Source: Modestobacter sp. DSM 44400
GTDB taxonomy: Bacteria > Actinomycetota > Actinomycetes > Mycobacteriales > Geodermatophilaceae
DNA length: 64,000 nucleotides
Assembly: GCF_900107175.1 (NCBI RefSeq)
Contig: NZ_FNOZ01000001.1
Location: forward strand, 248,001 to 312,000
Direction of reading: 5' to 3'
Part shown: positions 1-64,000 of the stretch, in pieces
Layout of the letters: every line of letters begins with the position of its first letter
Numbering within the stretch: the first letter of the stretch is position 1
Translations under genes and position numbers: made by a program
Notes under the pieces: model-generated
Seen by the model: the letters and a program-made list of their open reading frames with translations, nothing else
Told to the model about the DNA's origin: nothing
The model's database searches: none

Positions 1-176
1 CCGTCACCGGGCACCCGGTGCCGGTGGTCGTGGGGGCCCGGCGGACCGGCGACCCGGCCCGGCTGGTGGCCAGCTCCGCGCGCATCCACCGGGACCTCGG
101 CTGGGCGCCCGAGTACACCGAACTCACCGAGATCGTCGCTGACGCCTGGGAGTTCGCGCAGCAGCGCACCGCCTGA
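1..176 (+). CDS. galE: UDP-glucose 4-epimerase-like protein, C-terminal end (partial)
   Basis: This is the last 57 codons of a gene that enters from the left, read in the frame starting at base 3 and ending with TGA at 174-176. The translation contains GHPVPVVVGARRTGDPARLV and then DLGWAPEYTEL before a final helix. This matches the C-terminal substrate-binding part of GalE-type extended SDR epimerases, where the GxRRxGDPA segment contacts the UDP-sugar. The catalytic N-terminus lies outside the window, so the exact sugar specificity cannot be judged. It converges on the CNNM-family gene across a hairpin repeat. Confidence 0.75.
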   Translation, partial: VTGHPVPVVVGARRTGDPARLVASSARIHRDLGWAPEYTELTEIVADAWEFAQQRTA

Positions 177-186
177 AAGAGCACCC

Positions 187-249
187 GGCCCCTCTGCAGG
201 GTCCCGCTCGCGAGCCTGCGAGCGGCGGCGGGCAGGGGGTCCTTTCTCA
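187..249 (-). repeat. Stop-abutting hairpin repeat, copy 1
   Basis: On the minus strand this follows directly from the TGA of the CNNM-family gene. The outer arms are GGCCCCTCTGC (187-197) and GCAGGGGGTCC (232-242). The inner stem is CCGCTCGC (204-211) and GCGAGCGG (218-225) with a six-base loop. There is no U-tract. Related copies lie at about 8022-8084, 13238-13299 and 62478-62537. It may terminate or stabilise transcripts here between two convergent genes. Confidence 0.75.
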
Positions 250-1581
250 GCCGGAGGCCGGCTCCGCGGAGACGCCGTCGGCGCCGGCCTCGGGCTGGGG
301 CGCCGGGGACACCGAGATCCGGGCGATGCGCCGGCCGTCGAGCTCCTGCACGGTCAGCCCCCGACCCTCGACGCTCACCGAGTCGCCGATCACCGGCAGG
401 CGACCGAGGTCGGCCAGCACGTAGCCGGCCACGGTCTCGTAGGGGCCGTCGGGCAGCTGGAGGCCGGTGGCGACGGCGAAGTCGTCGAGGTTGAGCAGCC
501 CGTCGACCTCGTGCGGACCGCCCGCCGGGTCGTCGGTCTGCGGGGCGACCTCCTCGTCGTACTCGTCGTAGATCTCCCCGATGACCTCCTCGATGAGGTC
601 CTCGAGGGTGACGATGCCGTCGGTGCCGCCGTACTCGTCCACGACGATCGCGAAGTGCCGGTTCTCCTTGCGCATCTCCGACAGGGCAGTGAGGACGCCG
701 GCGGTGCCGGGCAGCTGTTTCACCTCGCGGGCCAGGTCACCGACGGTCGCCGCACGCCCGGCCGGGTGGTTGGGCAGGAACAGGTCCCGGACGTGCACGA
801 AGCCCACGACGTCGTCCTCGCTGCGCCCGACGACGGGGTAGCGCGACCAACTGGAGTCGGCGACCTGCTTGGCCGCGCGGCTGGCGGTCATCGACGCGTC
901 GAGGAAGTCGACCTCGGTGCGCGGGGTCATCACCTCGCGCACCTCGCGGTCACCGGCCCGGAAGACGTCGTCGATCAGCCGGCGCTCGTCGCTGGTCAGC
1001 GACTCGTGGGCGGCGACCAGGTCGCGCAGTTCCTCCTGGCCGATCGCCTCGCCGCTGGCCCTGGGGTCACCGCCGAGCAGCCGGACCAGCAGGTCGGTCG
1101 AGCGGGACAGCAGCCAGATGATCGGGCGGAAGACCACGGCGATGCCGTTGAGCGGGGCGGCGACCAGCAGTGAGAAGCCCTCGGCGCGCTGCAGCGCCAG
1201 CCGCTTGGGGGTCAGCTCGCCGACCACCAGCGACAGGTAGCTGATCGCAATGGTCACCAGCACGAAGGCCAGCGGCTCGGCCAGGCCGGGCTGCACGCCC
1301 CGGCCCATCAACCAGTCGCCCAGCGGCCCGGAGAGCGTGCTCGCGCCGAACGCTGCGGAGAAGAAGCCGGCCAGTGTGACGCCGACCTGGACCGCGGCCA
1401 GGAACCGGTTGGGCTCCGCGAGCAGCTTGGTCAGCGCCTTGCCGCGGCGGCCGCCGGACTCGCCCAGCGAACGGACCTGGGAGTCCCGCAGCGACACCAG
1501 GGCGATCTCGGCGCCGGAGAAGGCGCCTCCGATCAGCACGAAGGCGAAGACCATGACGATGTTGAGCCATACGTCGCTCAC
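247..1581 (-). CDS. CNNM/CorC (HlyC) family transporter-associated membrane protein
   Basis: A 444-residue integral membrane protein with the usual three-part layout. A DUF21/CNNM transmembrane domain fills roughly residues 1-190 with the start of the fold at GGAFSGAEIALVSLRDS. A CBS pair follows (VMTPRTEVDFLD, then VVDEYGGTDGIVTLEDLIEEVIG). A CorC_HlyC domain at the C-terminus begins at HEVDGLLNLDDFA. Members of the family are linked to magnesium or cobalt efflux; the ion cannot be told from sequence. I chose GTG at 1579-1581 because GGAGGAG lies about ten bases upstream and the membrane helix starts at once. A frame-open extension to 1689 has no such site. The gene ends in a hairpin repeat shared with other loci. 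Confidence 0.88.
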   Translation of the reverse strand: MSDVWLNIVMVFAFVLIGGAFSGAEIALVSLRDSQVRSLGESGGRRGKALTKLLAEPNRFLAAVQVGVTLAGFFSAAFGASTLSGPLGDWLMGRGVQPGLAEPLAFVLVTIAISYLSLVVGELTPKRLALQRAEGFSLLVAAPLNGIAVVFRPIIWLLSRSTDLLVRLLGGDPRASGEAIGQEELRDLVAAHESLTSDERRLIDDVFRAGDREVREVMTPRTEVDFLDASMTASRAAKQVADSSWSRYPVVGRSEDDVVGFVHVRDLFLPNHPAGRAATVGDLAREVKQLPGTAGVLTALSEMRKENRHFAIVVDEYGGTDGIVTLEDLIEEVIGEIYDEYDEEVAPQTDDPAGGPHEVDGLLNLDDFAVATGLQLPDGPYETVAGYVLADLGRLPVIGDSVSVEGRGLTVQELDGRRIARISVSPAPQPEAGADGVSAEPASG

Positions 1582-1778
1582 CGGCGGCGTGCTCCTCCGG
1601 GGATGTCGTGCGCGACGGGGCTGTCCCGCGTCGACCACGGTAGTGGCCGATACCGACCGTGGTGCCGTCCCACGTCGGACTCCGGTCACACCAGCGTTGA
1701 CCGCAGACCACTTCCCGTGATCGCCTGCTCACGGTTAGTCTTTTGTGATAACAATTCGTGATCTTCGAGGACGTGCCC

Positions 1779-2675
1779 GTGCGCCACCGCCCCGTTCCAC
1801 CGCTCTCGCCCAAGGCCCGCGCCCGGCACTCCCGAGCAGCCGGTTCCCGATCACGCCGACACCCCGCCTGGGCTCCGCTCGCTCTCCTCGCCTCGGCGCT
1901 CGTCGTCGCGCTGGCCGCCCTGCTGCTCGCTGGTCCGGCCGGTCCACTGCTCGAGGACGCCGCCGGCGGTGCCGCTGCGACCGCAGATCCCGGAGAGGCC
2001 GTCGCCGACCAGGCGCGGCCCTCGGCCGGCACGCTGCCGTCCGCCCGACCACCGGCACTCCTACCGTCCGTGGTGGCCGACGCACCCGCAACGGCGACGA
2101 CCGTCCCGCCGTCCACCAGTCCGGTCGGGGACGAGCCGGTCGCGCCCACACCCACCACGTCGCCGGCGCCCGCGTCGGAGTCCGATCCCGATCCCGATCC
2201 CGATCCCGATCCCGATCCCGATCCTGGGGCCAAGCCCGTGCCCGAGCCGGTGGCGGCAGCCGTTCCGGCGCCGGATCCGGTCCCCGCCGTAGCGGACACC
2301 CCCGCTGGCACGGAGCCCGTCCTGGCCCTGGTCAACCAGCTGCGTACCGCCGCCGGCTGCGCAGCGGTGACCCCGGACGACGGGCTGGCCGGCGTCGCCC
2401 GGGCGCACAGCGCGGACATGCGCGACCGGACGTACTTCAGCCACACCGATCCGGACGGGCTCTCGCCGTTCGACCGGGCAGACCGGGCCGGGGTGACCAA
2501 CGCCCGCGCGGAGAACATCGCCCGCGGCCAGGCGGACGCCGCCGCAGTGATGGACGCTTGGATGAACAGTGCCGGGCACCGGCGGAACATCCTGGACTGT
2601 TCGTACCGCACGATGGGCCTGGGGATCGCCAGCGGCACCGGTGGTCCCTGGTGGACCCAGATGTTCGGCGTCTGA
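1779..2675 (+). CDS. Secreted or membrane-anchored CAP (SCP/PR-1) domain protein
   Basis: About 298 residues. A basic N-terminus is followed by one hydrophobic segment (LALLASALVVALAALLLAG), a long Pro/Asp/Ala-rich linker, and a C-terminal CAP domain. The CAP signatures are visible: HSADM, YFSHTDPDG, AENIARG and SAGHRRNIL. Bacterial CAP proteins are extracytoplasmic and mostly of unknown substrate. The linker contains seven Asp-Pro pairs encoded by a 6-base tandem repeat. The GTG at 1779 has GAGG about eight bases upstream and is preferred to the GTG at 1758. The gene converges on icd across a strong hairpin. The family call is firm; the cellular role is not. Confidence 0.85.
   Translation: MRHRPVPPLSPKARARHSRAAGSRSRRHPAWAPLALLASALVVALAALLLAGPAGPLLEDAAGGAAATADPGEAVADQARPSAGTLPSARPPALLPSVVADAPATATTVPPSTSPVGDEPVAPTPTTSPAPASESDPDPDPDPDPDPDPGAKPVPEPVAAAVPAPDPVPAVADTPAGTEPVLALVNQLRTAAGCAAVTPDDGLAGVARAHSADMRDRTYFSHTDPDGLSPFDRADRAGVTNARAENIARGQADAAAVMDAWMNSAGHRRNILDCSYRTMGLGIASGTGGPWWTQMFGV
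2184..2225 (+). repeat. (GATCCC)7 microsatellite inside the CAP-protein linker
   Basis: Six perfect GATCCC units are followed by one GATCCT unit, encoding seven Asp-Pro dipeptides. The unit is a multiple of three, so slippage would change linker length without breaking the frame. Confidence 0.95.
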
Positions 2676-2708
2676 ACCAGCGGTCCGAGCCCCGTCCCCC
2701 TGACACGC

Positions 2709-2746
2709 GACGGCCCCCTCGACCGCAGGGGGTCGAAGGGGCCGTC
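2709..2746. terminator. Bidirectional terminator-like hairpin
   Basis: GACGGCCCC and GGGGCCGTC form the outer arms and TCGACC/GGTCGA the inner arms, around a GCAGGG loop. It lies between the 3' ends of the CAP gene and icd, so it can serve both. There is no long U-tract, which is common in high-GC genomes. Confidence 0.75.
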
Positions 2747-2764
2747 GTCGGGCAACGCGCGAGA

Positions 2765-3979
2765 TCAGGCCATGGCCTTCTGCAGGTTGGTGTCGATGGC
2801 CGCCAGGAAGTCCTGGGTGGTCAGCCACGGGCTGTCCTTGGAGATCAGCAGCGCGAGGTCCTTGGTCATCTGGCCGCTCTCGACGGTGTCGATGCAGACC
2901 TTCTCCAGCGTCTCGGCGAACCGGGTGACCTCCGGGGTGCCGTCGAGCTTGCCTCGGTGGGCCAGGCCCCGGGTCCAGGCGAAGATCGACGCGATCGGGT
3001 TCGTCGAGGTCTCCTTGCCCTGCTGGTGCTGGCGGTAGTGGCGGGTGACCGTGCCGTGGGCGGCCTCGGCCTCGACCGTGCGGCCGTCCGGCGTCGAGAG
3101 CACCGAGGTCATCAGGCCCAGCGAGCCGAAGCCCTGCGCGACTGTGTCGGACTGCACGTCACCGTCGTAGTTCTTGCAGGCCCAGACGTAGCCGCCCTCC
3201 CACTTGAGCGAGGCGGCGACCATGTCGTCGATGAGCCGGTGCTCGTAAGTGATGCCGGCGGCCTTGAACTGGTCGGCGAACTCGGTGTGGAAGACCTCTT
3301 CGAAGATGTCCTTGAAGCGGCCGTCGTAGACCTTGAGGATCGTGTTCTTCGTCGACAGGTACACCGGGTACTTGCGCGCCAGGCCGTAGTTCAGCGACGC
3401 GCGGGCGAAGTCCCGGATCGAGTCGTCGAGGTTGTACATCGACAGCGAGATGCCCGCGCCCGGCGCCTGGAAGACCTCGTGCTCGATCGGCTCGGAGCCG
3501 TCCGACGGTGTGAAGGTGACCGTCAGGGTCCCGGCGGAGGGGAACCGGAAGTCGGTCGCCCGGTACTGGTCGCCGTAGGCGTGGCGGCCGATGATGATCG
3601 GCTTGGTCCAGCCCGGCACCAGGCGCGGGACGTTCGCCATGATGATCGGCTCGCGGAAGATGACGCCACCGAGGATGTTGCGGATCGTCCCGTTCGGGGA
3701 CCGCCACATCTTCTTCAGACCGAACTCCTCGACCCGCGCCTCGTCCGGGGTAATGGTGGCGCACTTGACGCCGACCCCGTGCTGCTTGATGGCGTTGGCG
3801 GCATCGATCGTGACCTGGTCGTCGGTGGCGTCCCGGTTCTCCATCCCGAGGTCGTAGTACTCGAGGTCGACGTCGAGGTACGGGAGGATGAGCTGGTCCT
3901 TGATGAACTGCCAGATGATCCGGGTCATCTCGTCGCCGTCGAGTTCGACGACCTTGCCCTCGACCTTGATCTTGCTCAC
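2765..3979 (-). CDS. icd: NADP-dependent isocitrate dehydrogenase
   Basis: A 404-residue enzyme that oxidatively decarboxylates isocitrate to 2-oxoglutarate in the TCA cycle. The length and sequence ([20 protein letters not shown] at the N-terminus, [17 protein letters not shown], and [10 protein letters not shown] near the NADP site) mark the homodimeric subfamily that includes eukaryotic cytosolic and mitochondrial IDH. It is not the monomeric type or the E. coli type. The start is GTG at 3977-3979. It lies 38 bases downstream of mdh on the same strand, so two TCA enzymes probably share a transcript. Confidence 0.96.
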
Positions 3980-4017
3980 GTGGTGGGTTTCCCTCTCTGC
4001 GGCTCTGACCAGTGCGG

Positions 4018-4971
4018 TCAGAGGTCGGCTACGTCGGCCTGCTTGGCGCGCACCGCCTCGGCGGCTTCATGCAGGCCCGCCAGCTCACTGTCGGACAGGT
4101 CGCGCTCGACGACCTTCTTCACGCCCTGGCGGCCGATCTCGGCCTCGACCCCCAGGTAGACCCCGGAGATCCCGTACTCGCCGTCGACCCAGGCACACAC
4201 CGGCATGACCGCACCGGAGTCCTCGATCACCGCGCGCGCCATGCGTGCGGCCGCGGCCGAGGGCGCGAAGTAGGCCGAGCCGGTCTTCAGTAGCGCGACG
4301 ACCTCGGCCCCGCCGTTGCGGGTGCGGTCGACCAGGTGCTCGATGCGGTCGGCGGCCAGCACGTCGGTCAGCGGCCTGCCGTCGACCGTGCAGCGGGAGG
4401 GCACCGGAACCATCGTGTCGCCGTGCGACCCCAGGGTCAGCGTGCGCACCGAGCTCACCGGGACGTCGAGTTCCTCGGCGACGTTGGTGGTGAACCGGGC
4501 GGTGTCGAGCATGCCGGCCTGGCCCATCACCTTGTGCTTCGGGAAGCCGGTGGCGAGCTGGGCCAGCGCGGTCATCTCATCCAGCGGGTTGGACACCACG
4601 ATGAGGACGGCGTTCGGGGAAGTCTTCGCGACGTTCTCGGCGACCTGGCGGACGATTCCAGCGTTGGTCTCGATGAGGTCCATCCGGCTCATGCCGGGCC
4701 TGCGGGGCAGGCCCGCGGTGATCACGACCACGTCGGAGCCCTCAGTGCCGGCGTACGAGCCGCCGCCGACGCCCACGACCCGGGTCTCGAAGCCCTCGAT
4801 CGGGCGCGACTGGTTGATGTCCAGCGCCAGACCCTCGGGCTTGCCCTCGACGATGTCGGTGAGGACGACGGTGTCGAACACGTCGTACTCGGCGAGCCGC
4901 AGCGCAGTGGTCGAGCCGTAGAAACCGGCGCCGACGACGGTGACCTTGCCCCTCCGAGCGCGCTCTGCCAT
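4018..4971 (-). CDS. mdh: NAD-dependent malate dehydrogenase (LDH-like type)
   Basis: A 317-residue member of the lactate/malate dehydrogenase superfamily. The Rossmann motif [10 protein letters not shown] is near the N-terminus, and the catalytic histidine lies in [13 protein letters not shown]. The sequence [12 protein letters not shown] resembles the LDH-like MDH group, in which the arginine of the mobile loop binds the second carboxylate of malate. It interconverts malate and oxaloacetate. ATG at 4969-4971 gives the usual family length; the frame stays open further upstream to 5043 but adds unrelated sequence. icd follows immediately. Confidence 0.93.
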
Positions 4972-5059
4972 GCCCGCCAACCTAGCGCCGACGTGCACCC
5001 GGCGCCCGCGCGGGTCCGTCCGCCGCAGGCGGTCCGGTTCCACACCGGAGGTGCGAGGG

Positions 5060-5386
5060 TCAGTCGAACGGGATGGTCAGCGCGATGACCGCCAGCGCCG
5101 CTCCGGCTCCCGCGGTGAGCGTGACGTCGACCGGGCGGCTGCGGACGGCGAGGAAGCCGACCCGCGGCAACGGCAGCAGCAGCCGCAGGAGGGCCGCGAG
5201 GACGAGGGCCAGGCCGATGACCACCAGGCCACGGCGCCACTGCTCGACCGCGACCAGCGCCAGACCGGTGCCGGCGGCGACGATCACCAGGAACAGCGGC
5301 CACTGCCGGACGAGCCCGGCCAGCAGCGGGCGCCGCAGGTACAGCGGGGCCCGACCGCCTGCCGGGCTGCCGACCGGGCGGCTCAT
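5060..5386 (-). CDS. DUF3017 small membrane protein
   Basis: A 108-residue protein with about three hydrophobic helices ([19 protein letters not shown], a central [18 protein letters not shown], and a C-terminal one). Its ATG overlaps the folD TGA in an ATGA arrangement, so it is translationally coupled to folD. DUF3017 proteins are commonly encoded next to folD in Actinobacteria. Function is unknown. Confidence 0.8.
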
Positions 5387-6252
5387 GCCGACAGCGCCTC
5401 GGCGCCGACCGCCTGCTCGGCGGCGAGGACGACGTTGGCCAGCAGCATCGCCCGGGTCATCGGGCCGACGCCGCCGGGGTTGGGGGCCACCTGGCCGGCG
5501 ACCTCGACAACGTCCGCGGCGACGTCCCCGGCGATCTTCCCGTCGACCCGGCTGACCCCCACGTCCAGGACGGCGGCGCCGGGCTTGACCATGTCGGCGG
5601 TGATCAGGCCCGGCACGCCGGCTGCGGCCACCACGATGTCGGCGCTGCGGGTGTGCGCGGCCAGGTCGCGGGTGCCGGTGTGGCACAGCGTGACCGTGGC
5701 ATTCTCGCTGCGCCGGGTGAGCAACAGGCCCAGCGGCCGGCCGACGGTGATCCCGCGGCCGACGACGACGACCTCGGCACCGGCGATAGGGACGTCGTAC
5801 CGGCGGAGCAGCTCGACGATGCCCTGCGGCGTGCACGGCAGCGGCGCCGGCACTCCGAGCACCAGCCGTCCCAGGTTGACCGGGTGCAGCCCGTCGGCGT
5901 CCTTGGCCGGCTCCATCCGCTCCAGGACGACGCTCTCGTCCAGGCCGCGTGGGAGGGGCAGCTGGACGATGTAGCCGGTGCACTCCGGGTCGGCGTTGAG
6001 CTCATCGACGATGGCGAGCACGTCGGCCAGGTCGGCGGTGGCAGGCAGCTCGCGCTGGATGCTGGCGATGCCGACCTGCGCGCAGTCCTTGTGCTTGGCC
6101 GAGACGTACCAGCGGCTGCCGGGGTCGTCGCCGACCAGGAGGGTGCCCAGGCCCGGACGGCGTCCGGCCGCGGCCAGTGTGGCCACCCGCTCGGTGAGCT
6201 CCGCCCGGATCGCCGCCGCCGTCGCCTTGCCGTCCAGAGTCGTCGCCGCCAC
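5383..6252 (-). CDS. folD: Bifunctional methylenetetrahydrofolate dehydrogenase/cyclohydrolase
   Basis: A 289-residue enzyme that converts 5,10-methylene-THF to 10-formyl-THF in one-carbon metabolism, supplying PurN and PurH encoded a few kilobases away. Diagnostic pieces are [17 protein letters not shown] with the catalytic lysine, [30 protein letters not shown], and the NADP-binding [14 protein letters not shown] followed by [17 protein letters not shown]-type sequence. GTG at 6250-6252 gives the normal length. The upstream frame remains open to 6519 but that extension has no family similarity. DUF3017 overlaps its stop. Confidence 0.95.
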
Positions 6253-6324
6253 GTGCCCAGTCTGCCCGACGTCCGCCCCGACAGCCGCCGACCGCACAGG
6301 GTCGACTGTTCGACTCCACCGCCG

Positions 6325-6363
6325 TTCCGTTCCTCGGTCGCTGGCGCTCCCTGCGATGTTCGC
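6325..6363. repeat. Dispersed repeat family B, copy 1
   Basis: The core TCCTCGGTCGCTGGCGCTCC followed by CTGCGATG recurs at about 12279-12320 and, diverged, at about 37491-37568. It lies in the divergent spacer between folD and the membrane-protein gene at 6440. Confidence 0.7.
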
Positions 6364-6439
6364 GGCCGTGTCGTCCTCACTAGTCTCGACGCACCGACGG
6401 CGGCGCAATCCGCACCACCTGTGCGCAGAGGGAGCACCG

Positions 6440-7183
6440 ATGACCGACGCCCACGACCGGGGCACCGACGAGCCCACCCGCGACGTCCGCGACCCCGCGC
6501 ACGGCAGCTCGGCGTACACCGGCCAGCCGCTGGCCGACCAGCCGACCGAGGTGGTTCCCCTGGACCGCTACGAGGCGCGGGACGACACCCCGCCCGCGGG
6601 CCTCCGCCCGCTCGCGGTCCCACCGGTGCCGGACGACGAGCCGTACGCCACGCCCCGCGACGAGGGGCGCCACCGCACCGACGCGCCCGACGACGACCCT
6701 CGCGACCGGACGAACCCCGAGTACACGGCCGCTCCGGTGGCGGTCCGCCGAGCGGACTCCGTCGCCGGGCTGCTGCTCGTGCTGGCCGGCATCGCCGCCG
6801 GTGTGAGCCTGCTGCTGGTCTGGGTTCGCGGCGGCGACACCGGGCTGGACCTCGTGCGCGGCGGGATCGCCGACGCCGTCGACGGGACCGTCTGGAGCAG
6901 CGGTTCGTGGCAGGTCCTGGCGGTGGTGTTCGGCGGCGCCGTCCTCTTCCTGCTCGGGCTGCTCATGTACGTGCCGGCGAAGACCCACCGGTTCCTCGGC
7001 GTGCTCGCCCTCCTGGTCTCCCTCGCCGTGGCGGCTGGCGTGCTGGTGCCGCTGGCCGACGCGGACTGGGACATCTCCGGCTTCGACGTCGGGTTCTGGT
7101 TCACCGTCGCCGTGGGCGGACTCGGCCTGCTCGGCACACTGAAGGCCCTGTCAACCGGCCAGAAGGTGAGTCGGCGACGCTGA
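6440..7183 (+). CDS. Hypothetical membrane protein with a charged N-terminal domain
   Basis: A 247-residue protein of no family I recognise. The first 110 or so residues are hydrophilic and rich in Asp, Arg, Pro and Thr. Four hydrophobic segments follow ([64 protein letters not shown] and [17 protein letters not shown]). ATG at 6440 has GAGGGAG about six bases upstream. It is transcribed divergently from folD and convergently with the pentapeptide-repeat gene. Confidence 0.8.
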
Positions 7184-7255
7184 GTCGCTCCGGCGACCGG
7201 TTGTCCGGGTCATGACCTGGCCCACCCGTCGGGCGGCCGGCTCAACTTCGAACTG

Positions 7256-7888
7256 TCAGTCGGCGACGAGCACACCGTGCGCCCGGGCGAACTGCACCGT
7301 CTGCACCAGGTCCAGTCGCACGCCGGTCGGGTCGAAGCCGCGCCAGTTGACGCCGTCGGTGTCCGCGCCGCGGAGGTCCGCCCCGCGCAGCAGAGTGGTC
7401 TGCAACCGGGCGTGCCGCAGGACGGCGCCGGTCAGGTCGGACTCCCGCAGGTCGGTGTCGGTGAGGTCGGCCTCGACCAGCTTCTGCCCGGACAGGTCGA
7501 CCCCGGACAGGTCCACACCGCGCAGCGAGGCATAGGACCAGTCGCACTCGGTCGAGGTCATCGGCCGCAGCGTCGCCCCGGGGAACTGCGAGCCGGTGAG
7601 CTTGCAGGCCGACCAGATGACGTCGAACAGCTTGGCCCGGTCGAACCGGCAGGACAGGAACGCCGTCCCCTCGTGCCGGGAGCCCGACAGCGCGACCCCG
7701 GTGAGCACGCACCGCTCGAAGACGCACCGGCGGGTGACCAGCTCGATCAGCGAGGCGTCGTCGAACCGGCAGTCGAGAAAGGTCACCTGCTCCAGCTCGG
7801 CCCAGTCCCAGTCGACCCGGGCGAAGTCCTCGCCCTCCCAGGTCGTGTCGGGCTCGGGCGGACCGACGTGCGGCCGGGTGTTGCGCAT
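7256..7888 (-). CDS. Pentapeptide-repeat protein
   Basis: About 210 residues made largely of A(D/N)LXX-type pentapeptides, for example SLRGVDLSGVDLSGQKLVEA and SDLTGAVLRHARLQ. These are expected to fold as a right-handed quadrilateral beta-helix. Some members protect DNA gyrase from inhibitors, but many are of unknown role, and nothing nearby points to resistance. The start is ATG at 7886-7888, or the GTG just before it. A TATCTT hexamer ends six bases upstream of the ATG, so the message may be leaderless. It lies downstream of purH. Confidence 0.85.
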   Translation of the reverse strand: MRNTRPHVGPPEPDTTWEGEDFARVDWDWAELEQVTFLDCRFDDASLIELVTRRCVFERCVLTGVALSGSRHEGTAFLSCRFDRAKLFDVIWSACKLTGSQFPGATLRPMTSTECDWSYASLRGVDLSGVDLSGQKLVEADLTDTDLRESDLTGAVLRHARLQTTLLRGADLRGADTDGVNWRGFDPTGVRLDLVQTVQFARAHGVLVAD

Positions 7889-7939
7889 CACCTCAAGATA
7901 TGGCCTCGTCCCGAGGCGGGGCGCCGGGCGGCCCCCCTG

Positions 7940-8031
7940 CAGGGTCCCGCCGCGAGCCTGGTGACGTGCTGGAACGGCCAGCCTTCAGGGTCCCGCCGCG
8001 AGCCTGGTGACGTGCTGGAACGGCCAGCCTT
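7940..8031. repeat. Two exact 46-bp direct repeats downstream of purH
   Basis: Units at 7940-7985 and 7986-8031 each begin CAGGGTCCCGCCGCGAGCCT and end GGAACGGCCAGCCTT. A third partial unit starts at 8032 and runs into hairpin repeat copy 2. They look like tandem amplification of the left part of that element. Confidence 0.9.
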
Positions 8032-8084
8032 CAGGGTCCCGCGCCGAGCTTGCGAGGCGTGGGGGGAAGGCTGGTCCTTCTTCA
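8022..8084 (-). repeat. Stop-abutting hairpin repeat, copy 2
   Basis: The outer arms are GGCCAGCCTTC (8022-8032) and GAAGGCTGGTCC (8066-8077). Both arms differ from copy 1, yet pairing is kept. The inner CGCC/GGCG stem flanks GAGCTTGCGA. It abuts the purH stop codon. Confidence 0.75.
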
Positions 8085-9632
8085 GTGCGCAAAGTGCCGG
8101 GTGCCGGTGAGGTACAGCGTCGCCCCGGCGGTTTCGGCCGCGGCGATCACCTCCTCGTCGCGCACCGAGCCACCCGGCTGGGCCACCGCCCGCACTCCGG
8201 CGTCCAGCAGCACCTGCAGGCCGTCGGCGAAGGGGAAGAACGCGTCGGAGGCGGCCACCGACCCCGCGGCCCGGTCACCGGCCCGCGTGACGGCCAGCCG
8301 GGCGGCGTCCACCCGGTTGACCTGGCCCATGCCCACCCCGACGGTCGCCTTGTCGCTGGCCAGCAGGATCGCGTTGCTGCGCACCGCGCGGATGCTGCGC
8401 CACGCGAAGACCAGGTCGTCGAGGGCCGCGGCGTCCAGCGGCTCGCCGGTGGCCAGGGTCCAGCTGGTCGGGTCGTCGCCGGGGGCGTCGATCCGGTCTG
8501 CGGTCTGCAGCAGCAACCCGCCGCTGACCGCGCGCATCTCCACCGACAGCCGCGGCGCCTCGGGCATGCGCAGCAGCCGGATGTTCTTCTTCGCCGTCAG
8601 CACCCCGAGGGCGTCCGCGGTGAACGACGGGGCGACGACGACCTCGGTGAAGACCTCGGAAATCTGTTCGGCCAGCGTCAGGTCGACCTCGCGGTTGGCC
8701 GCGATGACCCCGCCGAAGGCCGACACCGGATCGCACGCATGCGCCTTGCGGTGTGCCGCGGCGATGTCGGCGCCGACGGCGATCCCGCACGGGTTGGCGT
8801 GCTTGATGATCGCCACGCACGGGTCGGTGTGGTCGTGCGCGGCCCGCCACGCGGCGTCGGTGTCGACGTAGTTGTTGTAGGACATCTGTTTGCCGTGCAG
8901 CTGGTCCGCGTCGGCCAGCCCGGGCTGGCCGCTGCGGTACAGCGCAGCGCCCTGGTGCGGGTTCTCCCCGTAGCGCAGCACGTCGGTACGCTCCCAGCTG
9001 CCACCGACCCAGGCCGGGAAGCCGCTCTCGTCGTCCGGAGCGAGCACGTTGCCCATCCAGGAGGCGACGGCGACGTCGTAGGCGGCGGTGTGCCGGAACG
9101 CCTCCGCGGCCAGCTGCTGTCGCTGGGCGAGGGTGAACCCGCCGCCGGTGACCGCCTCGAGCGCCTCGTCGTAGCAGCCCGGGTCGACGACCACAGCCAC
9201 CGACGGGTGGTTCTTCGCCGCAGCCCGCACCATGGCCGGGCCGCCGATGTCGATCTGCTCGACGCACTCGTCCGGCGAGGCTCCCGAGGCGACGGTCTCG
9301 CTGAACGGGTACAGGTTGACGACCACCAGGTCGAAGGGCGCGATGCCCAGGTCGGCCAGCTGGGCCACGTGCTCGGGCTTGCGCCGGTCGGCCAGGATCC
9401 CGGCGTGCACCGACGGGTGCAGCGTCTTCACCCGCCCGTCCAGGCACTCGGGGAAGCCGGTGACCTGCTCGACCGGGGTGACCGGGATGCCGGCGGCGGC
9501 AATCCGGGCAGCGGTCGCGCCGGTGCTGATCAGCTCCACCCCGGCCCCGGCCAGCCCGCGGGCGAGCTCCTCGACCCCGGTCTTGTCGTACACGCCCAGC
9601 AACGCCCGGCGTACGGGGGTGCGCTCGCTCAT
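8082..9632 (-). CDS. purH: Bifunctional AICAR formyltransferase/IMP cyclohydrolase
   Basis: A 516-residue enzyme for the last two steps of IMP synthesis. The N-terminal MGS-like cyclohydrolase domain begins [18 protein letters not shown] and contains the NLYPF motif. The C-terminal AICAR formyltransferase domain holds the IKHANPCG motif with its catalytic lysine and histidine, and the ending [13 protein letters not shown] is typical. ATG at 9630-9632 overlaps the purN stop (ATGA), with GAGGAG about eight bases upstream inside purN. It uses 10-formyl-THF, as does PurN. Confidence 0.97.
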
Positions 9633-10261
9633 CGACTGGTCTCCTCTGTTCCGGCGCTGGTCAGCGGTGCACCGGTGACCAGGACGGCCACCGTCTGCAC
9701 CAGGAGCTCGCGCTCCACGGTCTTGATTCGCTCGTGCAGGGCCGCCTCGTCGTCCCCGGGCAGCACCGGCACCGGCCGCTGGGCGAGCACCGGCCCGGTG
9801 TCCAGGCCGGCGTCCACCAGGTGCACGGTCGCACCGGTGGTCGCCACGCCGGCGGCCAGTGCGTCCTGGACGGCGTGTGCGCCGGGAAACTGCGGCAGCA
9901 GGGAGGGGTGGGCGTTGACGACCCGGCCGGCGAACGCAGCCAGGACGGCGGGGCCCAGCAGCTTCATGAACCCTGCGCAGACCACCCAGTCCGGCCGGGC
10001 CGCGGTGAGCTCTGCGGCCAGCGACCGGTCCCAGGCGGCCCGGTCTGGGTGGTCGCGAAGCGCGATGACGAATGTGGGAACGCCGGCCGCCCGGGCGGGA
10101 GCGAGGCCGGGGGCGTCCGCCCGGTCAGAGCCGACCGCCACCACCTCGACGGGGCTGCCGGGCTCGGCAGCCGCGGTCAGCAGCGCGGCGCACAGCGTGC
10201 CGGCGCCCGACAGCAGGACGGCGACGCGGGACCCTGGTGTGGCGGGCACGGCGGCGGGCAC
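9629..10261 (-). CDS. purN: Phosphoribosylglycinamide formyltransferase
   Basis: A 210-residue folate-dependent GAR transformylase that makes FGAR in purine synthesis. The N-terminal [16 protein letters not shown] loop binds the phosphate of GAR. The catalytic centre appears as [14 protein letters not shown] and [19 protein letters not shown], giving the usual Asn-His-Asp triad. GTG at 10259-10261 gives standard family length. It is translationally coupled to purH and lies downstream of the PerM-like gene. Confidence 0.94.
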
Positions 10262-10307
10262 GTTTGCCCACCCTAGACGTCGCCGGCACACCCGCTCCCG
10301 CCCGCTG

Positions 10308-11504
10308 TCAGCCCCGGGACCGCCAGCGGGTGAGCGCCGCGGCCAGGGCGGCGGCTATCCCGGCCTGCGCAGCCACCGCCAGCCCCGTGGCCAGCGCCGG
10401 AGCGCCCACCTCGGCCAGTCCGGCGTCCCCGAGCCGGCCGCCGGCCACCAGCACGCAGAGACCGGACACCACCCCGACCCCGACGCCGGTGACGACGCCC
10501 CACAGCCCCGCGGTCAGGGCGCCGCCGTCGGTGTCCCCCATCCGCCGGCCCAGCGACGTCCCCGCCGCCAGCCCGGCGACGGCCGGCAGCGCCTGGGCCA
10601 GGAAGGCCAGCAGCGGCACCGCCTGGGTGTCGGGCAGGGCGGCGACCAGCGGCAGGGCGGGGACACTCCCCAGGGTCACCGCGCCGGCGGAGACGAACGT
10701 GCCGGCGCCGACCAGGAACCCGGGGCCGGCGGCGAGGCCGACCACCGCGGCGGTGGCGTTGGGCAGCAGCAGCAGGCTGAGCCCGACCTGCCCGGCGGCA
10801 CCGGCGCTGGCGCCGCCCAGCCCGGTGGTCAGCGCCGCGACGGCCCTGACATCGTCGGCCAGGGCGACGGCGACCACCGCGGTGCAGCAGGCCGCCAGCC
10901 ACAGCACTCCGGCGAGCACCGCGCGGGCCAGCGCGGGCCCCGGGCCGGGGAACCGGTCGAGCAGCTCCGACCGCAGGCCCGACTCGCGCAGTACGCCCAG
11001 ACCGCCGGCCACCAGGGCGAGGACGAGCGCGCCGAGCGCCGGCCGGAGGACGCCGATCGACGCCGCCGACGAACTCAGGACGGCGGCGAGGGCTGCGGTG
11101 ACGACGGTGTGCACCGCGGCCAGCAGCGCCAGGACACCGCCCACCTCCCGGGCGGTGTGCAGGTTCCGCAGCGCCACGACCGACCGGCCCGCCGCGCTGA
11201 GCCCCCCGGCGATGCCGAGGGTGAGCAGCAACGGGGCGATCCGCAGCGGGCCGGAGGGCAGACCGATCTCGGCGCCCTGCGCCAGCAGCCAGAGCTGGCC
11301 GGCCAGCTCGGCCGAGGTCGGCAGCGCCAGACCGCCGGCCGGGTCGAGGGTGTGCACGACGGCCAGCGCCATGAGCAGGGCGGCCAGCCCGGTGACGGTC
11401 ACGGCCAGCGCGGCCACCGCGGCCAGCCAGCCGGTGGCCGGGCCCCAGGGCTCCCCAGGCCGGCGCTGGGCCCTGCCCGGCAGACGGGACAGCAGGAACG
11501 TCAC
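10308..11504 (-). CDS. DUF6350 / PerM-like polytopic membrane protein
   Basis: A 398-residue, extremely hydrophobic protein rich in Ala, Gly, Leu and Val, with roughly ten predicted helices and a short basic head (MTFLLSRLPGRAQRR). Position and character match DUF6350, which in mycobacteria includes PerM (Rv0955), a membrane protein linked to cell-division stability. There too it sits just upstream of purN-purH. Assignment rests on synteny and composition rather than a motif. The GTG start follows a G-rich ribosome-binding stretch. Confidence 0.72.
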   Translation of the reverse strand: MTFLLSRLPGRAQRRPGEPWGPATGWLAAVAALAVTVTGLAALLMALAVVHTLDPAGGLALPTSAELAGQLWLLAQGAEIGLPSGPLRIAPLLLTLGIAGGLSAAGRSVVALRNLHTAREVGGVLALLAAVHTVVTAALAAVLSSSAASIGVLRPALGALVLALVAGGLGVLRESGLRSELLDRFPGPGPALARAVLAGVLWLAACCTAVVAVALADDVRAVAALTTGLGGASAGAAGQVGLSLLLLPNATAAVVGLAAGPGFLVGAGTFVSAGAVTLGSVPALPLVAALPDTQAVPLLAFLAQALPAVAGLAAGTSLGRRMGDTDGGALTAGLWGVVTGVGVGVVSGLCVLVAGGRLGDAGLAEVGAPALATGLAVAAQAGIAAALAAALTRWRSRG

Positions 11505-11564
11505 CCCCCCACTGTCCCAAGTCCCGCCGGAGCGGGGGCGGCGTACGCGCCGGTCACCACCAAG

Positions 11565-12101
11565 TCACCCAGCGGGCTGGGCCAGGTCCGGCGGTCCGGC
11601 GGCCTCGTCGTCCACCGACCGGAGCGCGGTCAGCGACGCCCGGGCCGTCCAGGCGAGCGCGGCCGTCGCGCAGAGCACGGTCAGCAGGCCGGGGAGGCTG
11701 AACCCGACGTCGACGGTGGTCAGCCACTCGGGCACGGTCAGCAGCACACTCACCGCGGCGAGTCCGGTCGTGATCAGCACCCGCGGGAACGGCAGCCGGG
11801 TGGCCGTCCACGCCGACGCCACGCTCCACACCGCGGCCAGCACCAGGACGACGGCGGCGCAGCTGAGCATCGCCGAGTCGAACCCGTTGACGGTCGAGTC
11901 GAGCGTGCGGGCGCCCGCGCCGAGCTCTCGGCCCTCGAATCGGAACCACGGCAGGGCCGTGCAGACCAGGTACAGCACGGCGCAGGCCACGACGACACCG
12001 TCGGTCAGCCCCAGGGCACGCCACCCGCTGCGGGCTCGGCCGGGGTCGGCTGCGGGGGCCGGCGTCGGCTGGCCGACCGCGGCGTCGACGTCCTCGGTCA
12101 C
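11565..12101 (-). CDS. Hypothetical four-helix membrane protein (Rv0954-like position)
   Basis: A 178-residue protein (196 if the GTG at 12155 is used). A short Pro/Ala-rich head is followed by four hydrophobic segments: GVVVACAVLYLVCTALPWF, a second around SAMLSCAAVVLVLAAVW, a third around LITTGLAAVSVLLTV, and a fourth at GLLTVLCATAALAWTARASL. In M. tuberculosis the gene between sucD and perM also encodes a small membrane protein. Neither candidate start has a strong ribosome site. Function unknown. Confidence 0.72.
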   Translation of the reverse strand: MTEDVDAAVGQPTPAPAADPGRARSGWRALGLTDGVVVACAVLYLVCTALPWFRFEGRELGAGARTLDSTVNGFDSAMLSCAAVVLVLAAVWSVASAWTATRLPFPRVLITTGLAAVSVLLTVPEWLTTVDVGFSLPGLLTVLCATAALAWTARASLTALRSVDDEAAGPPDLAQPAG

Positions 12102-12278
12102 CCCGGCATCGTCCTGGCCCGTGTCGGCCGGGCGCAACCGCACCGGTCGGAACACACAGCTGCCCGAGCCCTCTCGGACGAGGGACCGGGCAGCAGGTGG
12201 TGCAGGGAAGCGCGGCGTCAGCCGCCGAGTCGGATCCGGCGGCGTCAGGCGCCGAGCTCACTGGTCGGCTTCCGCCCC

Positions 12279-12320
12279 GGCTCCGCTCCTCGGTCGCTGG
12301 CGCTCCCGGTGATGCTCACC
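12279..12320. repeat. Dispersed repeat family B, copy 2
   Basis: CTCCTCGGTCGCTGGCGCTC, then CCGGTGATGCTCACC, immediately beyond the sucD stop codon. It shares the core of the copy at 6325-6363. Confidence 0.7.
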
Positions 12321-12326
12321 GGGGCG

Positions 12327-13205
12327 TCAGCCTCCGACGATCTCCCGCATGAGGCGCGCGGCCTCCGACGGGGTCTTGCCGACCTTCACGCCGGCGGCCT
12401 CGAGGGCCTCCTGCTTGGCGGCGGCGGTGCCGGCGGAGCCGGAGACGATGGCGCCGGCGTGGCCCATCGTCTTGCCCTCGGGCGCGGTGAAGCCGGCCAC
12501 GTAGCCGACGACCGGCTTGGTGACGTTGGACTTGATGAAGTCGGCGGCCCGCTCCTCGGCGTCGCCACCGATCTCACCGATCATCACGATGGCCTCGGTC
12601 TCCGGGTCGTCCTGGAAGGCCTGCAGACAGTCGATGTGCGTCGTCCCGATGACCGGGTCGCCGCCGATGCCCACGGCGGTGGAGAAGCCGATGTCGCGCA
12701 GCTCGTACATCATCTGGTACGTCAGCGTGCCGGACTTGCTGACCAGCCCGATCTTGCCGGCCTGGGTGATGTCGGCCGGGATGATGCCGGCGTTGGAGCG
12801 TCCGGGGCTGATCAGGCCAGGGCAGTTCGGGCCGATGATCCGGGTCGAGCCACCCTGGGCGTGCGCCCAGAAATAGGTCGAGTCGTGCACCGGGATGCCC
12901 TCGGTGATGACCACACACAGGCCGATGCCGGCGTCCACGGCCTCGATGACCGCGCCCTTGGCGAACTTCGGCGGCACGAAGACGACGCTGACGTCGGCCC
13001 CGGTCTCCTTCATCGCGTCGGCCACGGAGCCGAAGACGGGCACGGAGGCGCCGTCGAAGTCGACGTCCTGGCCGGCCTTGCTGGGGTTGACGCCGCCCAC
13101 GACGGCGGTGCCGGAGGCGAGCATGCGCTGGGTGTGCTTGCGCCCCTCGGATCCGGTCATGCCCTGGACGATGACCTTGCTGTTCTCGGTGAGGAAGATC
13201 GACAT
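12327..13205 (-). CDS. sucD: Succinyl-CoA synthetase, alpha subunit
   Basis: A 292-residue subunit of the ADP/GDP-forming succinyl-CoA ligase of the TCA cycle. The CoA-binding Rossmann domain starts [20 protein letters not shown]. The phosphorylated histidine lies in [19 protein letters not shown] near the C-terminus, and [11 protein letters not shown] is also present. It is downstream of sucC with a 91-base gap occupied by a hairpin repeat. That is unusual for two subunits needed in equal amounts. Confidence 0.97.
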
Positions 13206-13237
13206 CTGTCTGGTGTCCTGTCTCAGAAGATGGAGGC

Positions 13238-13299
13238 GGCCCCTTCCAGGGGCCCGCCGCGAGCGTGCGAGGGGTGGGGAGGAAGGGGGTCCTTCCTCA
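13238..13299 (-). repeat. Stop-abutting hairpin repeat, copy 3 (sucC-sucD junction)
   Basis: The outer arms are GGCCCCTTCC (13238-13247) and GGAAGGGGGTCC (13281-13292), with GCCGCGAGCGTGCGAGGGG between them. It starts at the sucC TGA and lies inside the sucCD operon. Confidence 0.75.
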
Positions 13300-14457
13300 G
13301 GCCGCCAGCTCGGCGGCCCGGCGGGCGGCAGCGTCCATGGTGTCGACCACGGTCACCAGCGGGTGGGCGGCCTCGGCGAGGATCCTCCGTCCCTCCTCGA
13401 CGTTGTTGCCGTCGAGCCGGACGACCAGCGGCTTGATGGCCTCGTCGCCGAGCATGTCCAGCGCGGAGACGATGCCGTTGGCGACGGCGTCGCAGGCGGT
13501 GATCCCGCCGAAGACGTTGACGAACACGCTCTTGACGGCCGGGTCGGACAGGATGATGCCCAGCCCGTCGGCCATGACCTGCGCGGAGGCGCCGCCACCG
13601 ATGTCGAGGAAGTTGGCCGGGCGGACGCCGCCGAACTCCTCACCGGCGTAGGCGACGACGTCCAGGGTGCTCATGACCAGCCCGGCACCGTTGCCGATGA
13701 TGCCGACCGAGCCCTCGAGCTTGACGTAGTTGAGGTTCTTCTCCTTGGCGGCGGCCTCCAGCGGATCGGCCGCGGCGACGTCCTCGAGGGCGTCGTGCTC
13801 CGGGTGCCGGAAGCCGGCGTTCTCGTCCAGGGTCACCTTCGCGTCCAACGCGAGCACGGTGCCGTCGGGCGCCTTGGCCAGCGGGTTCACCTCGACCAGG
13901 GTGGCGTCCTCCTTGGCGAAGACGTCCCACAGCTGGACGGCGATGGCGATGACCTGGTCGCGCACCTCGGCGGGGAAGCCGGCGGCGTCGACGATCTCGG
14001 CGGCCTTCTGCGTGTCCACGCCGACGGTGGCATCGATCGGGATGCGTGCCAGCGCCTCGGGCTTGGTGACCGCGATCTCCTCGATCTCCATGCCGCCCTC
14101 GAAGGAGGCCATGGCCAGGAAGGTGCGGTTGGAGCGGTCCAGCAGGTAGGAGAAGTAGTACTCCTCGGCGATGTCGCTGGCCTGGGCGACCATCACGCGG
14201 TGCGTGATGTGGCCCTTGATGTCCAGGCCGAGGATGTCCTGGGCGCGGGCCCGGGCGGTCTCGGGGTCGTCGGCCAGCTTCACGCCACCGGCCTTGCCGC
14301 GGCCACCGACCTTCACCTGCGCCTTGACGACGACCGGCGCGGCGATCTCACGGGCGATCGCCTCCGCCTGTTCAGGCGTTTCGGCGACGCCACCGGGGAG
14401 CACGGGCACACCGTGCGAGGCCAACAGGTCACGGGCCTGGTATTCGAAGAGATCCAC
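13297..14457 (-). CDS. sucC: Succinyl-CoA synthetase, beta subunit
   Basis: A 386-residue ATP-grasp subunit that binds nucleotide and succinate. It begins [19 protein letters not shown] and shows [20 protein letters not shown] of the ATP-grasp fold. [20 protein letters not shown] supplies metal ligands, and [12 protein letters not shown] and [13 protein letters not shown] contact the phosphate-handling site. GTG at 14455-14457 is chosen by homology; the frame stays open to 14616. The ribosome site is weak. Confidence 0.97.
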
Positions 14458-14575
14458 GAGCAAGCACCGTAGCCCGCCTGTAACCGCTCCGCCGCACGTG
14501 CGTTCCACACCGTGGGGCGCATCACAGCACCAGACACCCGACGCTGCCGTTCTCGGCGACGAGGATCGCCGCACC

Positions 14576-15105
14576 GTGCGCAGGACCACGACCGCCCTGC
14601 TCACCTCGGCGCTCACCGCCGCCGCGGCCCACGCCTCCGCGGCGGGCTACCCGGTGAGCCGGCACCGCACGATGTACCTGTCCGGCGGCGGCCCGGCCGT
14701 GGATGACCTGGTGAGCAGCCCGGGCACCGTCGTCTCCGGGACGAGCGCGTACAGCGGCGTGGCCCCGGTCGGGCCGGACTACACCGAGAGGTCCTACCTG
14801 GACGAGAACCGGCCGGTCACCGACCCGCCCGGGGCGGCGGTGCGGTTCAGCACGCCGCCGCTGTCCACACCGCTGGACGTCGTCGGCTGGGCGCGGCTGA
14901 CCGTGAGCTTGGACGCGCCCACGGCGCGGGCCAGCCCGCCGACCGGGCCCGGCGGGCAGCTCGTGGTCTTCGTCAAGCTCTAGATTGTGGTACTGGCTGG
15001 CGGCGACCTGGCCTACCGCGGGTCGACACTGCCCCAGCCGGTGACGGTGCGCACGGGGCCGGGCGTGCCCGGCCTGCTGACCCTACCGGTGATCCCTCGG
15101 GGTCC
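14576..15105 (+). pseudogene. Decayed CocE/NonD (PepX C-terminal) hydrolase remnant
   Basis: A GTG at 14576 opens a short frame with a signal-peptide-like start ([20 protein letters not shown]). This joins directly to sequence typical of the C-terminal beta-sandwich of X-Pro dipeptidyl-peptidase/CocE hydrolases: PPGAAVRFSTPPLSTPLDVV and GGQLVVFVKL. A TAG at 14981-14983 stops it. Another family segment resumes in the same frame after the stop (VLAGGDLAYRGSTLPQPVTV). The whole catalytic alpha/beta-hydrolase domain is absent and part of the C-terminal domain seems deleted. The family call is from memory of conserved segments. Confidence 0.62.
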
Positions 15106-15252
15106 GGCGGCGGCCCGGACCCGGTCGACGAGCTGTGCGGTGGGAGCGTCCCCGGCGAGGACGCTGCCGCCAGCCGGCCCTCCAGCCGGCCCGGCCCGGC
15201 GCACCGGTTCCAGCTCCGCGTCTGGCGAGGACCCGGACCAGCTGCGCCGCGG
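15106..15252. other. Spacer with no recognised gene
   Basis: GC-rich sequence between the CocE remnant and the convergent membrane-protein gene. I see no coding, RNA or repeat signal that I can support. Confidence 0.5.
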
Positions 15253-16302
15253 TCACGCGGGGGGACCTGCGGCTGTCCGGTGCCAGCGCCAGGCGAGCAC
15301 GGTCAGCCCGACCGAGGCCAGGCCCAGCACCAGCAGGCCGATCCCGGGCACCGTCCAGTCCAACTCGTCGCTGTGGGCGGCGTCCCGCGCCCCGGACAGC
15401 CCGCTGCCGAGCAGCTGGACGGCGACCGCCAGCAGTCCCCCGACCGCGGCGAGCCGGGGACGCAGCGACGGCGCCACGACCGAACAGAGCACCAGGGCAC
15501 CGGCCAGCAGCAGGCCGCCCAGCAGCGCGAGCCCCGGTCGTTCCAGCAGTGCTTGCGGACCCTCGGCCGTGACCACGGTCTCCAGGCCGGTGGCCGGGTC
15601 GGTGACGACCCGGTCGGGGACGTCGGCGGCCGGCAGGGCCAGGCAGAGCACTGCGGCGACGCCCACCAGCACGGCCATGCCGGCGAGCGCCGGGCGCCGC
15701 GGGTCCAAGGTGCCGCCGTCCTCCATGACGGTCCGGTTCCAGGCGAGCAGCGCCAGTACCCCGGCCAGGATCGTGACCGACAGCGCGGCAACCCCGAGCG
15801 CCCAACCGGCGCCGGTCTGGACCGAGCTGGTGAGGACCCGCTCCCCGGCCAGCACCTCGACGGCGGGCCGGGTCGTGGACCCGTGCCCCTGGTGGAGCTC
15901 GATCAGCACCCGCCCGACAGCGAGAGAGCCGGCCACGCCGGCGTAGGCGAGCCCCAGCCGGGGGACGCGGCCGAGCACCAGGACGACGCCGACCACCGCC
16001 GTGGCCAGTGGCGCGGCGAGCGCGACGACCGCATCCATCGGGCCGGTGACCAGGGAGATCGCGGTCCCGCCCACGACGAGGTAGGTCGGGAAAGCCGCGG
16101 CTGCGGCGAGCAGGCCGGCGAGGATCAGGAGCGCACCGGCCGCCCGCGCGAGCAACGGCACCTCCCCCACCACCAGCACCTCGGACCGGAACGAGGCCTC
16201 GTCCCGGTCGCGTCGGCCGGACGCCACGGACGTGCGGCGGGCGGTCCCCGTTGGGGCGCCGCCTCGCCGGGGGGCGGCGGGGGTGCGGTTCCGGGCGGGC
16301 AC
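15253..16302 (-). CDS. Hypothetical polytopic membrane protein
   Basis: A 349-residue protein with about eight to nine hydrophobic segments, among them LLARAAGALLILAGLLAAAA, VALAAPLATAVVGVVLVLG and GLLVLGLASVGLTVLAW. Between the last groups is a short soluble loop (PDRVVTDPATGLETVVTAEG). GTG at 16300-16302 has AAAGGGGA about five bases upstream. The basic head (ARNRTPAAPRRGGAPTG) suits an inside-facing N-terminus. I recognise no family. It is divergent from the lipase-like hydrolase gene. Confidence 0.75.
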   Translation of the reverse strand: MPARNRTPAAPRRGGAPTGTARRTSVASGRRDRDEASFRSEVLVVGEVPLLARAAGALLILAGLLAAAAAFPTYLVVGGTAISLVTGPMDAVVALAAPLATAVVGVVLVLGRVPRLGLAYAGVAGSLAVGRVLIELHQGHGSTTRPAVEVLAGERVLTSSVQTGAGWALGVAALSVTILAGVLALLAWNRTVMEDGGTLDPRRPALAGMAVLVGVAAVLCLALPAADVPDRVVTDPATGLETVVTAEGPQALLERPGLALLGGLLLAGALVLCSVVAPSLRPRLAAVGGLLAVAVQLLGSGLSGARDAAHSDELDWTVPGIGLLVLGLASVGLTVLAWRWHRTAAGPPA

Positions 16303-16456
16303 GAGTCCCCTTTCTTCGGGTGGCCGGTCATGTTCAGAGCTGGTGTTGCCGATGTGTGACGGCAGACACACAGGGGCATGAACATCGTGCCAACCAGCAC
16401 ACCAGGTACGTCCGCCGTCCGGTACGGCTGCCGGCGTCCGACGAGAGGCAGGCCTG

Positions 16457-17383
16457 GTGGACACGAGCGACCTGGTTGCGGCTCCAGGGTGGCACGCCAC
16501 GCTTCCCACGGCCGGCAGCGACGTCCCCGCGACACCGACCGGCGCCCGTGGCGGGCTGCGGTCGCTGCTGTCGGCCACCCTGGTCACCGGCGGACTCACC
16601 GAGCTCGCCTGGGTAGGGGCGCACGCGCTGCTCTACCCGCTCGGAGCCCGCACCGAGCAGCTCCGGCCGGACGGCCGCTACCGGCCCGGCGTACAGCCGC
16701 CCGCCGTCCGCGCCCTGTTCGCCGACGACCCGCTCGCCGCCCGCATCCCGGTCGTCCTGGTGCACGGGCTGGTCGACAACCGCTCGGTCTTCACGGTCAT
16801 GCGCCGCAGCCTGCGCCGCCGCGGCTTCGCACAGGTCTGCACCTGGAACTACAGCCCGCTGCTCCGCGACGTGGAGAGCGCCGCCGCCGCGCTGGGCGCG
16901 CACATCGAGGAGATCTGCCAGGAGACCGGCCACGAGCGGGTGCACGTCGTCGGCCATAGCCTCGGCGGCCTGGTGGCCCGGTACTTGGTGCAGCGGCTCG
17001 GCGGTGACCGCCGGGTCGAGTCCCTCGTCACGCTCGGGACGCCGCACGGCGGCACGCTCTGGGCGCACATGCTGCCAACCTCCCTGGTGCGCCAGCTCCG
17101 GCCCGGCTCCCGGCTGCTGCGTGAGCTGGCCGAGCCGGCGCCCGGCTGCCGCACCCCGGTGACGGCGGTCTACAGCGACATGGACCAGATGCTGGTGCCC
17201 TCCCGGGTCGGCCGCTGCGACCACCCCGACCTGCAGGTCCGCAACGTGCTCGTGCGCGGGGTCGGGCACATGTCGCTGCCGATCCACCGCGCCGTCGTCG
17301 ACGAGGTGGCCGCGACCCTCGCCGGGCGGCGCACCGTGCCCGCCGGGAACCATCCGGCATCAGACAGCACAGCCGTCGCCTGA
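16457..17383 (+). CDS. Alpha/beta hydrolase, triacylglycerol-lipase/PGAP1-like
   Basis: A 308-residue serine hydrolase. The nucleophile elbow is GHSLGG with Ser168. VVLVHGLVDNRSVF supplies the oxyanion-hole HG motif. The aspartate is probably in VYSDMDQMLVPS, and the histidine in VRGVGHMSLP. The SLVTLGTPHGGT block after the elbow is typical of lipase class 2 and PGAP1-like enzymes. A hydrophobic stretch near residues 38-60 might associate with the membrane. The start is GTG at 16457. Substrate unknown. Confidence 0.85.
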   Translation: MDTSDLVAAPGWHATLPTAGSDVPATPTGARGGLRSLLSATLVTGGLTELAWVGAHALLYPLGARTEQLRPDGRYRPGVQPPAVRALFADDPLAARIPVVLVHGLVDNRSVFTVMRRSLRRRGFAQVCTWNYSPLLRDVESAAAALGAHIEEICQETGHERVHVVGHSLGGLVARYLVQRLGGDRRVESLVTLGTPHGGTLWAHMLPTSLVRQLRPGSRLLRELAEPAPGCRTPVTAVYSDMDQMLVPSRVGRCDHPDLQVRNVLVRGVGHMSLPIHRAVVDEVAATLAGRRTVPAGNHPASDSTAVA

Positions 17384-17454
17384 CCAGTTCGCGGGACGCG
17401 CGTGGCGGGTGTTGCTGACCCTGCGCACTGATCGCGACACGCCTAGTCAGGTCC

Positions 17455-17483
17455 TTGGCGCCCTCCAGGAGCCTGCCTAACGT
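17455..17483 (+). promoter_or_regulatory. Candidate promoter for the M23 peptidase gene
   Basis: TTGGCG (17455-17460) and TAACGT (17478-17483) are separated by 17 bases. This predicts a start site near 17490 and a leader of about 130 bases before the TTG start. The leader includes the inverted pair GGCGCC...GGCGCC. Confidence 0.5.
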
Positions 17484-17621
17484 CCGGGACGGCGCCGAGG
17501 GAGCAGTCCGAGGGCGCCGCACAGCTGATGTGCACGCACCAGACGCCGTCTCCCACGGTCGGCCGGTGCCCCTCAGGCGCCACGGCTCCCCCCGTGTCGC
17601 TGCGCTCGGGAAGGTGCTCCG

Positions 17622-18602
17622 TTGTCTCGCCTGAACGAACTCGCCGGTCGCTCGTCGGGGCCCACCACCGCCGCTCCGTCGGGGGTCGGACTCGTCATCC
17701 GGCCGCGCACCGCGGCCGCGGCCCGCGACACCTACTGGGACACCGACGCTTCCGCCGACTGGCGACTCTCCGAGCCCGACTGGGACCGCAGCTGGGCGAG
17801 CACCCGGACCGCCGCAGCGGCTGACGACCTCGCCGACCTGGACGAGGAGTACCTCGACGTCCTCGAGGTCACCGACCCGGACGACGACAGCGACACGAAC
17901 ACCGACACCGACACCGACGAGGCTCAGCCGCGGGCCGCGCGACTGCGCCGTTTCCCGGCCACCCCCCGGCGCCGGCCGGCCATGCTGCTGGCCGCCGCCG
18001 TCGCCGGCGCCGTGCTCTCCGGGGCCACGGGCATCGTCGGCCCCGGAGCCAGCACCACGTCCGCCACGGGCCAGGACTACGGCCTGGGCCTGGAGGAGAC
18101 CGGTTTCGCCGGCGGCTCCGAGGTCGCGGGTGCCCGCGGGGAGATCAGCCAGGCCGAGGCGCAGGCCCGGCTGGACGAGATCGCTGCCTCCCGGGCGGCC
18201 CGCGAGCCCAAGTTCGTGCTGCCCACCCAGGGCCGGCTCACCACGTGCTTCTGCACCCGGTGGGGCACCATGCACTGGGGCATCGACCTGGCCGCCCCGC
18301 TGGGCACCCCCATCGTGGCCGCCGCGGACGGCGTCGTGCTGCGGGCCGGACCGGCGTCGGGCTACGGCAACGCCGTCTACATCCAGGACGCCGACGGGAA
18401 CGTCGAGATCTACGGCCACATGCGCTACATATACGTCGAGGCCGGGGACGTCGTGTCCGCCGGCTACACCATCGCCAAGGTGGGCAGCGAGGGCCAGTCC
18501 ACCGGCCCGCACCTGCACTTCGAGATCCACAAGGGCGGTATGAACGGCAAGCCGACCGACCCCGAGGACTGGCTGGCCGACCGCGGCATCAGCGTCGGCT
18601 GA
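17622..18602 (+). CDS. M23 family metallopeptidase (LytM-type cell-wall hydrolase)
   Basis: A 326-residue protein with a long acidic cytoplasmic-type head (DTNTDTDTDEA), one membrane segment around MLLAAAVAGAVLSGATGIVG, a short linker, and a C-terminal LytM domain. The zinc ligands are all present: His218 and Asp222 in HWGIDLAAP, and His297/His299 in GPHLHFEIH. It is expected to cut peptidoglycan peptide bridges. The TTG start has GGAAGGTG at proper spacing. In M. tuberculosis an M23 gene (Rv0950c) also lies between uvrD1 and sucC. Confidence 0.9.
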   Translation: MSRLNELAGRSSGPTTAAPSGVGLVIRPRTAAAARDTYWDTDASADWRLSEPDWDRSWASTRTAAAADDLADLDEEYLDVLEVTDPDDDSDTNTDTDTDEAQPRAARLRRFPATPRRRPAMLLAAAVAGAVLSGATGIVGPGASTTSATGQDYGLGLEETGFAGGSEVAGARGEISQAEAQARLDEIAASRAAREPKFVLPTQGRLTTCFCTRWGTMHWGIDLAAPLGTPIVAAADGVVLRAGPASGYGNAVYIQDADGNVEIYGHMRYIYVEAGDVVSAGYTIAKVGSEGQSTGPHLHFEIHKGGMNGKPTDPEDWLADRGISVG

Positions 18603-18637
18603 GCGGCGACCGCACCAGCGGTCCGGGCGTTCGAGAT

Positions 18638-19240
18638 CTAGGCGTCCGCCCAGCGCACCGCCCGCCCCTGGACCACCCGCTGGTTCACCTCGTCGACGAT
18701 CAGCTCGACCAGCGCCCGTACCGGCCCGGTCGCTGCCAGGAGCGACTTCGGGGGCAGGGTGCGTCCTGTCGGCAGCAGTCGCAGGATGCCGGCGAGCGCG
18801 GTGAGCGCGGCATCGGCTGCTGTCCACTCCTGGCCCGGTGTGAACGCCATGGCCCGCTCGCCCTGCGCCGTCCGCTCCGCCCGGTGGTCGACGTAGCGCC
18901 ACGCGATGAATCGTCGCCTCCGGGTTCACGAGCCGCGCCGGAGGTGCTCGGCCGCCAGGTCGTGCTGGTCCACCGGTCCGCGGCCGAGCAGCTCGCTCAG
19001 TGACGGGGCGCCACCAGCGAGGAGCTGGTCGGCGGGCGCGAAGCCGCTGGGCCCGACATCGAATTCCACCGCATCGGCGGTCTCGGTGACCCGGCCGCCC
19101 AGCGTGAGGTCGACCAGGAGGGCCCCCCGCACGGCCAGCGCCGTGACGAGGTCGTCGGTCAACCGCCCCTTGTCCAGGGCGAGGCAGGCCAGCCGCATCG
19201 AGACGGAGTCGTCCCAGTCGATCTCCACGCCCGGGATCAT
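18638..19240 (-). pseudogene. GPP34/GOLPH3-like protein gene interrupted by one in-frame TGA
   Basis: The minus-strand frame from ATG at 19240 reads through RLACLALDKGRLTDDLVTAL and LLVDLTLGGRVTETADAVEF, resembling bacterial GPP34 (Golgi phosphoprotein 3-like) proteins. It reaches TGA at 18926-18928 directly after EHLRRGS. The same frame then continues as TRRRRFIAWRYVDHRAERTA and on to the normal-looking end at 18638. A single TGG-to-TGA change would explain this. A sequencing error or read-through cannot be excluded. Confidence 0.65.
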
Positions 19241-19284
19241 GCTGCTCGATCAGCAACGGCACCGTGTGGCCGTCCGGCGTCAGC

Positions 19285-19476
19285 TCACGCGCGGTCCCGG
19301 GAGTCGCGAGTGAAGACCCCCCTGAGGCACCAGGCCACGAGACCGGCGGGGACCAGCCGGACGACGGGTCGTACGGGATCGAAGGGAGGCGACAGGAACT
19401 CGCTCACGACCACGCAGATTGTCAGCCAGGCGAGCACCCCAGTGCGGATGCGACGACGCCGCCTGCGCTCGTCCAC
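19285..19476 (-). CDS. Small membrane protein coupled to pcrA
   Basis: A 63-residue protein: a very basic head (MDERRRRRRIRTG), a hydrophobic segment (VLAWLTICVVVSEFLSPP), and a second (VVRLVPAGLVAWCL). Its GTG shares one base with the pcrA TAG stop, so it would be translated by termination-reinitiation. I recognise no family. The overlap and clean membrane pattern argue that it is real. Confidence 0.62.
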   Translation of the reverse strand: MDERRRRRRIRTGVLAWLTICVVVSEFLSPPFDPVRPVVRLVPAGLVAWCLRGVFTRDSRDRA

Positions 19477-21773
19477 TAGAGCTTGACGAGCGGGGCGTAC
19501 CGCAGCACCAGCCGCTTGGTGCCCCCGGACCCGAAGTCGACCGTCGCCTGCGCCTTGTCGCCAGCGCCGGTCACCTCCACCACGGTGCCCATGCCGAACG
19601 CGTCGTGGCTGACCCGGTCGCCCACGTCGACGTTGATCACCGCACGGTTTCCCGCCCCGCCGCGCAGGCCGCCGGTGGACAGCCCGGTCGCCGCCACCCG
19701 CGACTGCGCCGAGGCGTACCCGGTCGAGGCCACCGGGGCGGGGTCCATCCGCGCCCAGCGCACCGTGTCGCCCGGCAGCTCGTCGAGGAACCGGGACGGC
19801 GGGTTGTAGGCCGGCTGGCCCCAGCTGGTGCGCACCGTCGCCCGGGACAGGAACAGCCGTTGCTGGGCGCGGGTGATCCCGACGTAGGCCAGCCGGCGCT
19901 CCTCCTCCAGCTCGCGCGGGTCGCCGAGGGCCCGCAGGTGCGGGAAGACGCCGTCCTCCAGGCCGGTCAGGAAGACCACCGGGAACTCCAGGCCCTTGGC
20001 CGTGTGCAGGGTCATCAGCGTGACCACGCCGGCGTCGTCGCCGGTCACCGGGATCTGGTCGGCGTCGGCCACGAGTGACACCTGCTCCAGGAAGTCGGTG
20101 ACCGTCCCGCCGGGGTTGGCCGCCTCGAACTCCGCGGCCACCGAGATGAGCTCGTTGAGGTTGTCGACCCTGCCCTCATCCTGCGGGTCGGTGCTCACCT
20201 CCAGCTCGGTGAGGTATCCGGTCCGGTCCAGGATGCTCTCCAGCAGCGCCGCCGGGCCGGAACCCGTCTCGACCAGCTGCTCGAACTCCTCCAGCAGCGC
20301 GACGAACTCCTGGATCGCCTTGAGCGACCGGGTGGCCAACCCCGGCGCCTCCGGTGCGCGGCGCAACGCGGAGGCGAAGGCGATCCGCTCCCGGTCGGCC
20401 AGCTGCTCGATGCAGGCCTCGGCCCGCTCGCCGATGCCGCGCTTGGGGCTGTTGAGCACCCGCCGCAGGCTCACCACATCGGCGGGGTTGGCGACCACCT
20501 TCAGGTAGGCCAGCGCATCGCGCACCTCGCGTCGCTCGTAGAAGCGGACGCCGCCGACCACCTTGTAGGGCATCCCGACCCGGATGAAGACCTCTTCGAA
20601 GACCCGGGATGCGTTGTTGGTGCGGTAGAAGACCGCGATGTCTTTCGGCTGGGCCTTGCCCTCGTCGGTGAGCGCGTCGATCTGCTCGGCGACCCAGGCC
20701 GCCTCGTCGTGCTCGTTCTCGGCGACGTAGCCCTCGATCAGCTCCCCGTCACCGGCCTCCGACCACAGGTTCTTCGGCCGGCGCGAGGTGTTGCGGGAGA
20801 TCACCTGGTTGGCCGCGCGCAGGATGCGCTGCGTGGAGCGGTAGTTCTGCTCCAGCACGATCGTGGTCGCCTCGGGGTAGTCGCGCTCGAACTCGTCGAT
20901 GTTGCGGATCGTCGCGCCGCGGAAGGCGTAGATCGACTGGTCGGCGTCACCGACCACGCAGAGCTCGGCCGGCGGGACCGGCCCGCCGACCGGGCCGGTC
21001 AGCTCGCGGACCAGCACGTACTGGGCGTGGTTGGTGTCCTGGTACTCGTCGACCAGCACGTGGCGGAACCGGCGGCGGTAGTGCTCGGCGACGTCCGGGA
21101 ATGCCTGGAGCAGGTGCACCGTGGTCATGATCAGGTCGTCGAAGTCCATCGCGTGCGCCTCGCGCAGCCGCCGCTGGTACAGCCGGTAGGCCTCCGCGAG
21201 CACCTTCTCCGGCGGCGTCGTCGGGACGAAGGACTCCTCGTCGACCAGCTCGTTCTTCAGGTTCGACACCTGGTTGGCCAGGCTCCGGCCGGGATACCGC
21301 TTGCTGTCCAGGTCCAGGTCGCGGGCGACCATCGTCATCAGCCGGACGGAGTCGCCCTGGTCGTAGATGGTGAACGAGCTCTTCATGCCCAGTTTGCCGG
21401 CCTCGGCGCGCAGGATGCGCACGCACATCGAGTGGAAGGTCGACACCCACATCGCCCGGGCGCGCGGGCCGATGAGGTTGGCGACGCGCTCCTTCATCTC
21501 CCCGGCGGCCTTGTTGGTGAAGGTGATTGCCAGGACCTCGCCGGGCTGGGTGTGCCGGGCGCCGAGCAGGTAGGCGATCCGGTGGGTCAGCACCCGGGTC
21601 TTGCCCGACCCCGCGCCGGCCACGATGAGCAGCGGCCCCCCCTCGTGGACAACGGCTGCGCGCTGCGGGCCGTTGAGGCTGGCGAGCATCCGGTCGAGCT
21701 CGCGACCGGCCTGACCGGCCGTCGAGCGAGGGAGCGCGGCCGTGCCGGGGAGTGCTTGCTGCGGGCTGCTCAT
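19476..21773 (-). CDS. pcrA: ATP-dependent DNA helicase UvrD/PcrA
   Basis: A 765-residue superfamily 1A 3'-5' helicase for nucleotide-excision and replication-linked repair. Walker A is AGAGSGKT at residues 52-59 and Walker B is VDEYQDTNHAQY. Other helicase motifs follow (GDADQSIYAFRGA, LEQNYRST, LMTLHTAKGLEFPVVFL, and VGITRAQQRLFL). A C-terminal Tudor-like domain (VDVGDRVSHDAFGMGTVVEV) of the kind that contacts RNA polymerase is present. The 63-codon membrane-protein gene overlaps its stop. It is divergent from the chorismate mutase leader. Confidence 0.97.
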   Translation of the reverse strand: MSSPQQALPGTAALPRSTAGQAGRELDRMLASLNGPQRAAVVHEGGPLLIVAGAGSGKTRVLTHRIAYLLGARHTQPGEVLAITFTNKAAGEMKERVANLIGPRARAMWVSTFHSMCVRILRAEAGKLGMKSSFTIYDQGDSVRLMTMVARDLDLDSKRYPGRSLANQVSNLKNELVDEESFVPTTPPEKVLAEAYRLYQRRLREAHAMDFDDLIMTTVHLLQAFPDVAEHYRRRFRHVLVDEYQDTNHAQYVLVRELTGPVGGPVPPAELCVVGDADQSIYAFRGATIRNIDEFERDYPEATTIVLEQNYRSTQRILRAANQVISRNTSRRPKNLWSEAGDGELIEGYVAENEHDEAAWVAEQIDALTDEGKAQPKDIAVFYRTNNASRVFEEVFIRVGMPYKVVGGVRFYERREVRDALAYLKVVANPADVVSLRRVLNSPKRGIGERAEACIEQLADRERIAFASALRRAPEAPGLATRSLKAIQEFVALLEEFEQLVETGSGPAALLESILDRTGYLTELEVSTDPQDEGRVDNLNELISVAAEFEAANPGGTVTDFLEQVSLVADADQIPVTGDDAGVVTLMTLHTAKGLEFPVVFLTGLEDGVFPHLRALGDPRELEEERRLAYVGITRAQQRLFLSRATVRTSWGQPAYNPPSRFLDELPGDTVRWARMDPAPVASTGYASAQSRVAATGLSTGGLRGGAGNRAVINVDVGDRVSHDAFGMGTVVEVTGAGDKAQATVDFGSGGTKRLVLRYAPLVKL

Positions 21774-21853
21774 GACCCCGCCACTCTAAGCCGGGGCACC
21801 GACGGTCCCGCCGCTGCCGCAGGGCGCACTGGCCACTCCGCACCGACCTGTGG

Positions 21854-21859
21854 CACACT
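21854..21859 (+). promoter_or_regulatory. Candidate -10 for a leaderless leader peptide
   Basis: The hexamer CACACT ends seven bases before the GTG of the leader peptide, the spacing expected if transcription starts at that GTG. No clear -35 or Shine-Dalgarno site is seen. Confidence 0.4.
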
Positions 21860-21866
21860 CGGCCAC

Positions 21867-21929
21867 GTGCTTCGCCACCGCGAGTTTTACTACGGCCTCC
21901 GGGTTCCGGTGTCCGTCTCCGCTGGCTGA
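21867..21929 (+). CDS. Leader peptide with FYY run, upstream of chorismate mutase
   Basis: A 20-codon ORF, MLRHREFYYGLRVPVSVSAG, starts with GTG at 21867 and ends with TGA at 21927-21929. Phe-Tyr-Tyr at residues 7-9 are end-products of the chorismate branch that the downstream gene feeds. It is followed within 16 bases by an intrinsic terminator, and then by the chorismate mutase start at 22019. No Shine-Dalgarno sequence precedes it. The layout is that of a classical transcription attenuator. Confidence 0.75.
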   Translation: MLRHREFYYGLRVPVSVSAG

Positions 21930-21945
21930 ACAGCCACCGCACACG

Positions 21946-21978
21946 ACGCCCCGGGCCCACGGCCCCGGGGCGTTTTCC
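21946..21978 (+). terminator. Intrinsic terminator of the chorismate mutase attenuator
   Basis: ACGCCCCGGG (21946-21955) pairs perfectly with CCCGGGGCGT (21964-21973) and is followed by TTTTCC. This is one of the few hairpins in the window with a U-tract. It lies between the leader peptide and the structural gene. Confidence 0.82.
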
Positions 21979-22018
21979 GTCTCCTGGGGTCCAACGCCCT
22001 CCACCCCTGGAGGACCCC

Positions 22019-22315
22019 ATGAGCACCCGGACGATGGGCACCCCCACCGCCAGCACCGACTCCACCGCCGATCCGGCGGAGCGGATCGGCGAGCTGCGCG
22101 GCGAGATCGACGCCTGCGACGCCGCGATCATCGAGCTCGTCCAGCGCCGGCTGGCCATCTCCCAGGAGATCGGCGTGCTGCGCACGACCACCGGCGGCAC
22201 CCGTCTCTCACTGTCCCGTGAGCAGCAGGTGCTGTTCCGGTTCCGCAACGCGCTCGGCCCGGACGGCGCCTCGCTCGGCATGATGCTGCTCCGCCAGGGC
22301 CGCGGCCGGCTCTGA
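22019..22315 (+). CDS. Chorismate mutase, AroQ class
   Basis: A 98-residue all-helical enzyme converting chorismate to prephenate, the entry to Phe and Tyr synthesis. The sequence RIGELRGEIDACDAAIIELV with QRRLAISQEIG forms the first helices. The C-terminal GPDGASLGMMLLRQGRGRL closely resembles the ending of the M. tuberculosis cytoplasmic mutase Rv0948c, which also lies beside uvrD1. The ATG follows GGAGG. That site can pair with CCTCC about six bases upstream, so translation may also be masked. Controlled by the leader described at 21867-21978, by inference. Confidence 0.92.
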   Translation: MSTRTMGTPTASTDSTADPAERIGELRGEIDACDAAIIELVQRRLAISQEIGVLRTTTGGTRLSLSREQQVLFRFRNALGPDGASLGMMLLRQGRGRL

Positions 22316-22364
22316 CCCCTGCTCCCGGCCGAAGACTGTCGGTGGCCGGGGTGAGGATCGACAC

Positions 22365-22973
22365 GTGGACTCCTCCCCCGCTGCGGTGACCCGGCGGCTG
22401 TGGCCGCTGCTGGTGTCGGTGCACGAGGCCTTGCGGGCCGGGGTGGCGGTCAGCGCGGCGGTGCACGCCGCCCACGGCTGGAACCCCACCGCGGACCGGC
22501 ACCTGGACCACCAGCTCGTCCGTCGGGAGGCGATGGAGCGGCTGCGCCCCTGGGGCGCCGACCTGGACGATGCCGGCTCCGACCCGCTGCTGGAGCAGCA
22601 GCTCCGGCCCACCGACGTCGACACCGACAATCTCGGACTGCCGATGAGCGGGCTCATCCTGCGCACCTCGCGCGACGTCGTCCGCATCTGGCACTCGGAC
22701 GACGGCGAACTGCCCTCGGCCGACACCCACGGCCTGCGCGACTTCTACCGGCAGGAGCCGAGCGCGCAAACCCAATTGGCCTTCGGCGACGTGCCGGGCC
22801 GGGCACGCCCTGCGCGGTGCCACGTCGCCCTGCTATGGGCCGACAGCCGCGCCGCCCTCACCCGCCTGGAGCTCGTCCGCCCCTACGGCCACGTCGGCCG
22901 GCGCGTCCAGGTCGACTGGCGCATCGACCTCCACGGTCGGTTGCCCGCAGCCGACCCGACACCGGCGACCTAG
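22365..22973 (+). CDS. Hypothetical protein
   Basis: A 202-residue soluble protein without signal peptide, membrane segment or a motif I recognise. The middle (GLPMSGLILRTSRDVVRIWH) and the C-terminal part (ARCHVALLWADSRAALTRLE) look like alternating beta strands. GTG at 22365 has GAGGATC upstream. It lies 49 bases after chorismate mutase and ten bases before the PIG-L gene on the same strand, so the three may share transcription. Confidence 0.7.
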   Translation: MDSSPAAVTRRLWPLLVSVHEALRAGVAVSAAVHAAHGWNPTADRHLDHQLVRREAMERLRPWGADLDDAGSDPLLEQQLRPTDVDTDNLGLPMSGLILRTSRDVVRIWHSDDGELPSADTHGLRDFYRQEPSAQTQLAFGDVPGRARPARCHVALLWADSRAALTRLELVRPYGHVGRRVQVDWRIDLHGRLPAADPTPAT

Positions 22974-22983
22974 GCTCGCGCGA

Positions 22984-23724
22984 GTGACCCCGCCGCTCAC
23001 CGCCGATCCCGCCGCACACGTCGAGCGGGCCCTGTGCGTCCTGGCCCACCCTGACGACGTCGACTTCGGCAGTGCCGGGACGGTGGCCCTCTGGACGGCG
23101 GCCGGCACCGAGGTCACCTACTGCGTTGTCACCGACGGGGACGCCGGCGGGTTCGACGACACCCCCCGCGAGCAGATGGGGCCGCTGCGGCAGGCCGAGC
23201 AGCGGGCCGCCGCAGCCACCGTGGGCGTCACCGACGTCCGGTTCCTCGGCTACCCGGACGGACGGCTGGAGCTCAGCCTTGACCTGCGCCGCGACATCAG
23301 CCGGATGATCCGGCAGGTGCGCCCGCAGCGGGTGCTGACCAGCTCGCCCGAACGGGTCTGGGACCGCATCGGCGCCAGCCACCCCGACCACATGGCCGTC
23401 GGGGAGTCGACCCTGCGTGCGGTCTACCCCGACGCCCGCAATCCCTTCGCGTTCCCCGAGCTGCTGATCGACGAGGGACTCGAGGCGTGGACGGTGCCGG
23501 AGGTCTGGCTGGGCGCCAGCCCCCGAGCCGACCACGCGGTCGACGTCACCGACGTGGTGGACCGCAAGTTCGCCGCCCTGAACTCCCACATCACCCAGGT
23601 GAGCCACCAGCCCGCTGGGCGGCTGGAGGAATTCGTCGGCGGCTGGATGCGGCAGACCGCCCGCGCCCACGGGCTGCCGGACGGCCGCATGGCCGAGGCG
23701 TTCCACGTCGTGCACACCGCCTGA
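22984..23724 (+). CDS. PIG-L family deacetylase
   Basis: A 246-residue zinc-dependent N-acetylglucosaminyl deacetylase-like protein. The zinc site is AHPDDVDFG with His22 and Asp25, plus SHPDHMAVGE further on. The family includes MshB and Mca of mycothiol metabolism and antibiotic-tailoring deacetylases. Its substrate cannot be inferred from this neighbourhood. The GTG start overlaps nothing and lies ten bases after the preceding gene. Confidence 0.88.
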   Translation: MTPPLTADPAAHVERALCVLAHPDDVDFGSAGTVALWTAAGTEVTYCVVTDGDAGGFDDTPREQMGPLRQAEQRAAAATVGVTDVRFLGYPDGRLELSLDLRRDISRMIRQVRPQRVLTSSPERVWDRIGASHPDHMAVGESTLRAVYPDARNPFAFPELLIDEGLEAWTVPEVWLGASPRADHAVDVTDVVDRKFAALNSHITQVSHQPAGRLEEFVGGWMRQTARAHGLPDGRMAEAFHVVHTA

Positions 23725-23734
23725 CAGCGGCTGG

Positions 23735-24423
23735 TCACAACAGCCGGTTGGTGGCCACCCACCGGGTGAGCTCGTTGCGGTTGGACAGCTGCAGCTTTCG
23801 CAGCACGTTGGAGGCATGTGACTCCACCGTCTTCACCGACATGAACAGCCGCCCGCCGATCTCCCGGAGGTGTACCCGCGGGCCAGTAACTGCATGACCT
23901 CGCGCTCGCGCCCCGAGAGCAGGTCCAGGCCCGGGTCCGTCGCGTCGTCCGCGGCGGCGGGCACCGGAGCGACGGGACCGCCGGCGGCGGCGGCGAAGGC
24001 GTCGAGCACGAAGCCGGCCAGCCGGGGGCTGAAGACGACGTCGCCCTCGGCCACCCGCTGGACCGCGGCCCGCAGGTCGGGACCGGAGATCGTCCTGGTG
24101 ACGTAGCCGCGGGCGCCGGCGCGGATGACGCCCTCGGCGGCGTCGGAGACCGACAGTGCGAGCAACCGGGTCGCCGGCAGTTCGGCCCGCAGCGTCTCGA
24201 GCACCGCGCGGCCACCGCCGCCGGGCAGGTGCACGTCGAGCAGGACAACGTCCGGCGCGGTGGCCCGGATGCCGGTGACGGCGGTCGGGACGTCGGCGGC
24301 CTTGCCGACCACGGCCACGTCCGTGCCGAGCTCGGCCCGCACCCCGGCCCGGACCATGGCGTGGTCGTCGACCAGGAAGACCCGCGTCGCGGACGACGCC
24401 GGGTCGACCGGACCGGTGCTCAC
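23735..24423 (-). pseudogene. NarL/LuxR-family response regulator with a frameshift in its HTH
   Basis: The GTG at 24421-24423 opens a good receiver domain (VFLVDDHAMVRAGVRAEL, VVLLDVHLPGGGGRAVLETL with the phospho-acceptor Asp) and the start of the LuxR HTH (LLSGREREVMQLLARGYT). The reading frame then goes wrong and ends at 23833. In another frame the rest of the HTH is intact: REIGGRLFMSVKTVESHASN, then LQLSNRNELTRWVATNRLL with TGA at 23735-23737. One missing base near 23880 accounts for it. The GTG overlaps the stop of a histidine-kinase remnant. Confidence 0.82.
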
Positions 24424-24640
24424 GCGGTCACCTCGACGCGCTCGCCGCGCGGCAGGCAGAGCTCCACCTCGGTGCCCTCCCCCGGCGCGGGACGCACCGA
24501 GGCAGTGCCGCCCGTCCGGGTCCAGCAGCCGACGCCACAGCGGGCGGTGGCCAGCGCGACGCCGACCAGGATGACCAGGGTCGCCGAGAAGCCGTTGCGG
24601 GCATTGGCGAGCTGACCGGTGGTCGCCGGCAGGGTTCTTC
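24420..24640 (-). pseudogene. Sensor histidine kinase remnant
   Basis: In one minus-strand frame, a membrane helix (NARNGFSATLVILVGVALAT) runs straight into the last strand of a histidine-kinase ATPase domain (GGTASVRPAPGEGTEVELCL) and ends PRGERVEVTA with TGA at 24420-24422. The H-box, dimerisation helices and N/G boxes are missing, so a large internal deletion occurred. Its TGA overlaps the GTG of the frameshifted regulator (GTGA). This shows that the pair was once a coupled two-component system. Confidence 0.72.
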
Positions 24641-24678
24641 CCCGGCAGCGGTTCGTCGCCCTGGACCGGCGACGACCG

Positions 24679-24717
24679 CGCCGAGTTCGAGATCCCCGTC
24701 CAGTCCGGAACTCGGCG
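24679..24717. terminator. Inverted repeat, possible terminator
   Basis: CGCCGAGTTC (24679-24688) and GAACTCGGCG (24708-24717) are perfect 10-base arms around a 19-base loop, in the spacer beside the kinase remnant. There is no U-tract. Confidence 0.4.
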
Positions 24718-24786
24718 ACGTGACGGTGTCCCGTGGCTGACCGCTACGCCCTGGGCCCCGACGGGACCGCTCGCCAGGACACCGAG

Positions 24787-25014
24787 ATGTCCCCCGATTC
24801 CCTCGCCCCGCAGCCGGGCACGGCCGGCCCGGCGAAGCGCTCATCGGACCTGGTGTCCCTGACCCTCGGGCTTCTGTTCAGCGTCCGGGCGGTGCCCGTC
24901 CTGGCCGGGGTACACCTCGGCAGGGTCTGGGACGGCGGCGTGGCGTGGCTCCTGCTGATCGGCGGCGGGGTGTCGCTGCTTCTCAGCGAGGTCCGCCGGG
25001 TCCGCCGGCGCTGA
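24787..25014 (+). CDS. Small two-helix membrane protein
   Basis: A 75-residue protein (93 from the GTG at 24733) with one or two hydrophobic segments: SDLVSLTLGLLFSVRAVPVL and VAWLLLIGGGVSLLLSEVRR, then a basic tail. From memory, small proteins of this type often sit beside PspC/histidine-kinase loci in this family, so it may be the survivor of the decaying two-component locus. ATG at 24787 has AGGA upstream. Function unknown. Confidence 0.55.
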   Translation: MSPDSLAPQPGTAGPAKRSSDLVSLTLGLLFSVRAVPVLAGVHLGRVWDGGVAWLLLIGGGVSLLLSEVRRVRRR

Positions 25015-25135
25015 TCCCCTCCCGAGATCCCCCGAGACCCCGAGGACATGACGCGGACCAGGTCCAGGCAGCTCGGCCGGCAGCGACCGCCCGGCCTCGG
25101 CGTCCTGACGGCCGGGACGACGTCTCAGGAACGGG

Positions 25136-26698
25136 TCACTCCCACTCGATGGTGCCCGGGGGCTTGCTGGTCACGTCCAGCACCACCCGGTTGACCTCGG
25201 GGACCTCGTTGGTGATCCGGGTCGAGATCCTCGCCAGCACGTCGTAGGGCAGCCGCGTCCAGTCCGCGGTCATCGCGTCCTCGCTGGACACCGGGCGCAG
25301 CACCACCGGGTGGCCGTAGGTGCGGCCGTCGCCCTGCACACCGACCGAGCGGACATCGGCGAGCAGCACCACCGGGCACTGCCAGATCTCGGTGTCCAGG
25401 TGGGCGGCGGACAGCTCGGCGCGGGCGATCGCATCGGCCTGGCGCAGGATGGCGAGCCGGTCGGCGGTGACCTCCCCCACGATCCGGATGCCCAGCCCCG
25501 GCCCCGGGAAGGGCTGCCGCTGCACCAGGGTGTCGGGCAGCCCCAGCTGGCGGCCCACCTCGCGGACCTCGTCCTTGAACAGCGTCCGCAGCGGCTCGAC
25601 CAGGGTGAAGGTCAGGTCCTCGGGCAGCCCGCCGACGTTGTGGTGGCTCTTGATGTTCGCCGTCCCGGAGCCGCCGCCGGACTCCACGACGTCGGGGTAG
25701 AGCGTGCCCTGCACCAGGAAGTCGACGGTCTCACCGTGCTCCTTGGCGTCGGCGACGACATCGAGGGCTGCCTGCTCGAACACCCGGATGAACTCCCGGC
25801 CGATGATCTTCCGCTTCTGCTCGGGGTCGCTCACCCCGGCCAGCGCACCCAGGAACTGCTCGCCGGCGTCGACGACGCGCAGGTCGGCCCCGGTGACGGC
25901 GACGAAGTCCCGCTCGATCTGCTCGGTCTCGCCCTCGCGCATGAGGCCATGGTCGACGTAGACGCAGGTCAGTTTGTCCCCGATCGCCCGCTGGACCAGG
26001 GCGGCCGCAACGGCGGAGTCGACGCCACCGGACAGCCCGCAGATCGCCTGCCGCTCGCCGATCTGCTCGCGGATCACGGCAACCTGTTCCTCGACGACGT
26101 TGGCCATCGTCCAGCTGCGCCCGAGGCCGGCGATCTCGAAGAGGAAGTGCTCGAGCACGGTCTGCCCATGCGCGGTGTGCCGGACCTCGGGGTGGAACTG
26201 CACCCCGGCGAGCCGGCGGTCGACGTCCTCGAAGGCGGCGACCGGCGCCCCGGTGCTGGTGGCGGTGACGGTGAACCCGGGTGGGGCGGCGCTCACCGCG
26301 TCGCCGTGGCTCATCCACACCGACTGTTCCGGCGGGAGACTGCCGAACAGCGACCCGGGGGTGGTCACCGTCAGCGGGGTGCCGCCGTACTCGCGGTCGC
26401 CGGTGCGGGCCACGGTGCCCCCGAGGCTGGCGGCCATCGCCTGGAACCCGTAGCAGATGCCGAAGGCGGGGACGCCGGCCTCGAACAGCGCCGGGTCGAC
26501 CTGCGGGGCGCCCGGCGCGTACACGCTGGACGGACCGCCGGACAGAATGATCGCCGCCGGCTTGCGGGCGAGCACGTCGGCGACGGGCAGGTCACCACGG
26601 ACGATCTCGGAGTACACGCCGGCCTCGCGGATCCGACGGGCGATCAGCTGGGCGTACTGGGCACCGAAGTCGACGACCAGGACGGTCGGGAAGTCCAC
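25136..26698 (-). CDS. guaA: GMP synthase (glutamine-hydrolysing)
   Basis: A 520-residue enzyme converting XMP to GMP. The class I glutamine amidotransferase domain carries Cys82 in [11 protein letters not shown] and the His in [11 protein letters not shown]. The ATP-pyrophosphatase P-loop is [13 protein letters not shown]. The C-terminal dimerisation domain ends KPPGTIEWE, as in other GuaA proteins. The gene begins one base after the guaB3 stop, so the two are probably cotranslated. Confidence 0.98.
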
Positions 26699-26699
26699 C

Positions 26700-27869
26700 T
26701 CAGCCCACCAGGTGACCGGGGCTGGGCGGGGTCTCCCCGCCGCCGCCGATGACCAGGTCGACCCGCTGGAACTCCTTGAGGTCCCGGTAGCCGGTCTTGG
26801 CCATGGTGCGGCGCAGCGCCCCGAAGAGGTTGGTGCGACCGTCGGCCTCCGTGGCCGGGCCGAGCAGCACCTCCTCGAGCGTGCCGCGCGGGACGGCCGG
26901 CGCCGAGGCGCCGCCGCGCGGCAGCCGCGGGTGCGCCGCGACCGAGTCCCACCACACGCCGCCGCCGGGGGCCTCCTGCGCGCTGCGCAGCGGCTCGCCG
27001 AGCTGGACGGCGTCGGCGCCGCAGGCCAGCGCGCGGGCGATGGCGCCGCTGGTCTCGATCCGGCCGTTGGCGATCACGTGCACGTACCGGCCACCGGTCT
27101 CGTCGAGGTAGTCGCGGCGGGCCGCGGCAGCGTCGGCGATCGCGCTGGCCAGCGGCACCCGGATGCCCATCACGGCGTCGCTGGTGGACCAGCTATCGGC
27201 GCCCACGCCGACGATGACGCCGGCCGCGCCGGTGCGCATCAGGTGCAGCGCCGTCTGATAGTCCGCGGCCCCGCCCACGATCACCGGGACGTCGAGGTCG
27301 GCGATGAACTCCTTGAGGTTCAGCGCCTCCCCGGTCGTGGTGACGTGCTCGGCGGAGACGATGGTGCCCTGGATGATCAGCAGGTCGACCCCGGCGGCCA
27401 GCACCGCCGGGGCGAGCTGCACCGTGTGCTGCGGGGAGATCCGCACCGCGGTGGTGACACCGGAGTCGACCAGCTCCTTGACCCGGGCGGTGACGAGGTC
27501 GGGCTTCACCGGCTCGGCGTAGACCTCCTGCAGCAGCGAGGTCGGCGGGCCGCCGTCGGGCCCGGCGGCCCCGCGCAGCTGGCGGTAGACATCGGTCGGG
27601 TCGTCGTAGCGGGTCCACAGACCCTCGGCGTTGAGCACACCCAGGCCGCCGGCAGCGCCGATGGCCACCGCGGTGGCCGGGCTCACCACCGCGTCGCTCG
27701 GGCTGCTGATCAGCGGGATCTCGAAGCGGAATGCGTCGATCTGCCAGGCGGTGGAGACGTCGTCGAGGTCCCGGGTCCGCCGGCTGGGCACCAGCGAGAC
27801 CTCGTCGAGGTCGTAGCCGCGGCGGGCGAACCGGTTGAGGCCGATCTCCACGTTGTCGCGTACGGGCAT
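26700..27869 (-). CDS. guaB3: GuaB3 family IMP dehydrogenase-related protein
   Basis: A 389-residue TIM-barrel protein of the IMPDH/GMPR superfamily that lacks the CBS pair. It begins [20 protein letters not shown] and has [14 protein letters not shown]. The usual catalytic cysteine loop of IMPDH (GSICTTR in the neighbouring gene) is not recognisable here. This group is conserved in Actinobacteria beside guaB; enzymatic data vary between species, so I do not assign an activity. ATG at 27867-27869 lies between an 18-codon ORF and guaA. Confidence 0.92.
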
Positions 27870-27873
27870 CAGG

Positions 27874-27930
27874 TCACCGGGCCCGGTAGTTGGGGGCTTG
27901 GGAGTTCTCGCGGATGGCACGGATGCACAT
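27874..27930 (-). CDS. 18-codon ORF between guaB and guaB3, GuaB-tail mimic
   Basis: MCIRAIRENSQAPNYRAR starts with ATG at 27928-27930, five bases after the guaB stop, with GAGGTG at ideal spacing. It ends with TGA at 27874-27876, four bases before the guaB3 ATG. Its tail QAPNYRAR repeats the end of GuaB (EAPNYRTR). At DNA level AAGCCCCCAACTACCG occurs in both, followed five bases later by GGTGACC. It probably arose by local duplication; whether it is made as a peptide is unknown. Confidence 0.5.
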   Translation of the reverse strand: MCIRAIRENSQAPNYRAR

Positions 27931-27935
27931 GCCGG

Positions 27936-30052
<2,117 letters not shown>

Positions 30053-30103
30053 AACGGCGTCGTCGAGGGGTTGAGCCGTGACACTGCGATCCTCCGGATC
30101 ACA

Positions 30104-30974
30104 TCACGGCCAGGTTCCGTCCCCCGGCTGCGCTGAGCCGTTTCGTCGCGCCCTCACCGGACCCTCCGGGCCCACCTCGGTCACGACAGCGGTCCTCGGG
30201 ACCGCGGCACCGTAGAGCGCATCGTCGTCTCCGACGGACCCGCGCCTCGACCGGCGCCACCCCGGCCAGAGGTCGTCATCGACCAGTCGGACGAAGCGCA
30301 CCCCGACCGCGCGCATCGTGTCCTCGCGCCGTTTCTCGTCGAACAGGACGTCCTCGGGCGAACCTCCGCAGGCCGGCCGCAGGTACTTCACCCGGCCGTC
30401 GAACTCCTGCGTGGGACGAACCGGTGCCGCTCGAGGGTGTCCTGCAGGAGTTGCGGCGTCACCAGGCCGCGCAGCAGCGCCGCGTCCGGAGCGGCCACAG
30501 CAGGCAGTTCCGGCCACTCACGCGCAGTGTCGACCAGCGTCCGGGCCGGGGTCGTCAGCCGGTGCCGGCCGGGCGGTCACCTCGTCGGCCGGGAGTTCCG
30601 CGCGGGTCATCACGTAACCCGGCCCGGTGCGCCAGCGGTGCGGGTCGGTCAGCCGCACCTCAGATGGCAGCCCAGCGGGTATCGACAGATCCCACACCGG
30701 GCCGCCGTGCCATGGCTGAGTGCCGCACTGGGCCTGGCCAGCGCCGTGGCCACGGCTGGCGCGTCGAGCTCATGACGCCGTCCGGCCGCTTCGGTCTCGG
30801 CGAGGCCGGCCGCGGTGACGAACAGTCCGGGGCGCAGCCGGACCCACGCCCCTGAGCGGACCACGCTGCGGATCTCTCGTTCGGTGACGCCGGCCGCCGT
30901 CAGGTCGGCCGGGCGAACAGGCCCGATCGAGCCTGAGCGGCGACGCGGAGCAGGGCAGGCAGCGAGAGGGTCAC
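30104..30974 (-). pseudogene. AbiEi/DUF559-type protein, multiply frameshifted
   Basis: Reading the minus strand from GTG at 30974, recognisable family segments occur in successive frames. They are LPALLRVAAQARSGLFARPT, then ADLTAAGVTEREIRSVVRSG with AWVRLRPGLFVTAAGLAETE, then WDLSIPAGLPSEVRLTDPHR, then LTTPARTLVDTAREWPELPA, and finally EFDGRVKYLRPACGGSPEDV with LFDEKRREDTMRAVGVRFVR. At least four single-base shifts separate them. The intact family joins an AbiEi-like antitoxin head to a restriction-endonuclease-like tail. The locus is clearly dead. Confidence 0.75.
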
Positions 30975-31031
30975 CGGGCGATGGTCACCGGGCGGGAGAC
31001 CGCAGAGCCGGCGTCCCCGGCGGATGTGGAC

Positions 31032-31058
31032 GGGCCGTCGTCCAGTGGACGACGGCCC
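31032..31058 (-). terminator. Terminator-like hairpin after the BldM-like regulator
   Basis: GGGCCGTCGTCC and GGACGACGGCCC are perfect 12-base arms around AGT. It lies downstream of the regulator gene on the minus strand and before the AbiEi pseudogene. There is no U-tract. Confidence 0.7.
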
Positions 31059-31161
31059 GCACGGTCGTAGCTCGCGCGGTAGAGCCACCCCGGTGACGGC
31101 TGAGCCGGGGCATGCCCTGGCTCAGCGGTCGGTCGGGCGGCTCATCCTCCGGAGGAGGAGC

Positions 31162-31917
31162 TCAGCTCATCATCCCCCGGCGGAAGCCGGTGGCGACCGC
31201 CTCGGCGCGGTCCTTGACGCTGAGCTTGCGAAACAGCCGGCGGGCGTGGGTCTTGATGGTGTCCTCGGACAGGTAGAGCTCACGGCCGATCTGGGCGTTG
31301 CTCTTGCCCTGGCTCATGCCGGTGAGCACCTGCATCTCCCGCATCGACAGCGCGACCGGCGCCGGGTCGGGCACCGTGGACCGGACCGTGGTGGGCGCGG
31401 CGCCGGCCAGCGGGCTGGCGCTCCCCCAGGACGATGGTCCGCCGTTCGGTGCGCCGGCGAGGGCGTGCTGCGGCGTGCGGGATACCGGTGCCAGGGAGCC
31501 CAGGGGGCGCTGCGGGTCCGAGCGCATGCCGGTCCGCGACAGGCCAAGCCCCAGCTCCAGCGGGCTGGCGTCCCAGCGCAGGTAGCCGCGGGCGCCGAAC
31601 GCCACGGCGGAACGCACGCTGTCGGCGTCGTCGGGGGCGCCGAGCACGAGCACCGGCAGGCCGGGGTGTGAGCGCAGCACCTGGGTGGCCACCGACAGGC
31701 CGCTGTCGGTGGCGCGCTGCGTGCCCACCAGCAGGACGTCGGGGAGCCGGTTGGCCAGCCGGGCGGCCAGGGCGGCCGGGTCGCCGACGGCCTCGACGCG
31801 GCCCACGAACGGCAGGGCGAGCAGTCGGGCCGCGACGTCGTCCCGGACCCGCCGACGTTCGTCGAACACCCACACGACGGCACCGCTGCCGTTGCCCCGC
31901 ACCCTGTCCTCGATCAC
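31162..31917 (-). CDS. LuxR-type transcriptional regulator, BldM-like
   Basis: A 251-residue regulator. The C-terminal LuxR helix-turn-helix (LSMREMQVLTGMSQGKSNAQ then IGRELYLSEDTIKTHARRLF) closely resembles BldM of Streptomyces, whose gene also lies near groEL and a whiB gene. The N-terminus is receiver-like (VFDERRRVRDDVAARLLALP), but the strand that should end in the phosphorylated Asp reads LPDVLLVGTQ, so phosphorylation is unlikely. A 60-residue Pro/Ser/Gly linker separates the domains. GTG at 31915-31917 follows AGGAG. Confidence 0.82.
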   Translation of the reverse strand: MIEDRVRGNGSGAVVWVFDERRRVRDDVAARLLALPFVGRVEAVGDPAALAARLANRLPDVLLVGTQRATDSGLSVATQVLRSHPGLPVLVLGAPDDADSVRSAVAFGARGYLRWDASPLELGLGLSRTGMRSDPQRPLGSLAPVSRTPQHALAGAPNGGPSSWGSASPLAGAAPTTVRSTVPDPAPVALSMREMQVLTGMSQGKSNAQIGRELYLSEDTIKTHARRLFRKLSVKDRAEAVATGFRRGMMS

Positions 31918-32370
31918 CGCTGCTCCTGTCTGCGCCGGCCTGGGGACGGGCCGGCGACATACCGACCGGGCGCCGCCCGACCGGGTGGCCGGGGGCGGGG
32001 GTGTCCCCGCCCCGGAGGTGCTCGGTGCCGCCGGTGTCACCGGACGGCGCCGAGAGGTCCCCCACCCGGTGGTCGGCACCCCGTGGCGTCACCTTGATCG
32101 TCGGGAGGGCAACCGAACAGCGGCTGTCACCCCGCAGGGTGAGGCCCCCCGGCGCCTCCGCAGGCTCCGCGGTGCTCCAGCGGCGGCTCAGCGGGTTCGC
32201 GGACGTGCTGTGTGGTGCCCAACAGACCCGGGCTGGCGCCGGGTATCGCACATGTCCGGCGATTCCGCAGCCGGAAGCGAGAACTGATGTGTTTGCGCAC
32301 GTTCGGTGCGGGGCATCCGGCCGTCAGTGACCGGGCAGACCCCCCGGTGCACCCGAGCCGAGGAGGTCCC
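31918..32370. promoter_or_regulatory. Long divergent regulatory spacer between BldM-like and WhiB genes
   Basis: A 453-base region without a credible gene, between two regulator genes transcribed away from each other. It must hold both promoters. I see GC-rich inverted repeats but no operator I can name. The large spacer fits complex control. Confidence 0.5.
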
Positions 32371-32670
32371 ATGGCCGACATCCGTCGACTGCCCATGCCC
32401 GTTGCCGAGGTGTGGGACTGGCAGCTGCACGGTTCTTGCCGGGGCGAGAGCACGTCCCTGTTCTTCCACCCCGACGGCGAGCGGGGCCCGGCGCGGGCGC
32501 GCCGGCAGGCCGCAGCGAAGGCCGTGTGCGCACGGTGCCCCGTTCTCGAGAGCTGCCTCCAGCACGCGCTGTCGGTCCGCGAGCCCTACGGGGTCTGGGG
32601 CGGCATGAGCGAGGAGGAGCGGACCAGACTGATCGCAGCCGAGCCCGCCCCGATCGCTGCAGGGGTCTGA
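32371..32670 (+). CDS. WhiB family iron-sulfur transcription factor (WhiB3-like position)
   Basis: A 99-residue Wbl protein. The four cluster-binding cysteines are Cys23 (GSCRG), Cys53 and Cys56 (CARC), and Cys62 (ESCLQH). The sigma-factor-contacting turn is GVWGGMSEEER. No extended basic tail for DNA binding is seen after it, only a short IAAEPAPIAAGV. The ATG follows GAGGAGG. In M. tuberculosis whiB3 has the same neighbourhood (groEL1 on one side), so redox or developmental sensing is plausible but inferred. Confidence 0.93.
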   Translation: MADIRRLPMPVAEVWDWQLHGSCRGESTSLFFHPDGERGPARARRQAAAKAVCARCPVLESCLQHALSVREPYGVWGGMSEEERTRLIAAEPAPIAAGV

Positions 32671-32695
32671 CGCCGGCGGGAGACCTCCCCCGCCA

Positions 32696-32747
32696 GAACG
32701 CCGAGAGGGCCGGTCCGACATCTGTCGGACCGGCCCTCTCGGCGTTC
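32696..32747. terminator. 25-bp perfect palindromic terminator between whiB and groEL
   Basis: Arms of 25 bases at 32696-32720 and 32723-32747 pair perfectly (starting GAACGCCGAGAGGGCC), with only two bases at the centre. It lies between convergent genes and can act in both directions. Confidence 0.85.
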
Positions 32748-32855
32748 TCGGTGCTGCTGCCTCCCGGGAGACCCCGGGCGATCACCGGCGGGTGGTCGTG
32801 CCCGACGGCGCGTCGGTCAGCCACCCGCCGATGATCAACGGGAGATCAGCTCAGC

Positions 32856-34595
<1,740 letters not shown>

Positions 34596-34635
34596 TCACG
34601 TGCAGGGTCGTGCTGGTACTAGCGGAGGAGTGAGG

Positions 34636-34944
34636 TCACTTCTCCACGACGGCGAGCAGGTCACGCGCGGACAGGACGAGGTAGTCCTCGCCGCCGTACC
34701 GGATCTCGGTGCCGCCGTACTTCGAGTAGACGACCACGTCACCGACGTTGACGTCGAGCGGGACGCGGTTGCCGTTGTCGTCGATGCGGCCGGGACCCAC
34801 GGCGACGACGGTGCCCTCCTGGGGCTTCTCCTTCGCCGTTTCCGGAATGACCAGACCGGACGCCGTGGTGGTCTCGGCCTCGTTGGCCTGGACCACGACG
34901 CGGTCTTCCAGCGGCTTGATGTTGACCTTGGTAGCGGTCGTCAC
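34636..34944 (-). CDS. groES: 10-kDa co-chaperonin
   Basis: A 102-residue GroES subunit that caps the GroEL cavity. It shows [20 protein letters not shown], the mobile-loop region [28 protein letters not shown] and [23 protein letters not shown] at 34942-34944 has a GGGGG ribosome site about ten bases upstream. A CIRCE operator and a matching promoter lie about 105 bases upstream, so the gene is heat-inducible under HrcA by inference. Confidence 0.97.
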
Positions 34945-35048
34945 GATGTGACGCCCCCTTCGTGTCGACGGGCTTGTGAGGTAGTGCAGATGCTGTGGCA
35001 CGAGGCTGGCGACCTGCCGTCGCGGGGGTCAGGTACCGGCCTGTGTCA

Positions 35049-35083
35049 TTGGCACTCTACCCATGCGAGTGCCAGCCGCTCAA
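35049..35083 (-). promoter_or_regulatory. groES promoter overlapped by a CIRCE operator
   Basis: TTGGCACTC (35049-35057), nine bases, then GAGTGCCAG (35067-35075) match the CIRCE pattern bound by HrcA. On the minus strand TTGAGC (35083-35078) and TAGAGT (35059-35054) are 18 bases apart, and the -10 lies inside the operator, so HrcA would block RNA polymerase. Confidence 0.85.
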
Positions 35084-35129
35084 CCGGGTCGGCCACCGGC
35101 TCACCCCGGAGGTGGGCGACGCTGTCGCG

Positions 35130-36383
35130 ATGCCCCCGGGAAACCAGGACGAGGAGTCCGCCGCACGGTCCGCGGAGACCGTGCGTCAGCTGCAGGACCT
35201 GGCGACGCCGGCCGGTGCCGCCGCGTTGACCCGGGCCGCCGAGCTGCTGGCCGGCCGCACCGACGCGGTCACCGCGCTGTCCAGGTTGCGGACCGAGGTG
35301 GGTGTGCAGCTGGCCGGTCCGGCCTGGGGCATCGCGCGGCAGCGCGCAAAGGCCCGGCCGGCGTTCGGCGCCGACGCGGACCGGCTGCTGTTCACCGGGG
35401 ACACCCTCGAGCAGGCCGGCCGGCCGGCGCTCGCCGACCGCCGGGCCGGCCGGCTGCTCACCGGTGGGGTGGCGTCCGTCGCCGACCTCGGGTGCGCAGC
35501 CGGCACCGACACCCTCGCCCTGGCCCGGGCGGGCGCCTCGGTGCTCGCCGTCGACCGGGACCCGGTGGCCCGCACGCTCACCGCGGCCAACGCTGCCGCC
35601 GTCGGCGTCGCCGACCGGGTGCAGGTGGTCGACGCCGACGTCGTCGACCTGGTCGCGGCCGCCGCCGACGGGCAGGTGGCCGGCTGCGACGCCGCCGTCC
35701 TGGACCCGGCGCGCCGGGCCGGTGGACGACGACTGCTGGACCCCGACCGTTGGTCCCCGCCGTGGTCGACGGTCCTCGCCCTGCTCGAGCGGGTGCCCCG
35801 CTGCGTGGTCAAGGTGGCGCCGGGGCTGGACCACGACCGCGTGCCGGCCGGGATCGAGGCGGAGTGGGTGTCGATCGGCGGCTCGATCGTGGAGGCGCTG
35901 CTGTGGGGCCGCGGCCTGTCGACGACCTGGCGGCGGGCGACCCTGGTGCGCGGCGGGACGATCGCCGAGCTGATCGCCGATGACGACCCCGGGCTGGCAC
36001 CGGTGGGCCCGGTGCGCGGCTGGCTGCACGAGCCCGACCCGGCGGCGATCCGCTCCGGACTGGTGTCGGTGGTGGCCGCAAACCTGGGCGCGACCCTGGT
36101 CGACCCGACGATCGCCTACCTGACCAGCGACTCCCCCACCGGATCGCCGTGGGCCAGCAGCCACCCGGTGACCGACGTCTTGCCGTTCAACCTCAAGAAG
36201 CTGAAGGCGCTGCTGCGCAGCCGGGACGTCGGCCGCGTCGTGGTGAAGAAGCGCGGGTCGCCGATCGAGCCGGACGCGCTGGCCCGCCAGCTCCGCGGGC
36301 CGGGCAGCGGAACGGCGGTCGTCGTCGTCACCCGGGTGGCCGGCGCCCCCACCGTGCTGGTCTGCGGGCCGCCGTCCGCCTGA
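35130..36383 (+). CDS. Class I SAM-dependent methyltransferase, THUMP-like-domain type
   Basis: A 417-residue protein. An N-terminal helical part is followed by a Rossmann methyltransferase core with [20 protein letters not shown] (SAM-binding motif I) and [18 protein letters not shown] in the catalytic-loop position. The C-terminal part ([20 protein letters not shown]) matches the THUMP-like extension of this actinobacterial family. The target is unknown. ATG at 35130 is 17 bases from GGAGG; the GTG at 35112 is an alternative. Its 5' end lies next to the groES CIRCE, transcribed away from it. Confidence 0.82.
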
Positions 36384-36389
36384 CCGTAG

Positions 36390-37430
36390 CTACCGGCTGA
36401 CGACGTCGATCGGCAGCGAGCTGTCCGCACCCAGGTCGACCGCGGACGGCGCGATGCCGGCCTCGACCAGCCGGGAGCCCAGGGCGGCGACCATCGCCCC
36501 GTTGTCGGTGCACAGCCGCGGGCTGGGCGTGCGCAGCACGATCCCGGCCGCGGCGCAGCGCTCAGCGGCGAGCGCGCGCAGCCGCGAGTTCGCCGCCACC
36601 CCCCCGCCGATCACCAGGTGGTCGACGCCGGAGTCGCGGCAGGCGCGGACGGCCTTGGCGGTGAGCACGTCGACCACAGCCTCCTGGAACGCCGCGGCGA
36701 CGTCGGCGACCGGAACCGGCTCACCAGTCCGCTCGCGAGCCTCGACCCAACGCGCGACCGCCGTCTTCAGGCCGGAGAAGGAGAAGTCGTAGGGGGCGTC
36801 GCGCGGGCCGGTGAGTCCGCGCGGGAAGCCGATGGACGTCGGGTCTCCCCCGCGGGCGGCCCGGTCGATCGGCGGTCCACCGGGGAACGGCAGACCGAGC
36901 ACCCGCGCGACCTTGTCGAATGCCTCCCCCGCGGCGTCGTCGATGGTCTGGCCCAGCGGCTGCACGTCCTGGGTGAGGTCGGGGACCAGCAGGAGCGAAC
37001 TGTGCCCACCGGACACCAGCATCGCGACCGTGGGCTCGGCCAGCCGGCCGTGCTCCAGTTCGTCGACGGCGACGTGCGCGGCGAGGTGGTTGACCCCGTA
37101 CAGCGGCACGTCCAGCGCGAGGGCGTAGGCCTTGGCCGCGGCGACGCCGACCAGCAGGGCGCCGGTCAGCCCGGGACCGGAGGTCACCGCGATCGCGTCG
37201 ACGTCGCCGGCGGTCACCCCGGCATCGGACAGCGCGCGGCGGACCGTCGGGATCATCGCCTCCAGGTGCGCCCGCGAGGCGATCTCCGGGACGACGCCGC
37301 CGAACCGCTCGTGCTCGGCCATGCTGGTCGCCAGGGCGTCGGACAGCAGGGTCTGCCCGCGCACCAGGCCGACCCCGGTCTCGTCGCAGGAGGTCTCGAG
37401 GCCCAGGACCAGCGGCTGGTCAGCCACCAT
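36390..37430 (-). CDS. tsaD: tRNA N6-adenosine threonylcarbamoyltransferase
   Basis: A 346-residue Kae1/Qri7-type protein that transfers threonylcarbamoyl to A37 of ANN-decoding tRNAs with TsaB and TsaE. It opens [17 protein letters not shown]. The metal ligands are in NHLAAH (His115, His119), and the ASKHA nucleotide loops are [13 protein letters not shown] and [14 protein letters not shown] at 37428-37430 gives the family length. rimI and tsaB lie upstream on the same strand; the gap to rimI holds repeat family B. Confidence 0.97.
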
Positions 37431-37490
37431 GACTCCATTCGCTCCCGCGGGGCGCTCCGCTCCCCGTTCCATGTCGTCGGTCGCCTCCGC

Positions 37491-37568
37491 GGTCGCTCCG
37501 CTCCTCGCTCGCAGGGCCCGCTGCGATGCTCACTTCCTGTCGGCTTCCGGCCGCGCTGCGATGCTCAC
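37491..37568. repeat. Dispersed repeat family B, copy 3 with an extra half copy
   Basis: GGTCGCTCCGCTCCTCGCTC is followed by GCTGCGATGCTCAC, and CGCTGCGATGCTCAC recurs at 37554-37568. It fills the rimI-tsaD gap inside the operon. Confidence 0.65.
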
Positions 37569-37580
37569 GCCCCTGTCCGC

Positions 37581-38033
37581 TCATCGGGGCACCTCCCGCT
37601 GCATGACGACGGCATCGGTGCCGCTGGGCTGGTAGTAGCCCTGCCGGCGGCCGATCTCGGTGAACCCTCGACGCCGGTAGAGCCCCTGAGCGACCTCGTT
37701 GTCGGCGCGAACCTCCAGCAGCACGACCTTGCTGCGGGTGTCCGCCTCGGCGAGCAGCGTGTCCAACAGGAATACGCCGACGCCCTGGCCCTGGGCGGCG
37801 ACGGTGACGCCGAGGGTGGCGATGTGCGCCTCCTCGGGATAGGCGATCAGCCCTGCGTAGCCGAGTACGGCGCCGGCGTCGTCCACGGCGACCAGGTAGT
37901 GCCGGGTGTCGGTGCGGGCGAGTTCGTCCCGGTACATCGCCGCCGTCCAGGTGTCCGGGGCGAAGAGCTCCTCCTCCATCGCCAGCACGGCGGGGAGGTC
38001 GGCGCGCGTCATGTCCCGCAGGGAGACTGTCAC
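37581..38033 (-). CDS. rimI: GNAT acetyltransferase RimI-like
   Basis: A 150-residue GNAT protein that acetylates protein N-termini, classically ribosomal protein S18. The acetyl-CoA loop is VAAQGQGVG, and the YRRRGFTEIGRRQGYYQPSG ending is typical of RimI. GTG at 38031-38033 overlaps the tsaB stop (GTGA). The tsaB-rimI-tsaD order is widespread. Confidence 0.93.
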   Translation of the reverse strand: MTVSLRDMTRADLPAVLAMEEELFAPDTWTAAMYRDELARTDTRHYLVAVDDAGAVLGYAGLIAYPEEAHIATLGVTVAAQGQGVGVFLLDTLLAEADTRSKVVLLEVRADNEVAQGLYRRRGFTEIGRRQGYYQPSGTDAVVMQREVPR

Positions 38034-38668
38034 TGGGAGACCGCCTTCCGCAGCGTCGGCGGGACGGCATCGGGACGGCGCAGGTACAGCGGCTCGAGCG
38101 GGCCGGCGGAGCCCGGGTCGCCCAGCTGCGGAGCCGCCGCGCGCAGCAGTCCGGCTGTCGTCACCTGGGCGGCGGCGACCGGGACGCCGAGCCGGTCGGA
38201 GCCGACCGCCGCGTCGCCGACCAGCGGCGGGGTAGGGGTCATGCCGTCCGGCCGGTTGACCGCGGGCCCGATCGTCCGGGTGCCGTCGGCGGCGTAGGCC
38301 GCCCAGTAGAGCTCCTTGCGCCGGGCGTCGGTCACCACGGTGCGGGCGCCGGCGCCGATCGCGTCCAGCGAGCAGACGCCGACGACGGGCAGGCCGCGGG
38401 CGTCGGCCACCGCGGCAGCGGTCACCACCCCGACCCGCAGCCCGGTGAAGGGCCCGGGCCCCAGTCCGGTGACGACGGCATCGAGGTCGCCCATCGACCG
38501 ACCGGCGTCGGCCAGCACGGCACGGATGGTCGGGGTGAGCAGTTCGGCGTGCCGGTTGGCCGAGGCGACGGCCCGCTCGGCGAGCACCTCGACCCCCTCG
38601 GCGGCCGACCAGCGCGCCAGCCCGACGACGAGGTTCGGGGTCGCGGTGTCGAGGGCGAGGACGAGCAC
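38030..38668 (-). CDS. tsaB: t6A biosynthesis protein TsaB
   Basis: A 212-residue inactive-looking paralogue of TsaD that scaffolds the TsaB-TsaD-TsaE complex. It begins LVLALDTATPNLVVGLARW and contains VVTGLGPGPFTGLRVGV. The start is GTG at 38668. It is separated from tsaE by a broken HAD gene, whereas in M. tuberculosis these genes are adjacent. Confidence 0.95.
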   Translation of the reverse strand: MLVLALDTATPNLVVGLARWSAAEGVEVLAERAVASANRHAELLTPTIRAVLADAGRSMGDLDAVVTGLGPGPFTGLRVGVVTAAAVADARGLPVVGVCSLDAIGAGARTVVTDARRKELYWAAYAADGTRTIGPAVNRPDGMTPTPPLVGDAAVGSDRLGVPVAAAQVTTAGLLRAAAPQLGDPGSAGPLEPLYLRRPDAVPPTLRKAVSQ

Positions 38669-38770
38669 GACCGATCAGGGTAGTTGGCGCCGGCCAGCCG
38701 TCCTCAGCCGCTGCTATGAGCCCGACCGGGCCGGAGCACGGGGAGGTGTCAGCCGGATCAGCCCCCGAGG

Positions 38771-39369
38771 TCAGCGGCGCTGGTCGACGAGCAGGTCCAC
38801 CAGGTCACCGGGACGGTCCACGGTGTGCTCAGCGGGGGCGGTCGGGTCGTACAGGTGTCCCCATCCGGCGGTCAGCGCGTGTGCGCCGCTGCGCGTGGCC
38901 GCGAGCAGGTCGGTGGGCGCGTCTCCGATGTCGGCACTCCGGGTGGGGGCGACGCCCAGCTTTCGGCAGGCCCGCTCGATGCCCTCGGGATCCGGCTCGA
39001 CCGCTCGATCTGGTCGCCGCCCACGATGATGGAGAAGAAGTCGACCAGGTCTGCGGCGTCGAGCAGGAGCTCGGCGGCACGCGTGCTGGCACCGGTGCAC
39101 ACAGCGAGCGCCACGTGCGGCCGCAGAGCCGCCAACGCCGCCCGGATTCCCGGGTAGGGCCGCACCGCCTCGGGCACCGAAGCTCGCCCCGGCTCCTCGT
39201 GGTAGGCGACCACGTCCGCGGTGCCCACCGGGCGCTCGAGCATGCGGGCCAGCATGATCACAGGTTCGCCTCGGGTACGACGGTCACGGAGTCGATGAGC
39301 GTGCCGTCCATGTCGCAGATCAGGGCTGCCGGCCGGATCCGCGCCTCCCGCCGGTTCGCCCTCGCTCAT
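38771..39369 (-). pseudogene. HAD-superfamily phosphatase, frameshifted
   Basis: Segments of a phosphoglycolate-phosphatase-like HAD protein appear in different minus-strand frames. They are AALICDMDGTLIDSVTVVPE (motif I), then MLARMLERPVGTADVVAYHE through VALAVCTGASTRAAELLLDA (motif II region), then PEGIERACRKLGVAPTRSAD with IGDAPTDLLAATRSGA (motif IV). At least two shifts are needed, one near 39262 and one near 38998. A possible third lies near the ATG at 39369. It interrupts the tsaE-tsaB pair. Confidence 0.78.
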
Positions 39370-39422
39370 GCCCGCGGAGTCTGCCCGACGGCACGAGGGA
39401 GGGGCACGGACTGACCTCCACC

Positions 39423-39875
39423 TCAGCTGTCGTCGAGCCGCTGCTCCCAGCCCGCGCCGACCGGCACCAGCCGGGCGGTGCGGACGTCGTCGTCCCGGCG
39501 GTCGAGCTCGACGACCAGGTGCTCGTCGGTCAACTGCTCGACCAGGCCGTGTCCCCACTCCACGACGGTGACCGCCTCCCCGGCGGTCGCGTCGAGGTCC
39601 AGGTCGTCGACGTCGGCCATGCTGCCCAGCCGGTAGGCGTCCACGTGCACCAGCGCCAGCCGGCCGCCGAGGTGCACCCGGGCGAGCACGAAGGTCGGTG
39701 AGGTGACCAGCCCCGGCACGCCCAGCCCGGCGCCGATGCCCTGGGTCAGCGCGGTCTTGCCGGCGCCCAGCGGGCCGGCCAGGACGACGAGGTCCCCGGC
39801 CCGCAGCAGCCCGGCCAGCGTTCGGCCCAGTGCTTTGGTGTCCTCGGCGGTGGGCAGCTCGTGCTCACGCCTCAC
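39423..39875 (-). CDS. tsaE: t6A biosynthesis ATPase TsaE
   Basis: A 150-residue P-loop ATPase of the t6A complex. Walker A is GPLGAGKT at residues 34-41. TSPTFVLARVH, LVHVDAYRLGS and VTVVEWGHGL are family signatures. GTG at 39873-39875 overlaps the udg stop (GTGA), so it is translated in the udg/hydrolase/alr train. Confidence 0.95.
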   Translation of the reverse strand: MRREHELPTAEDTKALGRTLAGLLRAGDLVVLAGPLGAGKTALTQGIGAGLGVPGLVTSPTFVLARVHLGGRLALVHVDAYRLGSMADVDDLDLDATAGEAVTVVEWGHGLVEQLTDEHLVVELDRRDDDVRTARLVPVGAGWEQRLDDS

Positions 39876-40498
39876 AGCGTCGCCGCCACCGCGGTCAGGT
39901 CGGCGAGGAGCCCGGCCCGCGGGGCGCCGTTCGGGCCGAACCGGATCGCCGCCGAGGGGTGGTAGGTCGCCCACACCGCGCGCCCGCCGACGTCGTGGGG
40001 CCGGCCGCGCACCTGCGCCAGCACGGTGCGGGGGCCGAGGAACCACTTCGCCGACGACAGCCCGAGGGCGACGACGACCGGGGCGTCCAGCAGCTCCAGC
40101 TGGCGGCGCAGCCAGCCGCTGCAGCGGGCGACCTCTGGTGCCTTCGGCGTCCGGTTGCCCGGCGGCCGGCACTTGACCACGTTGAGCACCGCGGCCTGCG
40201 CCCGGTCCAGCCCGGCCTCGGCCAGCAGCACGTCGAGCAACGCGCCGGAGCGGCCCACGAAGGGGCGGCCGGTCTCGTCCTCCTGCGCCCCCGGCGCCTC
40301 CCCCACGAGCACCAACCGCGGCCGGCCGACCGGGACGTCGCCGACGACGACGTGCTGGCGGACGGCGGCCAGCTCGGGGCAGGCGACGCACGAGGACGCG
40401 ACGACCGCGAGCGCGGCCCAGTCCGGCGCCGCGGCAGCCACCCGGGCGACCTCGTCGGCCGCGGCACCCACCCCGGGCGCCGGGGGCCGCGGGGTCAC
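39872..40498 (-). CDS. Uracil-DNA glycosylase, family 4-like
   Basis: A 208-residue iron-sulfur uracil-DNA glycosylase. Motif A is LVLVGEAPGAQEDETGRPFV, motif B is YHPSAAIR, and cluster cysteines include CVAC and the Cys of VVKCRPPGNRTPKAPE. The KRRIH-type insertion of UdgX is not visible. It removes uracil from DNA. It overlaps both neighbours by four bases (hydrolase upstream of it shares GTGA at 40495-40498, tsaE below). Confidence 0.9.
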   Translation of the reverse strand: MTPRPPAPGVGAAADEVARVAAAAPDWAALAVVASSCVACPELAAVRQHVVVGDVPVGRPRLVLVGEAPGAQEDETGRPFVGRSGALLDVLLAEAGLDRAQAAVLNVVKCRPPGNRTPKAPEVARCSGWLRRQLELLDAPVVVALGLSSAKWFLGPRTVLAQVRGRPHDVGGRAVWATYHPSAAIRFGPNGAPRAGLLADLTAVAATL

Positions 40499-41661
40499 CG
40501 GCGGGCGCCCTGCTCGGCGGCTACCCGCCGGAGCAGCGCCGACAGCGCGGCGGTGACCTCGTCGGGGCGCTCGAGCAGCACCAGGTGCCCGGCACCCGGG
40601 ACGACGAGCAGCTGGGCGTCCGCCAGCTGCTCGACGATCCGCTCGCTGTGCGCCTGCGGGATCATCTTGTCCGCGTCGCCGGTGAGCACGAGCGTGGGCA
40701 CCCGGCGCAGCGGCTCGATCGCCCCACTGGCGTCCAGACCGGCGATGGCTGAGTAGAACTCGGCGATCACGTCGACCGCGGTGCCGGCGATCATCGCGTC
40801 GACGTAACGGCCCAGCGCCGGGTCGACGTCGGTGGAGGAGAAGGACAGCGACCAGGTGGCCGCCGACACGACGTCCCTGGCCAGCCGCCTGGTGCGCTCG
40901 GCGAAGGCCGGACGCCTTCGCATCGTCCAGGCCGCCACCGGCAGCACCGCGGTGCGCAGCCGGGTCAGCAGGTGCGGCAGCCCGAAGTCGAGGTCGGCCA
41001 GGCCGCCGCTGGAGGTCGACATCAGCGCGACGCCGGCGACCCGGGTGCCGAACAGCTGCGGACGGCGCTGGGCCAGGGCGAGCACCGTCATGCCGCCCAT
41101 CGAGTGCCCGACCAGCACCACCGGCCCCCGGGGCACCCGGGTGGTGAGCACCGACTCGAGGTCGGCGGCGAGGTGGTCGATGGTCGCGTGGTCGGCGTCC
41201 CCGCGGCCGGAGGAGCCGTGTCCGCGCTGGTCGTAGAAGACCAGCCGGGCGTCGGGCCGGTGGCCGTTGGCGGTGGCCAGCTCGGCGGCCAGGTCGCGGC
41301 GCTGAAAGGTCCAGGAGGCCATCGACAGCGCGTAGCCGTGCACGAACACGACGGTCAGCGGGGCGTCGAGGGGGCCGATCTCCTCCACCGACAGCAGGAC
41401 GCCGTCGTCGGCCTGCACCAGCGCCGTGCGGTCGGCCGGCCGGCCGGCGGCACCGAGCGGGTCGGCCTCGCGCAGCTCTCCGACCGGCACGTCGGTCACG
41501 GCACGGTGGTCGGAGTCCCCGGCCTGACCGGCGAGCTGGTTGGCGCGTACCCGGGCGGCCGCCGTCCGGGTGACGGCGACGCCGACCGCGGTGCCGGCGG
41601 CGGCCAGGCCGACCGCGGCCCCGATCAGCCCCGCCGTCCGGCTGATGTGCGGGTGCAGCAT
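40495..41661 (-). CDS. Alpha/beta-fold hydrolase with N-terminal hydrophobic segment
   Basis: A 388-residue hydrolase. Residues 10-30 form a hydrophobic helix (GLIGAAVGLAAAGTAVGVAV) that may anchor it in the membrane. The fold shows VVFVHGYALSMASW, FYDQRGHGSSG, nucleophile Ser187 in VGHSMGGM, Asp in VLTGDADKMIP and His in VPGAGHLVLLE. An orthologue commonly lies between alr and tsaE in Actinobacteria. Substrate unknown. The ATG overlaps the alr stop (TGATG). Confidence 0.88.
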   Translation of the reverse strand: MLHPHISRTAGLIGAAVGLAAAGTAVGVAVTRTAAARVRANQLAGQAGDSDHRAVTDVPVGELREADPLGAAGRPADRTALVQADDGVLLSVEEIGPLDAPLTVVFVHGYALSMASWTFQRRDLAAELATANGHRPDARLVFYDQRGHGSSGRGDADHATIDHLAADLESVLTTRVPRGPVVLVGHSMGGMTVLALAQRRPQLFGTRVAGVALMSTSSGGLADLDFGLPHLLTRLRTAVLPVAAWTMRRRPAFAERTRRLARDVVSAATWSLSFSSTDVDPALGRYVDAMIAGTAVDVIAEFYSAIAGLDASGAIEPLRRVPTLVLTGDADKMIPQAHSERIVEQLADAQLLVVPGAGHLVLLERPDEVTAALSALLRRVAAEQGARR

Positions 41662-42824
41662 CACGCCACCCCGGCGGTGCCGACGTAGCGCCGGCGGAAG
41701 CGGCCGCCCACGCGGGTGACGAGCTCGTAGTGGATGGTGTCGGCCGCGTCGGCCCACTGCTGGGCAGTCGGTTCGCCGGCCGCCCCGGAGCCCCACAGCA
41801 CCACCCGGTCGCCGGGGGCGATCGGATCGTCGCCGACGTCGAGCACGAACTGGTCCATGCAGACCCGCCCGGCGATCGCCCGCTGCCGGCCGGCGGCCAG
41901 CACCGGCGCCCGGTTGCCCGCCGCCCGCGGCACCCCGTCGGCGTAGCCGATCGGCACCAGCGCCAGCGTCGTCTCCTGCGCGGGGTGGTAGGTGTGGCCG
42001 TAGGAGACCCCGGCCCCGGCCGGCACCCGCTTGGTGAGGGCGACCCGCGCCTGCACCGTCATCGCCGGAAGCAGCCCGTGATCGGCCGGGTCGCCACCCA
42101 GCGGGTCCAGCCCGTACAGCGCGACGCCGGGGCGCACCATGTCGTACCAGGTCTCCGGCAGCGCGAGGGTGGCCGCGGAGTTCGCCAGGTGCCGGCGGGC
42201 GTCGGTCAGTCCGGCTGCCCGCGCGAGGGAGACGGCCTCCTCGAAGACCCGCACCTGCTGGCCGATGGTGGGGTGCTGGGGGGCGTCGGCGTAGGCCAGG
42301 TGGCTCCACAGCCCCACAACGGCGACGTCCCCGTCGGTCTCCGCGCGCGCCGCCGCGGACACCAGCCCCGGCCAGTCGGCGGAGGTGGCGCCCTCCCGGC
42401 TCAGGCCGGTGTCGGCGGTGAGGTGCACCCGGGCGGTCAGCCGGGTCCGCCGGGCCACGGCGACCACCTCGGCCAGGCCCCACTCCGCGTTGACCGACAC
42501 CTCGACGTCGGCGGCCAGTGCGGCGGCGACGTCCTCCCCGGGGCCGTTGAGCCAGGCCAGCACGGGTGCGGTGATCCCGGCCGCGCGCAGCGCGAGCGCC
42601 TCCTCCAGCACCGCGACGCCCAGCGCGTCGGCGCCGCCGGCGAGCACCGCCCGGGCCGCGGGGAGCAGCCCGTGGCCGTAGCCGTCGGCCTTGACCACGG
42701 CCATCAGCGGCCGGGCGACGCGCTCGCGCAGCACTGCGGTGTTGGCCGCGATGGCGTCGAGGTCGACGACCACCTCGGCCCGGTTCTCCAGCGCCTGCAG
42801 CGGGGCCTGTTCCACCTGGGTCAC
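41661..42824 (-). CDS. alr: Alanine racemase
   Basis: A 387-residue PLP enzyme making D-alanine for peptidoglycan. The PLP lysine is Lys45 in MAVVKADGYGHG. The second catalytic base is the Tyr in GAGVSYGHTYHP. VRPGVALYGLDPLG and CMDQFVLDVG are further signatures. GTG at 42822-42824 overlaps the nnr stop (GTGA). Confidence 0.97.
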   Translation of the reverse strand: MTQVEQAPLQALENRAEVVVDLDAIAANTAVLRERVARPLMAVVKADGYGHGLLPAARAVLAGGADALGVAVLEEALALRAAGITAPVLAWLNGPGEDVAAALAADVEVSVNAEWGLAEVVAVARRTRLTARVHLTADTGLSREGATSADWPGLVSAAARAETDGDVAVVGLWSHLAYADAPQHPTIGQQVRVFEEAVSLARAAGLTDARRHLANSAATLALPETWYDMVRPGVALYGLDPLGGDPADHGLLPAMTVQARVALTKRVPAGAGVSYGHTYHPAQETTLALVPIGYADGVPRAAGNRAPVLAAGRQRAIAGRVCMDQFVLDVGDDPIAPGDRVVLWGSGAAGEPTAQQWADAADTIHYELVTRVGGRFRRRYVGTAGVA

Positions 42825-44305
42825 CAGCCCACTGTCCCAGGCGCGACCGCCGCGGCCGGGCCGCCACCGCGGAACAGCCGGCCGAGGGCCTCCGGCAGGT
42901 GCCGGACCACGTCTCCGGCGATCAGCGGGCCGCAAGCGGCGGCCAGCTGCCCGGCCCGGCCGTGCACATGGGCGGCGACGGCGGCCGCCTCCACGGTGGG
43001 CAGCCCGGTGGCCGCCTGGGTGGCGAGCAGCGCCCCGGCGATGCCGGAGAGCACGTCGCCGGTGCCCGCGGTAGCCAGCCACGGCGTGCCGGTGGCGTTG
43101 ACGAAGGCGGTGCCGTCGGCGTCAGCGACCACCGTGGCGTCGCCCTTGAGCAGCACGGTGCAGCCGAGCTCTGCGGCCCCGCGGCGGGCCGCGGCGACGC
43201 GGTCGGGGCCGACGTCGCCGAAGAGCCGGGCGAACTCCCGGTCGTGCGGGGTGAGCAGGGTCGGCCGGTCGCGGTCGCGCACGAGCTCGGGGTGCTGGGA
43301 GACCAGGGTCAGCGCGTCGGCGTCCACCACCACCGGGACGTCGCCGGCCAGCACCTCGGCGAGCACGCTGCGGGCTTCCTCGTCGGTGCCCATGCCCGGG
43401 CCGACCACCCAGGCCTGCACCCGGCCGGCGTCGCGAGGGCGGCCGGCGGTGACGATCGCTTCGGGCCAGGCTGCGCGCACGCCCTCGGCGGCGGTGCCGG
43501 CGTAGCGGACCAGGCCGGGCCGGGTGCGCAACGCGGAGCCGGTGCAGAGCACACCGGCGCCCGGGTAGGCCGCTGAGCCGGCGACCACCCCGACCACGCC
43601 GCCGGTGTACTTGTCGCTGGTCGCCGACGGCGGTTCCACCCGGGCGGCCGCGTCGGCGTCGGTGAGCTGGGAGACGTCCGGGGCGGGCAGGTACGGGCCC
43701 AGGCCGATGTCGACCAGGTGCACCAGCCCGGCGCAGCCACGGCCCGCCCCCACCACGAGGCCACGCTTGACCGCGCCGAAGGTGACCGTGTGCTGGGCCG
43801 GGAACGCCGTCCCGTCGACGGCTCCGGTGTCGGCGTCCACCCCGCTGGGCAGGTCGACGGCGACGAGCAGCCCGGGGCCGGCCGCGGCCGCCGCCGCCAG
43901 TTCCGCCGCCGCGGGGCGCAATCCACCCCGGCCACCGATGCCGACGATCCCGTCGAGCACCAGATCGGCGCGGTCCAGGCCGGCGTCGTCGGCACCGGCG
44001 ACCCGGCCGCCGGCCCGCCGCAGCGCCGCCAGCCCACCGGCGTGCGCACGTTCGGGATCCAGCAGCACCGCCCGGACCGATGCGCCGCGGCCGGCCAACA
44101 CCGCCCCGACGTACAGGGTGTCCCCGCCGTTGTCGCCGGCCCCGACCAGCAGCACCACGCGGACGCCGTGTGCGCGGCCGAGCAGGCCCAGGCAGACGGC
44201 GCCCAGCCCGGTGGCGGCGCGCTGCATCAGGGTGCCGTCCCGAAGGGTCGCCCGGGCGGCGGTCTCGGCCGCGCGCACCTGCTCGGCGGTGTACAGCGCG
44301 ATCAT
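42821..44305 (-). CDS. nnr: Bifunctional NAD(P)H-hydrate epimerase/dehydratase
   Basis: A 494-residue metabolite-repair fusion. The N-terminal YjeF_N epimerase domain has [20 protein letters not shown] and [19 protein letters not shown]. The C-terminal YjeF_C/CARKD kinase-like dehydratase domain has [15 protein letters not shown] and [20 protein letters not shown]. Together they restore damaged NAD(P)H hydrates. The ATG overlaps the acpS stop (ATGA), and alr overlaps its stop. Confidence 0.95.
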
Positions 44306-44679
44306 GCGGGCGTCCCCTCGGCGATGACCACGGCGGAGGCGATGCCCCCGTCGTGGCTGAGCGACACGTGCAAGTGGGTCACGCCGAGGGCGGCGGCGCG
44401 CCGGGCGACCGTGCCGCGGACGGTCAACAGCGGCCGCCCGTGCTCGCCGACGGTCACCTCGGCGTCGTGCCAGTGCAGGTCACCCGGCGCGCCGAGAGCC
44501 TTGGCGAGCGCCTCCTTGGCGGCGAACCGGGCGGCCAACGACTCCCCGGTGCGCGACGCGCCGGACGGGGTCTGCTGCTCGTCGGCGGTGAACAGCCGGT
44601 CGCGCAGCCCCGGGGTGCGGGTCAGGGAGGCGGCGAAGCGCTCCACCGGGCAGACGTCGATGCCGACCCCGATGATCAC
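44302..44679 (-). CDS. acpS: Holo-[acyl-carrier-protein] synthase
   Basis: A 125-residue group I phosphopantetheinyl transferase that activates the fatty-acid ACP. The magnesium site is formed by [16 protein letters not shown] and [33 protein letters not shown] is the C-terminal signature. It heads the overlapping acpS-nnr-alr-hydrolase-udg-tsaE train and lies 110 bases after glmS, beyond a terminator. Confidence 0.94.
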
Positions 44680-44748
44680 GCCGCCATCCTGCCCGCCGCC
44701 GCCCTACCTCGCCGGAGCGGACCCGCCCCAGGGCCGGCCACCGGGGTA

Positions 44749-44787
44749 GCTCCCTCCAGGATCAGGTCACCTGATCCTGGAGGGAGC
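44749..44787 (-). terminator. Terminator hairpin after glmS
   Basis: A 19-base arm GCTCCCTCCAGGATCAGGT (44749-44767) pairs perfectly with the arm at 44769-44787 across a single central base. It lies just beyond the glmS stop codon. Confidence 0.82.
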
Positions 44788-44789
44788 CC

Positions 44790-46652
44790 TCACTCGACGG
44801 TAACGCTCTTGGCCAGGTTCCGCGGCTGGTCGACGTCCAGCCCGCGCGTCGCGGCGATCTCGCACGCCAGCACCTGCAGGGGCACGGTGGTGACGACCGG
44901 GGCCAGCAGCGTCGGCGTGCGCGGCACCCGGATCAGGTGGTCGGCGTAGGGCACGACGTCCTCGTCACCCTCCTCGGCGATCACGATGGTGCGCGCGCCG
45001 CGAGCTCGTACCTCCTGGATATTGCTGACCACCTTGCCGTGCACCGACTCCCGGCTGGACGGTGAGGGGACCACCACGATCACCGGGGTGCCCTGGTCGA
45101 TGACTGCGATCGGGCCGTGCTTGAGCTCTCCGGCGGCGAAGCCCTCGGCGTGGATGTAGGCCAGCTCCTTGAGCTTGAGTGCGCCTTCCAGCGCCACCGG
45201 ATATCCGACGTGCCGACCGAGGAAGAGGATCGTGTTCGCGTCGGCCAGCGAGCGCGCGAGCTCGCGCACCGGTTCCATGCCCGCCAGGACCGTGGCCACC
45301 GCGTCGGGCAGCGCCCGGAGGTCCTCGACGATGGCCGCCACCTCGTCGGTGTACTTGACGCCGCGGACCTGGGCGAGGAACAACCCGACGAGGTAGCAGG
45401 CCACCACCTGGGTGAGGAAGCCCTTGGTCGAGGCGACCGCGACCTCCGGCCCGGCACGCGTGTACAGGACGGCGTCGGACTCCCGCGGGATCGTCGACCC
45501 GTTGGCGTTGCAGATGGCGAGCACACGCGCCTTCTGCTCCTTGGCGTGCCGCAGCGCCATCAGCGTGTCCATCGTCTCGCCGGACTGGCTGACCACGATG
45601 ACCAGCGTGGACCGGTCCAGCACCGGGTCGCGGTACCGGAACTCACTGGCCAGTTCCACCTCGACCGGGATGCGCGTCCAGTGTTCGATCGCGTACTTGG
45701 CGATCAGCCCGGCATGGAAAGAGCTTCCACAGGAGACGACGAAGATCTTGTCCACGTCCCGGAGCTCCTGGTCGGACAGCCGGACCTCGTCCAGCACCAG
45801 CTCGCCGGCGGCGCCGAGCCGGCCCAGCAGTGTGTTGGCCACCGCCTCGGGCTGCTCGGCGATCTCCTTGAGCATGAACCAGTCGTAGCCGCCCTTCTCG
45901 GCGGCGGCGGCGTCCCAGTCGACGGTGTACGCGGTCGGCTCGACCGGCGCGCCGGCGAAGTCGGTGACGCTGACCCCCCGCTCGCGGTCGATGACCACGA
46001 CCTGGTCCTGCCCCAGCTCCAGGGCGTCGCTGGTGTGCGCGATGAACGCGGCGACGTCGGAGCCGAGGAAGTACTCGCCGTCCCCGACCCCCACCACCAG
46101 CGGGCTGTTGCGGCGGGAAGCGACCAGCCGGTCGGGCTCGTCAGCGTGCGAGGCCACCAGCGTGAACGCGCCTTCGAGCCCGCGGCTGACCGTGCGCATC
46201 GCCTCGGCCAGCCGGTCGTCGCCGGCTGGCGTCTTCCGGTAGGCGGCGGCCAACAGGTGGGCCACGACCTCGGTGTCGGTCTCGGAGGTGAACTCCACGC
46301 CGGCCGCCTCGCACTCGGCGCGCAGGACGGCGAAGTTCTCGATGATGCCGTTGTGGACGACCGACACCGTGCCGTCGGCGGAGACGTGCGGATGGGCGTT
46401 GCGGTCCGTGGGACCACCGTGGGTCGCCCAGCGGGTGTGCCCGATGCCGATGGTGGCGGCCGGGAGGGACTCCTCGGCCAGCACCTTCTCCAGGTTGGCG
46501 AGCTTGCCGGCCTTCTTCACCGTCGTCAGCCGGCCCCCGGCGAGCACGGCGACACCTGCCGAGTCATAGCCCCGGTACTCCAGCCGTCGCAGCCCCTCCA
46601 GGATCACGTCCAGTGAGTTCTGCGGGCCGACGTACCCCACGATGCCGCACAT
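44790..46652 (-). CDS. glmS: Glutamine-fructose-6-phosphate aminotransferase
   Basis: A 620-residue isomerising amidotransferase that makes glucosamine-6-phosphate for peptidoglycan and other amino sugars. Translation at ATG 46650-46652 exposes the N-terminal nucleophile Cys2 (MCGIVGYVG). TRWATHGGPTDRNAHPH is the glutaminase signature. Two SIS isomerase domains follow (VSCGSSFHAGLIAKYAIE, VSQSGETMDTLMALRHAK). DQPRNLAKSVTVE ends the protein. No ribozyme-like leader is seen. It is 60 bases after glmM, which acts next in the pathway. Confidence 0.98.
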   Translation of the reverse strand: MCGIVGYVGPQNSLDVILEGLRRLEYRGYDSAGVAVLAGGRLTTVKKAGKLANLEKVLAEESLPAATIGIGHTRWATHGGPTDRNAHPHVSADGTVSVVHNGIIENFAVLRAECEAAGVEFTSETDTEVVAHLLAAAYRKTPAGDDRLAEAMRTVSRGLEGAFTLVASHADEPDRLVASRRNSPLVVGVGDGEYFLGSDVAAFIAHTSDALELGQDQVVVIDRERGVSVTDFAGAPVEPTAYTVDWDAAAAEKGGYDWFMLKEIAEQPEAVANTLLGRLGAAGELVLDEVRLSDQELRDVDKIFVVSCGSSFHAGLIAKYAIEHWTRIPVEVELASEFRYRDPVLDRSTLVIVVSQSGETMDTLMALRHAKEQKARVLAICNANGSTIPRESDAVLYTRAGPEVAVASTKGFLTQVVACYLVGLFLAQVRGVKYTDEVAAIVEDLRALPDAVATVLAGMEPVRELARSLADANTILFLGRHVGYPVALEGALKLKELAYIHAEGFAAGELKHGPIAVIDQGTPVIVVVPSPSSRESVHGKVVSNIQEVRARGARTIVIAEEGDEDVVPYADHLIRVPRTPTLLAPVVTTVPLQVLACEIAATRGLDVDQPRNLAKSVTVE

Positions 46653-46712
46653 TCCTGCGAGGGTACCGGTGCCGGAGACGGGAACCGTCACCTCGGCAAG
46701 GTGTCGCACGCC

Positions 46713-48059
46713 TCAACCCGCGGCGGCGACGACCTCGGCCAGCCGCGCGGCGACGGCGTCCGCCTGCTCCTGGGTGGGCGCCTCGACCATCACGCGGACC
46801 AGCTGCTCGGTGCCTGAGGGCCGCAGCAACACCCGGCCGGAGTCGCCCAGCTCCGCCTCGACGTCGTTGACCGCCCGGGCCACGTCGTCGCTCTCCACGA
46901 CCGCCAGTCGGTCGGTGACCGGCACGTTGACCAGGGTCTGCGGCAGCCGGCGGACGACGGAGGCGAGCTCGGCGAGAGAAGCGCCCGTGGCGCTCATCCG
47001 GGACAGCAGCGCCAGCCCGGTGAGCAGGCCGTCGCCGGTGGTCGCCCAGCCCAGGAAGACGAGGTGGCCGCTCTGCTCGCCGCCCAGGGACAGCCCGCGC
47101 GAGCGCAGCGCCTCCAGCACGTAGCGGTCGCCGACGGCGGTGGTGTGCACCGTGATACCGGCGGCCCGCATCGTGTGGTGGAAGCCCAGGTTGCTCATGA
47201 CGGTGGCGACGACCGTGTCGTTGGTCAGGTTGCCGCTCTCGTGCAGCGCGAGGGCGCAGATGGCCAGGATGGCGTCGCCGTCCACGACGTCCCCGGTGGC
47301 GTCGACCGCCAGGCAGCGGTCGGCGTCCCCGTCGTGGGCGATGCCGATGTCCGCGCCCTGGCGCGCGACCTCGGCGATCAGCGGACCCAGGTGGGTGGAA
47401 CCGATGCCGTCGTTGATGTTCCAGCCATCGGGCTCGCCACCGATGACGTGCACCTGGGCGCCGGCCCTCCGGTAGACCTCGGGCGCGCAGCGGGAGGCCG
47501 AGCCGTGGGCACAGTCGACGACCACCCGCAGCCCCGCGAGGGGTTCGCGGAGAGCTGACAGCACGTGGTCGGTGTAGTCCTCGACCGCGCTGGACAGGTC
47601 GCGCACCCGGCCCACGCCACCACCGGTGGGGCGGTGGTCGCCGGAGCCGTCCCGACCGGTGACCTGCCGCTCGATGGCGGCCTCGACCGCGTCGGGCAGC
47701 TTGTGCCCGCCGCGGCTGAACAGCTTGATGCCGTTGTCGGGCATCGGGTTGTGGCTGGCCGAGATCATCACGCCGAGGTCGGCGCCGGTCTGGCCGGTGA
47801 GGAACGCGACCGCCGGGGTGGGCACCACACCGACCCGCAGCACCTCCGCGCCCGCGCTGGCCAGGCCGGCCACGACCGCGGCCTCGAGCATCTCCCCGCT
47901 GGCGCGGGGATCACGCCCGACGACCGCGACGGGACGTGAGGTCCCGTCGCGGTCGGCGAGCACGCCGGCGGCGGCGCGGGCCACCGAGAGCGCCAGTTCC
48001 GGCGTCAGGTCGGCATTGGCCCGTCCCCGGACGCCGTCGGTGCCGAAGAGGCGCCCCAT
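46713..48059 (-). CDS. glmM: Phosphoglucosamine mutase
   Basis: A 448-residue alpha-D-phosphohexomutase converting glucosamine-6-P to glucosamine-1-P. It begins [20 protein letters not shown]. The phospho-serine is Ser102 in [13 protein letters not shown]. The metal loop is [17 protein letters not shown], the sugar-specificity loop GGEQSGHL, and the phosphate-binding [15 protein letters not shown]. It lies between rpsI and glmS on one strand, as in M. tuberculosis. Confidence 0.97.
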
Positions 48060-48084
48060 GAACGACTGACCCGTGCCGGACGCG

Positions 48085-48504
48085 TCAGCGCTTGGAGTAC
48101 TGGGGAGCCTTGCGGGCCTTCTTCAGGCCGTACTTCTTCCGCTCGGTGGCGCGGGGGTCCCGGGTGAGGAAGCCGGCCTTCTTGAGGGCCGGACGGTCGT
48201 CGGGCTCGATCTCGATGAGCGCCCGGGCGATCCCCAGTCGCAGCGCACCGGCCTGCCCGGAGACGCCACCGCCGTGGAGCAGGCCCACGACGTCGTACTG
48301 CTCGCCCTTCTCCAGGATCACGAACGGCTCACGGATGAGCTGCTGGTGGACCTTGTTGGGGAAATACTCCTCGATGGTTCGGCCGTTGAGCTTGAACTGG
48401 CCGGTGCCCGGCAGCAGCCGGACGCGGACGATGGCCTCCTTGCGGCGGCCGACCGTCTGGATGGGACGCCCGTCGGCGTCGGTCACGGTCTGGGCGCTGG
48501 TCAC
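48085..48504 (-). CDS. rpsI: 30S ribosomal protein S9
   Basis: A 139-residue S9. The core runs [20 protein letters not shown] to the basic tail ending [15 protein letters not shown], which reaches toward the P-site tRNA. A short N-terminal extension of about 15 residues precedes it. GTG at 48502-48504 overlaps the rplM stop (GTGA). Confidence 0.98.
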
Positions 48505-48944
48505 TGGGACACCTGCTTGATCTCGAAGGTCTGGGGTTGCTGGGCGGAGTGCGGGTGCTCGGGCCCGGCGTAGACCTTGAGCTTGGAGATCATCTGCCGG
48601 CCCAGCGAGTTGTGCGGCAGCATCCCCTTGATGGCGCGCTCGATGACGCGGTCGGGGCGGGTCTTCAGTTCCTCGCCGACGTTGATCGTCCGCAGACCAC
48701 CCGGGTAGCCCGAGTGCCGGTAGGCGACCTTGGTGTCGCGCTTGGAGCCGGTGAGGGCCACCTTGCCCGCGTTCACGATGACCACGAAGTCGCCGGCGTC
48801 GACGTGCGGGGCGAACTGCGGCTTGTGCTTGCCACGCAGCAGGATGGCGGTCTGGCTGGCCAGTCGGCCGAGCACCACGTCGGTGGCGTCGATGACGTGC
48901 CAGGCCCGGGTGATGTCACCGGGCTTGGGGGTGTACGTGCGCAC
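48501..48944 (-). CDS. rplM: 50S ribosomal protein L13
   Basis: A 147-residue L13. Signatures are [40 protein letters not shown] and [23 protein letters not shown] at 48942-48944 gives normal length. It starts the rplM-rpsI-glmM-glmS block. Confidence 0.98.
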
Positions 48945-49140
48945 GAGGCACTGTCCTTGTCGTCGTCGTCGGGCGGGTGGCTGGTCGGATCGCCCCACCG
49001 AACACGGGAGACGGACCCAGGGGGCCGAGAAGACGCGCGGGCACCAGCCGGCGGCGCGCGCCAGCAGGTCACGATACCAGCCACCGTGCCCGCGCCCCGC
49101 CGGCCCGGTGGCCACCCCGGGGCCGGCGGGTGTCGTGCAG
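48945..49140. other. Spacer between carbonic anhydrase and rplM
   Basis: A 196-base GC-rich region that must carry the rplM promoter and leader. No CDS, L13-type leader structure or promoter that I can support is evident. Confidence 0.4.
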
Positions 49141-49626
49141 TCAGACGACCTCGCGCAGCAGGCCGCTGGCGACGTCGTAGACGGTGCCGCGCACCTCGTC
49201 CGACAGCAGGTAGGGCGCCGCGGCGATGGCCCTCATGGACTCCCGGACGTCGGCGTCCACGTCGATGAAGGCGCGTGCCGCCCACGGCGGGCGGTGCCCG
49301 GTCCGGCTCTCGACCAGATCGGCGAACTCCTCGTCGGAGGCCTTCTGCAGGCCGCAGTCGGTGTGGTGGACGAGCACGATGGCCCGGGTGCCCAGCAGGT
49401 GCTGGGAGATCGCCAGGGAGCGCAGGGTGTCGTCAGTGACGACGCCGCCGGCGTTGCGGATGACGTGGGCGTCACCCATCCCCAGGCCCAGCATCCCGAA
49501 CAGCGGCAGCCGGGAATCCATGCAGGCCACCACGGCGACGCCGCGCACCGGGGCCACCGGCAGGTCGCCCGGGAAGTGCGCCATCCACTCCCGATTCGCC
49601 GCCAACATCCGGTCGATCTCGGTCAC
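49141..49626 (-). CDS. Beta-carbonic anhydrase
   Basis: A 161-residue zinc enzyme interconverting CO2 and bicarbonate. Zinc ligands are Cys35, His88 and Cys91 (VVACMDSRL and VHHTDCGL), with the Asp37/Arg39 dyad of Cx[22 protein letters not shown] is the usual helix. GTG at 49624-49626 follows AGGAGGA. It is divergent from the molybdenum-cofactor genes. Confidence 0.93.
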
Positions 49627-49763
49627 CGTCGGTCCTCCTGTCGCCGTGGTTACCGGTCGCACGCTAGCGCCGCCGTGTTGCACCGCGTTCTCCGCGGTAC
49701 CCGCACGGGCCCCGACCGCACCCGCCGGACCACGCCGGGCACCGGATCGGCGAGGATGGCCGC

Positions 49764-50984
49764 GTGCGCACCGTCGAGGAACACCAGGCGGTGGTCGCCG
49801 CTCTGCTGCGGCCCCTGTCGGTCGAAGAAGTGCCGGTCGCCGTCGCGGCCGGTCGAGTGCTGGCCGCCGACGTCCCGGCGCTGGTCGCCCTGCCGGGCTT
49901 CGACAACTCCGCGATGGACGGTTACGCCGCCCGCGCCGCCGAGGTCGGGACGGCGAGCGAGCAGGCGCCGGTCCGCCTGCCGGTGGCCGCCGACATCCCC
50001 GCCGGCCGCACCGACGTCCCGGTGCTGGAGCCGGGAACGGTGCACCGGATCATGACCGGCGCCCCGGTACCGGCGGGCGCCGACGTGATCGTCCCGGTCG
50101 AGCGCACCGACGGCGCCACCGACGTCGTCACCATCACCGGCGCACCGGCGGCCGGCACCCACCTGCGGCACGCCGGGGAGGACATCGCCGCCGGCGCCCT
50201 CGCGCTGCCCGCCGGCACCGCCCTGGGCCCGGCCCAGCTGGGGCTGGCCGCGGCCGTCGGCCACGCCATGCTGCCGGTGCGTCGCCGTCCGCGGGTGCTG
50301 GTGCTCTCGACCGGCAGCGAGCTGGTCGAGCCCGGCCGGCCCCTGGCACCCGGACAGATCTACGAGTCGAATTCGGTGCTGCTGGCCGCCGCAGTCGCCG
50401 ACGCCGGCGGGGAGCCGCGCACGCTGCATTTCGTCCCCGACGACGTCGACCAGTTCCTGGCCACGGTGCGCGCCGAGTTGGCTGGGCGGGCGGGGGAGAA
50501 ACCAGACCTGCTGGTCACCAGCGGCGGCGTGAGCGCCGGGGCCTACGAGGTCGTCAAGGACGCCTTCGGCGCACTGGGCACCGTCGAGTTCGTCAAGGTC
50601 GCCATGCAGCCCGGCGGCCCGCAGGGCGCCGGCACGGTGGACGGCGTCCCGGTGGTGACGCTGCCCGGCAACCCGGTGAGCTCCTTCGTGTCCTTCGAGG
50701 TGTTCGTGCGCCCGGCGCTGCGCCGGGCGCTCGGCCACGCGGCGCCCGACCGGCTGCGCACCTCCGCCCGGCTGAGCGAGCCGCTGCGCTCCCCCGCCGG
50801 GCGCCGGCAGTTCCTCCGCGGCCGCTTCGACGGCGGTGTGGTCACCCAGGTCGGAGGCCCCGGTTCACACCTGGTCGCCCACCTGGCGCGCGCCAACTGC
50901 CTGGTCGTCGTCCCCGAGGAGGTCACCGAACTGCCCGCCGGGGCCGAGGTCGCCGTCGTCCTGATCGAAGGAGCCCTCCAATGA
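49764..50984 (+). CDS. moeA: Molybdopterin molybdotransferase
   Basis: A 406-residue MoeA that inserts molybdate into molybdopterin. FDNSAMDGYAARAAEV, RIMTGAPVPAGADVIVPVER and the MPT-binding TSGGVSAGAYEVVKDAF are diagnostic. VTLPGNPVSSFVSFEVFVRP lies near the active site. GTG at 49764. Its stop overlaps the moaC ATG (ATGA). Confidence 0.96.
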   Translation: MRTVEEHQAVVAALLRPLSVEEVPVAVAAGRVLAADVPALVALPGFDNSAMDGYAARAAEVGTASEQAPVRLPVAADIPAGRTDVPVLEPGTVHRIMTGAPVPAGADVIVPVERTDGATDVVTITGAPAAGTHLRHAGEDIAAGALALPAGTALGPAQLGLAAAVGHAMLPVRRRPRVLVLSTGSELVEPGRPLAPGQIYESNSVLLAAAVADAGGEPRTLHFVPDDVDQFLATVRAELAGRAGEKPDLLVTSGGVSAGAYEVVKDAFGALGTVEFVKVAMQPGGPQGAGTVDGVPVVTLPGNPVSSFVSFEVFVRPALRRALGHAAPDRLRTSARLSEPLRSPAGRRQFLRGRFDGGVVTQVGGPGSHLVAHLARANCLVVVPEEVTELPAGAEVAVVLIEGALQ

Positions 50985-51454
50985 GCGAGCCGAAGCTGAC
51001 CCACGTCGACGAGACCGGCGCGGCCCGGATGGTCGACGTCACCGACAAGCCGGTCACCGCCCGGGTGGCGACGGCGGCCGGCCGGGTGCTGGTCAGCCCG
51101 GAGGTGGTCGCTCTGCTCCGCGGTCGCGGCGTGCCCAAGGGCGACGCGGTGGCCGTCGCCCGGATCGCCGGCATCGCCGGGGCCAAGCGGACGCCGGACC
51201 TCATCCCGCTGTGCCACCCCATCGCGCTGCACGGCGTGACGGTGGACGTCGAGGTGACCGACGACGCGGTCGAGCTCACCGCCACCGCCCGCACCGCCGA
51301 CCGCACCGGGGTGGAGATGGAGGCCCTGACCTCGGTAGCCGTCGCCGGGCTCACCGTGATCGACATGGTCAAGGCGGTCGACCCGCGGGCCACCATCACC
51401 GACGTGCGGCTGCTGACCAAGAGCGGCGGCAAGAACGGGGACTGGGTCCGATGA
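50981..51454 (+). CDS. moaC: Cyclic pyranopterin monophosphate synthase
   Basis: A 157-residue MoaC that works with MoaA to make cPMP from GTP. KLTHVDETGAARMVDVTDK, PLCHPIALHGVTVDVEV with its active-site His, and GVEMEALTSVAVAGLTVIDM are signatures. It overlaps moeA and mog by four bases each. No moaA is in the window. Confidence 0.97.
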   Translation: MSEPKLTHVDETGAARMVDVTDKPVTARVATAAGRVLVSPEVVALLRGRGVPKGDAVAVARIAGIAGAKRTPDLIPLCHPIALHGVTVDVEVTDDAVELTATARTADRTGVEMEALTSVAVAGLTVIDMVKAVDPRATITDVRLLTKSGGKNGDWVR

Positions 51455-51942
51455 CGGAGCTGCCCGAGGGTGCGCGCGCCATCGTCGTCACCGCCTCCAA
51501 CCGGGCCTCGGCCGGGGTCTACGAGGACACCAGCGGCCAACTGCTCGCCGACGGGCTGCGCGAGCTGGGGTTCGCCGTGGAAGGCCCGCACGTGCTGCCC
51601 GACGACATCGAGGCGCTGATCCGGGCGCTGCGCGCGGCGGTGGCCGGCGGCGCCGACCTCGTGCTCACCACCGGCGGTACCGGCCTGACCCCGACCGATG
51701 TCACTCCCGAGGCGACCCGGGCGGTGCTGGAGCGCGAGGCGCCCGGTATCGCCGAGGCGGTCCGCCGGTACGGCGCAGAGCACGTGCCGACCTCGGTGCT
51801 CTCCCGTGGCCTGGCGGGCACGGCCGGGCGGACCCTGATCGTGAACCTGCCCGGCTCCAGCGGTGGCGCGCGCGACGGTCTTGCCGTGCTCGGCCCGCTG
51901 CTCCCGCACGTGGTGAGTCAACTCCGCGGCGGAGATCATTGA
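51451..51942 (+). CDS. MogA/MoaB family molybdopterin adenylyltransferase
   Basis: A 163-residue protein adenylating molybdopterin. VVTASNRASAGVYEDTSGQ, LVLTTGGTGLTPTDVTPEA and NLPGSSGGARDGLAVLGPLL are conserved. The ATG overlaps the moaC stop (ATGA). Whether it is MogA or MoaB type cannot be decided from the sequence alone. Confidence 0.93.
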   Translation: MTELPEGARAIVVTASNRASAGVYEDTSGQLLADGLRELGFAVEGPHVLPDDIEALIRALRAAVAGGADLVLTTGGTGLTPTDVTPEATRAVLEREAPGIAEAVRRYGAEHVPTSVLSRGLAGTAGRTLIVNLPGSSGGARDGLAVLGPLLPHVVSQLRGGDH

Positions 51943-51961
51943 ACATCGGTGCTCGGCACCG

Positions 51962-52045
51962 CACCGCGGCCAGGAGCCGTCCCCGACTGTCGGTGAGCCC
52001 TTTCAGCCTCGGCTGAGCAGTTCCTCGTCCCCGGAACTCCGCTAG
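51962..52045. repeat. Possible dispersed repeat between mog and fdhD
   Basis: GGCCAGGAGCCGTCCCCGAC followed by GGTGAGCCCTTTCAGCCTCG and GCTGAGCAGTTCCTCGTCCC. A shorter, diverged relative seems present at about 30108-30150 (GGCCAGGTTCCGTCCCCCGG, CTGAGCCGTTTCGTCG). It lies between convergent 3' ends. Confidence 0.4.
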
Positions 52046-52052
52046 TCCACCG

Positions 52053-52883
52053 CTAGTCCGGTAGCACCAATCTCTCCGGGCGCGTGTAGACGTTGCAGCC
52101 GTCGCCGCGAAGGAAGCCGATGAGGGTGATCCCGACCTCCTCGGCCAGCTCCACGGCCAGCGAGCTGGGCGCGGACACCGCCGCCAGCACGGGCACCCCG
52201 GCCATCGCCGCCTTCTGTGTCAGCTCGAACGACGAGCGGCCGCTGACCATGAGCACGTGACCGGCCAGCGGGACCCGGCCCTCGCGGATCGCGTCGCCGA
52301 CGACCTTGTCGACCGCGTTGTGCCGGCCGACGTCCTCCCGCAGGGCCACCAGCTCGCCGCCGGTGGTGAACAGGCCGGCCGCGTGCAGTCCCCCGGTGCG
52401 GTCGAAGACCTGCTGGGCCGCCCGCAGCCGGTCCGGGAGCGCGAGCAGGGTCTCCAGGGTCAGCCGGGTGTCGTCGGCGGCGACGTCGAAGGCCGTCTTG
52501 GTACGGATGGCGTCGATGCTTGCCTTGCCGCAGACGCCGCAGGAGCTGGAGGTGTAGAAGTTCCGGTCCAGTGCGGTGTCCGGGGCCTCCACGCCAGGGG
52601 CGAGGTCGACGTCGACGACGTTGTAGGTGTTCCGGCCGGCGTCGTCCACGGAGTTGCAGTACCGCAGCCCGGTGATGTCGGCGGAGGACCGGATGACGCC
52701 CTCGGTGGCCAGGAAGCCGTGCACGAGGTCGAAGTCGTCGCCGGGGGTCCGCATGGTCACCGCCAGCGGGGTGCCCGCCAGCCGGATCTCCAACGGCTCC
52801 TCGGCCGCCACGGTGTCCGGGCGGGTGCTGTGCGCGGCCCCGCGGATGCGCAGTACGGGCGTTCGGCTGGTGACTCGTCCCAC
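52053..52883 (-). CDS. fdhD: Formate dehydrogenase accessory sulfurtransferase
   Basis: A 276-residue protein that passes sulfur from a cysteine desulfurase to the molybdenum cofactor of formate dehydrogenase. The reactive pair is Cys115/Cys118 in [30 protein letters not shown] and [13 protein letters not shown] are signatures, and the tail is [16 protein letters not shown]. The GTG at 52881-52883 has no Shine-Dalgarno site, so the message may be leaderless. It is divergent from mobA. No formate dehydrogenase is in the window. Confidence 0.96.
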
Positions 52884-52925
52884 GGAGGTGACGGTACTGC
52901 GCGATAGCGCCCTACCGTTCGCCCC

Positions 52926-53507
52926 ATGGACGCGCTCCCCCCCTTCGCCGCCGTCGTGCTGGCCGGTGGCCGCGCGGTCCGGTTGGGCGGCCGGGCGAAA
53001 CCGCAGCTGCAGGTGGGCGGTCACACGATGCTGGCCGCCGTGCTGACCGCCGTCGCCGACGCGGAGGTCCGCATCGTGGTGGGGCCGCACCAGCCCGTGC
53101 CCCGCGGCGTCGTCCTGGTCCGGGAAGAGCCGCCCGGCGGAGGACCGGTGCCCGCGCTGCGGGCAGGGCTGGCCGGGGTGACCCAGAACGTCGTGGCCGT
53201 GCTGGCCGGGGACCTGCCCTTCCTGACCACCGAGGTGGTCAGCGGGCTGCGCGAACGGCTCACCGGCGACGGGGTCCTCGTGGTCGACGCGACCGGCCGT
53301 GACCAGCTGCTGCTCGGCGTGTGGCGCACCCCCGCCCTGCGCGCCGCCGTGGGCGGCATCGGCGGACCGACCTCCATGCGGGCCGCGCTGTCGCCGCTGG
53401 CCGTGCGGCGCTGGCGGCCGGAGGCCCCGGCCGGAGGCCCGGCCCCGTGGACCGACTGCGACACCCCGGCCGACCTCGCCCGTGCGCGGGCCCACCGCCC
53501 GGGCTGA
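52926..53507 (+). CDS. mobA: Molybdenum cofactor guanylyltransferase (MobA-like)
   Basis: A 193-residue NTP-transferase-fold protein. The nucleotide loop is [20 protein letters not shown], and metal-binding Asp lies in [11 protein letters not shown]. It attaches GMP to molybdopterin, which FdhD-dependent formate dehydrogenases require, consistent with the neighbour. CMP-transferring MocA paralogues are similar, so the nucleotide is not certain. Confidence 0.88.
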
Positions 53508-53540
53508 CTGCCGGGCGCGCCCGCGGGTAGGTCGGAGACC

Positions 53541-54206
53541 ATGCGCATCGTCATCGCAGGAGCCCACGGGCGGGTCGCCCGCCGCCTCGGCCGGCTGCTG
53601 AGCAGCCGCGGCGACGGCGTCGCCGGCCTGGTCCGCAACCCCGACCACCGGGCCGACCTCGAGTCCGACGGCATCGAGCCGGTGGTGCTCGACCTGGAGC
53701 AGGCCTCCGTCGAGGAGGTGGCCGCCGTGCTGGCGGGGGCCGACGGCGTGGTCTTCGCCGCCGGCGGCGGGTCGAACAGCGGCATCGCCCGTAAGGACAC
53801 CGTCGACCGGGCGGCCGCCGTACTGCTGGCCGACGCGGCCGAGACGGCCGGCGTCCGTCGGTACGTGCTGGTGTCGTCCATGGGCGTGGACGCCGTCGCC
53901 GGCGGCGCGACGCCGGACGGCACGGACGAGGTCTTCGTCGCCTACCTGCGGGCCAAGCTGGCCGCCGAGCAGGACGTGCTGCCGCGGACCGGGCTGGACG
54001 TCACGGTCCTGCGCCCGGGCGGGCTCACCGACGCCCCCGGCACCGGGCGGGTGCGCCTGGACCGGCACGTCGCGCGCGGGCAGGTCCCCCGGGACGACGT
54101 GGCCGCCGTGATCGTGGCCCTGCTGGACGACCCGCACAGCGGTGCCGTAGTGGAGCTGGTCGCCGGCGACACCGACGTGGCGGAGGCCGTCGCCGCCATC
54201 GTGTGA
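53541..54206 (+). CDS. NAD(P)-binding SDR-like oxidoreductase
   Basis: A 221-residue atypical SDR (NAD(P)H-binding, YwnB/BVR-B-like). The dinucleotide loop is [15 protein letters not shown]. Asp in [13 protein letters not shown], the strand [12 protein letters not shown] and [15 protein letters not shown] followed by LRAKLAAEQ fit the family, with the usual Tyr replaced. Its substrate is unknown. It converges on truA with only six bases between stops. Confidence 0.85.
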
Positions 54207-54212
54207 GCCTGT

Positions 54213-55001
54213 TCAGCGGGCGTCGCGCCGGGCGCGGGTCACCGTCGCCCGGCCGGCCAGCTCGTCGTCCGCGGGGTAGTCGACCCGGACCAGGGTGAGC
54301 CCGCCGGCCGGGGCGACCGGAACGTCGTCCGCGCGGGTCGTCCGGGCGAGCAGGCCGGCCGGCCACTCCGGGGGACGCCGCCCCTCTCCGACTGCCAGCA
54401 GCGCTCCCACGAGGCTGCGGACCATGGAGTGGCAGAAGGCGTCGGCCGACGCGGCCACGGTCACCAGCGGGCCGCTACGGGCGACGTCGAGCGCCAGCAA
54501 CGTCCGGATCGTGGTGGCGCCCTCCCGGCGCCGGCAGAAGGCGGCGAAGTCGTGCTCACCGAGCAACAGGCCCGCGGCCAGCTGCATCGCCCCGCCGTTC
54601 AGGCGCCGCGGCCACCCCACCGTGTCGGTCCGCCGCAGTGGCGGCGGACCGGAGTCCGCGTCGGTGAGCCGGTAGACGTAGTGCCGGGCGAGGGCGCCGA
54701 AGCGGGCATCGAAGTCCGTGGGGACGACGCGGGTACCGGTGACGGCCACGTCGGCGGCCAGGACGCCTCGTAGGCGGCGCAGCAGCCGGTCCTGGTGCTG
54801 GGCGACCAGGGCAGCAGGCAGGTCGGTGTGGGCCACCTGGCCGGTCGCGTGCACGCCCGCGTCGGTGCGCCCGGCCACCGTCAGGTCCACGTCGTGCCGG
54901 AGCACCGTGGCCAGAGCCAGCTCGAGCTCCCCCTGAACCGTCCGGAGGCCCGGCTGGCGGGCCCAGCCGTGCAGCGCAGTCCCGTCGTAGGAGACTTCCA
55001 A
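54213..55001 (-). CDS. truA: tRNA pseudouridine synthase A
   Basis: A 262-residue enzyme forming pseudouridine at tRNA positions 38-40. The catalytic Asp47 lies in [35 protein letters not shown] is the N-terminal strand, and [15 protein letters not shown]-type and [15 protein letters not shown] segments follow. The start is uncertain. The TTG at 55001 has no ribosome site. The frame is open upstream through [10 protein letters not shown]-type sequence to the rplQ stop without ATG or GTG, so a few residues may be missing. Confidence 0.92.
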
Positions 55002-55072
55002 CCGAACGCGGACGAACCCGTCACCGGCATCGGTGGCGGGCTCGTCGACGTGCGGGTCCTTCAGCGGAGCAC

Positions 55073-55867
55073 TTACTTCGGGTCGGGTGCCGACTCGCCG
55101 CCGGGGGCCTGACGTCCGGCGGTGGCGGCGTCGGTGACCTCGGCGGCCTCCACCTCGGCAGCGGCCGCAGCAGCGACGTCCGGGGACAGGTCCGGGTCGT
55201 CGACGACGGCGACGTTCTCCCGGATCGGCTCCGGGGTGACGGCACCGTCGTCCTGACGCTCCCCGTCGGGGTTGAAGACGTCGGTGACGATCTCCTCCGC
55301 CTCCTCGAGCCCCTCGGCGTCGCCGGTGACGGCCGGGCTGGTGTCGCCGCCCGGACCGGTGGTGACGTCGGTGTCGGTGAGGCCGTCAGTCCCGGCAGTC
55401 TCGGAGGCGTCCGCGGTGATCTCACCTGCGGCGGCAGAGGCGCCTGCGCCGCGGGCGAACCGGGTGCCACGTGCGCGCTCGGCCTCGCCGACGGCCTCCT
55501 GGGCCACGGTAAGGCCCTCGACCAGTTCGATGATGGCCATCGGAGCGTTGTCGCCCTTGCGGGGACCCACCTTGACGATGCGCGTGTAGCCACCGGGGCG
55601 GTTGCCGAAGCGCGGGCCGATCTCGGCGAACAGGTGGTGGACGACGCTCTTGTCACGGATCGTCGTCATGACCTGCCGGCGGGCGTGCAGGTCACCACGC
55701 TTGGCCATGGTGACCAGCTTCTCGGCGAGCGGACGCAGCCGCTTGGCCTTGGCCTGGGTCGTGGTGATCCGCCCGTGCTCGAACAGCGAGGTGGCCATGT
55801 TGGCCAGCATCAGCCGCTCATGCGCGGGGGACCCGCCGAGACGGGGGCCCTTGGTGGGGGTGGGCAT
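55073..55867 (-). CDS. rplQ: 50S ribosomal protein L17 with a long acidic extension
   Basis: A 264-residue L17. Residues 1 to about 120 are the normal protein ([20 protein letters not shown], the [20 protein letters not shown] helix, ending AIIELVEGL). A 140-residue tail rich in Asp, Glu, Ala and Thr follows (for example [18 protein letters not shown] and [18 protein letters not shown]), roughly doubling the usual length. L17 sits at the subunit surface, so the tail should be exposed. It follows rpoA by 155 bases. Confidence 0.96.
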
Positions 55868-56022
55868 GTCGGTCCTTCCTCAGGCGGCCGGGCGGGCGCC
55901 GCCGGCTGCGTCTTCCACGTTCTTGGGCGTGCTGGCCACCTGCGGTGGCGAAATGGTGCGGACGAGCCCCGCACCGGCGGTGGGTGACCACCACCGGCGC
56001 AGGCCAGGTCACGAACAGCCTG

Positions 56023-57090
56023 TCAGAGCTGCTCGGTCTCCTGGAAGTCGCCCCCGCTGTACTCCTGGCCTTCGGTGTACTCGGTTGTGCCCTGGTACGC
56101 GTCGGTCTCGTAACCCTCGTCGTAGCTCTCCACCGAGCTGGGAACGAACCCGGGGGGGCTGTCCTTGAGCGCGAGGCCCATCGCCGCGAGCTTCAGCTTG
56201 ACCTCGTCGATCGACTTGGCACCGAAGTTGCGGATGTCGAGCAGGTCGGCCTCGGAGCGGGTGACGAGCTCACCGACGGTGTGCACACCCTCGCGCTTGA
56301 GGCAGTTGTAGGACCGGACGGTGAGGTCCATGTCCTCGATCGGCATCGAGTAGTTCGCGATGTCGGCGGCCTCGGCCGGGCTCGGCCCGACCTCGATTCC
56401 CTCGGCGTCGACGTTCAGCTCGCGCAGCAGGCCGAACAGCTCCACCAGCGTGGAACCGGCGCTGGCGATCGCGTCGCGCGGCTCCATCGACGGCTTGGTC
56501 TCGACGTCGACCACGAGGCGGTCGAAGTCGGTGCGCTGCTCGACACGGGTCGCCTCGACGGCGTATGTCACCTTGAGCACCGGCGAATAGATCGAGTCCA
56601 CGGGAATGCGGCCGATCTCCTGCCCGGGCTGCTTGTTCTGCGTGGCCGGCACGTAACCGCGGCCCCGCTCGACGACCAGCTCGATCTCGAGGCGGCCCTT
56701 GGCGTTCAGGGTCGCGATGTGCAGCTCGGGATTGTGCACCTCGACACCGGCGGGGGGCGCGATATCGGCGGCGGTCACCTCGCCGGGGCCCTGCTTGCGC
56801 AGGTACATGGTCACCGGCTCGTCGGAGTCGGAGCTGACCACGAGGCCCTTGAGGTTCAGGATCAGCTCGGTGACGTCCTCCTTGACGCCCGGCACGGTGG
56901 TGAACTCGTGCAAGGTGCCCTCGATGCGGATGCTGGTGACAGCAGCGCCGGGGATCGAGGACAGCAGGGTGCGACGGAGGGAGTTGCCGAGGGTGTAGCC
57001 GAAGCCCGGCTCGAGCGGCTCGATGACGAACCTCGAGCGCTGGCCGTCGATCGTCTCCTCGGTGAGGGTCGGACGCTGTGCGATGAGCAT
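56023..57090 (-). CDS. rpoA: DNA-directed RNA polymerase, alpha subunit
   Basis: A 355-residue alpha subunit. The N-terminal assembly domain has [20 protein letters not shown] and [15 protein letters not shown]. The C-terminal domain ([38 protein letters not shown]) contacts UP elements and activators. An acidic tail ([20 protein letters not shown]) follows, as in other Actinobacteria. ATG at 57088-57090 has GGAGGAGAACC directly upstream. Confidence 0.98.
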
Positions 57091-57229
57091 GGTTCTCCTC
57101 CAGATCCTCCGGCGACCGCCATATGACGCCGTGAGGGGGTGGTGCCGGCGGGACGGACATCGGTCCACCCGTCCCGCCGTCGTGCTGGCCGAACTGGTCG
57201 CGCGGTCTAGCGGTGGTGCAGGGGGCCGA

Positions 57230-57856
57230 TCACTTCGAGTAGAGCTCGACGATCAACTGTTCCTGCACGGGGGTGTCGATGGCCTGGCGCACGGGAATGT
57301 TGTGCACCAGGACCTTGAGCTGGCTGCTGATGACCTCCAGCCACGGCGGCACCGGGCGCGAGCCCGCTTTCGCCTGGGCCAGCTGGAACGGCACCATCTC
57401 GACGGACTTCGCAGCCACCTCGAGGATGTCGTTGGCGCTCACCCGGTAGGACGGGATGTCGACCTTGCGGCCGTTGACCTTGATGTGGCCGTGGCGCACC
57501 AGCTGGCGGGCCATGTCGCGGGACTCGGCGAAGCCGGCCCGGTAGACCACGTTGTCCAGACGCGACTCGAGGATCTGCAGCAGGACCTCACCCGTCTTGC
57601 CCGACTTCTTGTTCGCCTCTTCGTAGTAACCGCGGAACTGCTTCTCCAGCACGCCGTAGATGCGGCGGGCCTTCTGCTTTTCGCGGAGCTGCAGCAGGTA
57701 CTCGCTGTCCTTGCTGCGGCCACGGCCGTGCTCGCCCGGCGGGTAAGGCCGGATCTCGATCGGGCACTTCGGGGACTCGCACTTGCTGCCCTTGAGGAAC
57801 AGCTTCATCTTCTCGCGCCTGCACAGACGGCAGTCGGCTCCGGTATAACGGGCCAC
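57230..57856 (-). CDS. rpsD: 30S ribosomal protein S4, zinc-binding type
   Basis: A 208-residue primary 16S-binding protein. The head [20 protein letters not shown], with a second pair in SKCESPKCP, gives Cys9, Cys12, Cys26 and Cys31, the zinc-knuckle form. The S4 RNA-binding domain is [20 protein letters not shown] with [18 protein letters not shown]. The C+ form suggests that a zinc-free paralogue could exist elsewhere. Confidence 0.98.
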
Positions 57857-57891
57857 GTCAGGTACTCCTCGTTCTTCTCGTCAGTGCCCGG

Positions 57892-58296
57892 TCAGACCCG
57901 GCGGCGCTTCTTGGGGCGGCAGCCGTTGTGCGGCTGCGGCGTCACGTCCTGGATCTGCCCGACCTCGAGGCCGGTCGCCTGTAGGGAGCGGATGGCCGTC
58001 TCGCGGCCGGATCCCGGGCCCTTGACGAAGACGTCGACCTTGCGCATGCCGTGCTCCTGGGCCTTGCGCGCAGCGCTCTCCGCAGCCATCTGCGCAGCGA
58101 ACGGCGTCGACTTGCGAGAGCCCTTGAACCCGACGTGCCCGGCCGAGGCCCAGCTGATCACATTGCCCGTGGGGTCGGTGATCGACACGATCGTGTTGTT
58201 GAAGGTGCTCTTGATGTGCGCCGCACCGTGCGCGATGTTCTTCTTCTCCTTGCGGCGCACCTTCTTGGCGGCACCCGCGCGAGCCCTGGGAGGCAT
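57892..58296 (-). CDS. rpsK: 30S ribosomal protein S11
   Basis: A 134-residue S11 of the platform. A basic head ([19 protein letters not shown]) is followed by [39 protein letters not shown] and the C-terminal [15 protein letters not shown]. It lies between rpsM and rpsD in the alpha operon. Confidence 0.98.
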
Positions 58297-58421
58297 GTCT
58301 CTCCGGTCTGTGTCTGTGTTCGTGGCCTGGGTGTCCTCGGGGTGGTGCTGCAGCGAGGACGCTGCTGACGCGCCGCCGGTCCGGCCCTACGGACCAACGG
58401 CGGCGCGCCGACGAACTCAGG

Positions 58422-58796
58422 TCAGCGGGCCTTCTTCTTGCCCGCGATGGTCTTGCGCGGGCCCTTGCTCGAGCGCGCGTTCGTCTTCGTGCGCTGCCCG
58501 TGCACGGGCAGTCCACGGCGGTGACGAATCCCCTGGTAGCAGCCGATCTCCACCTTGCGGCGGATGTCGCCGGCCACTTCGCGGCGCAGGTCGCCCTCGA
58601 CGCGGAAGTGCTCGTCGATGTAGTCGCGGAGCTTGAGCAGATCCTCGTCGGTCAGGTCCTTGGCGCGCAGATCGGGGCTGACCCCGGTCGCCTCCAAGGT
58701 GGCCTTCGCCGAGGTCCGGCCGATGCCGTAGATATAGGTGAGGGCGATCTCCATCCGCTTCTCGCGGGGGAGGTCCACTCCAGCAAGTCGTGCCAT
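58422..58796 (-). CDS. rpsM: 30S ribosomal protein S13
   Basis: A 124-residue S13 of the head, contacting P-site t[41 protein letters not shown] and the tail [20 protein letters not shown] are diagnostic. ATG at 58794-58796, 14 bases after rpmJ. Confidence 0.98.
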
Positions 58797-58810
58797 TGTC
58801 CGGTACTCCC

Positions 58811-58924
58811 TCAGCCCTGGCGCTGCTTGTGCCGGGCGTTCTCGCAGATGACCATGACCCGGCCGTGCCGGCGGATCACCTTGCACTTGTCGCAAATCTT
58901 CTTCACCGACGGCTGGACCTTCAC
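58811..58924 (-). CDS. rpmJ: 50S ribosomal protein L36, zinc-binding type
   Basis: A 37-residue L36 from GTG at 58922-58924, with GAGGGC eight bases upstream. The zinc ligands are Cys11, Cys14, Cys27 and His32 ([28 protein letters not shown]). An ATG at 58939 would add five residues, but the shorter form matches the family. Confidence 0.95.
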
Positions 58925-58995
58925 CGGTGCCGCCCTCATTTCTGTGGATCGTGCGCCAGCCCCCGGACCCCTGAGGGACCCGGACCGACAGCGGG

Positions 58996-59217
58996 TTACT
59001 TGTAGCGGTAGACGATGCGACCGCGCGTGAGGTCGTAGGGCGAGAGCTCCACGACAACGCGGTCCTCGGGCAGGATGCGGATGTAGTGCTGCCGCATCTT
59101 GCCGCTGATGTGGGCGAGCACCCGGTGCCCGTTCTGCAGTTCGACCCGGAACATCGCGTTGGGCAGCGGCTCGACGACGCGACCCTCGACCTCGATGGCC
59201 CCGTCCTTCTTCGCCAC
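58996..59217 (-). CDS. infA: Translation initiation factor IF-1
   Basis: A 73-residue OB-fold factor that blocks the A-site during initiation. [40 protein letters not shown] and [15 protein letters not shown] are conserved. GTG at 59215-59217 has GAGGAGG ten bases upstream. It is the first gene of the alpha operon here. Confidence 0.98.
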
Positions 59218-59401
59218 GCCTACACGGCCTCCTCGTTCGATCGGACTGCATGTGCCCATGCCGGACAGGCAGGACGGCGGTGCTGGATGTGGTGCTGGGG
59301 GAATTCACGTGCTGCGTTCGGGTGGAGCGGGCGGTCTCGCAGAGGGCGTCCGGCGGAGTGCGGCCACAACACGACGACGGACGACGCGAACGCCAACGGC
59401 C

Positions 59402-59431
59402 ACTCTACCCCCCGCCGGCCGCACCCTCCAA
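59402..59431 (-). promoter_or_regulatory. Candidate promoter for the infA-rplQ operon
   Basis: On the minus strand TTGGAG (59431-59426) and TAGAGT (59407-59402) are 18 bases apart. This predicts a start near 59395 and a leader of about 180 bases before infA. Confidence 0.55.
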
Positions 59432-59464
59432 CCCGGCCCGGGGTGACCGCGACCATGGCCCCGT

Positions 59465-59565
59465 CCCGGGCCCGGCGACGTGCTGAAGCGGCCCCGTCGC
59501 AGCAGGCCCCGTCGCAGCAGAAGGACCCCCGTCCTCCTCAACCCTCGCAAGCTCGGGCTGAGCCT
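59465..59565. repeat. Degenerate hairpin-repeat remnants in the map-infA gap
   Basis: GACGTGCTGAAGCGGCC at about 59478 resembles GACGTGCTGGAACGGCC of the 46-bp repeats at 7940-8031. GGCCCCGTCGCAGCA is then repeated twice. On the minus strand GAGCTTGCGAGG...GGGGGTCCTTC matches one half of the stop-abutting hairpin family, in the opposite orientation. Confidence 0.55.
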
Positions 59566-59586
59566 CCGGACGTGGCCAAGATCTCC

Positions 59587-60390
59587 CTAGTGGCGGGGCG
59601 TGACCCCGAACGGCGCGAGGCCCGCGACCCCGCCGTCCTCGGCGGTGAGGACCCAGGGCCCCTCAGGCGTGATCGCCACTGTGTGCTCGAAGTGCGCGGC
59701 CCGGGAGCCGTCCTTGGTCACCACGGTCCAGCCGTCCTCGAGCTCGACGGTGGCCGGGTCGCCCACGGTCACCATCGGCTCGATCGCCAGCGCGAGCCCT
59801 GGGACCAACTTCGGGCCGCGGCCGGCCCGGCCGTAGTTCAGCACGTGCGGGTCCTGATGCATCTCGGTCCCGATGCCGTGCCCGCCGTAGTGGTCCACGA
59901 TCCCGTAGCGGTGCTGGTGGGCGGTGATGGACTCTTCGACCGCGTGGCTGATGTCGGTCAGCCGCCCACCGGCGACGGCCCGGGCCAGCCCGGCCCACAT
60001 CGACCGTTCGGTCACCGCGATCAGCTCGGCGTCCGCGGCGGAGGGCTCCCCCACCGTGACGGTCACCGCGGAGTCGCCGTGCCAACCGGCCAGGATCGCG
60101 CCGCAGTCGATGGAGAGGTTGTCGCCGGCGGCCAGCGTGCGCGTCAGGTCGGGGATGCCGTGCACCACCTCGTCGTTGACCGAGGCACAGATGCTGCCGG
60201 TGAAGCCGTGGTAACCCAGGAAAGACGGAACCGCCCCCGCGCTGCGGATGTGGTCCTCGGCGATCGCATCCAGCTCACCGGTGGTCACCCCGGGTAGCAC
60301 AGCCGTGCGCACGGCGGCGATGGCACCAGCCACGACGAGCCCTGCAGCCCGCATGAGCTCGACCTCGTGCGGGGTCTTGATCTGGATCAT
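59587..60390 (-). CDS. map: Methionine aminopeptidase type I
   Basis: A 267-residue metalloprotease removing initiator Met. Active-site segments are FTGSICASVNDEVVHGIPD, LSIDCGAILAGWHGDSAVTV (metal Asp), VDHYGGHGIGTEMHQDPHV (metal His) and LALAIEPMVTVG (metal Glu). ATG at 60388-60390 follows GGAGTGG. An upstream open frame to 60474 is non-homologous. It follows adk by 80 bases. Confidence 0.97.
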   Translation of the reverse strand: MIQIKTPHEVELMRAAGLVVAGAIAAVRTAVLPGVTTGELDAIAEDHIRSAGAVPSFLGYHGFTGSICASVNDEVVHGIPDLTRTLAAGDNLSIDCGAILAGWHGDSAVTVTVGEPSAADAELIAVTERSMWAGLARAVAGGRLTDISHAVEESITAHQHRYGIVDHYGGHGIGTEMHQDPHVLNYGRAGRGPKLVPGLALAIEPMVTVGDPATVELEDGWTVVTKDGSRAAHFEHTVAITPEGPWVLTAEDGGVAGLAPFGVTPRH

Positions 60391-60470
60391 ACGTCCACTC
60401 CACTTCGCCAACACGGGGAGACGGGTCAGGAGCGAAACGCCCAGGTCAGCGTGCCCCGTTCCCCGCTCCT

Positions 60471-61094
60471 TCAACCCGCCGTCGGATCTGCGGACGACGC
60501 GCCCTCGGCTGCGCCGCCCTTGCCGAGCGCGGTCATCGCCCGCTCGGTCACCTCGTCGATCTCGCCGATGGCGTCGATCCGGCTCAGCAGCCCGATGCCC
60601 CCGTAGAACCCTGACAGCGGCGAGGTCTGTTCCCGGTAGACCTCCAGCCGGTGCCGCACGGTCCCGGGCTCGTCATCGCCCCGCTGCACCCACTCGCCGT
60701 CGACCAGCATGCGCCGGTCGGAGAGCCGGCGGACCAGCTCCTCCTCGTCGACGACCAGCTCGAGAACGCGGTCCAGCGCCTGACCGAGGCCGGACAGCGA
60801 GGTCTGCAGCTGCTCGGCCTGGGCGATGGTCCGCGGGAAGCCGTCGAGCAGGAAGCCGTCCACCGCGTCGGGCTCGGCCAGACGGTCGGAGACCATCGCC
60901 ACGGTGATCTCGTCGGGCACCAGGTCGCCGGCGTCCATGTAGACCTTGGCCTGTCGGCCGAGGTCAGTCTGGCCGCTCACGTTGGCCCGGAAGATGTCAC
61001 CCGTCGAGATGGCCGGGGCCGACAGTTTCCTGGCGATGATCTGGGCCTGGGTACCCTTGCCAGCTCCGGGGGGCCCCAGCAGCACGACGCGCAC
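60471..61094 (-). CDS. adk: Adenylate kinase
   Basis: A 207-residue kinase balancing ATP, ADP and AMP. The P-loop is GPPGAGKGT at residues 7-15. [11 protein letters not shown] and [16 protein letters not shown] bind AMP. The LID region ([18 protein letters not shown]) is short and lacks a zinc site. A small Ala/Gly tail ends the protein. GTG at 61092-61094 shares a base with the secY TAG stop. Confidence 0.96.
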
Positions 61095-62404
61095 TAGCGG
61101 AGGAACCCTTCATAGCTGCGCTGGTTCAGTTGCGTCTCGATCTGCTTCACCGTCTCCAACCCCACTCCGACCATGATCAGCACCGCGGTTCCACCGAACG
61201 GGAAGTTCTGGTTCTGCCCCTGTTGGGTGATCGACAGGAAGAAGTTGGGCAGCACTGCCACGACACCCAGGTAGATCGACCCGGGCAGCGTGATCCGGGA
61301 CAGCACGTACTGCAGGTACTCCGCTGTCGGCCGCCCAGGCCGGATGCCCGGGATGAAGCCGCCGTAACGCTTCATGTCGTCGGCCCGCTCCTCCGGGTTG
61401 AAGGTGATCGATACGTAGAAGTACGTGAAAAAGATGATCAGCGCGAAGTAGATGGCGATGTGCACCGGGCTGCTCTGGTCGACCACGTAGTTCTCGACGA
61501 ACCGCCGGATCCAGCCGCTGCTGTTGCCCTGCAACTGGGTGATCAGCTGCGGCAGGTACAGCAGCGAGGAGGCGAAGATGACCGGGATGACGCCGGCCTG
61601 GTTGACCTTCAGGGGCAGGTAGGTCGAGGTCCCGCCGTACATGCGCCGGCCGACCATCCGCTTGGCGTACTGGACCGGGATGCGCCGCTGCGCCTGCTCG
61701 ACGTAGACGACCGAGGCGATGACCAGCAGCGCCAGCACGCAGATGAGCGCGAACACGACACCGCCGCGGGACTGCAGGATCGAGCCGCCCTCGGCCGGGA
61801 TTCGTGCGGCGATCGAGGTGAAGATCAGCACGGACATACCGTTGCCGATCCCCTTCTCGGTGAGCAGCTCGCCCAGCCACATGATCACGGAGGTGCCGGC
61901 GGTGAGGGTGACGACCAGGACGACCGTCGCCCACACCGAGTCCGACGGGATGATGTCCTGCGAGCAGCTGGGGAAGAGTTGGCCGCTGCGGGCCAGCGCG
62001 ATGATCCCGGTGCTCTGCAGAACGGCGAGAGCGATGGTCAGGTAGCGGGTGTACTGGGTCAGCTTCTGCTGGCCCGACTGCCCTTCCTTCTTCAACTGCT
62101 CGAAGCGCGGAATGACCACGACCAGCAGCTGCACGATGATGCTCGCGGTGATGTACGGCATGATGCCGAGCGCGAAGACCGACAGCCGGAGGAGCGCACC
62201 GCCGGAGAACAGGTTCACCAGCGAGTAGACGTCTCGCTGGTCGGAGGCCTGGGCCTGCTCGAGACAGCTGTTGATCGCCGCCACCGAGACACCCGGTCCA
62301 GGGACGCTCGCGCCCAGCCGGTAGATGGCGATCATCGCCAGGGAGAACAGCAGCTTGCGCCGGAGGTCTGGCGTCCGGAACGCCGCGGCGAACGCCTGCA
62401 GCAC
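61094..62404 (-). CDS. secY: Protein translocase subunit SecY
   Basis: A 436-residue channel protein with ten membrane helices. [34 protein letters not shown] (plug and pore-ring region), [18 protein letters not shown] and [20 protein letters not shown] are signatures. GTG at 62402-62404 has GGGGAGGG upstream. The 130-base gap to rplO contains a hairpin repeat that may lower secY expression relative to the ribosomal genes. Confidence 0.98.
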
Positions 62405-62477
62405 GTGCCCTCCCCGAGTCGGTCGTGTGAGGCTATCAACGGGCCCGCCCGGCGCTGGTGCCGGGCGGGCCCGAAAA

Positions 62478-62537
62478 GGCCCCCTGCAGGCCCCTCCGCG
62501 AGTTTGCGAGCGGTGGGGGCAGGGGGGTCGTCTTTCA
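62478..62537 (-). repeat. Stop-abutting hairpin repeat, copy 4 (rplO-secY junction)
   Basis: The outer arms are GGCCCCCTGC (62478-62487) and GCAGGGGGGTC (62519-62529). The inner part is CCGCGAGTTTGCGAGCGG. It starts at the rplO stop codon inside the spc operon. Confidence 0.75.
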
Positions 62538-62978
62538 GATCTGGGTGGTGCTGCCCCCGGCCGCACCGATCTTCTCGGCCGCAGAGGTGGAGAACGCGTG
62601 CGCGTGTACGTGCACCTGCACGCCGCCGAGCTCACCGGTGCCGAGCACCTTGACCGGCTGCCCACGCCGCACGGCGCCGGCGTCGGCCAGGGTGCCGGGA
62701 CTGATCGACCCGCCGTCCGGGAACAGCGAGGCGATCCGGTCCAGGTTCACCACCTGGAACACGACCTTGTTGATGTTCGTGAAGCCCGAGAGCTTCGGCA
62801 GCCGCATGAACAGCGGGGTCTGACCGCCCTCGAAGCGGGCCGAGACCTGCACGCGGGCACCGGAGCCCTTGGTGCCGCGACCTGCCGACTTGCCCTTCGA
62901 GCCCTCACCACGACCCACGCGGGTCTTCTTGGTGTGGGCGCCGGGTGCTGGACGCAGGTGGTGGACCTTGAGTGTCAT
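62535..62978 (-). CDS. rplO: 50S ribosomal protein L15
   Basis: A 147-residue L15. [60 protein letters not shown] and the C-terminal [17 protein letters not shown] are conserved. ATG at 62976-62978. It precedes secY in the usual spc-operon order. Confidence 0.98.
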
Positions 62979-63003
62979 GACTGTCTTCCTTCTCGCCCGC
63001 GGC

Positions 63004-63186
63004 TCAGACGATCTCTTCGACGGTGACCAGGTGCGGCACCGTCGCGACCATCCCGCGGATCTCGGGACGGTCTTCCTGGACGACCGAGTCGTGGATCCGC
63101 TTGAGTCCCAGCGAACGCAGCGTCTCACGCTGGTTCGGCTTGGTGCCGATGCCCGACTTGATCTGGGTGACCTTCAGTTGAGCCAT
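63004..63186 (-). CDS. rpmD: 50S ribosomal protein L30
   Basis: A 60-residue L30. [36 protein letters not shown] and the C-terminal [10 protein letters not shown] are typical. ATG at 63184-63186 lies one base beyond the rpsE stop, indicating coupling. Confidence 0.97.
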
Positions 63187-63187
63187 C

Positions 63188-63838
63188 TCAGACCCCCTGC
63201 CCGGCCCGCGCGCGCAGCATGGCCGCCGGGGCGACGTGCTCCAGGGGCAGACCGCGGCGGGCCGCGATCTCCTCGGGACGGACGAGGTCCTTGAGCGCCT
63301 GCATGGTCGCGTGCACGATGTTGATCGGGTTGGAGGACCCGAGGCTCTTGGAGAGCACGTCGTGGATACCGGCGCACTCGAGGACGGCGCGCACCGGGCC
63401 GCCGGCGATGACGCCGGTACCGGGGCTGGCCGGCTTGAGGAGCACGACACCCGCGGCCGCCTCACCCTGCACCGGGTGCGGGATGGTACTGGCGATGCGC
63501 GGCACGTTGTAGAAGTGCTTCTTGGCCTCCTCGACGCCCTTGGCGATCGCCGCGGGCACCTCCTTGGCCTTGCCGTAGCCGACGCCCACCTTGCCGTCGC
63601 CGTCGCCCACGACCACCAGGGCGGTGAAGCTGAAGCGACGACCACCCTTGACGACCTTGGACACGCGGTTGATGGCCACGACCCGCTCGATGAACTGGCT
63701 CTTCTCGGCGGCGCCGCCGCCGGGGCCGCGCCCGCCGTCACGCCGGTCACGACGGTCGTTGCCGCCGCCCGCTCCGCCGGGGCCGCCGGGGCCACCGGTC
63801 CCGCCGGCGCCACCGCCGCGTCGCTGTGGTCCTGGCAT
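63188..63838 (-). CDS. rpsE: 30S ribosomal protein S5 with a glycine-rich head
   Basis: A 216-residue S5 important for decoding accuracy. The S5 core starts at about residue 46 ([20 protein letters not shown]) and includes [20 protein letters not shown] and [20 protein letters not shown]. The first 45 residues are mostly Gly with Arg/Asp ([18 protein letters not shown]), a low-complexity head that is variable in Actinobacteria. Confidence 0.97.
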
Positions 63839-63890
63839 CAGACGTCCCTCTCGATCATGCTCGGCATCTCACTCGACAGTGGAGTGCTCA

Positions 63891-64000
63891 TCAGAAGTCC
63901 AGCCCACCCTCGCGGGCGGCATCGGCCAGCGCCGCGATGCGGCCCTGGTAGCGGTTGCCACCGCGGTCGAAGACCACCGCGGTGATTCCCGCCGCCTTGG
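63891..64000 (-). CDS. rplR: 50S ribosomal protein L18, C-terminal end (partial)
   Basis: The last 36 codons of L18, cut by the window edge. [20 protein letters not shown] followed by [14 protein letters not shown] is the 5S-rRNA-binding end of L18. It precedes rpsE as in the standard spc operon. Confidence 0.95.

Follow-up and report, generated by a model that had tools for sequence, protein, structure and literature searches.

A probable Phe/Tyr attenuator ahead of chorismate mutase in actinomycetes, with a sister arrangement ahead of type I DAHP synthase

The stand-alone chorismate mutase (CM) gene of Modestobacter sp. DSM 44400 is preceded by a short leader ORF bearing consecutive Phe and Tyr codons and by an intrinsic terminator, an arrangement which, judging from its sequence and that of its relatives, is in all likelihood a classical ribosome-mediated transcription attenuator. 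This attenuator very probably lets CM be made when Phe and Tyr run short, and only then. It was located in a window of 64 kb, by which we mean the whole stretch of DNA analysed, and was followed through the genus, the family, the order and the class of this actinomycete.

Most parts of the locus had been described in an earlier note on this DNA, and that description was borne out: the short ORF, its consecutive Phe-Tyr-Tyr codons, the perfect 10-bp GC stem, the CM start at 22019 and the hexamer CACACT seven bases upstream of the leader are all present. The features, in order along the window, are the following:

19476-21773, minus strand: UvrD/PcrA-type helicase gene, divergent from the leader and CM
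21829..21834, plus strand: weak and tentative -35-like CTGGCC, 19 nt upstream of the -10-like element
21854..21859, plus strand: -10-like element CACACT with TGG directly before it, ending 7 nt before the leader GTG; hexamer conserved across CM loci
21867..21929, plus strand: leader ORF, probably leaderless, with a GTG start and 20 codons encoding VLRHREFYYGLRVPVSVSAG followed by a stop; supported by the ORF and its conservation
21885..21893, plus strand: control codons TTT TAC TAC (Phe-Tyr-Tyr), from the genus alignment
21892..21916, plus strand: helix 1:2, starting inside the last Tyr codon and with one mismatch in the window genome, from folding and covariation
21901..21913, plus strand: segment 2, the 5' side of the antiterminator, common to helix 1:2, from folding and covariation
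21945..21958, plus strand: segment 3, the 3' side of the antiterminator, common to the terminator, from folding and covariation
21946..21976, plus strand: intrinsic terminator, with stem 21946-21955/21964-21973 and a short T run to 21976, from covariation
22009..22013, plus strand: Shine-Dalgarno (SD) sequence GGAGG of the CM gene, from the sequence
22019..22315, plus strand: stand-alone type II chorismate mutase of 98 aa, the presumed regulated gene, identified by Pfam CM_2 (E 7.7e-10) and by NCBIfam PRK07857 and TIGR01808 above cut-off

By eye, CTGGCC or TTGGCC occupies the -35-like site in several sequences of the genus. The leader is the sole short ORF on either strand of the 64-kb window to combine a [C/T]A...T hexamer 5-8 nt upstream with at least 3 F/Y in 5 codons; no ORF of this type arose when the window was dinucleotide-shuffled 20 times. 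Scanning positions 21400-22600 against Rfam 15 returned three sub-threshold matches, none of them covering the leader, and nothing reached the gathering score in the same scan of 12 CM loci. Furthermore, a simple scan for F/Y/W-rich short ORFs in the stretch of about 500 nt before the type II DAHP synthase gene and before trpE in the window's genome found none. A small inverted repeat, TGGCTGAACAGCCA, lies over the leader stop codon (window 21923-21936); most of the genus retains this mini-hairpin, which is left out of the mechanism below because most other genera of the family are without it. Helicase sequence also adjoins the leader in loci L157 and L164 and, by eye, in other loci.

Phe and Tyr, and just these two, derive from the precursor that CM makes, and the proposed mechanism would read the supply of both. 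Transcription would start at or next to the leader GTG, and the ribosome would therefore translate the leader right behind RNA polymerase. With Phe-tRNA or Tyr-tRNA uncharged, the ribosome would stall on TTT TAC TAC and cover the 5' arm of helix 1:2, thereby freeing segment 2 to pair with segment 3 as the antiterminator, so that helix 3:4 would not form and CM would be transcribed. With both tRNAs charged, the ribosome would reach the stop codon and cover part of segment 2, and the terminator would form; were the leader left untranslated, helix 1:2 would form and the terminator could form as well. Either Phe or Tyr may be the dominant amino acid in such a response. The element shares four features with attenuators of the trp/pheL type, namely leader codons that are those of the pathway end product, an intrinsic terminator between leader and gene (here with a covarying stem and a short T tract), an antiterminator and a terminator that exclude each other, and a 1:2 hairpin, competing with the antiterminator, that has the control codons at its 5' arm. 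The pheL leader of E. coli is itself SD-led and is not known to be under Tyr control.

In 127 of 149 CM loci, a set that includes repeats of the same genome and amounts to 105 distinct peptides, a [C/T]A...T hexamer lies 6-7 nt ahead of the leader start, vs 32 of 1177 other GTG/ATG of the same DNA. The leader rule passed by 130 of the 149 loci itself requires such a hexamer 5-8 nt upstream; among the 19 loci that fail it, 10 hold F/Y leaders with another -10 or another start. In actinobacteria, this spacing of the -10 places the transcription start at the start codon. From its spacing, the conserved -10 suggests a promoter with a leaderless start, and the frequency of the hexamer before leaders, compared with its rarity elsewhere, supports the earlier proposal that the leader may be leaderless.

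Within the genus, CM is present in 22 of 23 genomes and the leader lies upstream of it in 22/22 loci, with the motif FxYG(H/L/R)R(V/S)P(V/A)SVxAG, in which the Phe and the last Tyr are invariant and the codon between them encodes Y, S, P or F. At the family level, CM was found in 109/112 genomes, and the leader pattern with Phe/Tyr codons was matched by all 58 CM loci read (L003-L060; some genomes contribute two loci, and 49 sequences are distinct). The 49 distinct loci are alignable through the terminator, the stem of which has mismatches in L032, and the T tract is short and partly C in some relatives. Counted over 105 distinct leaders, F/Y make up 342 of 630 residues inside the leader cluster and 27 of 1609 outside it, a contrast that is partly by construction because the cluster was picked as the densest stretch; the F/Y share in seven window proteins, about 4.6%, is above that of the leader residues outside the cluster.

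The conservation of the peptide allows two other readings to be weighed. The tail after FxY is nearly invariant in amino acids within the genus, as might be expected of an arrest peptide, in which nascent FxYGHRVPVSV would stall the ribosome on sensing a metabolite. We regard this as highly improbable, for the tails change across families. Indeed, the leaders L149 and L103 of family f15 differ by a frame change after FFYG that gives the unrelated tails GPGTPAPVAA and GPGLRRPWSA, respectively, and helix 1:2 is kept in both; L095 and L097 likewise have foreign tails and retain the hairpin. In L011, a double change in helix 1:2 from A-U to G-C preserves the base pair and alters the peptide from His to Arg and from Val to Ala. 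The local conservation of the tail is thus attributed to the constraints of the helix. That the leader encodes a small functional protein would fit the conservation of the short ORF within the genus but is barely credible, since across families it is mainly the F/Y codons that are kept, the tails and N-termini varying or changing frame.

Folding yields three mutually exclusive helices, 1:2, 2:3 (the antiterminator) and 3:4 (the terminator), in which the antiterminator pairs 21901-21913 with 21945-21958 and the terminator stem spans 21946-21973. When the 5' arm of helix 1:2 is removed and the 3' arm of the terminator is incomplete, the 5' half of the terminator is predicted to pair with segment 2. 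In 55 representatives (109 loci anchored, 89 of them distinct), every helix was better with its native partners than with all 2000 permutations of them, at -16.1 vs -12.8 kcal/mol for helix 1:2, -19.3 vs -15.6 kcal/mol for helix 2:3 and -25.3 vs -20.5 kcal/mol for helix 3:4. This set leaves out L049, L104, L105, L108 and L121, which gave no anchor, and L111, L113 and L115, which had been dropped earlier.

Covariation was counted in an alignment of 40 of 45 prepared leaders (L103, L120, L143, L096 and L097 left out). The number of cells changed on both sides was 17 for helix 1:2, 34 for helix 2:3 and 22 for helix 3:4, vs shuffled means of 5.7, 14.1 and 8.1, and for each helix 0 of 500 shuffles reached as high; slid registers gave fewer such cells and lower pairing than the native ones. 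At one and the same pair of the antiterminator, C-G, G-C and U-A types all occur. Other counts are unexceptional: the pairs with a change on both sides number 4 vs 2.7 in helix 1:2 (reached by 91/500 shuffles) and 5 vs 3.8 in helix 2:3 (84/500), and the further pair types of helix 3:4 number 11 vs 9.7 (141/500). The covariation evidence is strong, yet the counts ignore shared descent, and related sequences inflate such shuffles. The helix 1:2 mismatch of the window genome is missing from the other 21 sequences of the genus.

An alternative antiterminator had been sought in related spacers and was found, covarying across families. The search of related loci for a hairpin kept without the short ORF or its Phe/Tyr codons left the claim of attenuation unrefuted. 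The conserved codons and the covarying antiterminator thus lend strong support to the proposal of the earlier note that charged tRNA-Phe/Tyr would control transcription of this gene. The same observations bear on another reading, in which a terminator of the usual intergenic sort, serving, for example, to stop transcription antisense to the divergent helicase gene, has an ORF beside it by chance. Hairpins rich in GC and followed by a T run are frequent, and the weaker model matches looked at in other parts of these genomes are mostly plain terminators; however, the terminator is conserved together with helices 1:2 and 2:3, the -10 and the ORF with its F/Y codons, and none of the window shuffles gives such an ORF, which makes this explanation scarcely tenable next to attenuation.

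The attenuator extends well beyond the family. CM is present in 284 of 298 genomes drawn from the order, and 219 of the 298 match the covariance model of the family leaders at E <= 0.01, a count from which stricter filters lose the weak matches and in which some matches are ordinary terminators. A short ORF with at least 2 F/Y in 5 codons precedes CM in 38 of 40 other-family loci hand-picked for spread among the matches listed; about 36 of the 40, rather than 38, look intact, because L113 is decayed and L108 is without a strong terminator. The leader is also present in 19/19 further loci picked by model matches. Picks of this latter kind are biased towards carriers, L131-L149 having been chosen since model R1 matched them and L244 and L248 since a second model, R2, did; L150 was left out of use. 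Leaders linked to CM occur in 14/14 order families read upstream of CM (the order has 16; f6 and f10 were left out), with L157 supplying family f14. Among the 29 CM loci of the class-level set, 23 carry the leader, including all 12 read in the genus f33g97, which lies outside the order and, by its genome size and abundance, looks like Streptomyces.

The losses seen all fall in one family. The attenuator is absent or decayed in nine CM loci from eight genomes, all in family f8: L111 and L183 (one genome), L115 and L193 (f8g48), L113 and L190 (f8g19), L192 and L195 (f8g31), and L198 (f8g45). L113 keeps a remnant leader and its terminator is gone. L108, from family f11, has a weak terminator candidate at best, and the leaders of f3, f11 and f2g28 fit the standard helix layout poorly. 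The leader of L118 (f8g19) carries an extra palindromic insert before its Phe/Tyr codons, and its frame remains open. Among the ten secondary or weaker R1 matches and L161, two loci, L164 and L157, are true CM elements with CM downstream; the other matches were considered as further copies of the attenuator and rejected, as they look like ordinary terminators.

The earlier note had added a second level of control, at translation, by a hairpin hiding the CM ribosome site. The pairing segments on which it relied, CCTCC (21998-22002) with GGAGG (22009-22013) and TGGGGTCC with GGACCCCA, do exist as letters in the window but are not kept within the genus. In the window genome the SD is predicted to be 99% paired, TGGGGTCC/GGACCCCA folds over it, and a consensus fold of the genus also places a stem there, UCUCC with GGAGG. 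However, 13% of 60 shuffled spacers hide the window SD equally well, and the pairing letters of the hairpin vary from one member of the genus to another. Across 38 of 41 relatives (L003-L043; three loci without an SD or terminator pattern were left out), SD accessibility is 0.265 in native vs 0.255 in shuffled spacers, with a mean rank of 0.49; the shuffles hide the ribosome site to about the same degree, whereas an SD-sequestering switch would hide it more than chance does. Translational control by a hidden ribosome site was therefore not borne out, and attenuation joined by such a hairpin is unlikely; we retain attenuation of transcription.

Model R2, built from 40 order-wide leaders, was run on 197 class genomes and matched 107 of them at E <= 0.01, many of the matches being weak. 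Some of the better ones, in f31 and f28 among other families, precede a gene identified as type I DAHP synthase by NCBIfam PRK08673 and TIGR01361 above cut-off. A type I DAHP synthase match at E <= 1e-20 is present in 80 of the 197 genomes. The gene was placed in each locus by in-frame tblastn, and 69 of 72 loci could be read. An aromatic leader behind a -10-like hexamer is found in 36 of the 69, spread over 11 families outside the window's order, and the other 33 are without one. These leaders, met among loci L239-L243, L247, L252-L254, L256, L258 and L259-L328, are short ORFs with runs of Phe, Trp and Tyr codons, several of them with terminators, e.g. MQRNFWRFYGYRPDTPVACRALR.

The two sets of leaders differ in their Trp codons. 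At equal thresholds (at least 3 aromatics in 6 codons, distinct peptides), Trp occurs in the codon runs of 25/32 DAHP synthase leaders vs 0/86 CM leaders (p 1e-19) and, counted by family, in 10/11 vs 0/15 (p 2e-6). At unequal thresholds, namely at least 2 aromatics for CM and at least 3 for DAHP synthase, the figures are 29/36 DAHP synthase vs 2/130 CM leaders, and of the two CM leaders counted as Trp-bearing, one is the decayed L113 and the other comes from the wrong ORF having been chosen in L119. Family f41 departs from the pattern, its DAHP synthase leaders being devoid of Trp. The leader codons seem to fit the pathway branch because DAHP synthase feeds Phe, Tyr and Trp, whereas CM feeds Phe and Tyr only. 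We consider it reasonably probable that actinomycetes share one kind of leaderless aromatic attenuator, with Phe/Tyr codons before CM and, in most cases, Phe/Tyr/Trp codons ahead of type I DAHP synthase, that the control codons report the place of the enzyme in the pathway, and that lineages have switched the enzyme that bears it.

Several known systems resemble the element in part. In Corynebacterium glutamicum, the leader peptide AroR, with Phe-Tyr-Phe residues, acts on aroF, reportedly in response to Phe and not to Tyr (Neshat 2014, as summarized in PMC11802643). As described there, it is likewise an actinobacterial leader peptide acting by ribosome stalling on a gene of the aromatic pathway; it differs in that the operon under its control contains aroF, a gene for DAHP synthase, rather than CM, and the likeness is one of description. 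The window element precedes CM, and it is in other families that a similar element stands before DAHP synthase. The pheL-pheA system of E. coli, as outlined in PMC11802643, also uses a leader peptide through which Phe-charged tRNA controls a gene for chorismate mutase activity, but it is proteobacterial and its enzyme is a bifunctional CM-prephenate dehydratase.

Among Actinobacteria, the trp, ilvB, leuS and trpS leaders are alike in having a leader peptide and usually a terminator and unlike in responding to other amino acids, according to the accounts in PMC1262725 and PMC8079986. By its title, a 2020 paper by Canestrari (cited in PMC13236596) concerns leaderless poly-cysteine attenuators of mycobacteria, which would thus be leaderless short ORFs sensing an amino acid; they differ in that the amino acid is cysteine and in that, at the mycobacterial cys leaders, a conserved terminator hairpin was not seen in the 2005 survey of Actinobacteria (PMC1262725). 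RNA-seq of Streptomyces lividans is reported to have given 8 leaders, most described as leaderless and none listed for Phe/Tyr (PMC8079986). We found no CM attenuator reported for Actinobacteria in the literature searched, and an earlier report is possible. The 2005 survey stated that it had observed no conserved RNA structure ahead of the phenylalanine and tyrosine operons (PMC1262725), and the CM attenuator would fill this gap in what that survey saw of Phe/Tyr RNA regulation.

The proposed attenuator illustrates how the two end products of the CM branch point could themselves set it. Furthermore, the leaders form a natural series for setting codon choice against pathway position, and their alignment across families offers ready natural variants for testing leaderless attenuation. 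The spread of this Phe/Tyr attenuator is unexpectedly broad, and its codon logic deserves testing.
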